Below, one piece after another: positions 1 through 50,214 of a DNA stretch of 50,214 bases (positions are counted from its first letter, which is position 1; every line of letters begins with the position of its first letter). Source of the stretch: Verrucomicrobiota bacterium (GTDB taxonomy: Bacteria; Verrucomicrobiota; Verrucomicrobiia; Verrucomicrobiales; Akkermansiaceae); the NCBI GenBank assembly GCA_004294095.1, contig RDZR01000042.1, positions 1 to 50,214 of the forward strand, in the 5' to 3' direction. Position numbers and translations under genes: made by a program. Under the pieces are notes generated by a model that did no database searches, was not told where the DNA came from, and worked only from the letters and a program-made list of their open reading frames with translations.

Positions 1-360
1 CGCCAATTGCTTCGCCACCTCCGCCACCGCAGCCTCGGTGTAGATCGCCCTCAATCGCTTGAACAATTCCTCATCCGAAATCCCACCCTCCGGCATCGGC
101 GGCACCTCCAACAGCAAGTGAAAAGCTTGTCCGCCGAAGCTTTATGCGAAGGATGGATGATTCGACATCAGGCAGTAGGAAAGCACCCGACATCCCGTAA
201 ACTTCTCGCACATCCGCATCAGCATCCGGAAATGCTCCCGCTCCATATCTCCGAGCAAAAAACCTCGCCCAACGACCCGCCCACAAGCGTGGTAAATCTC
301 CGGTTTCGATACCGAATTCTTCCAAGGTGCGATCCAACGCCTGCGGTTATTCCTACTCAT
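1..360 (-). pseudogene. REP-associated (Y1/IS200-like) transposase, interrupted, runs off window start
   Basis: Reading down the minus strand from ATG 358-360, the protein carries features of RAYT/Y1 transposases: an RWIAPWKNSVSKPEIYH start, RVVGRGFLLGD, and CRVLSYCLMSNH, which normally continues into the HuH-type FHLLLEVPP segment. That continuation is present at 1-123 (FHLLLEVPPMPEGGISDEEL, then KRLRAIYTEAAVAEV), but a 33-nt insert at 124-156 sits exactly between SNH and FHLLLE and brings an in-frame TAA at 142-144. The insert length is a multiple of three, so the frame is the same on both sides. The 3' end lies outside the window. The family assignment is from remembered motifs. The catalytic domain is broken within its metal-binding HxH site, so I call it a pseudogene. 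Confidence 0.75.
124..156. repeat. 33-nt hairpin-like repeat inserted in the transposase gene
   Basis: This segment separates two halves of an otherwise continuous transposase reading frame. It contains TGTCCGCCGAAGCTT followed by TATGCGAAGGATGG, so TCCgCC near 130-135 can pair imperfectly with GGatGG near 151-156 around a GAAGC...GCGAA core. It resembles small dispersed repeats of the form GTCC(G/T)CCGAAGCTTTA(T)GCGAAGG seen in many environmental bacterial genomes (from memory, not searched). I see no second full copy in this window. Confidence 0.55.
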
Positions 361-517
361 GACCCCGCCATCACAATCTTTTCAAAAAGCATGGCTTTTC
401 TTACAATTTCATGTGATCGACACTCAGATCATCGCCCGTGGCCTACTTCTCAGGCAAGAGAACAATTTTTGCGGAAATAACTTTTGACATCTCTAAAAGT
501 GACTACATTGTAAACTG

Positions 518-1210
518 ATGAAAATAATTATTTTTTCGATTTTCCCTTTGATGCTGTCAATTCATGCTCAGGCAGCGGTCATCGACAACTTCGCAAGCGG
601 TAATCAGGCGATTTTTCGGGAAAGCTCATGGGATTCACCACCGATCAGGAGCGAAGTTCCAATTTCAGACAGTTTATTTGAATCGCGATTTGTAAGTCTG
701 AGTTACGGAAGCAGCCAGAGTCTAACAGTTACAAACAGTGGGCAGGTTCTGGAATATCAAGTCGGCCTTGGTGAAGGGGGGTATTTCGATATTAGCTATC
801 GCTCACGCACACCGGTCAATCTCCTTGGAGCCGGAGCGACAGCTTTTCGGTTCCACTTTGATGGGGGATACATTGATGGGGAAAGGTCTTCGCCGCGTTT
901 TCCTAACAATCTGGCCCTCGTCACTGTGGCGGGGCGTGCGACTTCTCCTTTATGGGGAGATCGGTTGAGAACAGCCACCGATGAGAATCAAGGGCCATTT
1001 ATTATTGATGCTCCATTTTCTGAGTTCATTGGTGCTGTTGATTTAACGCAAGTAACAGAACTTACTTTTAGTGGATCGAGAATCTTTCATCGTGTTGGAT
1101 TTCGATTGACTAGAATTGAGACAATTCCCGAACCCAGCTTGGTTGGAATTTTTTTGATCGGCGCACTCCCATTCTTCCTGAAGCGCTCAAGGATTGGCAA
1201 GGCACCATAA
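518..1210 (+). CDS. PEP-CTERM sorting-domain exoprotein
   Basis: A 230-residue secreted protein. Residues 1-19 form a signal peptide ending near AQA, followed by a body of unknown fold. The C-terminus is a PEP-CTERM signal: IPEPS at about residue 204, a hydrophobic helix (LVGIFLIGALPFF) and a basic tail (LKRSR). Such tails are recognised by an exosortase and proteins carrying them usually end up at the cell surface or in exopolysaccharide; no exosortase gene is in this window. It stands alone between mobile-element relics, with no operon partner. The body (Asp, Gly and Ser rich) matches nothing I recognise. The start is the first ATG ahead of the signal peptide. Confidence 0.8.
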   Translation: MKIIIFSIFPLMLSIHAQAAVIDNFASGNQAIFRESSWDSPPIRSEVPISDSLFESRFVSLSYGSSQSLTVTNSGQVLEYQVGLGEGGYFDISYRSRTPVNLLGAGATAFRFHFDGGYIDGERSSPRFPNNLALVTVAGRATSPLWGDRLRTATDENQGPFIIDAPFSEFIGAVDLTQVTELTFSGSRIFHRVGFRLTRIETIPEPSLVGIFLIGALPFFLKRSRIGKAP

Positions 1211-1287
1211 GATAGATCAAAAGACAGCCGTCGGCGTTTGTGCTTCATGTGAAAATCGGACCTAGTGTCCGTGCATCAGGCGGTTGA

Positions 1288-1540
1288 ACCCGTTGGACAG
1301 TCCGCTTGTTAGCCGACAAAGTCGTCGAGCTTAAGATCGCACCCTCCGTCTCCACCATAACCGTTCAGCGGACGCTAAAAAAACGAATTGCGTCCTCACC
1401 TGAGCAAATACTGGAAAATCCCGCCCGATGGTTGTGCTGCCTTCGTCGCGCGAATGGAGGTCGTGCTGGAAGTTTACAATACTTTTTATCTGTCACCTTG
1501 TTTGATCCAGCCCCATGGACGACCGCTCAAAGCCGTCTAA
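1288..1540 (+). pseudogene. IS630-type transposase relic, frameshifted and truncated
   Basis: Two frames together spell the helix-turn-helix part of an IS630-family transposase: TRWTVRLLADKVVEL, then TVQRTLKK (1288-1383), then after a shift NELRPHLSKYWKIPP and AAFVARMEVVLEVY. The break lies in the run of seven A at 1377-1383, where the usual KKNEL needs one more base. A stop precedes the first codon (TGA 1285-1287), and the sequence after EVY no longer resembles the family. The catalytic DDE half is missing. It is a decayed internal fragment; the family call rests on remembered consensus only. Confidence 0.65.
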
Positions 1541-1570
1541 CCACCCTCTACGCGAATTTTTGAGGCTCAC

Positions 1571-1623
1571 TTTTGGACACCGTTGTTGAGCGGAAAAATT
1601 AGGGGGGATTTTGGACACCGTTG
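1571..1623. repeat. 15-nt direct repeat pair next to the IS relic
   Basis: TTTTGGACACCGTTG occurs at 1571-1585 and again at 1609-1623, 38 nt apart, just after the IS630-type relic. Such a pair could be leftover element ends or target duplications from a second insertion. Nothing else in the flanks decides between these. Confidence 0.5.
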
Positions 1624-1725
1624 ACATTCGTTAGGTGTTTGAATCCGCCGCCCATCAAAACCGTAGAGATCAACAATGCACTATTGGATATGTTCATTCC
1701 AGTCAGTGAGCAGAAGGGGCAATTT

Positions 1726-1863
1726 ATGTCAATAGATGAGTCGCCTTGGCCTATGGAGTGGAGAAGGGATTTTCGTAGTGAAATCCAAAGAGAATTTCAT
1801 CAGCCGATTTTTTGCTATTCATCGAACAAGATTGGGCATATGGATGCGGCGCACCTTGATTGA
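1726..1863 (+). CDS. Small hypothetical ORF abutting nuoA
   Basis: A 45-codon frame starting MSIDESPWPMEWRRDF and ending HMDAAHLD. A good ribosome-binding site (AGAAGGGG) ends 6 nt before ATG 1726. Its TGA is separated from the nuoA ATG by three bases, and nuoA itself has no obvious ribosome-binding site, which would fit translational coupling. The frame stays open upstream to about 1621 without a convincing start there, so it may instead be the tail of a broken gene truncated by the neighbouring insertions. I recognise no family. Low confidence. Confidence 0.35.
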   Translation: MSIDESPWPMEWRRDFRSEIQREFHQPIFCYSSNKIGHMDAAHLD

Positions 1864-1866
1864 TTT

Positions 1867-2241
1867 ATGCCATACGATTATTTACCCGTTCTGCTGCAAA
1901 TAGTCATCGCCCTCGGTTTTGCGGTGACGACGCTTACTCTGAGTGTCGTGTTTGGCCGATCTGCCAAGCGCAACGCGACGAAGGACAGCGCGTATGAGTG
2001 CGGGATGGTGCCGATTGGCGAAGGATCTCCGCGGTTTTCAGTGAAATTTTATTTAGTCGCGATGTTATTCGTCATTTTTGATATTGAAGTTGTTTTCATG
2101 TATCCATGGGCGGTTCAATTTCGCGATTTATCGGCGCAATATGGTGCGACCGCGCTGGTGAGCATGGCCGGATTTGCTGGGATTTTGGTCTTTGCTTACG
2201 TTTACGCGCTTAAAAAGGGTGCGCTGAGTTGGAAATCTTAA
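1867..2241 (+). CDS. nuoA: NADH-quinone oxidoreductase subunit A
   Basis: Membrane subunit of respiratory complex I, 124 residues, the usual length. Three hydrophobic helices are visible (about 7-28, 63-80 and 93-113). The family hallmarks are present: the loop KDSAYECGMVPIGEG with its conserved Cys, then RFSVKFYLVAMLFVIFDIEV with the FDIE motif, then YPWA. In most bacteria nuoA heads a 11-14-gene nuo operon, but here it is followed by a Dabb-domain gene and a reductase, so it is an orphan in this window; the rest of complex I must lie elsewhere. The start ATG 1867 lies 3 nt after the preceding small ORF. Confidence 0.93.
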   Translation: MPYDYLPVLLQIVIALGFAVTTLTLSVVFGRSAKRNATKDSAYECGMVPIGEGSPRFSVKFYLVAMLFVIFDIEVVFMYPWAVQFRDLSAQYGATALVSMAGFAGILVFAYVYALKKGALSWKS

Positions 2242-2252
2242 GTTGCCTGTTT

Positions 2253-2570
2253 ATGGTCTTGCACGTCATCTATTTCCAACTCAAGCCGGAAGTGGATGGG
2301 AAAGTCATGGAGGAGTTGGTGCGCACCAGCCGCAGCTTGTTGGTAAAAATTCCTGAGGTGATGAATGTGCGCTCTGGCCGCAGCCTCGATCCTAAGTCGC
2401 AATGGCAGATGACACTTTCCTTTGAGGTGGCATCGTTAGAAAAGCTGCACATCGCGATGGATAGTCCGTTTTATCTCAAATTTTTAGAGAAATACGTCAA
2501 GCCTCATACGATGGACGAGTTTTCGATGAACTTTGAGTTAGATCCCTCGAAAAACCTGAAGTATTCATAG
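2253..2570 (+). CDS. Dabb-domain (stress-responsive A/B barrel) protein
   Basis: A 105-residue soluble protein beginning MVLHVIYFQLKPEVDG. The pattern of a short beta strand opening with HxxxFxLK, an LVRTSRSLLVKIPEV helix, a central GRS..DPKSQW strand and the closing PFYLKFLEKYVKP segment fits the dimeric alpha/beta Dabb fold (PF07876). Its function is unknown; members are small cytoplasmic proteins. An upstream in-frame start at 2229 would overlap nuoA; I prefer ATG 2253, which lies just after the nuoA stop at 2239-2241 and directly precedes the domain. Probably cotranscribed with nuoA. Confidence 0.75.
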   Translation: MVLHVIYFQLKPEVDGKVMEELVRTSRSLLVKIPEVMNVRSGRSLDPKSQWQMTLSFEVASLEKLHIAMDSPFYLKFLEKYVKPHTMDEFSMNFELDPSKNLKYS

Positions 2571-2662
2571 AGCAATGCCAATCTAACAGGCAAAATGGCA
2601 CAAATCCGGCTTGATTGTGGCGGGTCGCACACCCACTTTCCGCGCACAATCGAATTTTTTCC

Positions 2663-4402
2663 ATGGCATTTTCTTTTCAGCTTCCGCCCGATGCTCCGTT
2701 TACTCCCGAACAACGAGCATGGTTAGGTGATTTTCTCTCCAAAGCATTGGCCCAAGGCATGCAGGCGGCAAGCGCTCCGGCGGCAGTGGCGAGTGTGCCA
2801 GTGACGGTGCTCTTCGGTTCGCAAACGGGCACGGCAGAAGGGCTCGCAAAAAAATTGGCCAAGACGCTGGGCAAGGGAAATTTTCTTCCAGAGATCCAAG
2901 ACATGGGCAGTTATGATCGGCAGCGCCTCGCCCAAGAGCGTAATTTGCTGATCATCACTTCGACCTATGGCGATGGCGAACCGCCGGATTCTGCCATCGA
3001 GCTTCACCGCTGGCTGATGAGCGATCAGGCACCGAAGTTGAATCAATTGCAGTTTTCTGTGCTGGCACTCGGCGATACGAGCTATCCGGATTTTTGCAAA
3101 TGTGGCGTGGAATTTGACACTCGCCTCGCAGCCTTGGGTGGCCAGCGCATCGCAGACCGGGTGGATGTGGATGTGGATCCAGACGAGCCGTTCGCGCGCT
3201 GGTCCGCGGCGGTCATTGCACAACTCGCCCCTGCGGCTGCCCTTGCCACCAGCTACGTGCCCGCCGCAGATGCTGAGGAAACCGGTTACTCGAAGGCCAA
3301 TCCATTTCCAGCCAAAGTCGTCGAAAATTCCAACCTCAATGGACCGGGTGAAAAGCAGACGCATCATGTCGCATTTTCACTCGCCGATTCTGGTCTCGAG
3401 TATGAAGTTGGCGATGCACTCGGCGTTTACCCACAAAATCCGCTCAACGTGGTAAAGGAAATTATCGAGAATTTGCCATTCAAGCCAAGCGATGTTCCCA
3501 TCCCGAGCGGCGGCCAAGCATCGCTAGAAGAGGCATTGCTTTACCACTACGATATCGGCACGCTCAATAAATCGATCATCCAAAAATGGCAGGCAAAAAG
3601 CGGCTCTCCTTTTCTCCGCTCGTTGGTCCAGGCTGATGACAAAAAAGCGTGGGATGACTTTTGCTGGGGCCGCGATTTGATTGATTTGGTCATCGATCAT
3701 CCAGCGGATTTTGGCGACGCGGAGGAATTTGTTTCGATTTTGAAAAAATTGCAGCCGCGGCTCTACTCGATTGCCTCCAGTCCGCGCGCGCATCCGAGCG
3801 AAGTGCATCTGTGCGTGGGCATCGTGCGCTACCACACGCATGGCCGCGCGCGCGGTGGGATTTGTTCCACTTTTCTAGCAGATCGCCTAAACGATGCATC
3901 GCCGCCGCGAGTTTTCGTGCACACCAATCCGGCATTTCGTCTGCCGAGTGACTTGAGCAAGCCGCTCATCATGGTCGGCCCAGGGACTGGCATTGCTCCA
4001 TTCCGCGCGTTTCTCGAAGAACGCAAGGCGACCAATGCCAGCGGCGAGAATTGGCTCTTTTTCGGCAATCCTTACCGCGCCACCGACTATCTTTACGAAG
4101 ACGAACTCACCGGCTATCTCAAGGATGGCACGCTCGCGCAACTCGATCTCGCGTGGTCTCGTGATCAAAAGGAAAAAATTTACGTGCAGCAATTGATGAT
4201 CCAGCAAGGCCAACGCTTGTGGGAATGGCTCAACAATGGTGCCTCATTCTACGTCTGCGGCGATGCTTCACGGATGGCGAAAGATGTGGATCTCGCGCTG
4301 CATCAGGTGATTGCTGAGCACGGTAAAATGAGCGCGGATGAGGCATCTGCATTTGTTACGCAATTGAAAAAGGACAAGCGCTATCAACGCGACGTCTATT
4401 GA
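2663..4402 (+). CDS. cysJ: CysJ-like diflavin reductase (sulfite reductase flavoprotein subunit)
   Basis: About 579 residues with the full cytochrome-P450-reductase architecture. N-terminal flavodoxin domain: LFGSQTGTAEGLAKKLAKTL for FMN and STYGDGEPPDSA. Central FAD domain: RLYSIASSP and RGGICSTFLAD. C-terminal NADPH domain: GPGTGIAPFRAFLEER, FFGNPYRATDYLYEDEL, YVCGDASRMAKDVD and the terminal RYQRDVY. It moves electrons from NADPH via FAD and FMN to a haem partner, typically the CysI sulfite reductase. No cysI or other sulfur gene is adjacent, so the partner is unproven. ATG 2663 is preferred over an in-frame start at 2615 because family proteins begin shortly before this point. It converges with the next gene 10 nt away. 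Confidence 0.85.
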   Translation: MAFSFQLPPDAPFTPEQRAWLGDFLSKALAQGMQAASAPAAVASVPVTVLFGSQTGTAEGLAKKLAKTLGKGNFLPEIQDMGSYDRQRLAQERNLLIITSTYGDGEPPDSAIELHRWLMSDQAPKLNQLQFSVLALGDTSYPDFCKCGVEFDTRLAALGGQRIADRVDVDVDPDEPFARWSAAVIAQLAPAAALATSYVPAADAEETGYSKANPFPAKVVENSNLNGPGEKQTHHVAFSLADSGLEYEVGDALGVYPQNPLNVVKEIIENLPFKPSDVPIPSGGQASLEEALLYHYDIGTLNKSIIQKWQAKSGSPFLRSLVQADDKKAWDDFCWGRDLIDLVIDHPADFGDAEEFVSILKKLQPRLYSIASSPRAHPSEVHLCVGIVRYHTHGRARGGICSTFLADRLNDASPPRVFVHTNPAFRLPSDLSKPLIMVGPGTGIAPFRAFLEERKATNASGENWLFFGNPYRATDYLYEDELTGYLKDGTLAQLDLAWSRDQKEKIYVQQLMIQQGQRLWEWLNNGASFYVCGDASRMAKDVDLALHQVIAEHGKMSADEASAFVTQLKKDKRYQRDVY

Positions 4403-4412
4403 GCGATGGCCG

Positions 4413-5078
4413 TCACTCGCTGAGCTTGATGACCAAGCGTCCGTTCTCAATTTTAAATTCTTCGATCCCCGCCACCTTGCCTTTGATCGGCTCGCCTTGG
4501 CCGAGAACTTTGCTCAGCAAATCTTGGCCCTTCAGCCCGCCCAACCAATCGTTAGGCAAAGAAATTCCCCACACCGTCAGATCATCCAATTTCAAGCTCA
4601 CCTCGCCGGGCACATCGCTCACCAAAAATCGCGCACGCGCCTTGAGCCGTTTGCCGCCTAAAATCGGAAGGTCCGGATCCAAATCCATCTCCACCCGTGC
4701 ATGCACCGCATTGGGGACCAATTCAAAGCGCAGAGATTTTCCCAAATCCGTATTCTGATTGAGCAATCCATTCAGCTCGCGTTCTGTTAGAATGATTTCC
4801 TTGGAGCCTTTTTCATACGTCGGCGGTGCCACATCCGGATCCGTGGCGGCATTCGGATCGGTAACGGCATCGTTTTGAATCGGCCGCTCAAGTGCTTCCA
4901 CCTTGGCCTCCACCACGGTCAACTCCGCCGGGCTCAGCACCACCGGGCTAATGGGTCGATTGAACCACCACCACAATCCGGCGACGAGTAAGATGACTGA
5001 AATAAGCACACCTAGCACGATCCAGAGCGTTTTTGAGTGCTTCGGCGGAGCAACGGGCGGGACTGCGATTTCTGTCAT
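4413..5078 (-). CDS. Hypothetical single-helix membrane-anchored protein
   Basis: 221 residues. A short proline-rich cytoplasmic start (MTEIAVPPVAPPKHSK) is followed by one transmembrane helix at about 18-40, then a linker and a mostly beta-looking domain carrying ILTERELNGLLNQNTDLG, a strand ending RVEMDLDPDLPILGG and SLPNDWLGGLKGQDLL. This helix plus LTERELN arrangement recurs in hypothetical proteins of planctomycetes and verrucomicrobia as I remember it; no function is known to me. It is transcribed alone, converging with the CysJ-like gene and downstream of the DUF268 gene. Confidence 0.7.
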   Translation of the reverse strand: MTEIAVPPVAPPKHSKTLWIVLGVLISVILLVAGLWWWFNRPISPVVLSPAELTVVEAKVEALERPIQNDAVTDPNAATDPDVAPPTYEKGSKEIILTERELNGLLNQNTDLGKSLRFELVPNAVHARVEMDLDPDLPILGGKRLKARARFLVSDVPGEVSLKLDDLTVWGISLPNDWLGGLKGQDLLSKVLGQGEPIKGKVAGIEEFKIENGRLVIKLSE

Positions 5079-5132
5079 GAATTTAAAGTGCCATCATTTT
5101 AGTGATCTGACAATGGCAGATCCGATGATCCT

Positions 5133-5906
5133 CTAACATGATTCTTTGCGCGCGACGAACATCAATATCCCCTCTTCTTTTCCGGAAAACGAAGAAGCTG
5201 CCAAATGGATGACTGAGCGGTCTTCGCGCACCATCGCCACCCGCTCTATCACCCACCCTTGATCAAATGCGGCAAGCATTTTCCCTGCGTCTAAAATCCG
5301 GTGGGCATTGAATTCCACACGCTCGTCTCCCACCGGGCAGGAAAAATACAATCGTCCGCCGGCAGATACCATCGCCATCAGTTGCTCAAGTCCGCGCAAA
5401 TGGCCATCCGGATCTAAACGATCTCCATAGCGGCCAAGGCCAAAATGCTCGATGCTGTGCAAGCATGATAGCGAAGCAACGGTGCCACGCCACTTCGGCG
5501 CGAGTGGCTCTAACAAATCGACACGCTCGAAGATAACTCCATCTAACATCACCGGTGCCTCGCGAATATCTAACACATGCACCTCACAAAATACCGCCAC
5601 TTGCGTCACAAAACCATCCAACCTAGAGCCAACATCCACATGCTGATGAGGCGCATCTTGGTGAACCCAGCGTGAAATGGTTAGATCCTGCACTGCATAC
5701 ATGCCGATGCCTCCAGAATGATCATCCCATTCATCGATGATTGGGAAATCCTGCCCCAAACGCATCGGATGGCCCTTCGCGAGTTTTAGAAACTCCTTGC
5801 GCTGGGCAAGGTATCGCCACCAATCGCTGCATGCTCGGAGCGGGTTTCGTGGGCGTATTCCGCATGCTTTTGTTAGAACAATGAGCGACTTTCGGATGCT
5901 AGGCAT
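5133..5906 (-). CDS. DUF268 family protein, methyltransferase-like
   Basis: About 257 residues. The segments HVDVGSRLDGFVTQVAVF, VHVLDIRE, SLSCLHSIEHFGLGRYGD and GGRLYFSCPVGDERVEFNAH match DUF268 proteins, which look like a divergent Rossmann methyltransferase: DVGSR in the cofactor loop position, the acidic DIRE at the end of strand 2, and SCLHSIEHFGLG in place of the usual post-strand-4 motif. They often sit in surface-glycan regions, but no glycan genes are adjacent here. I chose ATG 5904-5906; a TTG five codons upstream is possible. Activity and substrate are unknown. Confidence 0.75.
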   Translation of the reverse strand: MPSIRKSLIVLTKACGIRPRNPLRACSDWWRYLAQRKEFLKLAKGHPMRLGQDFPIIDEWDDHSGGIGMYAVQDLTISRWVHQDAPHQHVDVGSRLDGFVTQVAVFCEVHVLDIREAPVMLDGVIFERVDLLEPLAPKWRGTVASLSCLHSIEHFGLGRYGDRLDPDGHLRGLEQLMAMVSAGGRLYFSCPVGDERVEFNAHRILDAGKMLAAFDQGWVIERVAMVREDRSVIHLAASSFSGKEEGILMFVARKESC

Positions 5907-5955
5907 GACGGCAGAATGCAAGAGAAATTTACTTTAAAGCAAGTCCATCGTGCAA

Positions 5956-7653
5956 TCAGTCCGCACCTAGAACGCCTTTGAGAGAGCGCGTCGTCTGAAT
6001 CGCAGTGACTGCTATCGTGTAAATGATGTCGTCCACCAATGCGCCTCGGGAAAGATCATTGACGGGCTTGCGCAAGCCTTGCAGCACTGGGCCAATGCTC
6101 ACCAGATTCGCACTGCGCTGCACCGCTTTGTATGTCGTATTTCCCGTATTGAGATCGGGGAAAACAAAAACCGTCGCTTGGCCAGCCACTGGGCTGTTAG
6201 GTGCTTTGGTCGCCGCGACTTCCGCGATCGCCGCGGCATCGTATTGCAATGGGCCGTCTAACACTAAATCCGGGCGCAATGTTTTAGCGATGGCAGTTGC
6301 CTCGCGCACGTGATCCACATCCACGCCGGTGCCAGACTCGCCGGTGCTATAACTGATCAATGCGATTCGTGCCGGAATGCCAAATTGCTCGGCTGTTTCC
6401 GCGCTTTGGATGGCAATATCTGCTAGAGTTTCCGCATCTGGATTTGGGTTCACCGCACAATCTCCATAGACGACGACTTGCTCCGGCAAGCACATGAAAA
6501 ATACCGATGAAACCACACGCGCCTCGGGATGCGTTTTGATCAACTGCAAAGCGGGCCGGATTGTATGCGCTGAAGAATGCACGGCTCCAGAAACAAGGCC
6601 ATCCACTTCATCCAGTGCCAACATCATCGTGCCTAACATCACGTTGTCTTCTAACAACTCAAGTGCTGCCTTTTCACTTAAATTTTTGTGCTTTCGCATC
6701 TCCATGAGTGGCGCGACGTAGCGGCCGCGGCACGCACCTGGATCGATCATCTCGATCGCCTCAGGCAGCACCATTCCGTTAGCCGATGCCACGCGCCGAA
6801 TTTCATCGGGATTTCCTAACAGAACACAGCGCGCAATCTTACGTTGATGGCATGCCAGCGCGGCGGCGATGGTGCGTGGCTCATTCCCTTCCGGTAAAAT
6901 AATCCGGCGGTCCAGCCCACGCGCCCATGAGGCGAGCTTATGCCGAAACGCGGCTGGAGACATCCGCACTGCAAGTTCGCTATTGCAGTGTTTTTCTAAC
7001 CGTTCTCCAGAGACGTGGCGTGCAATAAAATCCATGACCAGATTCATTCGTTCCAAATCATCGGCCGGCACTTCTTTACTCATGCGTGATAAATCCAAGG
7101 CCGTCTGGTAACTTCCCGTGCGCACTTTCATCACCGGCAATCCACTGGCAAATGCGCGTTGGCAAAATGCGGCGATGTTTGAATCCAGCTCGGTATTACT
7201 AGTCAATACAATGCCAGCCAATACCACACCATTGAGTGCTGCTAGAGATGCCGCCATGATTAAATCTTCCCGATCGACGGGCATGATCAAGAGTGCTCCA
7301 GGTGCAAAAACATGGTAAATGTGTGAGACTGTGCGGGCACACAGAGCCACCGAGTGCACTCGCCGCTGCACAATTTCTCCTTCTGAAATCACCTCTGCAT
7401 GCAAGTGGCGGGCAACATCGATCGCGCGAAATGCATGCAAACGACTGTTATCCGGAATCGCGCCTAACAGCTCAAATGTTCCATCCGCAAAAAGTTGGCA
7501 TTCGCGATGGAGCCGCTCGACTGCAGCCTGAGTCTGCTCGGTTGTTAGAGATTGCTGCGCTGCGTTTGCCTCGTGGGTATCGACAATCGGCACCATGCCT
7601 TGGCTCGATTCTTCTAACGGTTTTCCCACTTTATTAAGGATGCAGCCAATCAC
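5956..7653 (-). CDS. pta: Phosphate acetyltransferase, central and catalytic part (downstream of in-frame amber)
   Basis: 565 codons from a GTG at 7651-7653. This part contains the DRTGG-type middle domain (about 60-190) and the complete PTA catalytic domain (about 230-560), with RIILPEGNEPRT, ARCVLLGNPDEI, DEVDGLVSGAVHSSAHTIRP, GPLQYDAA, SPVAGQATVFVFPDLNTGNT and QGLRKPVNDLSRGA. It interconverts acetyl-CoA and acetyl phosphate, coupling to AckA. Homology to long Pta proteins continues upstream in the same frame through a TAG at 7675-7677 into the 7675-8148 fragment, so this is the distal part of a split gene. Since single-domain Pta enzymes are active in other bacteria, this piece could work alone if translated from GTG 7653 or another internal start. 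No strong ribosome-binding site is seen. Confidence 0.85.
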   Translation of the reverse strand: MIGCILNKVGKPLEESSQGMVPIVDTHEANAAQQSLTTEQTQAAVERLHRECQLFADGTFELLGAIPDNSRLHAFRAIDVARHLHAEVISEGEIVQRRVHSVALCARTVSHIYHVFAPGALLIMPVDREDLIMAASLAALNGVVLAGIVLTSNTELDSNIAAFCQRAFASGLPVMKVRTGSYQTALDLSRMSKEVPADDLERMNLVMDFIARHVSGERLEKHCNSELAVRMSPAAFRHKLASWARGLDRRIILPEGNEPRTIAAALACHQRKIARCVLLGNPDEIRRVASANGMVLPEAIEMIDPGACRGRYVAPLMEMRKHKNLSEKAALELLEDNVMLGTMMLALDEVDGLVSGAVHSSAHTIRPALQLIKTHPEARVVSSVFFMCLPEQVVVYGDCAVNPNPDAETLADIAIQSAETAEQFGIPARIALISYSTGESGTGVDVDHVREATAIAKTLRPDLVLDGPLQYDAAAIAEVAATKAPNSPVAGQATVFVFPDLNTGNTTYKAVQRSANLVSIGPVLQGLRKPVNDLSRGALVDDIIYTIAVTAIQTTRSLKGVLGAD

Positions 7654-7674
7654 TTTCGGATGATCAATGCCCCC

Positions 7675-7677
7675 CTA
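7675..7677 (-). other. In-frame amber codon splitting pta
   Basis: The coding strand reads CTT TAG GGG GGC ATT around this point; the frame is identical before and after, so this is a base substitution rather than an indel. TAG also ends other genes in the window (for example the Dabb gene at 2568-2570), so the code is not reassigned. A run of six G follows directly. Confidence 0.85.
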
Positions 7678-8148
7678 AAGTGCAGCTGCCGTTTCCATTT
7701 TTTTCTCAAAATCCGCGGCGGATTCATCGCCTATGGTGCTTACCAAGATGACGTCTGCATCAAGATTACTCGCCATCAACCGGTTCAAGCGATTGTTGAA
7801 GGTCTGCCCCTCGGATGGCAGCAGAGCTTCGACAATCACCACATCCACATCCTCGCTGGCTTCACTGACTTTTTCGATGACGTGTTCCATCAAGTCGCCC
7901 ACACGCTCTTCGCGCACAGATTCATCCGCCTCAGCAATCGGGATCGAAGCAGGCGGGATTTTTCCCATCGTCGCCTTCATGAATAACGTCGATGGATCTG
8001 ACTCCGCGGGAAGTTGATCCGTTTGTGAGATCGGTTTACAAAAGCCGACGCGGATGCCGCGCCGGTCGAGTGCGCGCACGAGGCCCAAGCAGACGGACGT
8101 GAGCCCGACACCCGAGCCAGTTGCTGCGATAAAAAAAGTGTTTCTCAT
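7675..8148 (-). CDS. pta: Phosphate acetyltransferase, N-terminal P-loop domain fragment
   Basis: 157 codons starting MRNTFFIAATGSGVG, the dethiobiotin-synthetase-like NTPase domain that opens long Pta proteins (about 700 residues in E. coli). Visible are the P-loop-like ATGSGVGLTS, FCKPISQ, VVIVEALLP and LDADVILVS. It ends ETAAAL then TAG, and the same frame continues GGIDHPKVIGCILNKVGK, matching the position after which family members carry an aromatic residue followed by GG. ATG 8146-8148 lies 4 nt after the ackA stop at 8153-8155, so ackA and pta form one transcript. The two parts plus the stop would make about 730 residues, a normal full length. Confidence 0.85.
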   Translation of the reverse strand: MRNTFFIAATGSGVGLTSVCLGLVRALDRRGIRVGFCKPISQTDQLPAESDPSTLFMKATMGKIPPASIPIAEADESVREERVGDLMEHVIEKVSEASEDVDVVIVEALLPSEGQTFNNRLNRLMASNLDADVILVSTIGDESAADFEKKMETAAAL

Positions 8149-8152
8149 GAGC

Positions 8153-9346
8153 TTAACTGTTAGAAAAATGGATCGCCTGATACGCATCACGAGCGATCAT
8201 GAGTTCTTCATTGGTTGGAACGACAAGGCAGGCGAACCGGCTTTGATCGTCATGAATCGCCCCGTGGTGATCGCGGCCATGGAGGAGATTGCGCTCCGCA
8301 TCGAGAATCACTCCATGGATTTGTAGGTGGTGCATGGTGAGTTGACGGATTTGCGATGAGTTCTCGCCGATTCCGCCGGTAAAAATAAAAGCATCTAACC
8401 GATCGAGCGATGCCATTAAGCCGCAGATCGATTTTGCGAGGCGATAGCAAAAAATTTGGATCGCGAGTTGTGCTCTTGCGTGCCCCTGCGCTGCGGCTTG
8501 TTCAAGAGTGCGCATGTCATTGCTCAATCCAGAAATTCCTAACAGGCCACTTTGGGTATTGAGTAGATGAGTAATCTCAGCCAGGCGCATGCCCGAGTGA
8601 TCTTGGAGAAATTGATGCAATGCCGGATCCACATCGCCCGATCGTGTGCCCATCACTAGCCCCTCACTCGGCGTGAGACCCATGGTGGTATCCACGCTTT
8701 TTCCGTTGCGGATTGCACAAGCACTACAGCCATTGCCCAAGTGCATGATGATGACGTTGGTATCTAATAGTGATTTATCTAACAATCTAGCAGATTCACT
8801 CGCCACGTAACGGAAACTTGTGCCATGGAAGCCGTAGCGCCGGATTTTTTTCTCCTCATATAGCCAGTAGGGGATGGCATACAAAAATGCTTCGCTTGTT
8901 AGCGATTGATGGAATGCCGTATCAAAAACCGCGATGTGCGGCACGGCGGGAAATAACAAACGTGCCGCGCGGATCCCTATCAGATTTGCCGGATTGTGCA
9001 GCGGTGCAAGATGGCTGCATGATTCGATGGCTGCGATGCTCACCTCATCAATCCGCAGTGCTTGCGAGAATGCTTCTCCGCCATGGACGACGCGGTGCCC
9101 AATGCTCAACGGGCGCAGGCCTTCGAGCGCCGCCGCCACCGCTACCATCGCTTGATGATGATCCGCGCCGGGAATGACGAGCGTCGATTTTTCCGTTAGA
9201 TGATCGATTTTTAACGTCGCATCATCGGTGCTGAGACGCTCGGCAATGCCTTTCATCAAGCATTGTTCCGCGGGCATGCTGAACACGGCAAATTTAAGCG
9301 ATGAGCTACCGCAGTTGATGACAATCACGCAATCGGGTGCATCCAT
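8153..9346 (-). CDS. ackA: Acetate kinase
   Basis: 397 residues, the usual length. It transfers phosphate between acetyl phosphate and ADP, giving ATP and acetate. Motifs: VIVINCGSSSLKFAVF at the N-terminus, GHRVVHGGEAFS with the substrate-binding region, FDTAFHQSL with the catalytic Asp, YRYGFHGTSFRYV-type GFHGTS, HLGNGCSACAIRNGKSVDTT, MGLTPSEGLVMGTRSGDVDP, and FTGGIGENS near the C-terminus. It is the first gene of an ackA-pta unit. Together the pair makes ATP from acetyl-CoA during fermentation or activates acetate. Confidence 0.95.
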   Translation of the reverse strand: MDAPDCVIVINCGSSSLKFAVFSMPAEQCLMKGIAERLSTDDATLKIDHLTEKSTLVIPGADHHQAMVAVAAALEGLRPLSIGHRVVHGGEAFSQALRIDEVSIAAIESCSHLAPLHNPANLIGIRAARLLFPAVPHIAVFDTAFHQSLTSEAFLYAIPYWLYEEKKIRRYGFHGTSFRYVASESARLLDKSLLDTNVIIMHLGNGCSACAIRNGKSVDTTMGLTPSEGLVMGTRSGDVDPALHQFLQDHSGMRLAEITHLLNTQSGLLGISGLSNDMRTLEQAAAQGHARAQLAIQIFCYRLAKSICGLMASLDRLDAFIFTGGIGENSSQIRQLTMHHLQIHGVILDAERNLLHGRDHHGAIHDDQSRFACLVVPTNEELMIARDAYQAIHFSNS

Positions 9347-9437
9347 AAAATCTGGCAGGACTACTTTGAGTGTCCTTCGATCGCAGGCAAAGTCAATCCA
9401 CGAGCCGATTTGTTAGAAAAAGCCACCGCGCATTCTG

Positions 9438-9737
9438 TTAAGAACGCTTGCTGCGGTTGGCCATGTTTTTACGTAATAACGGCACCAATTCTTGATTCAT
9501 CCACGCAAAAGCCTCATCGATGCCGCCCTCCAAATAAAGCTTGCCGATGGATGCTTCCACGCGCGTTGGATTGCCAAATGCGCTCAGGAAATCATTGCAG
9601 GTAAGGCGCGTAAACCACTCGCCATCCATCGTTTTTCGCTCGCGCAGCACAAACTCGCGTGCGAATAGCGCGAGCACCGCATCGCCAATCCAGGCAGCTT
9701 CCCGCTCGAGGCGGATTTCTTCGTCATTGCAGCTCAT
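9438..9737 (-). CDS. Small RNase III-like (Mini-III type) domain protein
   Basis: 99 residues. EREAAWIGDAVLALFAREFV resembles the RNase III signature (LEFLGDAVL), retaining the Asp. The later VEASIGKLYLEGGIDEAF matches the second conserved stretch, with the catalytic-type Glu in VEASIG. There is no double-stranded-RNA-binding domain, as in Mini-III enzymes that mature 23S rRNA. It is shorter than typical Mini-III (about 130-140 residues), and a glutamate usually found in the first motif is shifted, so activity is uncertain. It lies downstream of the RbsD-like lipoprotein gene, 28 nt away. Confidence 0.6.
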   Translation of the reverse strand: MSCNDEEIRLEREAAWIGDAVLALFAREFVLRERKTMDGEWFTRLTCNDFLSAFGNPTRVEASIGKLYLEGGIDEAFAWMNQELVPLLRKNMANRSKRS

Positions 9738-9765
9738 GTGGCGAATAAATGTTAGATGTTAGGCG

Positions 9766-10341
9766 TTAGTTTGGGCGCGTGATTTTTTCCAATCGCTCGC
9801 GGGCAATTCGATCGCGCAGGCGGGTTTCTGAGTCCACATCCCAATAGCCGGGTTGCAATTCGATGAACACCGAGGAATACGGCAGCGCGGTGCGAGTGCG
9901 AATGACCAATGCATCGAAGCTACGATTGGCATCTTGCAAGAGTGTTAGCAGCGAGCTTTGATCCAGCTCCGTTGCTTCGTGGCCGTGCATCGCACTTTTG
10001 AGTTTATCGCGTAATTCATCGATGCCCGGAGCGAAGTCGTTCTCGAGTGAGCGCAACTCGCGGGTGGTGTAAAGTTGAGGCCGCACGTTCTCGGTGCGCT
10101 CTAACACGTGCAAGACGTGGTCAAGCGCTTCTGGCACCTCGACATCGGCAGTGATTAGGCGCAAGCCAGGGCGGCTATGTGCAGGAAATGAGGCTTCCGC
10201 GATGACGATCCAATTGCGATAACCAAGCTGGCTCGCTTGATTTTCAACCGCCGCTTGCCATGAATTTTGTTGCTGGAATGATGCACAGCCAGCGCACAAC
10301 CATACGCTTAAAAAAACCAAGCTACTGCTGATGCGGACCAT
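9766..10341 (-). CDS. Lipoprotein with divergent RbsD/FucU-like domain
   Basis: 191 residues. A signal peptide ends in the lipobox LCAGC (Cys at about 19), so it is probably an envelope lipoprotein. The remainder has the layout of RbsD/FucU mutarotases: a LGYRNWIVIAEASFP start (compare GHxDxLVVxDAGLP), PGLRLITADVEVPEALDHVL, and a closing ALVIRTRTALPYSSVFIEL that parallels AVIRSGE..PYANIIL. The His and Asp expected near the start of the enzyme family are replaced (YRNW, EAS), so sugar mutarotase activity is doubtful. Cytoplasmic RbsD proteins are not lipoproteins, which makes this form unusual. Confidence 0.6.
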   Translation of the reverse strand: MVRISSSLVFLSVWLCAGCASFQQQNSWQAAVENQASQLGYRNWIVIAEASFPAHSRPGLRLITADVEVPEALDHVLHVLERTENVRPQLYTTRELRSLENDFAPGIDELRDKLKSAMHGHEATELDQSSLLTLLQDANRSFDALVIRTRTALPYSSVFIELQPGYWDVDSETRLRDRIARERLEKITRPN

Positions 10342-10395
10342 GTTTATTTCTTAAACGCATCTTCCGGTGCTGTCAATGTGAGGCATGATGCGCTT

Positions 10396-11580
10396 TCAAT
10401 CAATCCAGCGCACGGCATGTTTTTTTGATAGCTTCAAGACATCTCCGGCGGTTAAAGAAATCGCTTCCAGTGGATCGCACAGCTTCGCGCCATTGAGCTG
10501 GATGGAGCCACACGTGATGAATTGTTTTTTCAACTCGCCGTTGGATTTTTCTAACGAAAACGCCGCACGAAACGCATGCGCAGTCAAACTCAGCACCGTC
10601 AGATCATCAGGTAAATCCGCGATCGACAATTCGGGCAGCTCAGCCGCGGCGAGATCTTTTTTGGAAAAACGCGTTTGCCATTCATCGCGAGCGGCGGCGG
10701 CGGCCTCGGGCCCGTGATAGCGCGCGGTGAGTTGCTCAGCGAGTGCCTTCTTCGCATCCATCGGGTGGCTGGCTGGGTCACGCGCTTGACCTAACAGAAG
10801 CAAATAGTAGCGATCCATCAACTCATCGGAAATGCTCAGAAGTTTGCCAAACATTTCAGCTGGCTCGTCACTCACGCCGACGTAGTTGCCATAGCTCTTC
10901 GACATTTTGCGAACGCCGTCCAAGCCTTCTAACAGCGGCATGACCATCACCACTTGCTGCGGCTGGCCTTCTTCTTTTTGCAAATCCCTGCCGACGAGGA
11001 TGTTGAACAATTGGTCGGTGCCACCAATTTCCACATCGGCGCGGATCTCGACCGAATCCCAGCCCTGCATGATCGGGTATTGCAACTCGTGCAAGCGCAC
11101 TTCCTGCCCTGCTTCGATCCGCGTGCGAAAATCTTCCCGTTGCAACATTTGTTGTAATGTGACGCGGGCATTGAGGCGCAAAATTTCCTCGTAGTTCATT
11201 TTGCGAAACCAATCGCCGTTATATACAATTTCCGTTAGATTGCGATCGAGGATTTTGAATGCCTGCTCGGTGTAGGTCGCGGCGTTGGCGAGCACATCCT
11301 CGCGAGTGAGCGGCGGGCGCGTCACCGAGCGGCCGGAGGGATCGCCAATCATCGCGGTAAAATCGCCAATCAATAAAACCGCTTGGTGGCCTAACAACTG
11401 GAATTGCCGCAATTTTTCCAACGCCACCGTGTGGCCGAGGTGGATGTCTGGCGCGGTGGGATCGACGCCAAGCTTGATCCGCAGCGGACGTCCGAGTTGG
11501 AGTTTTTCGAGTAAATCTTTCTCGGAGAGCACTTTGGCGGTGCCTCGGATCAGTTGCGCGAGTTGTTCTGCGGGTGACAT
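10396..11580 (-). CDS. tyrS: Tyrosyl-tRNA synthetase
   Basis: 394 residues from ATG 11578-11580 (MSPAEQLAQLIRG). Class I synthetase that charges tRNA-Tyr. Motifs: KLGVDPTAPDIHLGHTVAL (HIGH-type HLGH), DFTAMIGDPSGRS, PIMQGWDSVEIRADVEIGG, GGTDQLFNILVGRDLQ, and KMSKSYGNYV. A C-terminal S4 RNA-binding domain follows (SIQLNGAKL to the end). This length and KMSKS context fit the TyrRS-Z branch rather than the E. coli type, by memory. The frame is open upstream to 11736 but would overlap the DUF1080 gene, so the shorter start is chosen. Confidence 0.94.
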   Translation of the reverse strand: MSPAEQLAQLIRGTAKVLSEKDLLEKLQLGRPLRIKLGVDPTAPDIHLGHTVALEKLRQFQLLGHQAVLLIGDFTAMIGDPSGRSVTRPPLTREDVLANAATYTEQAFKILDRNLTEIVYNGDWFRKMNYEEILRLNARVTLQQMLQREDFRTRIEAGQEVRLHELQYPIMQGWDSVEIRADVEIGGTDQLFNILVGRDLQKEEGQPQQVVMVMPLLEGLDGVRKMSKSYGNYVGVSDEPAEMFGKLLSISDELMDRYYLLLLGQARDPASHPMDAKKALAEQLTARYHGPEAAAAARDEWQTRFSKKDLAAAELPELSIADLPDDLTVLSLTAHAFRAAFSLEKSNGELKKQFITCGSIQLNGAKLCDPLEAISLTAGDVLKLSKKHAVRWID

Positions 11581-11672
11581 GAGGTGGGCGACGGAATTGG
11601 TTGTGCCGTATGGGAAAGCCGAGGCATCGGCAAGGCGGATTTGCCAGTTTCCAAAAAGCGGCGAGCTAGTGG

Positions 11673-12299
11673 CTACGGAAGCGGCGTGAGAACGATGCCG
11701 CGAAAGTGAATTTCCCCATTTTCGCTTTGCAAGCAAATCGCGCCGGAGCTGGCACCCAAATCAGTTCCTTCGTGCATCAATTGTCCATTGACCCAAACTT
11801 GAATCTGGTTGCCCTCGCAGCGCACGCGCATGTGATTCCACTCGCCAGCGGGTTTTTCGGCACTCGGGTGCGGTTTGACGAAGCGCCTGCCCTGCGGCTC
11901 GGTATTTGCGACGCTGACTTTTTCACCAATCATCCAAAAATCTCCGGCGTTATTGCTGCCCAGTTGCACTTCCAGCGACTTTGGCCAGACATGCATGAAG
12001 CGCGGTGTCGAGGCATGAACTAACAGCCCGCTATTGCCGGGATTGCCGCCGTTGTTCCATCGCCATTCCAGCTCGAGTTGGTAATTGCTGAAATTTTCCT
12101 TCGTGCGCAGCACTCCCGGCGGGCGGCCCTGGCATACGATCACGCCATCTTGCACCGACCAAACTTGCTCCAACGTCGTATTCGGCGAGATCGAGTCAAA
12201 CGTCCACCCATCGAAGTTTTTCCCATTAAACAAAGCGATAGGCTCTGCCCAACAGGCGAGCAATGGCATGATCCAGAGCACAATAATGAGTCGTTTCAT
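11673..12299 (-). CDS. DUF1080 (3-keto-disaccharide hydrolase domain) secreted protein
   Basis: 208 residues. A signal peptide (about 1-18) is followed by a concanavalin-like jelly-roll domain typical of DUF1080/PF06439: IALFNGKNFDGWTF, VWSVQDGVIVCQG, YQLELEWRW, NSGLLVHAS, SLEVQLGSNNAGDFW and GEWNHMRVRCEGNQIQVWVNG. The family is strongly expanded in verrucomicrobia and planctomycetes, and some members cleave 3-keto sugars; the substrate here is unknown. It is a single-domain, short version. It lies 92 nt upstream of tyrS in the same direction. Confidence 0.85.
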   Translation of the reverse strand: MKRLIIVLWIMPLLACWAEPIALFNGKNFDGWTFDSISPNTTLEQVWSVQDGVIVCQGRPPGVLRTKENFSNYQLELEWRWNNGGNPGNSGLLVHASTPRFMHVWPKSLEVQLGSNNAGDFWMIGEKVSVANTEPQGRRFVKPHPSAEKPAGEWNHMRVRCEGNQIQVWVNGQLMHEGTDLGASSGAICLQSENGEIHFRGIVLTPLP

Positions 12300-12335
12300 T
12301 TTACAAATCTATCAGGTCCACACAACCGAGCAAGC

Positions 12336-12376
12336 AACAAAAAACTCCGCGCCTATGCAAAGACGCGGAGTTGAAA
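12336..12376 (-). terminator. Rho-independent terminator after PEP-CTERM gene
   Basis: On the minus strand ACTCCGCG (12364-12371) pairs perfectly with CGCGGAGT (12344-12351) around a 12-nt loop and is followed by a run of T. It lies 26 nt past the end of the PEP-CTERM gene at 12402. The plus strand also has an A/T-rich flank, so it may act in both directions. Confidence 0.8.
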
Positions 12377-12401
12377 AAATAAATGAATGGGAAACCCGGA
12401 T

Positions 12402-13010
12402 TTACTTTCTGCGGCGAAGCAACGCCATCGTGCCTAATGCGCCCAGCAACACTGCCGAGCTCGGCTCTGGGATCACCGTGAATGTTGCATTGTAGTTTTG
12501 GCCGCCACGGTTGTTGAAAATCACCGGAGCTGCATTCACACTATTCGTATTGATGGTGGACCAGATGCTCAGGGTATAAACGCCATTGGCCAAGCCAGTG
12601 AGGATATTTGAGGTCATGACACCGCTTACATCATTGCCCCAGCGTTGATCACCCGAAGACCCCAAATTCGCTTGAAAGCCGTATGACAAAGGAGTTGAGG
12701 TGACTCCGCCGTTGAGCGACCAATGTAACGTATGCCCCGTCACATCGGTGCCGCTGTTTTTGAACGATTTCTGCTGGCCGGTGAGGAATAAAGTAGCCGT
12801 ATTATTGAATGTGCCAAGGTTGCTGCCTTGAAACTCTGCGGCACCGAAAAGGTTGGCATTGTTATCATCGATTTCCATGAACGTTGAAGTGCCCACGGAA
12901 AATGGACTGACGGAGGTGACCCAAACAAGCTCGTCAAAAATGCCGGCGGCACCATGGGAGGCTTCGATGGCAAGCATGCCAAGCAGGGGAAGTATAATCG
13001 ATTTTTTCAT
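12402..13010 (-). CDS. PEP-CTERM exoprotein, paralogue 1
   Basis: 202 residues from ATG 13008-13010 (MKKSIILPLLGMLAIEASHG signal). The mature part begins AAGIFDELVWVTSVSPF and carries GTSTFMEIDDNNANLF, GQQKSFKNSGTDVTGH and FNNRGGQNYNATFTV, ending with IPEPSSAVLLGALG, a hydrophobic helix and LLRRRK. It is closely similar along its whole length to the next gene upstream, indicating tandem duplication. It is presumably processed by an exosortase and displayed or released at the surface. The body domain is unknown to me. The Gly/Asn-rich, beta-looking body suggests a structural or adhesive role, which is inference only. Confidence 0.85.
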   Translation of the reverse strand: MKKSIILPLLGMLAIEASHGAAGIFDELVWVTSVSPFSVGTSTFMEIDDNNANLFGAAEFQGSNLGTFNNTATLFLTGQQKSFKNSGTDVTGHTLHWSLNGGVTSTPLSYGFQANLGSSGDQRWGNDVSGVMTSNILTGLANGVYTLSIWSTINTNSVNAAPVIFNNRGGQNYNATFTVIPEPSSAVLLGALGTMALLRRRK

Positions 13011-13167
13011 ATCAGGTGGTTTCGTAGTGAGATAAAATTTATCCAAACATCAATTGGGTTCGTGGTGAAAAGAGAATGCTAGTTGCAGTTTCAAAAAAAT
13101 AATCACCCCATGTTGATCGCTCAGGAGGTGCTATGAGCATGCGCTAGAAAATGAATTTCTAGCTGTT

Positions 13168-13779
13168 CTAAAATTTCTTGCGGCGGCGAAGTAATACGGC
13201 TGTTCCGAGTAAGCCAAGCAGCGCTGCTGATGACGGCTCAGGGATCACCGTGAACGTCGCATTGTAATTTTGGCCGCCACGATTGTTGAAAATTTGAGGG
13301 GACGCGTCTACGTTGTTGGTAATGATGCCGGAGAAAACTGTTAGTGTGTAAGCACCATTGGGCAGTCCAGTGAGGATGTTTGAGGTAAGACCTCCTGTGG
13401 CATCCGAGCCCCAGCGTTGATCACCCCCACCAAGATCTGCTTGGAACGGATAATTTAACACGTTGTTCGTGACCCCCCCGTCGAGTGACCAAAAAAGAGC
13501 GTGCTGTGTCACATCGGTGCCGCCATTTTTGAAGGATTTTTGTTGGCCCGACAAAAATAAGGAACCTCCGACGGTGAATGCACCCAAATTTGCACCTTGG
13601 AACTCAGTGGCACTGAAGAGGTTGGCTGTATCACTATCAATTTCATAAAACGTGGATGTCCCGTAGTCGAATGGAGTGATGGTGGTGACCCAGACTAATT
13701 CGTCAAAGATGCCGGCGGCACCAAATGAAACGCCTGAAGTGAGTAATGCAGATGCTGCGAGTAGGGTTGTTAATTTCAT
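13168..13779 (-). CDS. PEP-CTERM exoprotein, paralogue 2
   Basis: 203 residues with a signal peptide (MKLTTLLAASALLTSGVSFG). The mature part repeats the architecture of its neighbour: AAGIFDELVWVTTITPF, GTSTFYEIDSDTANLF, GQQKSFKNGGTDVTQH, GGQNYNATFTV, then IPEPSSAALLGLLG and LLRRRKKF. The paralogues differ mainly in surface residues. They are separated by about 157 nt, which includes no clear terminator, so each may have its own promoter. The gene begins about 80 nt from a short palindrome at 13852-13869. Confidence 0.85.
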   Translation of the reverse strand: MKLTTLLAASALLTSGVSFGAAGIFDELVWVTTITPFDYGTSTFYEIDSDTANLFSATEFQGANLGAFTVGGSLFLSGQQKSFKNGGTDVTQHALFWSLDGGVTNNVLNYPFQADLGGGDQRWGSDATGGLTSNILTGLPNGAYTLTVFSGIITNNVDASPQIFNNRGGQNYNATFTVIPEPSSAALLGLLGTAVLLRRRKKF

Positions 13780-13851
13780 GATCGATGGATTTTGGGTTTA
13801 ACTCTAACAATTTGGGCTGCATGCATGAATTTGATTTTATCAATTCATAAG

Positions 13852-13869
13852 CACATCTCACAAATGTGA
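13852..13869. promoter_or_regulatory. Short palindrome upstream of PEP-CTERM paralogue 2
   Basis: CACAT, seven bases, ATGTG, with an inner TCACAAATGTGA (13858-13869), lies about 75-90 nt upstream of the ATG at 13779. It resembles a dimeric-regulator site but no matching regulator is evident here. Weak support. Confidence 0.3.
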
Positions 13870-13887
13870 TGAAACCCGCGGTGGTTT

Positions 13888-13908
13888 AGAATTTTATAAA
13901 AAAATTCT
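13888..13908 (-). terminator. AT-rich hairpin after the ExbBD operon
   Basis: AGAATTTT (13888-13895) and AAAATTCT (13901-13908) form an 8-bp stem with a 5-nt loop, 30 nt past the last gene of the ExbBD-toroid operon. The stem has little GC and no clean T-tail, so termination efficiency is doubtful. Confidence 0.3.
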
Positions 13909-13938
13909 TGGTTGCGGCTCCAAAATCAACTTGCCCTC

Positions 13939-15585
13939 TCAAAGCCCATCGATACCCGATCCGCGGTTGCGTCCAGCAGATGTGGGCAAAAAGCGGTAGT
14001 AAACTTGCAAAATTAAGGTGTTGAGAGTTTGCAAATACACGGGGCGCGAGTCGCCCACAAAACGGGTGCCTTCAACGATGTGCAGCAAGGCGCCACCCGT
14101 CGGCTCTGGGCGGAACGAGCCGTCTGGATTTTGCGCGGTTAGAATATCAGCAATGATCGCCGCGTTGGTTTCTTTCCACTCTTTGCCGCCATGGTTACGC
14201 ATCGCTTGCACCATGTAATACCAGGCGTAGAGGTCGTTGTTCGGATCGTCGTAATCCAAAGTATAAAGCAGGCTATAATTTTCTTTATCCGCGCGATTTT
14301 CTGGCGGCTTGGTCCGATAGCTGAGGCCGACCATCATCAATTCCACCGCATCTCGTGCTTCGCGTGAGTTGCCGCGGCCCCACTGCTGGAGACACAACGC
14401 GGCAATGGCAGTCATGCCAGGAGTGGTTATCTCGGGATTATAGCGGAAGCGGCCTTTGCCAGCATTGCCACCGCCGGTGATCCAATCGATGCTTTTGCGT
14501 CCGGCGGCTTCGATTTCTGGGACGCGCACGCCTGCGGCTTTTGCTGCTTTAAGTGCTTGCATGTGCCAGCCCATGATCGAGAGATCTGGCTTGCCCGTGT
14601 TGAGGTATTCATATTCCCAACCGCCCTCGGGAGATTGGGCTTTCAAAATTAGCTCCACAGCGCGGTCCAAGGTGCTTTCCAGTTGCGGGATTTTAAATTG
14701 CAGATTTTTAGAAAATGTCTGCGCCTCAGCCAGCGCGTAAGTGGCAATGGCGTGCTCATAAACCCAGTTTTTTTGGTTAAAATCGTTGGCCATGCGGCCG
14801 TTATTTTTCATTGCGATATCAATCAAAAATGAAATCCCACGAGCGACGTTCTCTCCATACTCAGGCGATTGAGTAGTCTCGCAATGGCCGAGATAGCAAA
14901 GCAATGTGAGCCCCGTCATGGAGATTCGGAACGGCCCGCCCCACGAGCCATCTGGTTGTTGAGAGGTCTTGAGCCATTGCAGGGATTTTTTGATCGCAGC
15001 CTCAATTTCGGGGGTGCCATCCGCATCCTTGAGCATTGAGAGCCGCTCGGAATCGGTGCAGCGGCCTTTCATGATCGTGGGAATCAACGCGCCAATTCCC
15101 AATTGGCCTGCGCCGACGCCTTTGCCCACCCCACTGCCAATTCCAGTGCCCACACCGGTGCCAGTTCCGCCGCCGCTGCCGCCGCCGAGGCCTGCTCCGG
15201 TGGGTGCCATTTCCATTGGCAAGCCAGAGTCCATCATTTCATCGCTTAAATCCGGCAATGCAAAAGAAGCCGTCGTGGAAGTAGAAACGATGCGCTTGTT
15301 GATGCTGCTGGTGCTCATCATGCGCTTGGTTTGCTGCTGATTGATTTTCTGCTGCACCTCGCCGCCGCCACTGCCGCCACCGCCGCCGCCCGGCAAAAAA
15401 TCGACTTTGGGCGTTGGAGGATAGACCCATTGGTAGATGAAAAAGATCGAGACGATGATGAAAATGGAGTGAACTGCGAGGGAAATGGAGAATGCACCCA
15501 AGCCGACGCGTTCGATCCACTCGATCAGCGGATGGCGTTTTTTCGTGCCGAAAGGCAACTGGTTATGGTCGGGAGCTTCACTCAT
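13939..15585 (-). CDS. TonB-like transmembrane helix fused to terpenoid-cyclase-like toroid domain
   Basis: 548 residues, last gene of the ExbBD operon. A short cytoplasmic start is followed by one helix (about 31-53) containing SLAVH, an SxxxH arrangement as in the TonB helix that contacts ExbBD. Next comes a Gly-rich, low-complexity periplasmic linker (about 65-170) with Gln-rich and Gly/Thr repeats. The domain from about 185 to 530 has QW-like motifs of alpha/alpha-toroid proteins (QQPDGSWGG, QSPEGGWEYEY, QNPDGSFRPEP) and ends in TLILQVYYRFLP. It should therefore be inner-membrane anchored with the toroid in the periplasm. A DYDD string near residue 450 recalls the squalene-cyclase acid motif but lies in the wrong place, so catalysis is not implied. 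The role is unknown; probably a force-transducing or binding component. Confidence 0.8.
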   Translation of the reverse strand: MSEAPDHNQLPFGTKKRHPLIEWIERVGLGAFSISLAVHSIFIIVSIFFIYQWVYPPTPKVDFLPGGGGGGSGGGEVQQKINQQQTKRMMSTSSINKRIVSTSTTASFALPDLSDEMMDSGLPMEMAPTGAGLGGGSGGGTGTGVGTGIGSGVGKGVGAGQLGIGALIPTIMKGRCTDSERLSMLKDADGTPEIEAAIKKSLQWLKTSQQPDGSWGGPFRISMTGLTLLCYLGHCETTQSPEYGENVARGISFLIDIAMKNNGRMANDFNQKNWVYEHAIATYALAEAQTFSKNLQFKIPQLESTLDRAVELILKAQSPEGGWEYEYLNTGKPDLSIMGWHMQALKAAKAAGVRVPEIEAAGRKSIDWITGGGNAGKGRFRYNPEITTPGMTAIAALCLQQWGRGNSREARDAVELMMVGLSYRTKPPENRADKENYSLLYTLDYDDPNNDLYAWYYMVQAMRNHGGKEWKETNAAIIADILTAQNPDGSFRPEPTGGALLHIVEGTRFVGDSRPVYLQTLNTLILQVYYRFLPTSAGRNRGSGIDGL

Positions 15586-15616
15586 GAGATTGGGGTTTGG
15601 TGCACGTCTTCATCCA

Positions 15617-16069
15617 TTACTGGGCAGGCACCTCGAAGGTGACGTTTTGGATTTGGGCCGTCGAAAGGCTATTGAGCACGTTGATCACACGTTGATACGG
15701 CGCGTATTCATCGGCGATGATGGTCACCACCACTTTGCTGTCCGCCGCCCGCGATGATTGGGCGAGCAAAATCAGTGTGCGCGTGAGTTGCTCAAGTTGG
15801 GTATCGCCGCTATCGCCCATCGGATCGTCATTGAGCAGGACTTCACCCGTTTCCAAAACCCGAATTTGTGTGTCTTCAAATGACTCAACCGGGCCATCCG
15901 CCGCGATCATTCCGGGCAATTTTAAATTCAATTCATTCTCCACCTGAACCGATGCCGCCATGACCATGAAGAACAACATGATCACGAACACCACGTCGAT
16001 CATGGGCGCGATTTGAAAGCCCATATGAATGTAGGCTGGTTCTTGGCGGCCGCGTTTTTTGCGTTTCAT
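15617..16069 (-). CDS. exbD: ExbD/TolR-family protein
   Basis: 150 residues with one membrane helix and a periplasmic domain. The basic start MKRKKRGRQEP leads into IAPMIDVVFVIMLFFMV, holding the conserved membrane Asp used for proton movement. The periplasmic half (about 50-150) ends NVTFEVPAQ. It is one of two ExbD-type genes in the operon, the upstream one being only 13 nt away. Together with ExbB it would form the proton-driven stator that powers the TonB-like fusion 31 nt downstream. Divergence between the two ExbD copies suggests a heterodimer rather than redundancy; this is inference. Confidence 0.88.
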   Translation of the reverse strand: MKRKKRGRQEPAYIHMGFQIAPMIDVVFVIMLFFMVMAASVQVENELNLKLPGMIAADGPVESFEDTQIRVLETGEVLLNDDPMGDSGDTQLEQLTRTLILLAQSSRAADSKVVVTIIADEYAPYQRVINVLNSLSTAQIQNVTFEVPAQ

Positions 16070-16082
16070 GGTGGGTTAGAAA

Positions 16083-16511
16083 TTAGCGGTTCGTGCCAGA
16101 CAGCGAGATGTCATCCACGCCGGACGATGCGATCTGATCGATGACTTTTTGAATTTCAATCGCAGGCGTCTCCCCATCGCCACGAATGATCAGCTTGAGC
16201 TTCGGATTTTGCTCTTTTGCGGGGGTAAGGTATTCGGCGAGTTCTTCTAACGGGTCGCAAACAATCTGGCCGTATCGCACTTGCGCGGCATTGCGAGAGG
16301 CATCCCAATCGACATTGACGATGACCTGGTTTTTCAAATCATTTTCACGCTTCTTGGCCTCGGGCGCGAGCGGGAGCTTGATCGATTTGTCGATCTTCGC
16401 CACTTGATCGCTGGTGATGCTCATGAAAAAAATCAACAGAACCAGCAGCACGTCAATCATCGGTGCTACCTGAAATTCTGGATCACTTCCATTGCCACCT
16501 GCGCTTGCCAT
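16083..16511 (-). CDS. exbD: ExbD/TolR-family protein, second copy
   Basis: 142 residues. A short start with PEFQVAPMIDVLLVLLIFFMS gives the single helix with the conserved Asp. The periplasmic region carries KLPLAPEAKKREND, VIVNVDWD and KLIIRGDGETPAIEIQKVID, ending in ASSGVDDISLSG. It differs clearly from the downstream copy, mainly in the periplasmic domain. It follows the ExbB gene by 42 nt. Function as for other ExbD proteins: proton-conducting partner of ExbB. Confidence 0.88.
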   Translation of the reverse strand: MASAGGNGSDPEFQVAPMIDVLLVLLIFFMSITSDQVAKIDKSIKLPLAPEAKKRENDLKNQVIVNVDWDASRNAAQVRYGQIVCDPLEELAEYLTPAKEQNPKLKLIIRGDGETPAIEIQKVIDQIASSGVDDISLSGTNR

Positions 16512-16553
16512 AAGTTGAGAAAATTAAGAGCTGTTAGAAACGGGCGGGCGAAA

Positions 16554-17414
16554 TCACGATGCTGCGGCTGGCTCCGGCACTTTGCCTTCCTGCACCCAAT
16601 TCGGGATGGCGGCGTAGGTCAGCTCCTCACCAATTTCCAATCCTTGGAAATGATCATAAGGCATGTTGCGGAATAAGCTCATCACCTCATCTTCCAACCA
16701 ATGCATTTGAGCGGTGAGGTGATTGCGTAAAATGTAGAAAAATGCAAATGCTGGAATTGCGATGAAAAGTCCCGCAGCAGTTGCCACCAACACGTGGCCG
16801 ATCGCTTCGGATAATTTTGAGGTATCGGAAGCACCAGTCTCGCCCAACGCTGCGAAGGCGCTCATCATGCCAATGACGGTGCCGACCAACCCAACCATCG
16901 GCGCGCACACCCCAATCACCGAAAGATAATTGATGCGGTTTTGTAAGCGATTATTCTCGCGTCCCACTTCGACGAGCAGCGCCTCTTCGGTTTGGTCTTT
17001 GCCTTTTCCGACAAAGGAAAGTGCGTAGCGCACGCAGTTGGTAAATGCCGATGGCGTGTTCTTCATCACCTGATAGCAGTTCACATAATCACCGGCCATG
17101 AAGAGTGCCCGCGCCTTTTCAACTTCCATCGGCGGAGCCAACTTTTTCTTGGATGTGCGAGCATAAATATCGACGACTAAATAAATCGTAAACACCGACA
17201 TGATGCCGATGAAAATCATCACCGTGCCGCCCAGAGCGATGGTTTCCCAAAGATTCGTCTTCTTCGCAGCTGGCTTGGGCGCCGCCACTTCTCCGGCTGC
17301 TGCTGCGGGCGCTTGAGCGTGAGCTGTGGGAAGCGGGCAAGCAATCAGCAAGGCACCTAACAGAGTAAGCAAGCGAATGATCTGCATGAACGGATGGCGA
17401 GAATAGGACTTCAT
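16554..17414 (-). CDS. exbB: ExbB/TolQ/MotA-family proton channel protein
   Basis: 286 residues. A cleavable-looking signal (LLGALLIACPLPTAHA) and an Ala/Pro-rich segment precede the first channel helix (ETIALGGTVMIFIGIMSVFT). The cytoplasmic part follows (DYVNCYQVMKNTPSAFTNC). Two more helices come next, with NYLSVIGVCAPMVGLVGTV, then IGMMSAFAALGETGASD, then KLSEAIGHVLVATAAGLFIA, the typical ExbB/TolQ signature. This N-terminal signal plus Ala/Pro extension is common in ExbB of verrucomicrobia, planctomycetes and bacteroidetes. Its partners are the two ExbD proteins. Start taken at the first ATG; an internal Met eight codons later is possible. Confidence 0.9.
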   Translation of the reverse strand: MKSYSRHPFMQIIRLLTLLGALLIACPLPTAHAQAPAAAAGEVAAPKPAAKKTNLWETIALGGTVMIFIGIMSVFTIYLVVDIYARTSKKKLAPPMEVEKARALFMAGDYVNCYQVMKNTPSAFTNCVRYALSFVGKGKDQTEEALLVEVGRENNRLQNRINYLSVIGVCAPMVGLVGTVIGMMSAFAALGETGASDTSKLSEAIGHVLVATAAGLFIAIPAFAFFYILRNHLTAQMHWLEDEVMSLFRNMPYDHFQGLEIGEELTYAAIPNWVQEGKVPEPAAAS

Positions 17415-17459
17415 GATAAATGACGATGTTGTTAGAAAAAAAGGTGGGTTTGATCGAGA

Positions 17460-18344
17460 TTATGGATTCGGGGCAGCATCCGCTTCTGCTGGGGCTGCGG
17501 GTGTTTTCTGTTGCTCAGGGTTGAGCTTTTTGGCTTCAATTTCAAGGATCTCTTGATAGCCCGAGCGGCTCATGCCGCCCAATGCATCTTGCAACAACTT
17601 CAGGCCATCCTCGCGGCGATCCATCTGCTGCAATCCGCGCGCTGCGAGGATCGTGCCGCGCACGGCTAAATCACGCTCGGCTGGGTAAAAAACGGGCACG
17701 CGCAGCCATGCTTTGACAGCTTGGGAAACTTGGCCGTCTTCGGCATGCAAATAACCAATTTCCAACCAAAGCCGAGCCGCAAGCCACGGGTTCATCGAGC
17801 TATTGGCCAAGGCCTTGGCTGCATTGATTTGGGATTCCACGGTGCTTGTTCCGGGATTTAAAATTTGCTGGAAATCTCGGATCGCGGAAGCATCGGTGGC
17901 AGGCAGCCGCGTCATCACTGTGGCGGGCACCAGCTTGGCAGCTTGAGCGGCCTTTCCTTGCCGAGAGAGTGCGTCCATCTCCAGCAAGGTGGCGCTGAGC
18001 CAATGAGAATTCACGATCGATTGATAAGGCTCCAAGCTGGGCCTAACTTTTTCTAACAAGTCAGCCGCTTTGTCCGGTTGCTCCGCCGCCATCGCCTCGC
18101 GTGCGGCCATCAGGTCCGAGGGCTGTTTCAAAAATGCTTGGGCTACGTCTTTGCCGGTAAATTGGGTGGTGGCCACGCTGCTGCCACTCGCGAGGAAGCC
18201 GCCATTGCCATTCGGCTTGACGTAAATCGCCTCGATGCGTGTGCCATTTTGCAGGACGAATTCCTCTTTGCCCTGCGCATGCAACAAATTGCCGAACACA
18301 GCCGATCCTAACAGAATGCTTAGAGTATGGTATCGAGTCATCAT
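17460..18344 (-). CDS. Periplasmic TPR-like helical protein
   Basis: 294 residues with a signal peptide (ending near LLHAQG). A short beta region (EEFVLQNGTRIEAIYVKPNG) leads into an all-helical part with TPR-like spacing (REAMAAEQPDKAADLLEKV, AALWLEIGYLHAEDGQVSQ region, RDLAVRGTILAARGLQQM). The tail is Ala/Pro rich. The ATG overlaps the stop of the larger TPR gene by 4 nt (ATGA), implying translational coupling, and exbB follows 45 nt after its end. It is probably a periplasmic scaffold for the ExbBD complex, comparable in position but not in sequence to YbgF/CpoB in Tol systems. Confidence 0.75.
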   Translation of the reverse strand: MMTRYHTLSILLGSAVFGNLLHAQGKEEFVLQNGTRIEAIYVKPNGNGGFLASGSSVATTQFTGKDVAQAFLKQPSDLMAAREAMAAEQPDKAADLLEKVRPSLEPYQSIVNSHWLSATLLEMDALSRQGKAAQAAKLVPATVMTRLPATDASAIRDFQQILNPGTSTVESQINAAKALANSSMNPWLAARLWLEIGYLHAEDGQVSQAVKAWLRVPVFYPAERDLAVRGTILAARGLQQMDRREDGLKLLQDALGGMSRSGYQEILEIEAKKLNPEQQKTPAAPAEADAAPNP

Positions 18345-21151
18345 GATTCGAGTTTCTTCCGAGCGATTTCCGCTTCGGCGGAATCTTTGAGTTTAGGGTG
18401 ATCTAACAATTTTCTCAGAGCAGTCGCTGCGGCATCCGGTTGGCCGTCTCTCTCTAACATTTCCGCGCTCATCAAATAGGCTTTGGCAGCATATTGAGGA
18501 AACGCGCCGTATGACAGATAGACTTTTTGAAAATGCGCATTGGCCGCGCCGAGGTCACCTTGCTCCGCGGCGATTTCTCCAAGATGGAAAACCGAGCCGG
18601 CTTTTTCCGCTCCGCGCCATTCGCGAGTGGCGACGATTTCTTCGTAAAGTTTTTTCGCATCGTCCCATTTTTTCAATCCTTGCAAGGCTTGCGCTTTGCC
18701 AAACATCGCCTCCTTGAGCATCGAGTTGCCGGCACTGCGGTTGAGCGCTTGATCGTATTCCACAACGGCGGCGGCGAAGTCTTTTTGGTTCAGCGCGATT
18801 TGTCCGAGGCCCACGGATGCGGCATCCGAATATGCGGAATCGCGAAATTGATCGCGCAAATGAACGAACAGCGGCGCCGCTTGATCCGGCTTGCCGTCAT
18901 TGACTAGAAATTGGCCAACCAGCGAAAGTAAAATGGGCCCTAAATCTTGCGGCTTGGCCACGGTGGCAATCGTATTCAAGATCCGTCCTTGGCGGTCAGA
19001 GTCGCGCATCATGCGAGCAAGCTCCGCTTTGGCAAATTCCACCCGAGCGAAAGATGTCAACGTGCGGCTGGCCTCGGGGATTTCTAACTGCTTGGCCAGC
19101 GCTTCTAACAACTCATCCAAATTCGGAGCAGACTCATCTTTTTTTGCCGTCCGCGGCGGCACATAGAGCCCGGCAAGTTGGCTCAGCAGCATTTCCACAT
19201 ATTCCGAGCGCGGATTGTGAATGTCCCTCATCGCATACTTCATGAGCATTTCCTTGGCTTGCACCGTCTGCTTATCGCGATGGAAAAGTTTCACCAACTC
19301 GGCCACCGTGCGCAGCTCCATCGGATGGTTCGGATTATCCTTGAGGAAATCACCCAACAAGCTGCGCAAATCCTGCCAGCGCCGCGAGCCGCGCAGCATT
19401 GATGTCGCTTGCTCAAGCGCGTATTGCAAAACCGTCACATCGCCATTGGCCGTGCGCACCGCCGCGGTAAATGCGTCCGCCGCTTGGGTCACATCGCCTT
19501 TGGCGGACCATGCATCACCGAGCAAGGTGTGAATTTGCCCGGCATTATTTTGCGCGGCGGGATCTTTGAGCAACTGATTCATCGAGGCAATCAGCGCATC
19601 GTATTGCTTCATCGCCAGTTGAATGATCCCACGGCGGTAGGAAATATCTGCTAGAAATTGCCCTTTCGGGAAATCTTTTTCGTAGGCGGAAAATGATTTG
19701 AGCGTCGCCTCGTAATCATTGCGCAAGAAATCACAAAGTGCCCGCCGATAGACGATTTCCTCATACATCGGCGATGCCGCAAATTCCTTGCGGAGTTGAT
19801 CATAATTTTTCGCGGCCGCATCGTATTGGCCAGATTGGAATCGTGCATTGGCCAGCAACATGAGCAAGCGCTCGCGCGAAGGGCTCTGCGGGTTTGCTTG
19901 AAGCCACGGGTCGATGAAAGAGACGACTTCTGCCGCTTTACCATCTTGCAATAGCAATGTTGCGCGCATTTCAACGACCTGATCAGCATGCTTTTCTTTC
20001 GCAAAATCTCGCAAATAGCGCTGGCTCAGTGCATCCGCCTCACCAAACATGTTCATCCTGAAATAACTCACAATCGCCCCGAATAGTGAAGTCGGCGCAT
20101 CCGAAAAATCCTTGTGATCATCCGCCACCGCCTCAAATGCAACCGCCGCTGGCCAGTAGCGCTCCATATTGAAATAGCATCGCGCGATCCGGAATTGCAC
20201 AATCGCGTCGTAATCGCTCCGCGTCCGCACATCGCCCAATACTTTCTCGGTATGCTCAGAAAGTGCCTTCAATTGCGCCAGCCGATCCGCCAAACCACGC
20301 GGCAGCACTTGCTTGGTGCGCTCCGCTGCCGCCACCCGCCGTTCCAATTCAGAAATCATTTTTCGCGTGGATTCCAATCGGTTTGTTTGTATGGCGACCA
20401 CTTGATTGCGAGGACGCACGGAAGAATAACTGGCGAGTGCCGCAGGGAAATCTGAGAGATCGACGTATTGGTCGCCGATTTGCACGAGGCGGTGATTCAC
20501 CGTCACGATGATGTCCGGATATCCGGATGAATCTTCCAAGCGGTTGAGGATTTTAAGTGCCTCGTCGAGATCGCCCGAGCTGATGTGGAGATCGACGAGT
20601 TGCAGGGCCGCACGCAGGACGACGGGGCCGGTGGCAAATTCCTTCATCGCGCTTTCGAGCGTCTGGCCAGCGCGTTCCTTATCGCCCAATTTCAAATAGG
20701 CCTCAACGGCGAGGAAGCGAGCCTCTTCGGCAAATTCAGGTTTTTTGGAGGCCTCGGCCAAGTGAGTGAGCGCTTCTTGCTCTTTGCCCTCAAGTTTAAG
20801 CAATGCGTTGGCGAGCGTCAGATGCACTTCCGCCGCTGTATTCGCCTGTGGATATTTTTTAAGAAACAGGTCAAACGTCTTTGCGGCTTCTTCGTGTTGG
20901 AGATTAAAGAACTGAGCAAACCCCAAGGTGTAAACGACATTTTGGATCGCGCCATCTGGAGATGCGGCGACGATTTGCGAGAGCCGCTCAATCGCCGTCA
21001 CGTAGTCTTTAGCCTGATACGCCGTCATGCCCTCACGCAAGACGAGATTCATGTCCACTTGCGTCTCCGCAGCATGAAGCGGCCAAGAAAATATGGCTGC
21101 AAGCACGCTACAAAGCATGGCGCGTTGAATACGGGACATCATGGGTTTCAT
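18341..21151 (-). CDS. Large periplasmic TPR-repeat protein
   Basis: About 936 residues, first gene of the ExbBD operon. The preferred start is ATG 21149-21151 (MKPMMSRIQRAMLCSVLAA), giving a signal peptide ending near LHAAE; an in-frame start at 21205 would bury it. Nearly all of the mature protein is TPR-like helical repeats: YTLGFAQFFNLQHEEAAKTF, AEVHLTLANALLKLEG, RFRIARCYFNMERYWPAAVAF-like units, YRRGIIQLAMKQYDALIAS, HLGEIAAEQGDLGAANAHF. Several units have the YbgF/BamD pattern (ADISYRRG, AAEVHLTLANA). It has no transmembrane helix after the signal, so it is probably periplasmic or outer-membrane associated. It is coupled to the next gene by a 4-nt overlap. Confidence 0.82.
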   Translation of the reverse strand: MKPMMSRIQRAMLCSVLAAIFSWPLHAAETQVDMNLVLREGMTAYQAKDYVTAIERLSQIVAASPDGAIQNVVYTLGFAQFFNLQHEEAAKTFDLFLKKYPQANTAAEVHLTLANALLKLEGKEQEALTHLAEASKKPEFAEEARFLAVEAYLKLGDKERAGQTLESAMKEFATGPVVLRAALQLVDLHISSGDLDEALKILNRLEDSSGYPDIIVTVNHRLVQIGDQYVDLSDFPAALASYSSVRPRNQVVAIQTNRLESTRKMISELERRVAAAERTKQVLPRGLADRLAQLKALSEHTEKVLGDVRTRSDYDAIVQFRIARCYFNMERYWPAAVAFEAVADDHKDFSDAPTSLFGAIVSYFRMNMFGEADALSQRYLRDFAKEKHADQVVEMRATLLLQDGKAAEVVSFIDPWLQANPQSPSRERLLMLLANARFQSGQYDAAAKNYDQLRKEFAASPMYEEIVYRRALCDFLRNDYEATLKSFSAYEKDFPKGQFLADISYRRGIIQLAMKQYDALIASMNQLLKDPAAQNNAGQIHTLLGDAWSAKGDVTQAADAFTAAVRTANGDVTVLQYALEQATSMLRGSRRWQDLRSLLGDFLKDNPNHPMELRTVAELVKLFHRDKQTVQAKEMLMKYAMRDIHNPRSEYVEMLLSQLAGLYVPPRTAKKDESAPNLDELLEALAKQLEIPEASRTLTSFARVEFAKAELARMMRDSDRQGRILNTIATVAKPQDLGPILLSLVGQFLVNDGKPDQAAPLFVHLRDQFRDSAYSDAASVGLGQIALNQKDFAAAVVEYDQALNRSAGNSMLKEAMFGKAQALQGLKKWDDAKKLYEEIVATREWRGAEKAGSVFHLGEIAAEQGDLGAANAHFQKVYLSYGAFPQYAAKAYLMSAEMLERDGQPDAAATALRKLLDHPKLKDSAEAEIARKKLES

Positions 21152-21293
21152 CGACACTAATGGATAGGCAGCCACAACGCTCCGGCTGTCAATCCGGAAA
21201 AGCATGAAGCATCAAACTTTGCGGCATGGGCGATATGACATGTGCTTAAAAAATCAATGGTTTATCAAATAAATAGAATGAATGATTTTTAGC

Positions 21294-21311
21294 AAATGAG
21301 AATTCTCATTT
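21294..21311. promoter_or_regulatory. Perfect 18-nt palindrome upstream of the TPR-ExbBD operon
   Basis: AAATGAGAATTCTCATTT is a perfect palindrome, 143 nt upstream of ATG 21151 and 245 nt past the end of the FG-GAP gene. The half-site ATGAGAAT resembles Fur-box halves, and Fur control would suit an ExbBD operon, but the centre is shorter than a normal Fur box. The flanking T-run makes a terminator for the FG-GAP gene an alternative. The rest of the 404-nt stretch 21152-21555 holds no gene I can support. Confidence 0.4.
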
Positions 21312-21555
21312 TTTCCCGAACCTGACGTGGAAGTGCGTTTCCAAAGTATCATCCTACGTGTTGAGCCAATGCAAAATGACACCAGGGATGAATCGTTGCG
21401 CCAGAGTTGGTCACACCCAGTGCTTGGTGATTCTGCATTTTTCGCTTGTTTGAACCTCAATAGGAACCTGGACGGTGGAATGAGCAGATTTTTCGGATCT
21501 CAATCTCCGTAGCTTTGGAATGACATGATCACGGATCAACCGCAAACGAACTCAC

Positions 21556-23850
21556 TCACGGGGAAAGAACGGCTCGATAGAATGCTTTTCCGGGAGGAGG
21601 GGATGCATCGGTGAAAGAAAGCCGCCCGTCTGCTGCGACCGTGCTAGCGGCGACTTGCGTCCAATTGAGGAGATTGGTGCTGCGTTGGATTTTCAGCGAC
21701 TTACCGGGGCGATTGTAAAATACGACAACGGGATTCGAGTTGCTAGCAATCGAGATTTCCGCCGCTCTGGCTCCGATGGGTTTATCGAAATTACTAAAAA
21801 CATAGCTGGCTCCGGTATTGTCTTCTGAATTGTCGTTTTGATTCGCCAAAGTATCGTTGATGGTTCGGCTCCCACTGTCCTCAAAGGGCGCTCCCACAAT
21901 CCCAGTGGTTCCCGAAACGGCGACCGAGGTGCCAAACTGATCACCAAAGCCCGTGTTGCTTGCCTTCAGATATGAACCTTGAGTGCAGAAAGCGTCATTG
22001 CAAGTGAATGAATAAACCGCACCTGCACTGGTAAGACCAGCATCACTCTGATCGCCACCCACTCCAGTGGCCGCGCCGCGCTCTGCTGAGGAACTTACGA
22101 GCAGGATTCCATTGGATAGAGCCACCGCGGAACCGAATCCAAAGGTGCGATTACTGGCTTTAAGATAATCCAATGGTGCCCAAGATCCACCGTTGTAAAC
22201 GAAGACATACGCCGCTCCAGACTCAAGAGCCAAGTTGTTTGCACCGCTTCCCCCGACTCCCGTTGCATTGCTATCATCGCCAATCGCAGTTACAGCGATC
22301 AAATCTCCCGAGACAGCTACGGCGTAGCCGAATTGATCCTGCGCCTCGGTGTTACTCGCTTTTAAGTAGGCTTCCTGGGTCCATGTTCGATTGTTTCGCC
22401 TGAAAACGTAGGCCGCGCCCGAAGAGAGCGCTTCATCATCGGCAGGGTCTCCCGAGGTGTTGAGTCCACTGCCATCTTCAAATCTTGCTCCGACTACGAT
22501 GACATTGTTCCAAATGGCCACCGAGCAGCCGAAATTATCCGATGTTTCCGCATTGCTGGCCTTCAAATAGGCTTCTTGAGTCCATGTGCCGACCGTTCTT
22601 GAAAAGACGTAAGCAGCCCCGGAGGCCGTGGCAGAGTCATTGGTTCCGTCACCGTTGATGGCGGTGGTATTGCTGTCTTCATCCGCCGCACCGACGACGA
22701 TGGTATTGCCTGATATCGCAACGGTTAAACCAAAAAGATCTGCCCTTCCCGGATTGCTTGCTTTCAGATAAGCCTGCTGGCTCCATGTGCTACCCACTCG
22801 GGTAAATACATAGGCGGCGCCTGAGGATCCGATGTTGTTGTTGGTTCCGTCGCCATTGACTCCGGCCGAGCCACTGCCCTCTTGCGGAGCACCGACCACG
22901 ACCGTGTCACCTTCAATCGCCACTGAGGAACCAAAGATATCATTGATGTCGGCATTGTCGGCTTTGAGAATAGCCTGCTGTGACCAACTAGCGCCATTCC
23001 TGACGAAGATATACGCGGCTCCAGAGCCACTCCGCAGTTCATCGCTGGGACCATTGACGATTCTTGACGAGCTATCTTCCTGAGGTGCTCCCACAATCGC
23101 ATAGTTTCCAGAGATGGATACAGACGTGCCAAATTTATCTTCAGAACCAGAATTGCTCGCTTTTAAATATGCCTGCTGGGCAACGGGATCAATCGTGATG
23201 GGATAGCGAGCATTCGCCTCATCCACCGACAGTCGGATGGTATTTTCAGAAATTCCTTCGAAGCTGGAATGAAGCATTTTACCATCAGCATCCCAGACTT
23301 TTAGTCCGCTGTAGTCGATTTTTCGGCTATTATTTTCATCGTAAAAATGAACTCCCAACGAATCGCTTGCAATCACTGCCTTCAAGTTACCCACTGTCTT
23401 CATCGTGAATTGCAGCTTCGATGAGCGCCCATTTTTCTGCGGTGGCTCGGAAATGATGAATCCATGCTCGAGGCCCCTGCGATCATTGATGAACCATTCT
23501 TGTAAAGAGGAGCTCCATTGATAAGTCAGGCGTTGGCCATCTGTCTGAATGGTCGCAGTGCCTGTCACATTGACTTCGGAGCCAGCAAAACCATAGCTTT
23601 GGAGCTGCAAGCCCCACGTCCAGCTTTGGCCAAGCGGTGAAGTGACAAAGCTCTGTCCATCGAAGTGAGCGGTCCATTGCTGTTCCAGATTCTTGGCTTG
23701 CCATCCCGCATCGGTATTTTGGAAAGCGTGGATACTCGAATCATAAGCCTCGCGGAGACTTTTGAGGTCTTGGTGCTTCTTGGCAGTATTTGCGAGCACA
23801 CTGCCGGTAATCAAGAGAGTCCCTAGCGCGATTTTTGTGTAGATTTTCAT
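21556..23850 (-). CDS. FG-GAP seven-repeat (beta-propeller) exoprotein
   Basis: 764 residues. Signal peptide to about VLANTAKK. The N-terminal domain (about 60-225) contains EWFINDRRGLEHGF and ends YPITIDPVA; a homologous domain opens the 25940-28186 protein. Seven FG-GAP-type units of about 60-67 residues follow (about 228-690), with the recurring pattern YLKASN...D.FG.SVA.SG...VGAP.ED and ...GAAYVF.R. Seven units fit a closed seven-bladed propeller as in integrin alpha chains. The C-terminal beta domain (IQRSTNLLNWTQV...FYRAVLSP) resembles secretion or surface domains frequent in verrucomicrobia. No PEP-CTERM tail. It follows the PEP-CTERM gene by 39 nt and is probably under the operator at 24575. 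Confidence 0.82.
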   Translation of the reverse strand: MKIYTKIALGTLLITGSVLANTAKKHQDLKSLREAYDSSIHAFQNTDAGWQAKNLEQQWTAHFDGQSFVTSPLGQSWTWGLQLQSYGFAGSEVNVTGTATIQTDGQRLTYQWSSSLQEWFINDRRGLEHGFIISEPPQKNGRSSKLQFTMKTVGNLKAVIASDSLGVHFYDENNSRKIDYSGLKVWDADGKMLHSSFEGISENTIRLSVDEANARYPITIDPVAQQAYLKASNSGSEDKFGTSVSISGNYAIVGAPQEDSSSRIVNGPSDELRSGSGAAYIFVRNGASWSQQAILKADNADINDIFGSSVAIEGDTVVVGAPQEGSGSAGVNGDGTNNNIGSSGAAYVFTRVGSTWSQQAYLKASNPGRADLFGLTVAISGNTIVVGAADEDSNTTAINGDGTNDSATASGAAYVFSRTVGTWTQEAYLKASNAETSDNFGCSVAIWNNVIVVGARFEDGSGLNTSGDPADDEALSSGAAYVFRRNNRTWTQEAYLKASNTEAQDQFGYAVAVSGDLIAVTAIGDDSNATGVGGSGANNLALESGAAYVFVYNGGSWAPLDYLKASNRTFGFGSAVALSNGILLVSSSAERGAATGVGGDQSDAGLTSAGAVYSFTCNDAFCTQGSYLKASNTGFGDQFGTSVAVSGTTGIVGAPFEDSGSRTINDTLANQNDNSEDNTGASYVFSNFDKPIGARAAEISIASNSNPVVVFYNRPGKSLKIQRSTNLLNWTQVAASTVAADGRLSFTDASPPPGKAFYRAVLSP

Positions 23851-23889
23851 CGGTTGAAGTATGAATGGGTGATGGCTGACAAGAATGGA

Positions 23890-24474
23890 CTATCGTCTCC
23901 GGCGCATCAATATTCCGAGCGCCGTGCCTGCCAAGAGCAGAGCAGAACTAGGCTCGGGGATCACACCCGCAGCGATGCCCACCCCTGGGCTGTCCTCGAA
24001 GGCACCTGAGAGGACTTGGAATTCATTTGTAGTGGAGTTCCAAGTCACTTCAAACCAACCGTAGCGGACTCCTCCAGCTTCCGGGAAGGTTTTGAAGCCG
24101 ACGTAAGAGCCAGGCCCAAAGTCTGGAGCAACTCCCGATGTTCCGCCCAAGTCGACCCGGAACGAGGTGCTTGCTGCTTGATTTTCGTAGGTGTCGCCAA
24201 CCTCGTCGATGAGAGTGCCAAAGCTGTAGTTTCTAATATCTGCAACGCCTGTCGAGGGTGAGACGATTCCGAATTGGATTCGCCCGATTGACTGAAAGCC
24301 AAAGAATGACGGCCCCGCAGAGAGTATGAAGCCGCCACCAGCCACATTGATTTCAAACCCACTGGGGGTGTAGCTTGAAACATCGATCATTTGGATTGCG
24401 GCCTGAGTTTCCATCACTGAAAATCCCAGAATGGCTGCGGAGAAGAGGGCTTTTACGAGTTTTTTATTTTTCAT
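23890..24474 (-). CDS. PEP-CTERM exoprotein under NsrR-type operator
   Basis: 194 residues. A basic signal (MKNKKLVKALFSAAILGFSV) with cleavage near TQA, a body with PSGFEINVAGGGFILSAGPS, GRIQFGIVS, VRYGWFEVTWNSTTNEF, and a PEP-CTERM tail (VIPEPSSALLLAGTALGILM then RRRR). The body pattern, with a GWFEVTWN strand, is frequent in verrucomicrobial PEP-CTERM proteins. It is the first gene of a unit with the FG-GAP gene. An operator-like palindrome lies 101 nt upstream. Its body is not similar to the 12-13 kb pair. Confidence 0.82.
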   Translation of the reverse strand: MKNKKLVKALFSAAILGFSVMETQAAIQMIDVSSYTPSGFEINVAGGGFILSAGPSFFGFQSIGRIQFGIVSPSTGVADIRNYSFGTLIDEVGDTYENQAASTSFRVDLGGTSGVAPDFGPGSYVGFKTFPEAGGVRYGWFEVTWNSTTNEFQVLSGAFEDSPGVGIAAGVIPEPSSALLLAGTALGILMRRRR

Positions 24475-24574
24475 TTTTTTGTTTGTTAAAATGTGACATG
24501 GGAGAATTTCTCAGAAGTGCGCGGAATCTTGAAAAGATGTGTAACGTTTCGTATTGAATGCTCTAAAGCTGAAA

Positions 24575-24591
24575 AGGTATTTTAAATACCT
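24575..24591 (-). promoter_or_regulatory. Rrf2/NsrR-like operator, site 1
   Basis: AGGTATTTTAAATACCT is an 8-1-8 perfect inverted repeat, like NsrR boxes (AT-rich centre TTT.AAA with symmetric arms). Reading toward the PEP-CTERM gene it is preceded by CTTGC-N6-TAGGTATT. A possible -35 TTTCAC with 17-nt spacing puts the -10 (TTAAAA) inside the palindrome, as expected for repression. It controls the 24474/23850 unit by position. Confidence 0.65.
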
Positions 24592-24662
24592 AAAACAAGC
24601 AAGTGAAATCTCAAAAGTAGTGACTGCTTCTCTCAGGAGAGTTCGGAGAGCATGGGAGCCAT

Positions 24663-25094
24663 TCATCCTTCCCGCGTTGGCCACTTCCATGCGTAGCGGA
24701 TGACCATTATAAGAAGAAGAACTTCGACTGCGGCACCAAAAATCATGAAAGGGAAAAACTCTCCGGCCAAATTGAATAAGGAATAAGGAATGTAAACCGC
24801 GGCGACGATGATGTTTGTGAGGCGATTTACTTTCGCCGCTAAGGCAGTTGAGAGAAAAATCATGAGGGCCGGAATCGATACTGAGGCCAGCGCTCCGAAT
24901 AAGAATCCTTGAGTGATTTTAAACTTCCATATCATTCCTGCGATGACGTTTTCGAGGTAACCTGTTTTATATAAGGCAAAATAATCTACATAGATATATA
25001 AAAACATGAAGCTCGCCCACAGGGCGGCGATCTTGATTTTTACATTGAAATCGATGTCTTCCAATACCATTTGCGGTAATTTTTCTGGGGTCAT
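24663..25094 (-). CDS. DUF6326-like four-helix membrane protein
   Basis: 143 residues with four hydrophobic helices (about 22-41, 62-82, 88-108, 114-135). The order FMFLYIYVDYFALYKTGYLE, IPALMIFLSTAL, KVNRLTNIIVAAVYIPYSL matches small integral proteins grouped as DUF6326, from memory. Function unknown; it lies in the inner membrane. The gene is monocistronic, divergent from the nsrR-like gene, with an operator copy at 25135-25151 in the shared 163-nt upstream region. A small hairpin (GGGG-CTGAA-CCCC) lies in its leader just before the start. Confidence 0.7.
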   Translation of the reverse strand: MTPEKLPQMVLEDIDFNVKIKIAALWASFMFLYIYVDYFALYKTGYLENVIAGMIWKFKITQGFLFGALASVSIPALMIFLSTALAAKVNRLTNIIVAAVYIPYSLFNLAGEFFPFMIFGAAVEVLLLIMVIRYAWKWPTREG

Positions 25095-25134
25095 ACTTTT
25101 TAATTTTTAGGGGTTCAGCCCCCCGCGGCTAAAG

Positions 25135-25151
25135 AGGTATTTTTAATACCT
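25135..25151 (-). promoter_or_regulatory. Rrf2/NsrR-like operator, site 2
   Basis: AGGTATTTTTAATACCT matches site 1 at all but one position. On the strand facing the DUF6326 gene it is preceded by CTTGC-N6-TAGGTATT and by TTTCAC with 17-nt spacing. The 14-nt context GCAAGTGAAATCTC on the plus strand is identical at sites 1 and 2. Being also 107 nt upstream of the divergent regulator gene, it could mediate autoregulation. Confidence 0.65.
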
Positions 25152-25257
25152 AACTAAGGCAAGTGAAATCTCTAAAATTTTTGGCTATTCATGGACACGG
25201 GTTTTTGGAACGGTCTGGACGTTCGCCGTAGCGTCTTCAGAAAATCACGGATCCACT

Positions 25258-25734
25258 GTGCAACTCACCTCATACACCGACTACTCTCTAAGGGCTTTGC
25301 TCTACCTGATGAGCTGCCCAGATCATAAGGCGACTACTCGCGAAATGGCGCAGGCCTTTGGGGTTTCGCTGAACCATTTCTCTAAGGTGACGAAAGATCT
25401 AACCAAGGCGGGTTGGCTGGTTGGCATGCGTGGCGCAGGCGGCGGCGTGCGCTTGGCAGAGCATACGCGAGACGCGCGCGTGGGTGAAATCGTGCGGCAT
25501 ACGGAGAATTTCCAATTGGTGGAGTGCTTCGATATGAAGACGAATACCTGCCGAATCGCGCGCTGTTGCCGTCTCAAGGGCTTGCTCTTCAAAGCCCGTA
25601 AAGCATTTTTCGAGGTGTTGGATAGCGTGACCATTCAGGAAATGGCGGATAACCCTGAAGAACTTAGGCGCGTGCTCTCTGTGGTTTCCCCTCACGGGTC
25701 AGGAGAGAACGCTGAGAGTGAAAAAGTTGATTAA
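25258..25734 (+). CDS. nsrR: Rrf2-family transcriptional regulator, NsrR-like
   Basis: 158 residues from GTG 25258; the MQLTSYTDYSLRALLYL start is the exact N-terminus of NsrR/IscR-type Rrf2 proteins, which fixes the GTG. A winged helix follows with TTREMAQAFGVSLNHFSKV and GGGVRLAE. Cysteines at about 90, 98, 103 and 104 (ECFDMKTNTCRIARCCRLKG) give the C-x7-C-x5-C pattern of nitric-oxide-sensing [Fe-S] NsrR. The family represses NO-response genes until NO destroys the cluster. Three NsrR-like palindromes lie around it, upstream of surface-protein genes rather than the usual hmp or nor genes, so the signal could be something else. Confidence 0.85.
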   Translation: MQLTSYTDYSLRALLYLMSCPDHKATTREMAQAFGVSLNHFSKVTKDLTKAGWLVGMRGAGGGVRLAEHTRDARVGEIVRHTENFQLVECFDMKTNTCRIARCCRLKGLLFKARKAFFEVLDSVTIQEMADNPEELRRVLSVVSPHGSGENAESEKVD

Positions 25735-25851
25735 TGAATTCGCGAGGAGAGCGTCATTCATCTTTTATTCCAACTTGGACGATCGGCTAAACACAGGAAC
25801 GTGCCCCTTAGAAATTTTTTTAGAAATGATCACTTTTTTCTTGCTACAAAT

Positions 25852-25868
25852 AGGTATTAGAAATACTT
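25852..25868 (+). promoter_or_regulatory. Rrf2/NsrR-like operator, site 3
   Basis: AGGTATTAGAAATACTT, a less perfect copy of the same palindrome, 72 nt upstream of the FG-GAP gene at 25940 and in its orientation. It too is preceded by CTTGC-N6-TAGGTATT, the feature shared by all three sites. Confidence 0.6.
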
Positions 25869-25939
25869 GTTAAGAAGTCTTTTCTGCGAGGAGAGACGCT
25901 ACCCCACTCATCAAACCAAGCTAAATTCTAAAACTTCGT

Positions 25940-28186
25940 ATGAAAATTCCATTCAACGCCCGTATTTTTGCTTTTCTCGCCGCTTGTTTGCTCGTGGGAA
26001 TCGGGGTCTGCTGCTGGTTGGCTCGGACGCCACTTGTGGCTGGCCAACGAGTCACTGAGAATCTCGCGCTTGGCTCCACTAGCATCCGAGAGACTCCGCA
26101 GCTAATAATGGGGCAACAAAAAATAACCGCTGAGCAAAGTGGGGTAGCCGATCAAAACTCGTTTGAATTTCACCATCATCGCCCAGCAACGGCAAATTCG
26201 TTCACCGCTGAGAATGCCCCCTATGGCTTAGAAATCTTGTTTGACCATCATGGGATGACGCTCCGTCCCAACAATCCAGCAATCCCTGAGGAAGACAAAT
26301 GGTCTTTTTCCATGATTCAGATCGCCCCACCCAGCGTCCCAAGCCAAACCTCGCCAGAAACAATTTCCTACGAGAGCAAACCAGGCCACACCGAGTGGTT
26401 CATCAATTCCGAAAAAGGAATCGAACATGGGATGAATTTGGCAAGCCCGCCATCATCCATGAGCGAGCCACTGAAGTTTAATTTCAAAGTCAGCTCGAAT
26501 CTCCGGTGCGAAGGTGGATCTGAAAACAATCTTGTTTTCAAAGATGAAAAAGGAGCACCCACGCTGCGTTATGAAAAGCTCATCGCCTATGATGCCAAAG
26601 GAAAAATCATCCCCACCGCACTCACTTGGGATGATACGACATCCACCATCGCGTGGCAGGTGGATCATCAGGGCTTTGATTACCCGATTGTGATTGATCC
26701 CATCATTGCCACTTTTGCCCAGACGCTCACTCCACCCAGCACCATCATCGGCTCTTTTGGCGAGGCCATCGCCATCGTTGGGGACTTCATGGCAGTCGGC
26801 ACTCCTTCGAGCAATCGAGTTTATTTATATGAGAAAAGTGGCGGGACGTGGACTTTGTTCAGCCGGAAAAATTTCCTCGTCTCCCCCGCAACCAATGGTG
26901 GGGCATTCGGCACCCAAGTTCTCATGCCAAATCTGGACACCATCATTGTTTCCGATACCTCCTTCGATGCCCCGACCTCCACTGGCGGCACCAATACCAA
27001 TCAAGGCGCGATTTTCGCCTTCGGCAGAAACATCGGTGGCGATAACAACTGGGGCTTAATCAAGCAGTTCACCCTCACCGAGCCACTCCTACCAAGCGGA
27101 AAGCTGGCGGACCGCCTAGGAACCGTCATGTCCCTATCAGGAAATTTCCTTGCCGCATCCGCCATACCGGATTCAGACAGCTACGATACCGCCATCAAAT
27201 CAGTTTATCTTTTTGAAAAAGACCGCGGTGGGCTTGATAACTGGGGTCAGGTGCCCGGAGTTAGAATTCATAGCTCGGACTTCAGTAGCGGCTTCAGCTA
27301 TGCAAGATCTTTCAGTCTTTTTGGGGATTTGCTCGTCGTCGGATCTCAGGCTGAGAGTTTCACACAGGCCCCAGGCTCGCCCACCATTCAATTTCAAGGT
27401 GCCGTCTATCTCTATGGAAAAAACCAAGGCGGAGCCAACCAATGGGGCTTGCTTCCCAATGGCAGGCGCTATGCACCCGATGGTGCGTTTGGCGACTTTT
27501 TTGGCCGCTCGGTCAGCGGCTCAGGTGATTTCATCGCCGTCGGCGCCGATGGAGTGGACCTTTCTGCCAGCCAAGGAGGCGCTGGTGCAGTCTATCTGCT
27601 TTCCAGAAATCAAGGTGGTTCGGGCGCTTGGGGATTTTTACCAGGCCGCCTCACCGCGGCAGATGCGGCTGCGTCTGATGCCTTTGGTGCCTTCGTTCAA
27701 TTAGCCGGAAACGTCCTGGCGGTGCGAGCCTCCAGCGATGATGTAGCGGGCACGAACGACGCTGGTTCCGTTTACTTATTCGATCGCGATCAGGGCGGAA
27801 CGAACGCATTTGGCGCCGTGGCCAATGGAAAATTCTCGATCGATAACGTTTCCAGCATTATCAAAGTCAAAAGCCCGCTATTCCTCTCTGAAAATCACTT
27901 GGCATTTGCGACCAGTCCAAGTGTTGGAAATTCTTCAGTCAGCATCATCAACCTCTCAGCGAGCACGGGCACCGGCGAGGGACTTGGCCAACTCACCTTC
28001 GCTCGCGATGGACTGGCCACTTTTGTCCCGCGAGCCGCCGGAACTTACCAACTCCGAACAAGCATCAACCTACAGACATGGGCAGACTTAGGAGCGCCAC
28101 AAACTGGAGCTGCCAGCGCCAATCTTATTTTCAATACCGGCACGCCTGGAAGCGAACCACGCCGCTTTTATCGGATCGAAAGATAA
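25940..28186 (+). CDS. FG-GAP-type propeller exoprotein, second family member
   Basis: 748 residues. A membrane or signal segment (FAFLAACLLVGIGVCCWLA) is followed by the N-terminal domain shared with the 21556-23850 protein (TEWFINSEKGIEHGM ... YPIVIDPII). A propeller region of irregular FG-GAP-like units (about 255-640) then has recurring GNFLAASAIP, GDLLVVGSQ, GDFIAVGADG and VYLF.KDRGG/NQGG turns. The C-terminal beta domain (GTYQLRTSINLQTWADL ... RRFYRIER) corresponds to that of its relative. No PEP-CTERM tail or Cys lipobox is clear. It is a surface or secreted binding protein by architecture; ligand unknown. Operator site 3 lies just upstream. Confidence 0.8.
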   Translation: MKIPFNARIFAFLAACLLVGIGVCCWLARTPLVAGQRVTENLALGSTSIRETPQLIMGQQKITAEQSGVADQNSFEFHHHRPATANSFTAENAPYGLEILFDHHGMTLRPNNPAIPEEDKWSFSMIQIAPPSVPSQTSPETISYESKPGHTEWFINSEKGIEHGMNLASPPSSMSEPLKFNFKVSSNLRCEGGSENNLVFKDEKGAPTLRYEKLIAYDAKGKIIPTALTWDDTTSTIAWQVDHQGFDYPIVIDPIIATFAQTLTPPSTIIGSFGEAIAIVGDFMAVGTPSSNRVYLYEKSGGTWTLFSRKNFLVSPATNGGAFGTQVLMPNLDTIIVSDTSFDAPTSTGGTNTNQGAIFAFGRNIGGDNNWGLIKQFTLTEPLLPSGKLADRLGTVMSLSGNFLAASAIPDSDSYDTAIKSVYLFEKDRGGLDNWGQVPGVRIHSSDFSSGFSYARSFSLFGDLLVVGSQAESFTQAPGSPTIQFQGAVYLYGKNQGGANQWGLLPNGRRYAPDGAFGDFFGRSVSGSGDFIAVGADGVDLSASQGGAGAVYLLSRNQGGSGAWGFLPGRLTAADAAASDAFGAFVQLAGNVLAVRASSDDVAGTNDAGSVYLFDRDQGGTNAFGAVANGKFSIDNVSSIIKVKSPLFLSENHLAFATSPSVGNSSVSIINLSASTGTGEGLGQLTFARDGLATFVPRAAGTYQLRTSINLQTWADLGAPQTGAASANLIFNTGTPGSEPRRFYRIER

Positions 28187-28359
28187 ATATGGTGCTTGCT
28201 CGCAGTCGGAATTTAAGAGGTGAGGTGCTCCCGATCGATTTCCCGGCGATGTGGCGGCGATCTTTGGTCGCCGTGACAGGTTTTGGAAAAATGAATGCGA
28301 CCGAAGATCGCAGCCACCAACAAAAAGGCCGACAAAAAGCTGGGTGAATACCCTGCAAT

Positions 28360-29388
28360 TCACGCCTTCTCCGCCCAGCGCAACTTGGCGCTGGTGCTGC
28401 GCGGATTGAGGTGGCGCTCTTCGGAACTCGCGGTGATCACCGTCTCACTGATCGCGCGGTAGTGGCCGAGGCGCAGGCCGTCCCGAAAGGCGTGCTTCAC
28501 GCGGCGGTCTTCTCCAGAATGAAAAGTCAGCATCGCCACTCGTGACCCTTGACCCAAACTCGCCGCAATTGTTCGCAAAAATCCATCAAGCGCAGAAAAT
28601 TCATCATTGACGGCGATTCTCACTGTTTGAAATACCATCCGAACGGTATGCTCGATGTTTGAAGCAGTTTCATGGGCCGAAGCGGCGCGGATGGCATCGG
28701 CAAACGCGAGAGTATCTGGAAAGTGGCGGCCGGCGAGGGCGGAGGCGAGATCTTCTGGTTGATCTAAATCCCCATAAATGGCGAGCAGGCGCGCAAGTTT
28801 TTCAGCGCGTATATTTTCTAACCACTTTTGGGCTGACTGGCCGTGATGTGGATTCATGCGCATATCGAGAGGGCCGCGATTTTTGAAACTAAACCCACGC
28901 TGAGGGTTATCCAGTTGCATCGATGAGCAGCCGAGATCCGCAAAAACAAAATCAACTGCGGGAAGATTTTCCGCTCGGAGGAGCTGGGCGATGCCGGCGT
29001 AGTTGCGATGCACGGGGCGGAAAACATCAGACCCGTAGCCTGCGGCAGCGATGCGTTGAGTTGTTTTCGGCTGCTCGATGGGATCGCAGTCCATGCCGTA
29101 GAGAATGCCTCCTGGCGCGATGGCTTTGAGAAAAAGAAGCGCGTGGCCGCCATAACCGAGCGTGGCATCGATGCCGATCATGCCCGGCTCCAGTTGCAGA
29201 GCGGCGAGGCACTCCGCAGCGAGAATCGGAACATGAGTGCCGGCGGGGGTTTTTCCGGAAGCTCGCACTTTTGCCACCACTTCCGGATGCAGGTGAGGCG
29301 CGAGTTCCTTATATTTTTCATCAAAAGCACGCGGATTTTTACCGCGGTAGCGTTTTCGCCGTGGCGGTCTGGGCGGCAACTCACTCAC
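28360..29388 (-). CDS. rsmH: 16S rRNA (cytosine-N4) methyltransferase RsmH
   Basis: 342 residues. Methylates C1402 of 16S rRNA with SAM. Motifs: GIDATLGYGGHALLFLKA for SAM (here TLGYGGH instead of TLGGGGH), FVFADLGCSSMQLDNPQRGF, GPLDMRMNP, FQTVRIAVNDEF (RxxVN), MLTFHSGEDRRVKHAF and NPRSTSAKLR at the end. The N-terminus is about 50 residues longer than usual and basic (RPPRRKRYRGKNPR). It normally lies in the division/cell-wall cluster but here is linked by a 4-nt overlap to the MazG-like gene upstream, so it is relocated. Confidence 0.93.
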   Translation of the reverse strand: MSELPPRPPRRKRYRGKNPRAFDEKYKELAPHLHPEVVAKVRASGKTPAGTHVPILAAECLAALQLEPGMIGIDATLGYGGHALLFLKAIAPGGILYGMDCDPIEQPKTTQRIAAAGYGSDVFRPVHRNYAGIAQLLRAENLPAVDFVFADLGCSSMQLDNPQRGFSFKNRGPLDMRMNPHHGQSAQKWLENIRAEKLARLLAIYGDLDQPEDLASALAGRHFPDTLAFADAIRAASAHETASNIEHTVRMVFQTVRIAVNDEFSALDGFLRTIAASLGQGSRVAMLTFHSGEDRRVKHAFRDGLRLGHYRAISETVITASSEERHLNPRSTSAKLRWAEKA

Positions 29389-29735
29389 AGCTCCGAGTAT
29401 TTGAGATTGTTTCCACGGGCTTTCTCGACTGGATAGCGTTGGTGATTGTAGGCAATTTTCGCAGCCATCACATCGCCGAGCTGCATGTTTAAATTATCCG
29501 CCAACTCGAAAAGAAGAATCGCGACGTCGGCAATTTCGGAGGCGATTTCCTCACGGCGTGCGGCAACGCGTTGTTGAATTTGGTCCTCTTGCTGCCAGAC
29601 AAAATGTTGCATGAGCTCGCCCGCTTCCGCAGCGATGGCCACGGATAAATCTTTGGGATTATGATACTTCCGCCACTCGCGTTGATCGACAAAATTTTGA
29701 ATTTCAGCGGTGAGCATGGCAATCGAATCGTTCAT
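29385..29735 (-). CDS. MazG-like nucleotide pyrophosphohydrolase
   Basis: 116 residues, all helical. The pattern WRKYHNPKDLSVAIAAEAGE, LMQHFVWQ, EEIASEIADVAILLFELAD and AAKIAYNHQRYPVEKARG is that of RS21-C6/MazG-type NTP pyrophosphatases, with the EEIASEIADV acidic cluster and E-A-G-E binding the metal. Members clean non-canonical or excess dNTPs such as dCTP analogues. Its stop overlaps the rsmH start by 4 nt (ATGA). Confidence 0.88.
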   Translation of the reverse strand: MNDSIAMLTAEIQNFVDQREWRKYHNPKDLSVAIAAEAGELMQHFVWQQEDQIQQRVAARREEIASEIADVAILLFELADNLNMQLGDVMAAKIAYNHQRYPVEKARGNNLKYSEL

Positions 29736-29797
29736 AGCGAGAGCCTACTCTGCTGCGGGCATGGCTCGCACGCTAAAAAAATCTAACAGGAGATAGC

Positions 29798-31078
29798 TCA
29801 GCGTGCTGGCAAGGTGCCGACGATGGTTTGCTGAACCAAAAGAAGATAATCCGCGCGCTCGGGTGGCATATTCAACTCGCTGACTTCGCGAGCCATCGCC
29901 AACACCAAGTCTGCATCGATGGCCTCGTGGGTCGGCTGCCGCAGCCAGATGGAAAAGGCACAAACCACGGCTGCGAAGCGGGCATCTTTGCTAGGTTCTT
30001 TATCTAACAGATATTGCAAAGTGATGCTCGGCGCTTGTTCACCGTTCGCGCTCCAAACCAACTGGCCGAGATTTGGGTCAGGCGTCGTGCGCTGAATTTC
30101 CAAAGCAAGCACCACTCCGCCGCCAGCCGGAACGTGAGTTGGCAGTGTCATCGCATTTTGGGCCATCGGCAAATCGTATCCTAACAGATAGATGTGTTGG
30201 ATTCCAGTGGTGTTGGGATGATAGGCGAGGGCCACCTCGCAGGCCGCATTGGGACTGGCGGTGAGTTTTGTGAAAAGCAATACGGAGGACGGCCGCCATG
30301 GGCATGCGATCATTTCTGCGGAAAGCATCGCCGCACGTTGGGTGGCGGCCACCGGACGTTGATCAGGATGCCACGCGGGCTTTTCGATTCTTGCCATCGC
30401 CACCACGGCGGGGAACTGCAATGCGAACGTATTTAAAATTTCTTCCAAGCGGACTTCGGCTGCATGTGGCCAGCGCCGCTCAAGGCGCACTGCTTGCTGG
30501 ATCCAAGGCAGGCTCGCACGCCCTGCGGAAATCGGTAGTTGAATAACACTTGCCTCCGCAGCGAGCCATGGCAGGCGTGTTCTAAGTTCCGGTAAATTGC
30601 GGCCATCGGGAAGTGTGACGATGGACTCGCTGTGGCGGCCATCCGCATGATTCGGATCGAGAGGACTTGGCGCGGGCATCAAAACGGCTGGCACCTTTTT
30701 TTCTACTGGAATCATCGTAGTTGTTGGCGTGCCCTCCGCATCCGAGGATGACGTTTTCCAAAAATACACCAGCACGGCGACGATCGCAGCGAGACATGCA
30801 GCGATTGCCAAGCGATGGGTGATAGCGCGCGGCGCCGAGGTCTTGAGACTCCGCGCTTGAGCCTGGTTCAACAATTCCTGCACTCTCTTGGGCGATAAAC
30901 TGCGGTCGGGAAATTCGAGAGAAGAACGGATTTTTTGCGTGGTGCTGTTGAGATCTTCGATGGCACTTTGCAATGCAGGATCTGCCTCGATGGCGGCCTG
31001 CACTTGGCGCGCTTCTTCGGCATCAAGCTCGCCAAGATGATAGGCAGTGAGGCGAGGATCTTGTGGGGTAAGTTTCAT
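29798..31078 (-). CDS. YfbK-like membrane anti-sigma protein lacking its VWA domain
   Basis: 426 residues. The N-terminus (LTAYHLGELDAEEARQVQAA to about 60) is the cytoplasmic sigma-binding type segment of verrucomicrobial anti-sigma/YfbK proteins. One transmembrane helix lies at about 87-105. The periplasmic part carries the VWFA_N domain (AEVRLEEILNTFALQFP, CPWRPSSVLLFTKL) and then the DUF3520 domain (YLLGYDLPMAQ, ARFAAVVCAFSIWLRQP, DADLVLAMAREVSEL). The von Willebrand A domain normally between them is absent: no DxSxS motif, and the two flanks join within a few residues. Coupled by 4 nt to the ECF sigma gene upstream. By context it restrains that sigma; how it senses is unknown. Confidence 0.75.
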   Translation of the reverse strand: MKLTPQDPRLTAYHLGELDAEEARQVQAAIEADPALQSAIEDLNSTTQKIRSSLEFPDRSLSPKRVQELLNQAQARSLKTSAPRAITHRLAIAACLAAIVAVLVYFWKTSSSDAEGTPTTTMIPVEKKVPAVLMPAPSPLDPNHADGRHSESIVTLPDGRNLPELRTRLPWLAAEASVIQLPISAGRASLPWIQQAVRLERRWPHAAEVRLEEILNTFALQFPAVVAMARIEKPAWHPDQRPVAATQRAAMLSAEMIACPWRPSSVLLFTKLTASPNAACEVALAYHPNTTGIQHIYLLGYDLPMAQNAMTLPTHVPAGGGVVLALEIQRTTPDPNLGQLVWSANGEQAPSITLQYLLDKEPSKDARFAAVVCAFSIWLRQPTHEAIDADLVLAMAREVSELNMPPERADYLLLVQQTIVGTLPAR

Positions 31079-31638
31079 GATTGATCCGCAGGTAGTAAAT
31101 CTCGCAGGTGTTTGAGTCCGCTGTGAATGAGAAAGCCAATGTTGCCCGATTTAAGCCCAGTAATTTCACTAATTTCTCGGTAGCTGAGCCCTTGTTGGAA
31201 TTTAAGGATGATGACCTCGCGCTGATTTTCAGGCAGGCTGCGCAAAATGTTCATCATGGCGGCCAAGCGTTCATTGTGTTGCGCGGATTCATCTGGCTGT
31301 AGGCCATGGCCAGCAATTTTTTTCCACTGAGTATGTTGTAAGGTATCTGTGTCTTTTTCTCTCCTGAGATGATCCAACGCTCGGTTGCGGCAAACCTTAA
31401 ATAACCAAGCACGCAAATGGTTTTCTACGCGATTCTGCGGTTGGCCACATAGGCGCAAGAAGGTATCCTGAACCACATCCTGAGCGGTCGTGAAATCGTT
31501 GACGATCGTCATTGCATAAGCAATGAGCGCGGATTGATGTTGCTGAATTGCCATTTCAAGCCAGCGAGTGCGTGAGCTTTCTGCGGTGCTGGCGCGATGC
31601 CCAGTCACTGTTAGATAAGTAGCTGATTTCTCAGGCAT
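31075..31638 (-). CDS. ECF-family RNA polymerase sigma factor
   Basis: 187 residues. Region 2 (HQSALIAYAMTIVNDFTTAQ, DVVQDTFLRLC, HLRAWLFKVCRNRALDHLRR) and region 4 (RSLPENQREVIILKFQQGLS, YREISEITGLKSGNIGFLIH) are both clear. The region 4 helix GLKSGNIGFLIHSGLKHLR resembles ECF groups paired with YfbK-type partners in verrucomicrobia. The first ~25 residues are an extension. It overlaps the anti-sigma gene by 4 nt, and rex ends 1 nt away downstream on the same strand side, upstream in transcription order. Target promoters are not identifiable here. Confidence 0.9.
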   Translation of the reverse strand: MPEKSATYLTVTGHRASTAESSRTRWLEMAIQQHQSALIAYAMTIVNDFTTAQDVVQDTFLRLCGQPQNRVENHLRAWLFKVCRNRALDHLRREKDTDTLQHTQWKKIAGHGLQPDESAQHNERLAAMMNILRSLPENQREVIILKFQQGLSYREISEITGLKSGNIGFLIHSGLKHLRDLLPADQS

Positions 31639-31639
31639 G

Positions 31640-32278
31640 TTAGCGGATGAAGTAACTCAAATGCTCAAGCTCCAAGGCCAGATCGACATTATTGATCGTG
31701 ATATCCGAGCCCACTTCTAACATAACCGGTGAGAAATTCAAAATCCCCTGAATGCCGGCGTGGACCAAACGATTTGCCGTGAGTTGTGCATGCTCGCTCG
31801 GCACGCACAGGATCGCAAGCTTCACTGATTTTTCCTTAATAAAATCTTCTAACAAGTGATCTGCAAACACCGGAATTCTAACCCCGCGTGAGATGGCCGC
31901 ATCAGGTTTTGCATCAAATGCGGCGATCACTTCAAAGCCTTCTTTTTCAAAGCCGTGGTAGCGCAGCAGGGCCGAGCCCAAATTTCCGGCACCCACCAAA
32001 ATGACCGGTTGCAAGCGCTCGCGCCCAAGGGTTTCGCGAATCATCGTCGTCAATAACTCGACTGGATAACCAAGGCCACGCGTGCCAAATTGGCCAAAAT
32101 ACGCTAAGTCTTTTCGCAGTTGAGAGGATTTGACGCCTGCCACTTTTGCCAGTGTGGTGGAGCTCACCGTGCTGACCTGATTCGCATGTAGTTTTTGCAA
32201 ACTACGCAAATAGATCGAGAGCCGATAAATCGCTTTTTTCGGAATGTCTATTTTCCCCGATTTATCTTGATGATCCAA
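31640..32278 (-). CDS. rex: Redox-sensing transcriptional repressor Rex
   Basis: 212 residues. The N-terminal winged helix (IPKKAIYRLSIYLRSLQKL, VSSTTLAKVAGVKSSQLRKD) includes the family hallmark LAYFGQFGTRGLGY. The Rossmann NAD(H) domain follows with VILVGAGNLGSALLRY and FDAKPD, ending in a C-terminal swapped helix (VDLALELEHLSYFI). Rex senses NADH/NAD+ and represses fermentative and respiratory genes when NADH is low. It lies directly after the E1-E2 dehydrogenase genes (21 nt) and before the ECF gene, so it is probably cotranscribed. No full Rex box was found nearby. Confidence 0.93.
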   Translation of the reverse strand: MDHQDKSGKIDIPKKAIYRLSIYLRSLQKLHANQVSTVSSTTLAKVAGVKSSQLRKDLAYFGQFGTRGLGYPVELLTTMIRETLGRERLQPVILVGAGNLGSALLRYHGFEKEGFEVIAAFDAKPDAAISRGVRIPVFADHLLEDFIKEKSVKLAILCVPSEHAQLTANRLVHAGIQGILNFSPVMLEVGSDITINNVDLALELEHLSYFIR

Positions 32279-32299
32279 AGGTTGCTGGCGGCTAAATGG

Positions 32300-33538
32300 T
32301 TAGAGCAGTGCTGGCTGTTGCAACAGCGATGACACGCGATTGAGCAAAAATCCTGCCCCGCCGCCATCGACGACGCGGTGGTCAAATGTAAGCTGTAAAT
32401 CAGCGACGGTGACTGGCAAAAATGTTTCAAGCTCTTCATTCCAAACTGGCTGCTTAGATCCGGCACCGATGCCGAGAATGAGCGTTTCGTTAGGCAGCGG
32501 AATTGGCGTGCCGGTGGTAAGGCCAAAGGTGCCGAAGTTCGTCACCGTCGCAATGCCACCTTTGCCATCATTTTCTGCTAGATGGCGGCGCCGCGCGCGG
32601 TCCACGATTTCATCATACTCAGCGATCAGCTCGATCAGTGGCTTCTGATCCACGGCGCGCATGACAGGCACGACGACCCCGTCATTGACTTGCACCGCCA
32701 CGCCAATGTCATACGAACGTGGATGCACGACTTTATCGCCAATGAGGTAACCGGCCGTTGCGGGATTTTCTTTCAAGGCAAGGGCAAAGGCTCTCAATAA
32801 ATAAAGCGTCAGTCCCGGCTTGGGCGATTGGGCGCGGCGATGATCTAACAGCCGGTCGATCGGCACTGGCAGGCCCACCGTCGCGAGCGGCCTCGTCCAA
32901 CTGCGGCGCATCGCATCCGCCACGGCAAGGCGCATGGGCGATGCTGGGCTGCTCGGCCAAGATTCCAGATAGGTGAGAAATTTTTCCAAATCATCCACGG
33001 TGACGCGGCCACCAGCGCCTGTTCCGGCGATTGCCGAAATGTCTGCCTCGCGGATGCCCAAATCATCCATCCGCGCGCGCATGCGAGGAGAAATATAATG
33101 AGCGCCCATCACGCCAGTTGGCACTGGGAGGCCTTTCACGCTGGGCACCACGGACGGAGATTCTTCATACGCATCATCACTCAAAGCAAAGTGAAGATTC
33201 GCTTCTCTCGGGTGATCCGCGCTTTCGTGAGTTTGTGCTTGGCGTTTATTTTCGATTCCCTCCAGCGTCTCGACACCGGTGCGCACCACCTCTTCATCGG
33301 TCACTTCTAACAAACCTAACAGACTTCCAACCGCATACGATTGCCCCTCAGCGGCGCGGACTTCGGCGACGATTCCATCGCATAATGTCGTCACGCTCAT
33401 CACTGCTTTATTGGTCTCCACCTCGATGATGTCCTGATCTGTCTTGACCTGATCCCCCACTCGGATTCCAAGGGAAACAATCGTTGCTTCGGCGATCGAC
33501 TCACCCAACTGAGGCATCAAAATTGGCACGGTAGGCAT
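32300..33538 (-). CDS. 2-oxoacid dehydrogenase E2 (dihydrolipoyl acyltransferase)
   Basis: 412 residues. An N-terminal lipoyl domain (about 1-80) has the lipoyl-Lys in VETNKAVM. A linker and the peripheral-subunit-binding domain (RMRARMDDLGIREADISAIA, GTGAGGRVTVDDLEKFL) at about 145-190 follow. The catalytic domain (about 205-412) includes the active-site FDHRVVDGGGAGFLL. It transfers acyl groups to CoA in pyruvate or branched-chain 2-oxoacid dehydrogenase complexes. Substrate cannot be fixed from this; the E1alpha/E1beta split and order fit pyruvate, acetoin or branched-chain types. It is the third gene of the unit, followed by rex. Confidence 0.9.
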   Translation of the reverse strand: MPTVPILMPQLGESIAEATIVSLGIRVGDQVKTDQDIIEVETNKAVMSVTTLCDGIVAEVRAAEGQSYAVGSLLGLLEVTDEEVVRTGVETLEGIENKRQAQTHESADHPREANLHFALSDDAYEESPSVVPSVKGLPVPTGVMGAHYISPRMRARMDDLGIREADISAIAGTGAGGRVTVDDLEKFLTYLESWPSSPASPMRLAVADAMRRSWTRPLATVGLPVPIDRLLDHRRAQSPKPGLTLYLLRAFALALKENPATAGYLIGDKVVHPRSYDIGVAVQVNDGVVVPVMRAVDQKPLIELIAEYDEIVDRARRRHLAENDGKGGIATVTNFGTFGLTTGTPIPLPNETLILGIGAGSKQPVWNEELETFLPVTVADLQLTFDHRVVDGGGAGFLLNRVSSLLQQPALL

Positions 33539-33553
33539 AATAATAACTAACGG

Positions 33554-34519
33554 TTAGAAACTAAGAAGATGGCGGAGTGCCTCACAAATGGACTCGGGCG
33601 TTGGCCGATGCGCCGCCCACAACTTCGGGTGATAGGGGACTGGCGTATCCCGCGCATTGAGCCGTTGCGGCGGCGCGTCTAACAGATGAAATCCTTCTGC
33701 GCAAACTCGCGAAACCACTTCTGCAGTCACGCCGCCCCACGGGAATGCCTCACCCAGTGCGAGCAAGCGGCCGGTGCGCGCCACCGAAGCAAGCACGGTA
33801 TCCATATCGAGCGGCTTCACCGAGCGTAAATCGACCACTTCAATTTCCCAGCCATCCTGCACCAAGCGATCCGCAGCGCGCACCGCTTCATGCACCATCG
33901 CGCTGTAAGCCACCACGGTTGCGTGTTTGCCATGACGGATGATCCGCGCTTGGCCAATAGGCAAACGATCGCCGTGAATCGTCTTTGCCTTCAGCCAGCG
34001 ATAAAGAAATTTATGCTCGCAAAAGATCACCGGATCATCGAGCGCGACGCCATCGATCAACATGTGGTAAGCATCCGAAACCGTGGCCGGAGTCAGCACG
34101 ATCAAGCCCGGATACTGCGCGTAAATGCCTTCCATGCTCTGGCTGTGAAATGGCCCCGAGCCGGGCGTGCCACCGGATGGCAGCCGCACCGTCAGCGGAA
34201 TCGGCATGCCAGTGCGGTAAAAATGCGTCGCCGCCTGATTGACGATTTGGTTAAACGCGATCGACGAAAAATCAGCAAACTGCATTTCGATAATTGGGCG
34301 CATGCCCTCGATCGCCGCGCCCACCGCAAGGCCAATCATCGCGTCTTCAGAAATCGGTGCGTCAAACACTCTGTTAGGAAATGCTTCTGCTAGACCTTTC
34401 GTCGCTTTAAATGCACCGCCAAAATTTGCAATATCTTGGCCGTATAAAAATACACGCGGATCTTCTCGCAGGAGAGTTTCCTGTGCTTCTCGAATGGCAT
34501 CGACGTAGGTTACACTCAC
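33554..34519 (-). CDS. 2-oxoacid dehydrogenase E1 beta subunit
   Basis: 321 residues. The start MSVTYVDAIREAQETLLRED and motifs FLYGQDIANFGGAFKATKGL, APISEDAMIGLAVGAAIEGM, RPIIEMQFADFSSIAFNQIV, GSGPFHSQSMEGIYAQYPG, TVSDAYHMLIDGVALDDPV and WEIEVVDLRSVKPLDMD match PdhB/AcoB/BkdA2 type thiamine-diphosphate E1 beta. Encoded 15 nt upstream of E2 and 19 nt after E1 alpha. GPFHSQS retains the catalytic His. The E1 heterotetramer decarboxylates the 2-oxoacid and passes the acyl group to E2. Confidence 0.92.
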   Translation of the reverse strand: MSVTYVDAIREAQETLLREDPRVFLYGQDIANFGGAFKATKGLAEAFPNRVFDAPISEDAMIGLAVGAAIEGMRPIIEMQFADFSSIAFNQIVNQAATHFYRTGMPIPLTVRLPSGGTPGSGPFHSQSMEGIYAQYPGLIVLTPATVSDAYHMLIDGVALDDPVIFCEHKFLYRWLKAKTIHGDRLPIGQARIIRHGKHATVVAYSAMVHEAVRAADRLVQDGWEIEVVDLRSVKPLDMDTVLASVARTGRLLALGEAFPWGGVTAEVVSRVCAEGFHLLDAPPQRLNARDTPVPYHPKLWAAHRPTPESICEALRHLLSF

Positions 34520-34538
34520 GCTTGAAATACTTTTTTTG

Positions 34539-35567
34539 TTAGATTGATTGGGTATCGAATTGAGTGCGCGTGGCTGACCACACTTCGCGGTATGGATCCG
34601 GCACGGGTTCTTGCTGCGCTTGAGCCACTGCGCGTTGCACCTCTTCCGCGTATTGATCTTGCCATGCTAAAATTTCATCCACCGTGGCAATTTGGTGATC
34701 GACGAGTTGGCGCATCGCCACCTCCACACAATCGCGACCGTAATGACCATTTCGAACCGGCAGCGGCACATAACTTCCATCATCATGTTCACCATGGCCA
34801 CTCAGCCGCAACAACTGGGCGACGACCATCTGCGGGCCAGCACCGGACCGCGCAAGCTCGACTGCTTGCCGAATAACCCGCGCTGATTCTAACAAATCCG
34901 TGCCATCCACAGAGTGCCCTTGGATGCCGTATCCCGCAGCGCGTTCGGATAAATCAGCGCAGACAAATTGCCGGTGATTGGGCGTGGAATATGCAAATTG
35001 ATTATTGGCGACGACGATGACCAGCGGAAGATTTTCGATGGCGGCAAGATTCACTCCCTCGTGAAATGCCCCCGTCGAAGTCGCGCCATCGCCCACACAC
35101 GTCGCACCCACGCGGCCGGCCAATGTTCCTTGCAAGCGTTTCGCAAACAACATGCCAGCCACCACCGAGACTTGAGCGCCCAAATGGGAAATCATCGCGG
35201 GCATGCCCATTTCCGGGCGGCCTCGGTGGATGTTTCCATCGCGCCCCCGCATCGGTCCGGCGGCGGAGCCCAAATACGTGCGAGTGCAATCGATCAATGG
35301 CTCGCCAAAAGCCGTGCGCCCCGCTTGATCGCGGATGAGTGGTGCGAAAAAATCAGTTCCTTGAATCAACGCCGTGCCCAAGCTCGCGCTCACCGCCTCT
35401 TGGCCGCGGCCCAAATACACGCCACCCACAATTTTTCCTGCCTTGTATAAGCTCGATAGCTTATTTTCCAGAATCCTAGATTTAAGCATGGATTGGAAAA
35501 CGGAGCGCAGAAACGGGCCGTCTAAATTTAGCTCAGCGGATTGGGCATGCGGATGATGATCGAGCAC
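34539..35567 (-). CDS. 2-oxoacid dehydrogenase E1 alpha subunit
   Basis: 342 residues. ThDP-binding motif GDGATSTGAFHEGVNLAAIE followed by VVANNQFAYSTPNHRQF; also GVYLGRGQEAVSASLGTALI, ISHLGAQVSVVAGMLFAKRL, and SGHGEHDDGSYVP. The SGHGEHDD variant differs from the RY.GHSxSDP motif of typical pyruvate dehydrogenases and fits the acetoin/branched-chain type, so the substrate is open. First gene of the E1alpha-E1beta-E2-rex run. No E3 (dihydrolipoamide dehydrogenase) gene is present in the window, so the complex must use one encoded elsewhere. Confidence 0.9.
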   Translation of the reverse strand: MLDHHPHAQSAELNLDGPFLRSVFQSMLKSRILENKLSSLYKAGKIVGGVYLGRGQEAVSASLGTALIQGTDFFAPLIRDQAGRTAFGEPLIDCTRTYLGSAAGPMRGRDGNIHRGRPEMGMPAMISHLGAQVSVVAGMLFAKRLQGTLAGRVGATCVGDGATSTGAFHEGVNLAAIENLPLVIVVANNQFAYSTPNHRQFVCADLSERAAGYGIQGHSVDGTDLLESARVIRQAVELARSGAGPQMVVAQLLRLSGHGEHDDGSYVPLPVRNGHYGRDCVEVAMRQLVDHQIATVDEILAWQDQYAEEVQRAVAQAQQEPVPDPYREVWSATRTQFDTQSI

Positions 35568-35775
35568 GCTGCAATGCTAAACCAACCAATCAGCAAGCTG
35601 CAATCGCTTTTCCATTTTCTCGAATGAAGAAATGAAGATGGTGAGGCCACTCGATGCAACGAGACAATTTTCTTCCCGCGTTTCGCGCCCCCGCCTCCAA
35701 TGCTCGGACTTTGCTCACAGCCTCATGGATGACCAGAGTTTTGGTCGTAGAGTCCATGGCTTTTCTTTCACGGAT

Positions 35776-37116
35776 TTAGAAGCTATCGGTATTCTTGCCG
35801 TGGCGATTTGCGCCGGGGATCCAGTCCGTGCCAGCGAGGGGGACTTTTGCCATAGCGGCAGCTTCGATGGTGAGGGCGGCGAGATCGTCTGGATCGAGAT
35901 TATGGACGTGGGACTTTCCGCAGGCGCGGGCGAGCGTCTGAGTCTCAAGCGTGAGCACGCGTAGGTAGTTGGCGAGTTTTCTGCCGCCGATGATGGGATC
36001 TAAGCGGGCGGCAAGTTCAGGATTTTGGGTGGAAATTCCGGCGGGATCTTTGCCATCTTGGTAGTCATCAAAAAATCCGGCGGAGCTGCCGAGTTTTTCA
36101 TAGTCCTGTTGGTATTTCGGGCTGTTGCACCCGAGAGCGATCAGGGCGGCCGTGCCAATGGAAACGGCGTCTGCACCCATGGCAAGCGCCTTGGCGACAT
36201 CGGCCCCGCTGCGAATGCCGCCAGAGACAATCAGCTGCACTTGGCGATGCATTCCCATTTCTTGAAGAGCCTCGACGGCTTGGCGTAGCGCGGAAAGCGT
36301 CGGAATGCCGACGTGCTCGATAAAGACGTCTTGAGTGGCACCGGTGCCGCCTTGCATGCCATCGAGCACGATGACGTCGGCACCGGATTTTACCGCAAGC
36401 TTGACATCGTAGTAGGGACGAGAGGCACCGATTTTGACAAAAATGGGCTTTTCCCAATCGGTGATTTCGCGGAGCTCTTCGATTTTGATGGCGAGGTCAT
36501 CCGGGCCAGTCCAGTCGGGGTGGCGGCAGGCGCTGCGTTGGTCGATGCCTTTGGGAAGGGTGCGCATTTCGGCCACTCGGTCGCTGATTTTTTGGCCTAA
36601 CAACATACCGCCACCGCCGGGTTTGGCACCCTGCCCGAGCACCACTTCGATGGCATCGGCGCGGCGTAGGTCATTGGGATTCATGCCATAGCGGGAAGGT
36701 AAATATTGGTAAACGAGTAGATTTGAGTGCTCGCGTTCTTCCGATGTCATGCCGCCATCACCGGTGGTGGTGGTGGTGCCGACCTCACTGGCGCCGCGCC
36801 CTAGTGCTTCTTTGGCCTGAGCGGAAAGCGCACCAAAGCTCATGCCGGCGATGGTGATGGGAATCTTTAAAACCAATGGTTTGGAGGCGAACCGGCTTCC
36901 CAGCACCACCTCGGTGGAACATTTTTCGCGGTAGCCCTCGAGCGGGTAGCGCGACATGCTGGCACCGAGGAAAACGAGGTCGTCGAAGTGCGGCATCCAG
37001 CGCTTGGATCCCCAACCGCGGATGTCGTAGATGCCCTCGTCCGCAGCACGCTGGATTTCGTGGATGACGGAGCGATTAAAGAGGTAGGATTCGCGAAGGT
37101 GCGCAGGTGGATTCAT
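35776..37116 (-). CDS. mgsC: FMN-binding glutamate-synthase-like subunit (GlxD/MgsC type)
   Basis: 446 residues matching the FMN synthase domain of glutamate synthases: IPITIAGMSFGALSAQAKEA, GTTTTTGDGGMTSEEREHSN, SRYGMNPNDLRRADAIEV, GQGAKPGGGGMLLGQKI, IFVKIGASRPYYDVKLAVKS, GADVIVLDGMQGGTGATQDV and SGGIRSGADVAKALAMGADA. The Cys-rich [3Fe-4S] loop of GltB is replaced by a cysteine-poor stretch after IALGC (DPAGISTQNPELAARLDP closes it), as in GlxD/MgsC-type proteins as I recall them. This subunit with the two preceding ones would make glutamate or N-methylglutamate from a glutamine or gamma-glutamylmethylamide donor. Last gene of a three-gene unit. Confidence 0.85.
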   Translation of the reverse strand: MNPPAHLRESYLFNRSVIHEIQRAADEGIYDIRGWGSKRWMPHFDDLVFLGASMSRYPLEGYREKCSTEVVLGSRFASKPLVLKIPITIAGMSFGALSAQAKEALGRGASEVGTTTTTGDGGMTSEEREHSNLLVYQYLPSRYGMNPNDLRRADAIEVVLGQGAKPGGGGMLLGQKISDRVAEMRTLPKGIDQRSACRHPDWTGPDDLAIKIEELREITDWEKPIFVKIGASRPYYDVKLAVKSGADVIVLDGMQGGTGATQDVFIEHVGIPTLSALRQAVEALQEMGMHRQVQLIVSGGIRSGADVAKALAMGADAVSIGTAALIALGCNSPKYQQDYEKLGSSAGFFDDYQDGKDPAGISTQNPELAARLDPIIGGRKLANYLRVLTLETQTLARACGKSHVHNLDPDDLAALTIEAAAMAKVPLAGTDWIPGANRHGKNTDSF

Positions 37117-37125
37117 GCTGAAAAA

Positions 37126-37797
37126 CTAGTAGTGCGAGACGTTGTCCCGCTGGAAATTGTAGAGTTTACGACTGGATCCATAGCGGCGGAACTCGCTCGG
37201 ATCAGCGTCGGCACCGGACTGGCGCAACAGCTCGGCAAGCGCGGTGAGATGTTCACTGCGCATTTCTTTTTCCACGCAGTCGGTTCCGAGGCTTGCAACT
37301 TTCCCACGCACGAACAGCCGTGCTTCGTAGAGAGAATCGCCGAGTGCATCGCCTGCATCACCCAGCACGACGAGATCGCCTGCTTGGCCCATGAATGCAC
37401 TCATGTGGCCGACGGAACCTTTCACCACAATGTTGATGCCTTTCATCGAGATGCCGCATCGGGCCGATGCATCGCCATCGATGATCAGTAAGCCGCCATG
37501 GGCGGTCGCACCTGCGGATTGGCTGGCGTGACCATGCACATGCACTCGTCCAGACATCATGTTTTCAGCGACGCCGGTAGCGACATTGCCTTTCACAATG
37601 ACGGTGGCTTCTTGGTTCATCCCCGCGCAGTAGTAGCCAGCGTGGCCCACAATTTCCACATAGAGAGGCGCATTGAGACCAACGGCTAGCGCGTGGGCAC
37701 CGCGGGGATTTTTAACATACCACGAGCCAGCCGAGGCGGTGTGAAGCTCACGATTGAGTTCACGCACAGTAGAGTTTTCTAAATCGATCGTCGTCAT
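37126..37797 (-). CDS. mgsB: GXGXG-domain glutamate-synthase-like subunit (GlxC/MgsB type)
   Basis: 223 residues, a right-handed beta-helix equivalent to the C-terminal domain of GltB. Repeating strands show GHAGYYCAGMNQEATVIVKG, NVATGVAENMMSGRVHVHG, ASQSAGATAHGGLLIIDGDA, SARCGISMKGINIVVKGSVG and AFMGQAGDLVVLGDAGDALG. It is a structural part of the synthase linking the amidotransferase and FMN subunits. Its ATG overlaps the end of the amidotransferase gene by 4 nt, and the FMN subunit follows 9 nt later, so all three are tightly coupled. Confidence 0.85.
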   Translation of the reverse strand: MTTIDLENSTVRELNRELHTASAGSWYVKNPRGAHALAVGLNAPLYVEIVGHAGYYCAGMNQEATVIVKGNVATGVAENMMSGRVHVHGHASQSAGATAHGGLLIIDGDASARCGISMKGINIVVKGSVGHMSAFMGQAGDLVVLGDAGDALGDSLYEARLFVRGKVASLGTDCVEKEMRSEHLTALAELLRQSGADADPSEFRRYGSSRKLYNFQRDNVSHY

Positions 37798-38693
37798 GAA
37801 TGGCTCCAGTTATAAACTACGGCTGGCTCAGGCTCCCATAGGCGGGCGTGCTCGATGCCAGGCAAGCTTGTCAATGCGCGATACTCCGAGGCCATCGCCA
37901 CGTAATCATCCGTCTCCGCAAGCACGGCAGGCTTGCAAGCGATCGGATCGCGCAGCACCGCAAATCCCGAGGCCGTGCCAACGGCAAAGGTATAAAAACC
38001 ATCCAGATCACGGAGACTTGCTTCCAGCGCTGCTTGTAACGAAAAACCATGTTGCAGGCGGTTCGCGAGGTATCCCGCTGCGACTTCAGTATCGTTCTCA
38101 GTGGAAAAAACGATGCCCTCCCGCTGGAGATTGGTGCGCAAGCGGCTGTGGTTGCTCAACGAACCATTGTGCACAAGACATAGGTCTGAGCCGGTCGAAA
38201 AAGGATGCGAACCCGCCGTGGTGACCGCGCTTTCCGTGGCCATGCGAGTGTGAGCAATTGCGTGTGAGCCGCGCATTCCTGAGACTCCAAACCTTGCGAT
38301 CACCTCGGCGGGCGTGCCCGTTTCTTTCATGATCTGGATGCGCTTACCCATGCTCATGATCGCGACCTTGGGCGCGATTTCCCGCAAAATCACCCGGATC
38401 GCAGACTCTTCTCCTGCCACGAAAAACAACGCATGAGTGGAATTTACCGAATATTGCACCTTGCCTTTGATCCGCGTCTCTAGTTCGTCGGCAAGCTTTG
38501 CCCAATCGTAAGCAAGGTCGTCGTGCTGAAGTGAGATTTTCACCACTCCGGCGGGTGAAATTCCGTCATAGATCGCCAAGCCAGCGCTGTCAGGGCCACG
38601 CCCACACATCGAGTCTAACATGGGCGCGAGCAATGCGCCCAAGTCAGGTTCAAGCTTCTTGTTTTTCAAAAAAAGACCAACGATTCCGCACAT
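37794..38693 (-). CDS. mgsA: Class II glutamine amidotransferase subunit (GlxB/MgsA type)
   Basis: 299 residues starting MCGIVGLFLKNKKLEP, so the Ntn nucleophile Cys2 is present after Met removal. Other marks are GRGPDSAGLAIY, RGSHAIAHTRMATESAVTTA, GSHPFSTGSDLCLVHNGSLS (the HNG motif) and FSTENDTEVAAGYLANRL. It releases ammonia or an amine from an amide donor and channels it to the FMN subunit. First gene of the three-gene unit; its 5' region (38694-39102) is shared with the divergent synthetase gene. A sigma-54-like element lies 253-268 nt upstream. Confidence 0.87.
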   Translation of the reverse strand: MCGIVGLFLKNKKLEPDLGALLAPMLDSMCGRGPDSAGLAIYDGISPAGVVKISLQHDDLAYDWAKLADELETRIKGKVQYSVNSTHALFFVAGEESAIRVILREIAPKVAIMSMGKRIQIMKETGTPAEVIARFGVSGMRGSHAIAHTRMATESAVTTAGSHPFSTGSDLCLVHNGSLSNHSRLRTNLQREGIVFSTENDTEVAAGYLANRLQHGFSLQAALEASLRDLDGFYTFAVGTASGFAVLRDPIACKPAVLAETDDYVAMASEYRALTSLPGIEHARLWEPEPAVVYNWSHS

Positions 38694-38913
38694 GATTGTT
38701 TTTTTCTTAAGTGATGGTTCGAGCCAGCTCGGAAAATTGCAAATTTTAATTCTTCAAACGTTTAAACGTCGGCCAATTTGCCAAAGTGCGTGCTTTTTCG
38801 ACGCGAAAAATTTATCGTTCAGATCGCCTGTCGCCGAACTTGCTTTGATGGGCAGATTCACGTGGATGTGTTTGATGATGAAACTGTTGTGAATTAAAAA
38901 ACTGATTTTGAGG

Positions 38914-38938
38914 GCATGGATTGTTCTCACATCCATGC
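38914..38938. repeat. Perfect inverted repeat in divergent promoter region
   Basis: GCATGGAT (38914-38921) and ATCCATGC (38931-38938) form a perfect 8-bp inverted repeat with a 9-nt spacer, lying about where transcription from the minus-strand sigma-54-like element would start. It could be an operator or a 5'-end RNA hairpin. The remainder of 38694-39102 contains no gene I can support. Confidence 0.55.
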
Positions 38939-38945
38939 TTAAAAG

Positions 38946-38961
38946 CGCACTTTTTGTGCCA
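38946..38961 (-). promoter_or_regulatory. Sigma-54-like -24/-12 promoter toward the glutamate-synthase-like genes
   Basis: On the minus strand TGGCACAAAAAGTGCG has the required GG-N10-GC spacing and an almost full TGGCAC -24 element. It faces the mgsA-like gene. No activator-binding site was recognised. Confidence 0.5.
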
Positions 38962-38979
38962 TGATGAAATCAAAATGAG

Positions 38980-38995
38980 TGGCACTTAAAATGGC
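38980..38995 (+). promoter_or_regulatory. Sigma-54-like element toward the glnT-like operon (imperfect)
   Basis: TGGCACTTAAAATGGC carries a perfect -24 TGGCAC, 108-123 nt upstream of ATG 39103, but the -12 GC is one base too far (GG-N11-GC), or reads GG at the proper distance. With the minus-strand element it forms back-to-back TGGCAC motifs 18 nt apart. Weaker than the minus-strand one. Confidence 0.35.
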
Positions 38996-39102
38996 CCGTC
39001 AACTGCTTAAACCATTCTTCAAGAAAACCATGCAGCCCAGTTGAATCCCTGCAAATTTTTTCTAGCAAATTTTATCAACATGCCGATTCAACGTTTGTTA
39101 AA

Positions 39103-40464
39103 ATGACAACAATTTCAGAAATTCAAGACAAGATGGCAGCGGCGGGGATAGATTTTGTGCTCGCGCAATTCGTCGATATTCATGGTGCCGCCAAAGTAAA
39201 AATGTGTCCGGCGAGTTACCTCCAGACACTCGTCGATGAGGGCGCGGGCTTCGCTGGGGCCGCCGTCTGGGGCATGGGCCAAGGGCCACATTCGCACGAC
39301 ATGCTCGCCCGGATCGACCTTGAGAGTTACACCCCCATTCCATGGCAGACGAATACCGCACGCTTCGCCAGCGATCTCTACGTAGATGGCAACGCGCATG
39401 GTTGCTGCCCGCGGGTGAACTTGAAGCGGGTTTTGGGGATTTTAAAATCACGCCATGGCCTGGTGGCAAACATCGGCATCGAGCCTGAGCATTTTCTCGT
39501 GGTCCGCACACCCGAAGGAGGCATCGCGGTGTGGGATCCACAGGGCATCGATCAACTCTCCAAGCCCTGCTATGACTACAAGGGCATCGCTCCCGCAATG
39601 GACTACCTGCAAGACATCACCACCTACTGCAACGGACTTGGCTGGGGCGTCTATCAAGCCGACCATGAAGACGGCAACGGCCAGTATGAAATTAATTTCA
39701 ACTACGCCGATGCCCTCACCACCTCCGATCGATTGACATTTTTCAAAATGATGACCAATCAAGTGGCCCAAAAGTATGGTGCCATCGCCACGCACATGGC
39801 CAAGCCATTCAGCGACCGCACCGGCAGTGGTGCGCATATTCACTACCATCTTGCGGATGCGACGACGGGTGAAAATGTATTTACCGACGAGGCGGATCCA
39901 GCGGGATTTGGTCTTTCCAAGATAGCCTACCACTTTCTGGCAGGTGTCTTGAAACATGCACCTGCGCTCTGCGCCATCGGCTCACCAACGCCCAATTGCT
40001 ACCGCCGCCTGCAGATCGGGCCCGGCCTAACAAGTTCCCGCTCGGGCTTCACTTGGACACCTGCTTTCATCAGCTATGGCGATAACAATCGCACGCAAAT
40101 GCTGCGGATCTGCGGGCCCGGGCATGTGGAAGACCGCTCCATCTCAGCAGCGGTCAATCCTTACTTAATCCTCGCCGCCTACATCGCTGCTGGGCTGGAT
40201 GGCATCGCCAAGGAGCTGCCAATACCCAATCCCAACCTCGGAAATCTCTACACCATGGCTCGCTCAGAGATCTACAAGCGCGGGCTGACCACCCTGCCTC
40301 AATCGCTGCGCGATGCCTTAATCGAGCTTGAGCAGGATCCGGTGATCCTCGATGCGCTAGGCCCAATTTCCGGAGAATTTATGAAAGTGAAATGGCGCGA
40401 GTGGAATGAATACCACCGCCAAGTCTCACGCTGGGAAACCGACCAATATCTAACACTCTTCTAG
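39103..40464 (+). CDS. glnT: GlnT/GMAS-like glutamine synthetase family ligase
   Basis: 453 residues with a short N-terminal beta-grasp part (VDIHGAAKVKMCPASYLQTL) and the catalytic barrel: GIEPEHFLVV, YQADHEDGNGQYEINF (metal-binding Glu), THMAKPFSDRTGSGAHIHYH (ATP/His site), NCYRRL and a modified substrate loop (RSISAAVNPYLILAA). The proteins of this branch are GlnT (type III GS) and gamma-glutamylmethylamide synthetase; sequence alone does not say whether ammonia, methylamine or another amine is used. It is divergent from the GlxBCD/MgsABC-like genes, the arrangement known from both rhizobia and methylamine users. First gene of a three-gene operon with the oxidase and M20 peptidase. Confidence 0.85.
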   Translation: MTTISEIQDKMAAAGIDFVLAQFVDIHGAAKVKMCPASYLQTLVDEGAGFAGAAVWGMGQGPHSHDMLARIDLESYTPIPWQTNTARFASDLYVDGNAHGCCPRVNLKRVLGILKSRHGLVANIGIEPEHFLVVRTPEGGIAVWDPQGIDQLSKPCYDYKGIAPAMDYLQDITTYCNGLGWGVYQADHEDGNGQYEINFNYADALTTSDRLTFFKMMTNQVAQKYGAIATHMAKPFSDRTGSGAHIHYHLADATTGENVFTDEADPAGFGLSKIAYHFLAGVLKHAPALCAIGSPTPNCYRRLQIGPGLTSSRSGFTWTPAFISYGDNNRTQMLRICGPGHVEDRSISAAVNPYLILAAYIAAGLDGIAKELPIPNPNLGNLYTMARSEIYKRGLTTLPQSLRDALIELEQDPVILDALGPISGEFMKVKWREWNEYHRQVSRWETDQYLTLF

Positions 40465-40479
40465 TAGCAGCACCGGACG

Positions 40480-41622
40480 ATGAGAACATTCGACGTGGCC
40501 GTGATCGGCGTGGGCGGCATGGGCAGTGCGGCGTGCTACCACTTATCAAAGGCGGGCCTGAGTGTGCTCGGCGTGGATCAATTTTCGATTCCTAACACCC
40601 GCGGAAGTTCACATGGCTCCACCCGAATTTTACGTCTCGGCTTGCATGAAAGCACCAAATACGTGCCACTTGTGCAGCGCGCCGCCCAGCTCTGGGACGA
40701 GCTTGGCGAGCAATGCGGACAGACCATTTTTCATCGCATCGGCAGTCTCGATGTTTCACTTCCAGACAAGGCGATCTTCAGTGGATCGCTCAGCGCCTGC
40801 GAGCGCTGCGACATCGCCCACGAAGTGTTAGATCGAGCGGAAATTCGCAAGCGCCACCCCGCGCTTATGCCGGAACCTAACATGATGGCTGTCTTCCAAC
40901 CCGGCTCGGGCTTCGTCGCCCCAGAAATGGCAATCTCAGCACACGTCAATCTCGCCATCGCAGCAGGCGCGGAAATTCATGGCCATGAGCGGATGCTCGG
41001 CTGGACGAGTGACGCAGGGGGTTATCTAGTAACAACCACTCACGGGCAATACCGCACACGTCACTTGATCATCACGGCGGGCGCGTGGATTGGCAAAGTT
41101 CTTGCTGCGGCGGCGGTGCCCGTGCAAGCCGAACGATGCGTGCTTGGCTGGTTTTCAACCGGCCCGAACTCGGCAATCTTTTCGGATAAAAAGCTACCAG
41201 TTTGGATCGTCGATTCCGAAGAACTTGGCCATTTCTACGGCTTTCCCGCCCACGGCATCCCCGGCTTCAAGCTCGGTCGCTTGCGTGAAATTCCCTCCCC
41301 CGCCATCGATCCCGACATCCCCCGGCGTGAGGCCGATCGCGAGGATGAGGACGATATGAGGAGCTTTGTGCGAGAGATTTTTCCCGGTGCCAATGGCCCA
41401 GTGTTATCCATGGAAACCTGTTTTTTTGAAAACACACCAGACCGCAGCCCGATCATCGATCGCATCCCAGGTGAGGCTTCGGCATGGGTCGTTGGCGGCT
41501 TCAGCGGGCATGGATTTAAATATTCAAGCGCCGTGGGCGAGATCGCTCGTGACTTGATCTTGCGCGGGGAATGCAACTTTGATCTCACGCCATTTCGCCT
41601 CTCACGATTTTCTAACCCATGA
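40480..41622 (+). CDS. solA: Monomeric sarcosine oxidase / N-methyl-amino-acid oxidase-like flavoenzyme
   Basis: 380 residues, the length of MSOX/SolA. FAD-binding VIGVGGMGSAACYHLSKAG and an acidic VDQF end of strand 2; NTRGSSHGSTRILRLG and YVPLVQRAAQLWDELG of the family; FYGFPAHGIPGFKLG with the Lys that activates O2 in MSOX; METCFFENTPDRSPIIDR with the Cys that binds FAD covalently; VVGGFSGHGFKYSSAVGEIA at the end. All signature residues are kept, so it should oxidise an N-methyl or secondary amino acid to amino acid, formaldehyde and H2O2. Its position 15 nt after the glnT-like gene suggests a glutamyl or N-methylglutamate substrate; this is inference. Confidence 0.82.
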   Translation: MRTFDVAVIGVGGMGSAACYHLSKAGLSVLGVDQFSIPNTRGSSHGSTRILRLGLHESTKYVPLVQRAAQLWDELGEQCGQTIFHRIGSLDVSLPDKAIFSGSLSACERCDIAHEVLDRAEIRKRHPALMPEPNMMAVFQPGSGFVAPEMAISAHVNLAIAAGAEIHGHERMLGWTSDAGGYLVTTTHGQYRTRHLIITAGAWIGKVLAAAAVPVQAERCVLGWFSTGPNSAIFSDKKLPVWIVDSEELGHFYGFPAHGIPGFKLGRLREIPSPAIDPDIPRREADREDEDDMRSFVREIFPGANGPVLSMETCFFENTPDRSPIIDRIPGEASAWVVGGFSGHGFKYSSAVGEIARDLILRGECNFDLTPFRLSRFSNP

Positions 41623-43001
41623 GCCTCTCGACAGATGAATTGGCAGTCTATTTCGACTACCTGCGCTTTCCATCAATCAGCGCCGCGCCCGCCCACCAGC
41701 AAGATTGCCGCGATTGCGCGAACTGGCTGGTCGAGCTTCTCGCAAAATGGGGGCTGGCCAGCGCCCTGCATGAGACCGACGGCCATCCGATCGTGCTCGC
41801 TCATACGGCGAGAGAATCTAGCAAACAGACCCTGCTCATCTACGGACACTACGACGTGCAGCCAGTCGAGCCGCTCGCTCTTTGGGAAACGCCACCGTTC
41901 GAGCCAAGCCTGCGCGAAGGCCTTGTGCATGCTCGCGGCGCGACCGATAACAAAGGACAAACCGCTGCGCTTCTCATCGGTCTGCGGCGCCTGCTTGGGC
42001 GGGGCCCACTGCCCGTCAATCTAGTGATTTTCATCGAAGGAGGCGAAGAAATCGGCAGTCCGTATCTCGCGGATTTCATCAGCACGCACCGTCCACAAAT
42101 CGCTTGCGATGGCGTGCTTGTATGCGACACCAGTCTTGTCACCGCTGGTTGGCCCGCGATCACACTCGGGCTGCGAGGCATCGTGTGCTTGGAAATCCTC
42201 ATCCACGGTCCGGCGAAAGATCTGCACTCCGGAATCTTTGGTGGAGCCACTGCCAATCCCGCGCAAGCGCTCTCCCGAATACTTGCTCGCGCCACCGACG
42301 CCGACGGCCGCATCACCATCCCCGGACTCTACGATGACGTTTTGCCAGTCTCTAACAAAGAGCTAATTTCATGGCAAGTGCTGCCGTGGACCGCGGAATG
42401 GTTCACCGCTACCACCCGCTGCTCGGCACCTACGGGTGAGCAAAACTATAGTTTACTCGAGCGCGTCTGGGCGCGCCCGACCTTCGAGATCAATGGTCTT
42501 ACAAGTGGCCACCAAGGCAGCGGCTCAAAGACGATCATCCCGGCGACGGCGTTGGCCAAAATCAGCCTGCGCCTCGTCCCTAACCAAGATCCCGATGTGA
42601 TCGCGGCCCTCGTCGCAACTTGGCTCAACCAACAAATCGCCGCCGAGGGATTCGTGGGTGAGGTCACCATTGACCACGGCGGCTATCCATTTTTCACACC
42701 ACCTGAAAACCCACTGGTCCACGCAGCGGAAATCGCCCTCACCCAGACGTTTGGTCGCGCTCCCGCCTTCACTCGCGAAGGCATCAGCATCCCCATCGCC
42801 TCGCTGCTCCAGCGCGAAATGAAAGTGCCCATCATCCTCGCGGGCCTAGGCCTTGCCGATTGCAATGCCCACTCACCGAATGAATCCTTTCCCATCTCCC
42901 ACCTCGAACTGGGCGCTCAGTTTTTGGAAAACTACGTGGCCCAACTCGGATCCTCGGCGGCACCCAGCCACACCACCTCCCCGAACGAATTGCACAGTTG
43001 A
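41619..43001 (+). CDS. M20-family metallopeptidase (CNDP-type dipeptidase)
   Basis: 460 residues. Metal site TLLIYGHYDVQPVEP, LVHARGATDNKGQTAALLIG, FIEGGEEIGSPYL (catalytic Glu), GVLVCDTSL; dimerisation domain with GPAKDLHSGIFGGATANPAQ; and a late His in DCNAHSPNE. Fits M20 dipeptidases that cleave dipeptides or isopeptide-like amides. Its ATG overlaps the oxidase stop by 4 nt (ATGA), so it is coupled to the glnT-solA genes. A role in splitting gamma-glutamyl or other amide intermediates is plausible but not shown. Cytoplasmic; no signal peptide. Confidence 0.85.
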   Translation: MSLSTDELAVYFDYLRFPSISAAPAHQQDCRDCANWLVELLAKWGLASALHETDGHPIVLAHTARESSKQTLLIYGHYDVQPVEPLALWETPPFEPSLREGLVHARGATDNKGQTAALLIGLRRLLGRGPLPVNLVIFIEGGEEIGSPYLADFISTHRPQIACDGVLVCDTSLVTAGWPAITLGLRGIVCLEILIHGPAKDLHSGIFGGATANPAQALSRILARATDADGRITIPGLYDDVLPVSNKELISWQVLPWTAEWFTATTRCSAPTGEQNYSLLERVWARPTFEINGLTSGHQGSGSKTIIPATALAKISLRLVPNQDPDVIAALVATWLNQQIAAEGFVGEVTIDHGGYPFFTPPENPLVHAAEIALTQTFGRAPAFTREGISIPIASLLQREMKVPIILAGLGLADCNAHSPNESFPISHLELGAQFLENYVAQLGSSAAPSHTTSPNELHS

Positions 43002-43151
43002 TGTCTTGGGCCTAGCTTTTTCCGTGAGCGCGAATTCAAACAGCTAACGAATATCGGCAGTGCTGCGGCATTGCGTTATTGCGGAATTTTCTAGGTCAAA
43101 CTCAGTTCGGATCACACGTGCAAGGCTCTCCCACTCGGAATAAACATCAGA

Positions 43152-43228
43152 TGGTCGGGCTGGCGGGATTCGAACCCACGACCCCTTGCCCCCCAGGCAA
43201 GTGCGCTACCAGACTGCGCTACAGCCCG
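43152..43228 (-). tRNA. tRNA-Pro (anticodon GGG)
   Basis: On the minus strand CGGGCTG pairs with CAGCCCG in the acceptor stem; the D-arm region is TAGCGCAGTCTGGTAGCGCA, the anticodon arm CTTGC-CTGGGGG-GCAAG gives GGG at positions 34-36, the T-arm is GTGGGTTCGAATCCCGC. Discriminator A and an encoded CCA (43152-43154) end the gene. It lies between the M20 and argC genes on the opposite strand. Confidence 0.96.
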
Positions 43229-43304
43229 CGACGATCTACGGGCGACCAAGCAATCAAAGGAAATGCGCATTGGCAAGCATCTAAAATCATGCGATGGCAA
43301 AGGC

Positions 43305-44348
43305 ATGCAACGGACTAAAATTGCAATCGTCGGTGCAAGTGGCTACACGGGCATGGAATTACTACGCCTGCTGTTATTGCACCCTCACGCGGAAATTACG
43401 GCAGTCACCTCTCGCCAAGAGGCGGGCAAAGCGTTGTCCGATGTGTTCCCACGCTACCTTGGCGCAGCAGGTGCCGATCTGCGGTTCATCGAGCCAGACA
43501 CGCAAGCGATTGTGGCGAGCGGGGCAACTGTGGCGTTTTTGGCATTGCCTCATGGTGTTGCCGCGCAAATTGCCCATGAGTTGCTCAGTGCCGGACTGCG
43601 GGTGATCGATTTAAGCGCAGATTTTCGCCTGCGCGATGCCGATGTCTATCAGCACTACTATGGCCAGAGTCACCCTTATCCAAATTTGTTAGAAAAAGCG
43701 GTTTACGGCCTGCCCGAGATCCGCGCGGATAAAATTGCGTCCGCATCACTCGTCGCCGCACCTGGTTGTTATCCGACGAGCATCTTGCTGCCGCTCATTC
43801 CATTGCTCAGTGCGAAATTGTTAGATCCAGCATCCATCGTTGCCCACAGCATGAGTGGGGTAAGCGGCGCCGGTAGAAAGGCAGACATCCCATTCCTTTT
43901 TTGCGAATGCAACGAAAGCGTGCGCGCTTATGGCATTCCAAAACACCGCCATCTATCAGAAATTGAGCAGGAGCTGAGTCTCGCCGCGGGGCAAGAAGTC
44001 ATCATTTCATTCTTACCGCATTTGGTTCCAGTGCATAACGGCATCGCCACCACCATCACCGCAAAGCTCGCAGAATCATGCGATGCCGCTGCGGTAGGAG
44101 ACGCGCTCACCGCCGCGTATGCGACGGCGCCATTTGTCCGGTTGTTAGGAAATGGAGTTTGTGCGGATACGAAATACGTCACGCGCACCAATTTCATCGA
44201 CATCGGCTGGCATCATGATCCGCGGACTCAGCGCATCATCTTAACCAGTGCAGAAGACAATCTCGGCAAAGGTGCCGGCGGCCAAGCCGTGCAATGCTTT
44301 AACCTCATGTGCGGATTACCCGTCCGTGCAGGATTAGAAAATTTTTGA
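43305..44348 (+). CDS. argC: N-acetyl-gamma-glutamyl-phosphate reductase
   Basis: 347 residues from ATG 43305 (MQRTKIAIVGASGYTGMELL); an in-frame start at 43263 would add a non-homologous extension. NADPH-dependent step 3 of arginine synthesis. Motifs: IVGASGYTGMELLRLLLLHP, FLALPHGVAAQ, VIDLSADFRLRD, VYGLPEI, APGCYPTSILLPLIPL with the catalytic Cys, VSGAGRKAD and FLPHLVPVHNGI. Followed by argJ 27 nt later. Probably transcribed divergently from the tRNA-Pro gene on the other strand. Confidence 0.94.
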   Translation: MQRTKIAIVGASGYTGMELLRLLLLHPHAEITAVTSRQEAGKALSDVFPRYLGAAGADLRFIEPDTQAIVASGATVAFLALPHGVAAQIAHELLSAGLRVIDLSADFRLRDADVYQHYYGQSHPYPNLLEKAVYGLPEIRADKIASASLVAAPGCYPTSILLPLIPLLSAKLLDPASIVAHSMSGVSGAGRKADIPFLFCECNESVRAYGIPKHRHLSEIEQELSLAAGQEVIISFLPHLVPVHNGIATTITAKLAESCDAAAVGDALTAAYATAPFVRLLGNGVCADTKYVTRTNFIDIGWHHDPRTQRIILTSAEDNLGKGAGGQAVQCFNLMCGLPVRAGLENF

Positions 44349-44375
44349 TCGACCCATTCGCGCATTCTGCATTGG

Positions 44376-45644
44376 ATGAGCGGCGGTTTTATGGATCAGG
44401 CTTACACGAAAATAGCAGGTGGGGTGACGGCGGCGAAGGGGTTTCTCGCATCTGCTGTGAGTTGTGGCATTAAAAACCCGACCAGCGATCGGTTAGATCT
44501 GGCACTCATTTTTTCCGAAGATCCATGCACTTCAGCCGGCACATTTACCACCAACCGCGTGAAAGCCGCACCGGTGCGTGTTTCTCAATCCAACCTGCGC
44601 AAGGGCGACGTGCGCGCCATCATCGCCAACTCGGGAAATGCCAACGCCTGCACCGGCTTGCAAGGCATCCGCGATGCACACGCGATGTGTGATGGAGTGG
44701 CCAAACCACTCGGCCTCAAGCGCACGGAAATCGCAGTCGCCTCCACCGGTGTGATTGGCCTACCGATGCCGATGATGCGCATCACTCCGCACTACGATTC
44801 TTTAATCCAAGGCCTCAATCCAAAAAGTGGGCCCGATGTGGCGGCCGCCATCATCACCAGCGATACTCACGCGAAGGAATGCGCAATCTCCTTCATGATC
44901 GGCCAACACCGCGTGCGCATCGGCGGCTGTGTGAAAGGTGCTGGCATGATTTCTCCAAGCATGGCGACGATGCTCTGCTTCATCACCACCGATGCTGCCA
45001 TTTCGAGTGAAAATTTACGCAAAGCCACGCTCGAGTGCGTGGAGGAAAGTTTCAACCGCATCACCATCGATGGTGACATGTCCACCAATGATACGGTTCT
45101 CGTTTTGGCCAATGGAGCCTCAGAAATGCCGAATATCCGCCGCAATAGCAGCCAGTGCAAATTATTCCGCGCCGCACTCAAACTCGTCATGCTTGAGTTG
45201 GCAAAAGCGGTCGTGCGCGATGGCGAGCGCGTGACCAAATTTGTCACCGTCAACGTGCTAGGCGCCCGCACCTATTTGGATGCAAAAAAAGTGGCCGAAG
45301 CCGTTTGTAAATCTGCCTTGGTGAAATCTTCGTGGAATGGGGGCGATCCAAATTGGGGCCGCATTATTCATGCTGTTGGCTACTCAAGAGCACGCATCCG
45401 TGAGGAACTCATCGATATCCATCTCGATGAAAAGCCAGCTTGCCTTGGTGGACTTCAAGCTCCGACGCCCATGGATGAGCTGCGTGCGATCGTCGCCAAG
45501 CCGGAATTTACCATCACCATTCACCTCAACCAAGGCCTAGCAGACTACACCATGTATTCGAGCGATCTCTCACCCGAATACATTGATTTCAATCGCAGTG
45601 AATATGCTTATTGGAAACAAGCTCGCAAAGATGGGCTCGTCTAA
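44376..45644 (+). CDS. argJ: Glutamate N-acetyltransferase / amino-acid acetyltransferase
   Basis: 422 residues. Ntn-fold enzyme that recycles the acetyl group from N-acetylornithine to glutamate. Motifs: GGVTAAKGFLASAVSCGIKN, TFTTNRVKAAPV, IANSGNANACTG, VASTGVIGLPMP, GCVKGAGMISPSMATMLCF with the autocleavage Thr in ATML, TIDGDMSTNDTVLVLANGAS, GGDPNWGRIIHAVGYSRA, and NRSEYAYWKQARK at the end. ATG 44376 is used; an internal ATG 15 nt later also fits. ArgJ allows a cyclic arginine pathway. Paired with argC; other arg genes lie outside. Confidence 0.94.
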   Translation: MSGGFMDQAYTKIAGGVTAAKGFLASAVSCGIKNPTSDRLDLALIFSEDPCTSAGTFTTNRVKAAPVRVSQSNLRKGDVRAIIANSGNANACTGLQGIRDAHAMCDGVAKPLGLKRTEIAVASTGVIGLPMPMMRITPHYDSLIQGLNPKSGPDVAAAIITSDTHAKECAISFMIGQHRVRIGGCVKGAGMISPSMATMLCFITTDAAISSENLRKATLECVEESFNRITIDGDMSTNDTVLVLANGASEMPNIRRNSSQCKLFRAALKLVMLELAKAVVRDGERVTKFVTVNVLGARTYLDAKKVAEAVCKSALVKSSWNGGDPNWGRIIHAVGYSRARIREELIDIHLDEKPACLGGLQAPTPMDELRAIVAKPEFTITIHLNQGLADYTMYSSDLSPEYIDFNRSEYAYWKQARKDGLV

Positions 45645-45647
45645 CCA

Positions 45648-45670
45648 TTTCTAGCAGTTAGAAAATTTTT
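45648..45670 (+). terminator. Weak hairpin between convergent argJ and HiPIP genes
   Basis: TTTCTA (45648-45653) and TAGAAA (45659-45664) form a 6-bp stem with a 5-nt loop followed by ATTTTT. The stem is AT-rich; it lies 3 nt past the argJ stop and is the only terminator-like feature in the 27-nt gap between convergent genes. Confidence 0.4.
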
Positions 45671-45671
45671 G

Positions 45672-46013
45672 TTAGGGTGCAGGTGGTTTCGGCGCGTAAA
45701 CTGCACACCAACCCGGGCCCACCACAATCTTGTTCCCTACCGCCGTGCAAGGCGCTTCAACATCTCCCGGCTTGCCTTGGTAAAGTGCGCATCCCGAACA
45801 AACTTGCTCCGGCTTGTGCTGTGGATACTTCACCGCATCGACCTTCGTCGAATCTTCCTTGTAACCAAGAGCCACAGCCATCGGATCCGTTTCTTTGAGC
45901 TTCTCACCCGCAGGGGCCGGTGCCGCCTCCGCTCCTAAAACTTGCCCACTTACTGCGAGCGGAGTTGCCGCAATCGCTGCCAATTTTACCATAAAATCAC
46001 GTCGTGAATTCAT
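45672..46013 (-). CDS. High-potential iron-sulfur protein (HiPIP), Tat-exported
   Basis: 113 residues. The N-terminus MNSRRDFMVKLAAIAATPLA carries the twin-arginine motif SRRDFMVKL, expected since HiPIPs are exported with the cluster inserted. The mature part has four Cys in the HiPIP layout: CSGCALYQG, then APCTAVG, then GWCAVYAP, binding one [4Fe-4S]. HiPIPs are soluble periplasmic electron carriers, for example between cytochrome bc1-like complexes and oxidases or photosynthetic reaction centres. No partner is adjacent. It is a single-gene unit convergent with argJ and divergent from the ABC-F gene. Confidence 0.88.
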   Translation of the reverse strand: MNSRRDFMVKLAAIAATPLAVSGQVLGAEAAPAPAGEKLKETDPMAVALGYKEDSTKVDAVKYPQHKPEQVCSGCALYQGKPGDVEAPCTAVGNKIVVGPGWCAVYAPKPPAP

Positions 46014-46226
46014 TACTTTTTTTGTTAGATTTTTATCAACGGAATCATGTTAGAAACACTTATCCCTAGATAACAAAGCCCCATCCCGCCGGAAATCACG
46101 AACTAATTTCGACTTTCTCTATGATCAAAATGAGATTCATTTTCAACAACTTGCGTTCATTTACTTTGCTGGGCTGGAATGGCAATCCTTGACCCTTTGG
46201 GCGAAGCGTGCACCCTGCGCCTGCAG

Positions 46227-48221
46227 ATGATTTCCGTTCAGTCACTTCGTGTCGAATATGGGGCACGCGTCCTATTTCAAAACTTAAACTTCTCAGTTCA
46301 AGCGAGGGAGCGCATTGCGTTTGCCGGGCATAATGGCGCTGGGAAATCGACGTTGATGAAATGCATCGCAGGAATCACTCCGCCGACGTCTGGGAAAGTG
46401 CACGCGCCGAAGGGGACGCGAATTGGTTATTTGCCGCAGGAAGGGATTCACGTCGCAGGGCGCAGCTTGTGGCAAGAGGTTGAATCCGCATTTGGCGCGA
46501 CGGTGGAGCTGCGTGAAAAAATTGAGCGGCTCTCGAATGAACTGATCAAGCTAGATCCGCGATCATCGCCATACGGAGATCTGTTAGAAGAAATCGGCGA
46601 ATTGGAACTTCAGTTAGATGGGCTAGATCCCGCGCGGATGAAGCCGAGGATCGAGTCAGTTCTGAAAGGCCTTGGATTCCGCAGTCAGGATTTCACCCGT
46701 GATTGTTCCGAATTTTCTGGTGGTTGGCAGATGCGGATTGCGATGGCGAAATTGTTTTTACAAGAACCCGAAGTATTGCTGTTAGACGAACCAACCAATC
46801 ACCTTGATATCGGCACGCAAATTTGGGTGGAGGAATATTTGAATCATTATCCGGGTGCCATTTTACTCATTTCTCACGATCGCGCTCTGTTAGACCAACT
46901 CTGCACGCGGACGATCGCCTTCGCCAACGGGCGGGCGGAAGAATACGCCGGAAATTTTTCTTACTTTGAGCGCGAGTCCGTGCTGCGGCGTGAAACACAA
47001 CAAAAACAATACGACGCCCAACAGCGTGAAATTTCTGAAATCCAACGCTTCATCGATCGCTTCCGCGCCTCGGCAAATAAAGCAACCTTGGTGCAATCTC
47101 GGGTGAAAATGTTAGCCAAGATCGAGCGCATCCCCGCGCCGGAAAAAGATGACGCGGTGATGAATTTCAAATTCCCGCCGCCGCCTTCGTCCGGACAAGT
47201 GGTTGCCAAGTTAGAACGCGTCAACAAAGCGTATGGCAAATTAGAAATTTTCAACCACTTTGATTTTGAAATTCAGAAAGGCGAAAAATTTGCGATTGTC
47301 GGACCTAACGGCGCGGGAAAATCGACATTTTGCCGTTTGATTACCGGCCAAGAAACAGCCGATGAGGGGTTGCACGAATTTGGCCACAAGGTGTGCGTTT
47401 CCTTTTTCTCACAAAATCATGCGGATGAACTGGACCCTGAAAAAACGGTTTTAGAAACCGTCGAAGCCGCAGCACCGAGAGATGGCGCCGCGAATGCGAG
47501 AAATCTGTTAGGCTGCTTTCTCTTTCGTGGTGACGATGTCTTCAAACGCGTAGGCGTGCTCTCCGGCGGTGAGCGCTCGCGCGTCGCGTTAGTCTGCATG
47601 CTCTTGCGCCCGGCGAATTTCTTGATCCTTGATGAGCCGACGAACCATCTCGACATGCAATCACAAGATGTGCTGCAACGCGCGTTGATTCAATATCCGG
47701 GCAGCGTGATGATCGTCTCGCACAACCGCACATTTCTCGATCCATTGGTGAGTAAAACCATCGAGTTCCAGCCGGGCAAACATCCGGTCTGCTACGCGGG
47801 AAATATTTCCTACTATCTGGAAAAATCGGCGGCGGATGCGGAGCTGGCCAAACCACAGGCGAAGCTATCATCACTTTCAAACCAGCAATCATCGGCGGGC
47901 GATAACAAACGCGTGCCCGGCGTGAATCGCAAAGAACAACGCCGGATCGAAGCGGAACAACGCGAGATAAGATCCAAAGTTCTCAAACCGTTAGAAAATG
48001 AATTCGCTCAGTTAGAGATCAAAATTGCTGAATTGGAATCCGCTCAAGCGGTGATGAATCAACATCTTTGCTCGGATGAAGTTACCCTCGATGCACAGCG
48101 CCTGCGCGAGAGCACGGCTGCTGCCGCCAAGCTCGCCACAGCACTGGAAAGTGCTTATTATCGGTGGGGCGAACTATCGGACGAGATCGAGAAAATCAAA
48201 ATTAAGATCGGAGTCGTCTAA
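46227..48221 (+). CDS. ABC-F ATPase, Uup/YheS-like translation factor
   Basis: About 664 residues from ATG 46227 (MISVQSLRVEYG); an in-frame start at 46179 has no homologous extension. Two ABC domains in one soluble chain: Walker A GHNGAGKST and GPNGAGKST, signatures FSGGWQMR and LSGGERSR, Walker B LLLDEPTNHLD and LILDEPTNHLD. The P-site interaction motif linker lies at about 255-330 (FIDRFRASANKATLVQSRVK), and a C-terminal coiled coil occupies about 590-664 (ENEFAQLEIKIAELESA). No membrane segments. ABC-F proteins act on ribosomes, easing stalled translation; some confer antibiotic resistance, but this one resembles housekeeping members. Convergent with the RNase R gene, 7 nt apart. Confidence 0.9.
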   Translation: MISVQSLRVEYGARVLFQNLNFSVQARERIAFAGHNGAGKSTLMKCIAGITPPTSGKVHAPKGTRIGYLPQEGIHVAGRSLWQEVESAFGATVELREKIERLSNELIKLDPRSSPYGDLLEEIGELELQLDGLDPARMKPRIESVLKGLGFRSQDFTRDCSEFSGGWQMRIAMAKLFLQEPEVLLLDEPTNHLDIGTQIWVEEYLNHYPGAILLISHDRALLDQLCTRTIAFANGRAEEYAGNFSYFERESVLRRETQQKQYDAQQREISEIQRFIDRFRASANKATLVQSRVKMLAKIERIPAPEKDDAVMNFKFPPPPSSGQVVAKLERVNKAYGKLEIFNHFDFEIQKGEKFAIVGPNGAGKSTFCRLITGQETADEGLHEFGHKVCVSFFSQNHADELDPEKTVLETVEAAAPRDGAANARNLLGCFLFRGDDVFKRVGVLSGGERSRVALVCMLLRPANFLILDEPTNHLDMQSQDVLQRALIQYPGSVMIVSHNRTFLDPLVSKTIEFQPGKHPVCYAGNISYYLEKSAADAELAKPQAKLSSLSNQQSSAGDNKRVPGVNRKEQRRIEAEQREIRSKVLKPLENEFAQLEIKIAELESAQAVMNQHLCSDEVTLDAQRLRESTAAAAKLATALESAYYRWGELSDEIEKIKIKIGVV

Positions 48222-48228
48222 CTGATTG

Positions 48229-50214
48229 TTAGCGGCGTCTGCGTTTGACTTTGGCTTTTCCTTTTTCCGGCGTGGCCTTCGCGCCTCGGTGGCGGGAAGA
48301 TGGCCCACTTGTAGCAGCGGTCTTCGTATGCGGCGGCGAATGATGTCTGCTGGGCGGCCTGCCGCGCACCATGCGATCTGTTAGGCCAGCGCTAGTTGGT
48401 TTTCCGGCAACCGAAAAATCGACGAAGCGTTTTTCCATATCAATTTTTTCGACTCGCAATGGCACTCGCATGCCGAGTTGCAAAATGGCTCCATCCATCG
48501 CAATCCACGCCATGCGGTTGGACTCAAATCGCCATCGTCCCGTCGGCAAATCCTCGCGCTTGACCACGCCACGAACGCCCATGCTGGGCACTTCCACCAT
48601 CAGGCCCATCGGCCGCGTATCGGTAATCAAGCCGTCGTAGAGCGGTGGCTCCGGCAAGGTCGCCACATAGGCTAAGAATTCCATCAACTTGAGCTGCTTG
48701 CTTTCATTCTCAGCATCTGCCGATGTGCGCTCCGTTTCTGAAAGATGCCGCGCCAATTCTAACAGATCAACATATGCCTGCACCCGATCTATTTTGGCGG
48801 GCGCATTTTCTAACAATGGCTGCATCGCGCGGTGCACGATTAAATCCGCATAGCGGCGGATCGGACTGGTGAAGTGACAATAATCGCGCTTGGCCAATCC
48901 GTAGTGGCCAAGTGGATCCGCGGAATAGGCGGCGCGTTTCAAACTTTTCAACAAGCCGAGGCGAATGATGTGCTCTTCTGGTTTGCCTTTGGATTCATCT
49001 AACAATTTTTGGCAATGCGCACGATTGGTGAGATCTCCCGGATGGTAACCATGCGCTTTGGCGAGTTGGGTAAAATCATCGAGGCGCGATGGATCTGGAT
49101 CTTCATGAATACGAAATAGCGCGGGCTTCATTGACTCACGCAACAATTTGGCTACTGCCTGATTGGCAGCGAGCATGCATTCCTCAATGAGTTGATGGCT
49201 CGCGGTGTGGAGCACCGGATTGGCAGCCACCGCGCGGCCATTTTCATCGAGCGCAATTTTAATTTCAGGCATCTCAAGATCCAGAGCACCTTGCTCAAAG
49301 CGGCGGCGGCGCATGGCGGATGCGCACTTCCACGCCTCATGGACCATCGGCACGAGTGCCTCATCCGAATTGGGTGGTGGATTATTTCCATCGAGAATTG
49401 CTTGCGCTTGCTCGTAGGAAAGTTTCGCGCGGCTATGAATCACCGCATCAAAAAATGTGGCATGCGTCACTTCTCCCGCACGGGAAATTTCTAACAGAGC
49501 ACATTTTGTGAGACGATCGACGGCGGGTTTGAGCGAGCAAATTCCGTTAGACAACTCAGTCGGCAGCATCGGCAGCACACGGTCCACCAGATAGGTGGAA
49601 TTGCCGCGCTCAATCGCCTCGCGGTCCATCGGACTACTAGGTTTAATGTAGTGGGAAACGTCCGCAATGTGGACAGCGAGATTCCAACCAGCCTCGGATT
49701 TTTCAAGCCAAATGGCATCGTCGTGGTCCTTGGCATCTGCGGGATCGATGGTGATGACAAGTGGCTCGCGCCAATCGCGGCGGCGAGCGATCTCCTCTAT
49801 CTCTGGTTGCTCCGGCACCCTGCGGGCCTCTTCTAACACATCGTCAGGAAATGAAGTTTTTAAGCCAAACCGGTGGATGATGGAAATCATATCGACACCC
49901 GCATCGCCCGGCCAACCCAATACCTCGATGATGCGGCCACGCGGATCCGCTGCGCGATCAAGCCATGCATCTAACTCAACGACGACGAGCTGGCCCGGGG
50001 CAGCCGTTGTATCCCCATGCAAATCAATCCGCCCATCAATCGCGGGATCCGCACAATCGACCCATGCGAACGATTTATTTTTCTGATAGATTCCGACTAA
50101 TCGCCCGGAGCGGCGCGAGACGATCTGTTCAATTTTCACTCGCATTTCGTCGCTGGGATCTGCGCTGAATTCTTGACGAATGCGGAATGGACGCGGCGCG
50201 GATTTGATCAGACT
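48229..50214 (-). CDS. rnr: Ribonuclease R family exoribonuclease, 5' end beyond window
   Basis: At least 661 residues. Codons stay open from the in-frame ATG at 50145 to the window edge, so the true start and probably further N-terminal domains lie outside. An OB-type cold-shock region (SGRLVGIYQKNKSFAWVDCA) precedes the RNB domain with VITIDPADAKDHDDAI (catalytic Asp cluster), LAVHIADVSHYIK, GNSTYLVDRVLPMLP, LSNGICSLKP and YCHFTSPIRRYADLIVHRAM. An S1 domain (LYDGLITDTRPMGLMVEV) follows at about 500-580, then a basic tail ending KRRRR. Degrades structured RNA 3' to 5'. Closing basic tails help it act on double-stranded RNA in other RNase R proteins. Confidence 0.92.
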   Translation of the reverse strand, partial: SLIKSAPRPFRIRQEFSADPSDEMRVKIEQIVSRRSGRLVGIYQKNKSFAWVDCADPAIDGRIDLHGDTTAAPGQLVVVELDAWLDRAADPRGRIIEVLGWPGDAGVDMISIIHRFGLKTSFPDDVLEEARRVPEQPEIEEIARRRDWREPLVITIDPADAKDHDDAIWLEKSEAGWNLAVHIADVSHYIKPSSPMDREAIERGNSTYLVDRVLPMLPTELSNGICSLKPAVDRLTKCALLEISRAGEVTHATFFDAVIHSRAKLSYEQAQAILDGNNPPPNSDEALVPMVHEAWKCASAMRRRRFEQGALDLEMPEIKIALDENGRAVAANPVLHTASHQLIEECMLAANQAVAKLLRESMKPALFRIHEDPDPSRLDDFTQLAKAHGYHPGDLTNRAHCQKLLDESKGKPEEHIIRLGLLKSLKRAAYSADPLGHYGLAKRDYCHFTSPIRRYADLIVHRAMQPLLENAPAKIDRVQAYVDLLELARHLSETERTSADAENESKQLKLMEFLAYVATLPEPPLYDGLITDTRPMGLMVEVPSMGVRGVVKREDLPTGRWRFESNRMAWIAMDGAILQLGMRVPLRVEKIDMEKRFVDFSVAGKPTSAGLTDRMVRGRPPSRHHSPPHTKTAATSGPSSRHRGAKATPEKGKAKVKRRRR

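Follow-up and report, generated by a model that had tools for sequence, protein, structure and literature searches.

Which enzyme completes the N-methylglutamate pathway in a bacterium that has its ligase and synthase genes with no match to its dehydrogenase in the surrounding 50 kb? In a 50,214-nucleotide stretch of a Verrucomicrobiota bacterium of the Akkermansiaceae (contig RDZR01000042.1 of assembly GCA_004294095.1; hereafter, the window), six genes probably encode a variant of this indirect route of methylamine use that ends in an O2-dependent N-methylglutamate oxidase, a reading to which we give a probability of roughly two in three from sequence comparison. The source bacterium is known from its genome alone. 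All six open reading frames proposed in a preliminary description of this DNA were recovered (Table 1), as was the coupling of the M20 peptidase gene to the oxidase gene, the two overlapping by 4 bp. The three synthase genes (GATase-II, GXGXG and Glu_synthase) form one operon.

Table 1. Features of the gene cluster, with positions in the window
Feature	Position	Strand	Basis
GltS-like FMN-binding glutamate-synthase-like subunit (MgsC/GlxD type), 446 aa	35776..37116	-	Pfam Glu_synthase 313.6 bits
GXGXG subunit (MgsB/GlxC type), 223 aa	37126..37797	-	Pfam GXGXG 46.4 bits, cutoff 32.5
Class-II glutamine-amidotransferase-like subunit (MgsA/GlxB type), 299 aa	37794..38693	-	Pfam GATase_6 67.9 bits; begins MCGIVG, N-terminal Cys2 kept
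Divergent intergenic region between synthase and ligase operons	38694..39102	.	Sequence; putative promoters
GmaS/GlnT-type ligase, 453 aa	39103..40464	+	TIGR03105 515.7 bits, cutoff 469.6
MSOX/SolA-type FAD oxidase, 380 aa; candidate N-methylglutamate oxidase	40480..41622	+	NF008425 416.4 bits, cutoff 257
M20 metallopeptidase (CN2/DUG1 dipeptidase type), 460 aa	41619..43001	+	Pfam Peptidase_M20; fold match CN2/DUG1

With the GmaS/MgsABC/MgdABCD pathway, the window shares a clustered ligase and all three synthase subunits; unlike it, the window has a single MSOX-type oxidase in the place of the multi-subunit dehydrogenase, plus an M20 peptidase. Judging from its family and active site, the ligase would spend ATP on coupling the gamma-carboxyl of glutamate to methylamine or to some other small primary amine. 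The three-subunit synthase, by analogy with its close relatives, would then move the amine to 2-oxoglutarate, yielding N-methylglutamate and glutamate. Finally, the FAD oxidase would use O2 and water to split N-methylglutamate into glutamate and formaldehyde, yielding H2O2 and with no folate coupling, a step suggested by conserved linkage, by the occupants of the same slot elsewhere and by intact catalytic residues. On balance, methylamine nitrogen would be released as glutamate, probably as a nitrogen source.

Ligase and synthase

The best match of the ligase in the PDB is a glutamate-methylamine ligase (9qur, 398.7 bits), and glutamine synthetases all score below both this entry and 7cql (at most 235.8 bits). 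The FDGSS motif of glutamine synthetase supplies the ammonia-binding Asp and Ser; the window ligase reads FAGAA where 7tdp and a GS-family gene of the same genome (on C105) have FDGSS. The entry 7cql, against which the ligase scores 306.9 bits, is the structure of RhGmaS, and Asp177, Glu186 and Arg312 are strictly conserved in GmaS (PMC7948447); equivalents of all three are present in the window ligase. Taken together, the TIGR03105 score, the structural match, the catalytic residues and the missing FDGSS point to a GmaS-type ligase of the N-methylglutamate pathway, which could nonetheless take an amine other than methylamine.

The synthase subunits are 58–79% identical to their counterparts in three proteobacterial loci with mgd genes nearby (L061, L080 and L082) and 49–70% identical to those of a fourth (L062); for the FMN subunit, identity is 79% to L061, 70% to L062, 79% to L080 and 76% to L082. 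The GXGXG subunit has relatives of 41–74% identity in 17 of 18 other loci compared (L011 being cut off). Domain content and these identities both indicate a three-subunit N-methylglutamate synthase of the MgsABC type.

Oxidase

The oxidase is a monomeric flavoprotein of the sarcosine/N-methyltryptophan-oxidase type (NCBIfam names the broad family N-methyltryptophan oxidase), with intact catalytic residues (R52, Y253, K264, C314, K347) and a fold match to MSOX (TMq 0.90–0.93); it is 34–37% identical to the listed MSOX and MTOX structures. The two residues to which the preliminary description had drawn attention are indeed kept: Cys314 (codon 41419–41421) corresponds to MSOX Cys315, the covalent-FAD Cys, and Lys264 (codon 41269–41271) to MSOX Lys265, the O2-activating Lys. 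The equivalents of Arg52 and Lys348 are likewise shared with MSOX/SolA; in contrast, the window oxidase has Arg at MSOX position 323, Leu55 and Phe317, lacks His269, and is linked to GmaS/Mgs genes.

Oxidases from eight cluster-linked loci form one clade (support 100/99) in which every locus (8/8) is cluster-linked. Besides Verrucomicrobiota, it includes one actinobacterium and a contig that bears the label Betaproteobacteria. For this tree, one row (L033) was removed on account of a stop, loci repeating the same gene were omitted, and the label-change count is inflated by two unlabelled rows (L065_u, L078_u) that duplicate labelled ones. All eight members keep Cys315, Lys265, Arg52 and Lys348 (MSOX numbering), and all eight carry the Arg at 323, as against 1 of 53 other alignment rows. 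Leu at 55 and Phe at 317 are also found in 8/8, both occurring outside the clade as well. At the His269 position, where the alignment is gapped, the eight have Arg, Leu or Met; this His is absent from other rows too, for example in Bacillota, and is not universal in the MSOX/SolA family. The additional Arg would lie in the oxidase pocket.

Oxidising modules in related clusters

Our survey covered 387 Verrucomicrobiota genomes and, beyond these, a single scan of genome contigs and a sample of plasmids, with genes called by codon-usage scoring (which missed the L008 GXGXG and L025 oxidase genes, both placed by tblastn). The contig scan yielded 52 loci with a relative of the oxidase, of which 7 also carry the ligase and, as far as contigs reach, the synthase genes, so that the clustering exceeds chance. 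The window arrangement is also seen in further Verrucomicrobiota and in one actinobacterium: the full six-gene order is found in L007–L010, and L011, which begins inside the GATase gene, has the remainder. A synthase subunit is present in 4/387 Verrucomicrobiota genomes and an MSOX/SolA-type oxidase in 10/387, the former all being among the latter; in one of the four (G392), this oxidase lies on a separate contig from the synthase cluster.

This same genome offers a close comparison. Its synthase and ligase are those of the window (78% identity for the FMN subunit, 64% for the ligase) and its oxidising module also follows the ligase directly; yet this module (L074) is of the heterotetramer type, SoxB-SoxD-short SoxA, with SoxA reduced to its first third and no match to SoxG. 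Elsewhere, the four proteobacterial loci have mgd genes near the synthase genes, and different single-chain oxidases follow the same genes in other verrucomicrobial, Streptomyces and Mycobacterium clusters (L072, L078 and L079 have them in the same slot). Four plasmid clusters (L059, L081, L097, L098) lack both mgd and an MSOX-like oxidase as far as they were read; ligase and synthase can thus occur without either nearby. The earlier proposal that a one-chain oxidase replaces MgdABCD is well supported by this comparison, and the swap appears to have arisen several times over among bacteria that are not related.

A search for mgdABCD, also suggested in the preliminary description, came out in its favour. 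By tblastn, MgdA, B, C and D had no match at 1e-5 in the 50-kb window, and SoxD, recovered from two positive control records, was not found in the genome, whose estimated completeness of 97% leaves room for a missed mgd copy. Since tblastn is weak for the small mgd subunits (it missed the annotated delta and gamma in L061), absence of mgd from other loci is to be read mainly as absence of the large alpha subunit.

Choice of amine and fate of formaldehyde

The same three steps might act on a different primary amine, such as ethylamine, ethanolamine or an amino-acid-derived amine, with the oxidase releasing glutamate and the corresponding aldehyde from an N-alkylglutamate. RhGmaS also accepts ethylamine, its Km being roughly double the methylamine value (PMC7948447), the pocket is changed in the cluster-linked oxidases, and domain and family profiles recognised no formaldehyde-handling gene beside the window cluster. 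Against this, the FMN synthase subunit is closely similar to its mgd-locus copies, and in the Streptomyces cluster L078, whose oxidase is of a different subfamily, the gene after the oxidase is annotated as the formaldehyde-detoxifying S-(hydroxymethyl)mycothiol dehydrogenase. We regard another amine as unlikely. The genome-wide look for formaldehyde genes that had been recommended at the outset did not help the case for methylamine: neither class-III alcohol dehydrogenase nor formate-THF ligase turned up, and the matches to PurU all fell below the cutoff.

M20 peptidase

In 6/6 window-type clusters (the window and L007–L011), the gene immediately upstream of M20 is either that of the oxidase or a GNAT gene. 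Its fold match narrows the type to a CN2/DUG1-type dipeptidase, no finer. The preliminary description had it recover glutamate from amide intermediates, a role for which co-location is the one argument. Does the peptidase instead feed the oxidase? It might free N-methylated amino acids, which the oxidase would demethylate while ligase and synthase re-assimilate the nitrogen; the gene overlap, the dipeptidase type and an oxidase family named for an N-methyl amino acid would all fit. However, five loci with ligase, synthase and an oxidase or dehydrogenase (L025, L072, L074, L078, L079) have no match to the window-type M20, which therefore appears not to be core to the system, and the M20 of the actinobacterial L026 belongs to a different, ArgE/DapE-like subfamily. 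Such peptide salvage is quite improbable.

Equally a long shot is a folate-free, O2-dependent pathway for which single-chain DAO-family oxidases were independently recruited as final enzyme on three or more occasions, and in which the window oxidase and M20 would be paired: the oxidase might, for example, turn N-methylglutamate into N-formylglutamate, and M20 hydrolyse this to formate and glutamate. Free formaldehyde would then be avoided; few formaldehyde-route genes were searched for, and none was found.

Ammonia and putrescine

Plain ammonia assimilation, with GlnT as glutamine synthetase and GlxBCD as glutamate synthase and with the adjoining peptidase and N-methyl amino acid oxidase unrelated to it, had been the main alternative in the preliminary description and is now very unlikely. 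The ligase family does bear the database name glutamate-ammonia ligase, and the FMN subunit matches a glutamate synthase domain. Yet the ligase is without FDGSS, the genome holds two further GS-family genes and two other Glu_synthase-domain frames (1431 and 1567 aa), and oxidases are repeatedly linked to these genes across phyla.

The Puu putrescine route (PuuA, PuuB, PuuC and PuuD, the last an amidotransferase-type hydrolase) resembles the cluster in its GS-like ligase, DAO-family oxidase and hydrolase, but the window has a three-subunit synthase and an M20 hydrolase instead of a PuuD-type amidotransferase, and we rejected it on the ligase score against the gamma-glutamylputrescine synthetase profile (197.6 bits; cutoff 650).

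Genomic origin

tRNA-Pro lies next to argC in 9 of 10 congener stretches; upstream of this pair (0.8–11 kb covered), neither the window cluster nor PDH genes had a match. An island inserted at tRNA-Pro was considered, but no second copy of the tRNA of at least 12 bp lies elsewhere in the window, so that integration there is not supported. GC3 of the cluster genes (0.61–0.67, against 0.54–0.62 for 12 other window genes, overlapping at the latter's upper end) is weak evidence of foreign origin.

Implications

The open-licence literature searched gives the N-methylglutamate pathway one oxidising enzyme, the folate-linked MgdABCD, and showed no precedent for a single-oxidase variant. Were an N-methylglutamate oxidase confirmed, the energy and C1 outcome would differ, with H2O2 and free formaldehyde formed as opposed to methylene-THF, and N-methyl-L-tryptophan oxidase would be a misnomer for a clade that is definable and carries a sequence signature. 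The gmaS gene serves as a marker of methylamine utilisation (PMC7948447). If single-chain oxidases do perform the last step in Verrucomicrobiota and Actinobacteria, surveys that demand mgdABCD would miss such methylamine users.

Gene layout and genomic setting

All six genes of the cluster proposed in the preliminary description were confirmed with respect to both position and type: a three-gene synthase of the MgsABC/GlxBCD type, divergent from a GmaS/GlnT-type ligase, an oxidase and an M20 peptidase, the last two overlapping by 4 bp (see table). The window is one of the 113 contigs of a 3.0-Mb genome (97% complete). The left flank of the cluster holds E1/E2 genes of the pyruvate-dehydrogenase type together with a Rex-like regulator; on the right come tRNA-Pro(ggg) and then argC-argJ. 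Two large FG-GAP_2 repeat proteins are also encoded on the left. Adjacency of the tRNA to argC is kept in 9/10 congener stretches, and in the 0.8–11 kb covered on the other side of the tRNA neither the PDH-Rex genes nor the cluster found a match; tRNA-Pro(ggg) may border a variable block.

Coordinates of the cluster genes and of features in the window and compared loci
Feature	Location	Coordinates	Strand
Glutamate-synthase FMN-domain protein (FMN subunit)	window	35776-37116	minus
GXGXG synthase subunit	window	37126-37797	minus
GATase-II synthase subunit	window	37794-38693	minus
GS-family ligase	window	39103-40464	plus
DAO-family oxidase	window	40480-41622	plus
M20 peptidase	window	41619-43001	plus
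FG-GAP_2 repeat protein	window	21556-23850	
FG-GAP_2 repeat protein	window	25940-28186	
tRNA-Pro(ggg)	window	43152-43228	
Helix-turn-helix and cupin regulator	L007	4077-4649	
GNAT acetyltransferase	L010	10156-10596	
GNAT acetyltransferase	L011	3144-3584	
DAO oxidase stretch	L060	4334-10326	
DAO oxidase stretch	L096	1745-7358	
SoxB, SoxD, partial SoxA	L074	13231-15700	

Linkage across genomes

Scanning the genome collection with the window oxidase as query yielded 52 loci, seven of which carry the ligase alongside the oxidase; within the available DNA of the remaining 45, short for some, no ligase was found. Four compared loci (L007, L008, L009 and L010) contain all six genes, arranged as in the window. 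A fifth, L011, is truncated within the GATase gene and carries the label Betaproteobacteria; its oxidase groups with that of L010 and verrucomicrobial ones, and it may be a mis-binned contig or reflect transfer. In L010 and L011, a GNAT acetyltransferase gene (scanned in its L010 copy) separates the oxidase from the peptidase. The genes of L025 (Akkermansiaceae) and L026 (Actinobacteria) all lie on the same strand, in orders that differ from the window's. L007 has a helix-turn-helix and cupin regulator facing its synthase operon (the copy scanned), with equivalents in L008–L010; none was seen beside the window cluster.

Within the genus, an oxidase was detected at 1e-40 in only one of 36 further genomes sampled (G014; two copies, 33–35% identity). 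Across 387 Verrucomicrobiota genomes, ten have an oxidase of the window family at this threshold and four a synthase subunit (the window's own genome, G364, G039 and G392). These four all fall within the oxidase-positive set, the G392 oxidase being on a separate contig. A close oxidase occurs only in the own genome and G364, cluster-linked in both, the next best being 36% identical. The cluster is real and conserved, and both its family identities and its linkage are demonstrated.

The oxidase and its clade

The oxidase passes the N-methyl-L-tryptophan oxidase family model (416.4 bits; cutoff 257). Its predicted model (15-row alignment, mean pLDDT 89.8) best matches the folds of monomeric sarcosine oxidase (MSOX; TMq 0.90–0.93) and N-methyltryptophan oxidase (MTOX; 0.89–0.90). 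MSOX residues Arg52, Tyr254, Lys265, Cys315 and Lys348 are all retained (window residues 52, 253, 264, 314 and 347), presumably with their catalytic and cofactor roles; PDB titles of the MSOX matches name Lys265, His269 and Tyr254.

In a 66-row tree, the oxidases of the window, L007–L011, L025 and L026 form one clade (support 100/99) of nine rows, one of them an unlabelled copy of the window oxidase, and every one of the eight loci is cluster-linked. All eight share Leu at MSOX position 55, Phe at position 317 and Arg at position 323, and all lack His269, its place being taken by Arg, Leu or Met. Outside this clade, Arg323 recurs in 1/53 rows (L028), Leu55 in five and Phe317 in 17, so that neither of the latter is unique; His269 is also missing from 12 Bacillota rows, L072 and L056. 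In the crystallized S320R mutant of the T. roseum oxidase (7exs), Arg occupies the aligned TPD-x-HF position, which is likely the mutated residue itself, assuming a numbering offset of five.

The ligase, its likely substrate and the peptidase

The ligase passes the NCBIfam type III (GlnT) family (515.7 bits; cutoff 469.6) and stays far below the gamma-glutamylputrescine synthetase model (197.6 bits; cutoff 650). Among solved structures, it best matches a glutamate-methylamine ligase (9qur, 398.7 bits), followed by Rhodovulum GmaS (7cql, 306.9 bits), with glutamine synthetases behind both (235.8 bits at most). The GmaS study (PMC7948447) assigns the deprotonation of methylamine to Asp177 and the role of second base to Glu186, reports both as strictly conserved along with Arg312, and gives Km values of 27 uM for methylamine, 58 uM for ethylamine and 8.7 mM for ammonium. 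Equivalents of all three residues are present in the window ligase, Asp177 and Glu186 are kept in 19/19 cluster ligases compared, and FAGAA stands at the place of the glutamine synthetase motif FDGSS (seen in 7tdp). By analogy, methylamine would be the favoured substrate, other substrates being possible because that GmaS is a broad enzyme. The own genome has two further GS-family genes and other Glu_synthase-domain frames (1567 and 1431 aa, on contigs C9 and C109; comparable in length to large subunits of glutamate synthase), so that the cluster is not needed for ammonia.

The M20 peptidase is of the CN2/DUG1 type (predicted model: pLDDT 76.8, 6-row alignment). His77, Asp110, Glu143/Glu144, Asp170 and His418, which we take to be metal and catalytic residues, are invariant in all six window-type clusters (window and L007–L011). 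It has no match in L025, L072, L074, L078 or L079, which suggests an accessory gene; L026 has an M20 of the ArgE/DapE-like type, upstream.

Search for the four-subunit dehydrogenase and for routes of a possible formaldehyde product

No match to MgdA, B, C or D was found within the 50-kb window, nor to SoxD (PF04267) in the whole own genome, both control records (L061, L062) being positive in the same search. With regard to the product, the gene after the oxidase in Streptomyces locus L078 is annotated as S-(hydroxymethyl)mycothiol dehydrogenase, a formaldehyde detoxification enzyme. This fits formaldehyde as product, a hint from an oxidase of a different subfamily from the window's. Counting against the pathway reading, neither class-III alcohol dehydrogenase (control genomes matched 13/14, three over cutoff) nor formate-THF ligase (4/14, three over cutoff) was matched in the own genome; PurU matches there are below cutoff.

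Modules associated with the ligase–synthase core

The FMN subunit matched 243 plasmid records at 1e-80, with best identities of 60–80% in every record and of 76–80% in the best 60 of the 243. Four loci, from Acinetobacter (L061, 79%), Acidithiobacillus caldus (L062, 70%), Sphingobium (L080, 79%) and Rhizobium (L082, 76%), carry sarcosine-oxidase-type subunit genes (mgd) in the same stretch as the synthase. Intervening genes in L061 encode a transposase, an ammonium transporter and a regulator; the annotation of L062 lists no gamma subunit; and L062, L080 and L082 also have the classical route's folate outlet, purU and folD.

Besides the linked clade, three oxidase lineages come after the ligase–synthase set. 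L072 (G039) shares 74% identity with the window in the ligase and 88% in the FMN subunit, and just 33% in the oxidase, which branches elsewhere. In L078 and L079 (Ca. Mycobacterium methanotrophicum), the operon glnT-GATase-glxC-glxD is followed by a single-chain FAD oxidoreductase (364 and 396 aa). Tree places of all three are unsure, given long branches, with L079 on the MgdA side; at 24–25% identity, the L078 and L079 sequences are not closely related to the window oxidase. SoxD, SoxA and SoxG gave no match in 23 kb of L078 and L079, in a search that is weak for small subunits and failed to pick up the delta and gamma genes annotated in L061.

On Burkholderiales plasmids L060 and L096, a pair of single-chain DAO oxidases (72% identical) lies near, and not directly in, the glnT-glxBCD operon, adjoined in L060 by HutD and N-formylglutamate deformylase genes. 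In verrucomicrobial L074 (G392), the genes after the ligase encode SoxB, SoxD and a SoxA of which only the first third remains (320 aa); together they may form a dehydrogenase without the folate half. Also counting against the pathway reading, L059, L081, L097 and L098 have, over the stretches read, ligase and synthase without mgd or any MSOX-like oxidase; a partial alpha-subunit match in L059 coincides with an aminomethyltransferase gene.

Among the titles and abstract openings listed by searches of an open-licence library, we found no report of a one-chain oxidase in the N-methylglutamate pathway. Passages of PMC5023230, PMC3160333 and PMC8262859 name MgdABCD as the oxidising enzyme, or soxBDAG in SAR11, whose monomeric sarcosine oxidase lies beside aminomethyltransferase and betaine-transport genes. 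FastTree trees of the ligase and of the FMN subunit interleave oxidase-linked and mgd-linked loci, as expected if a third module were exchanged on a shared ligase–synthase core. Taken together, these observations are best explained by a variant N-methylglutamate pathway, with substrates, products and peptidase role inferred, in which a one-chain oxidase would act as the last enzyme.
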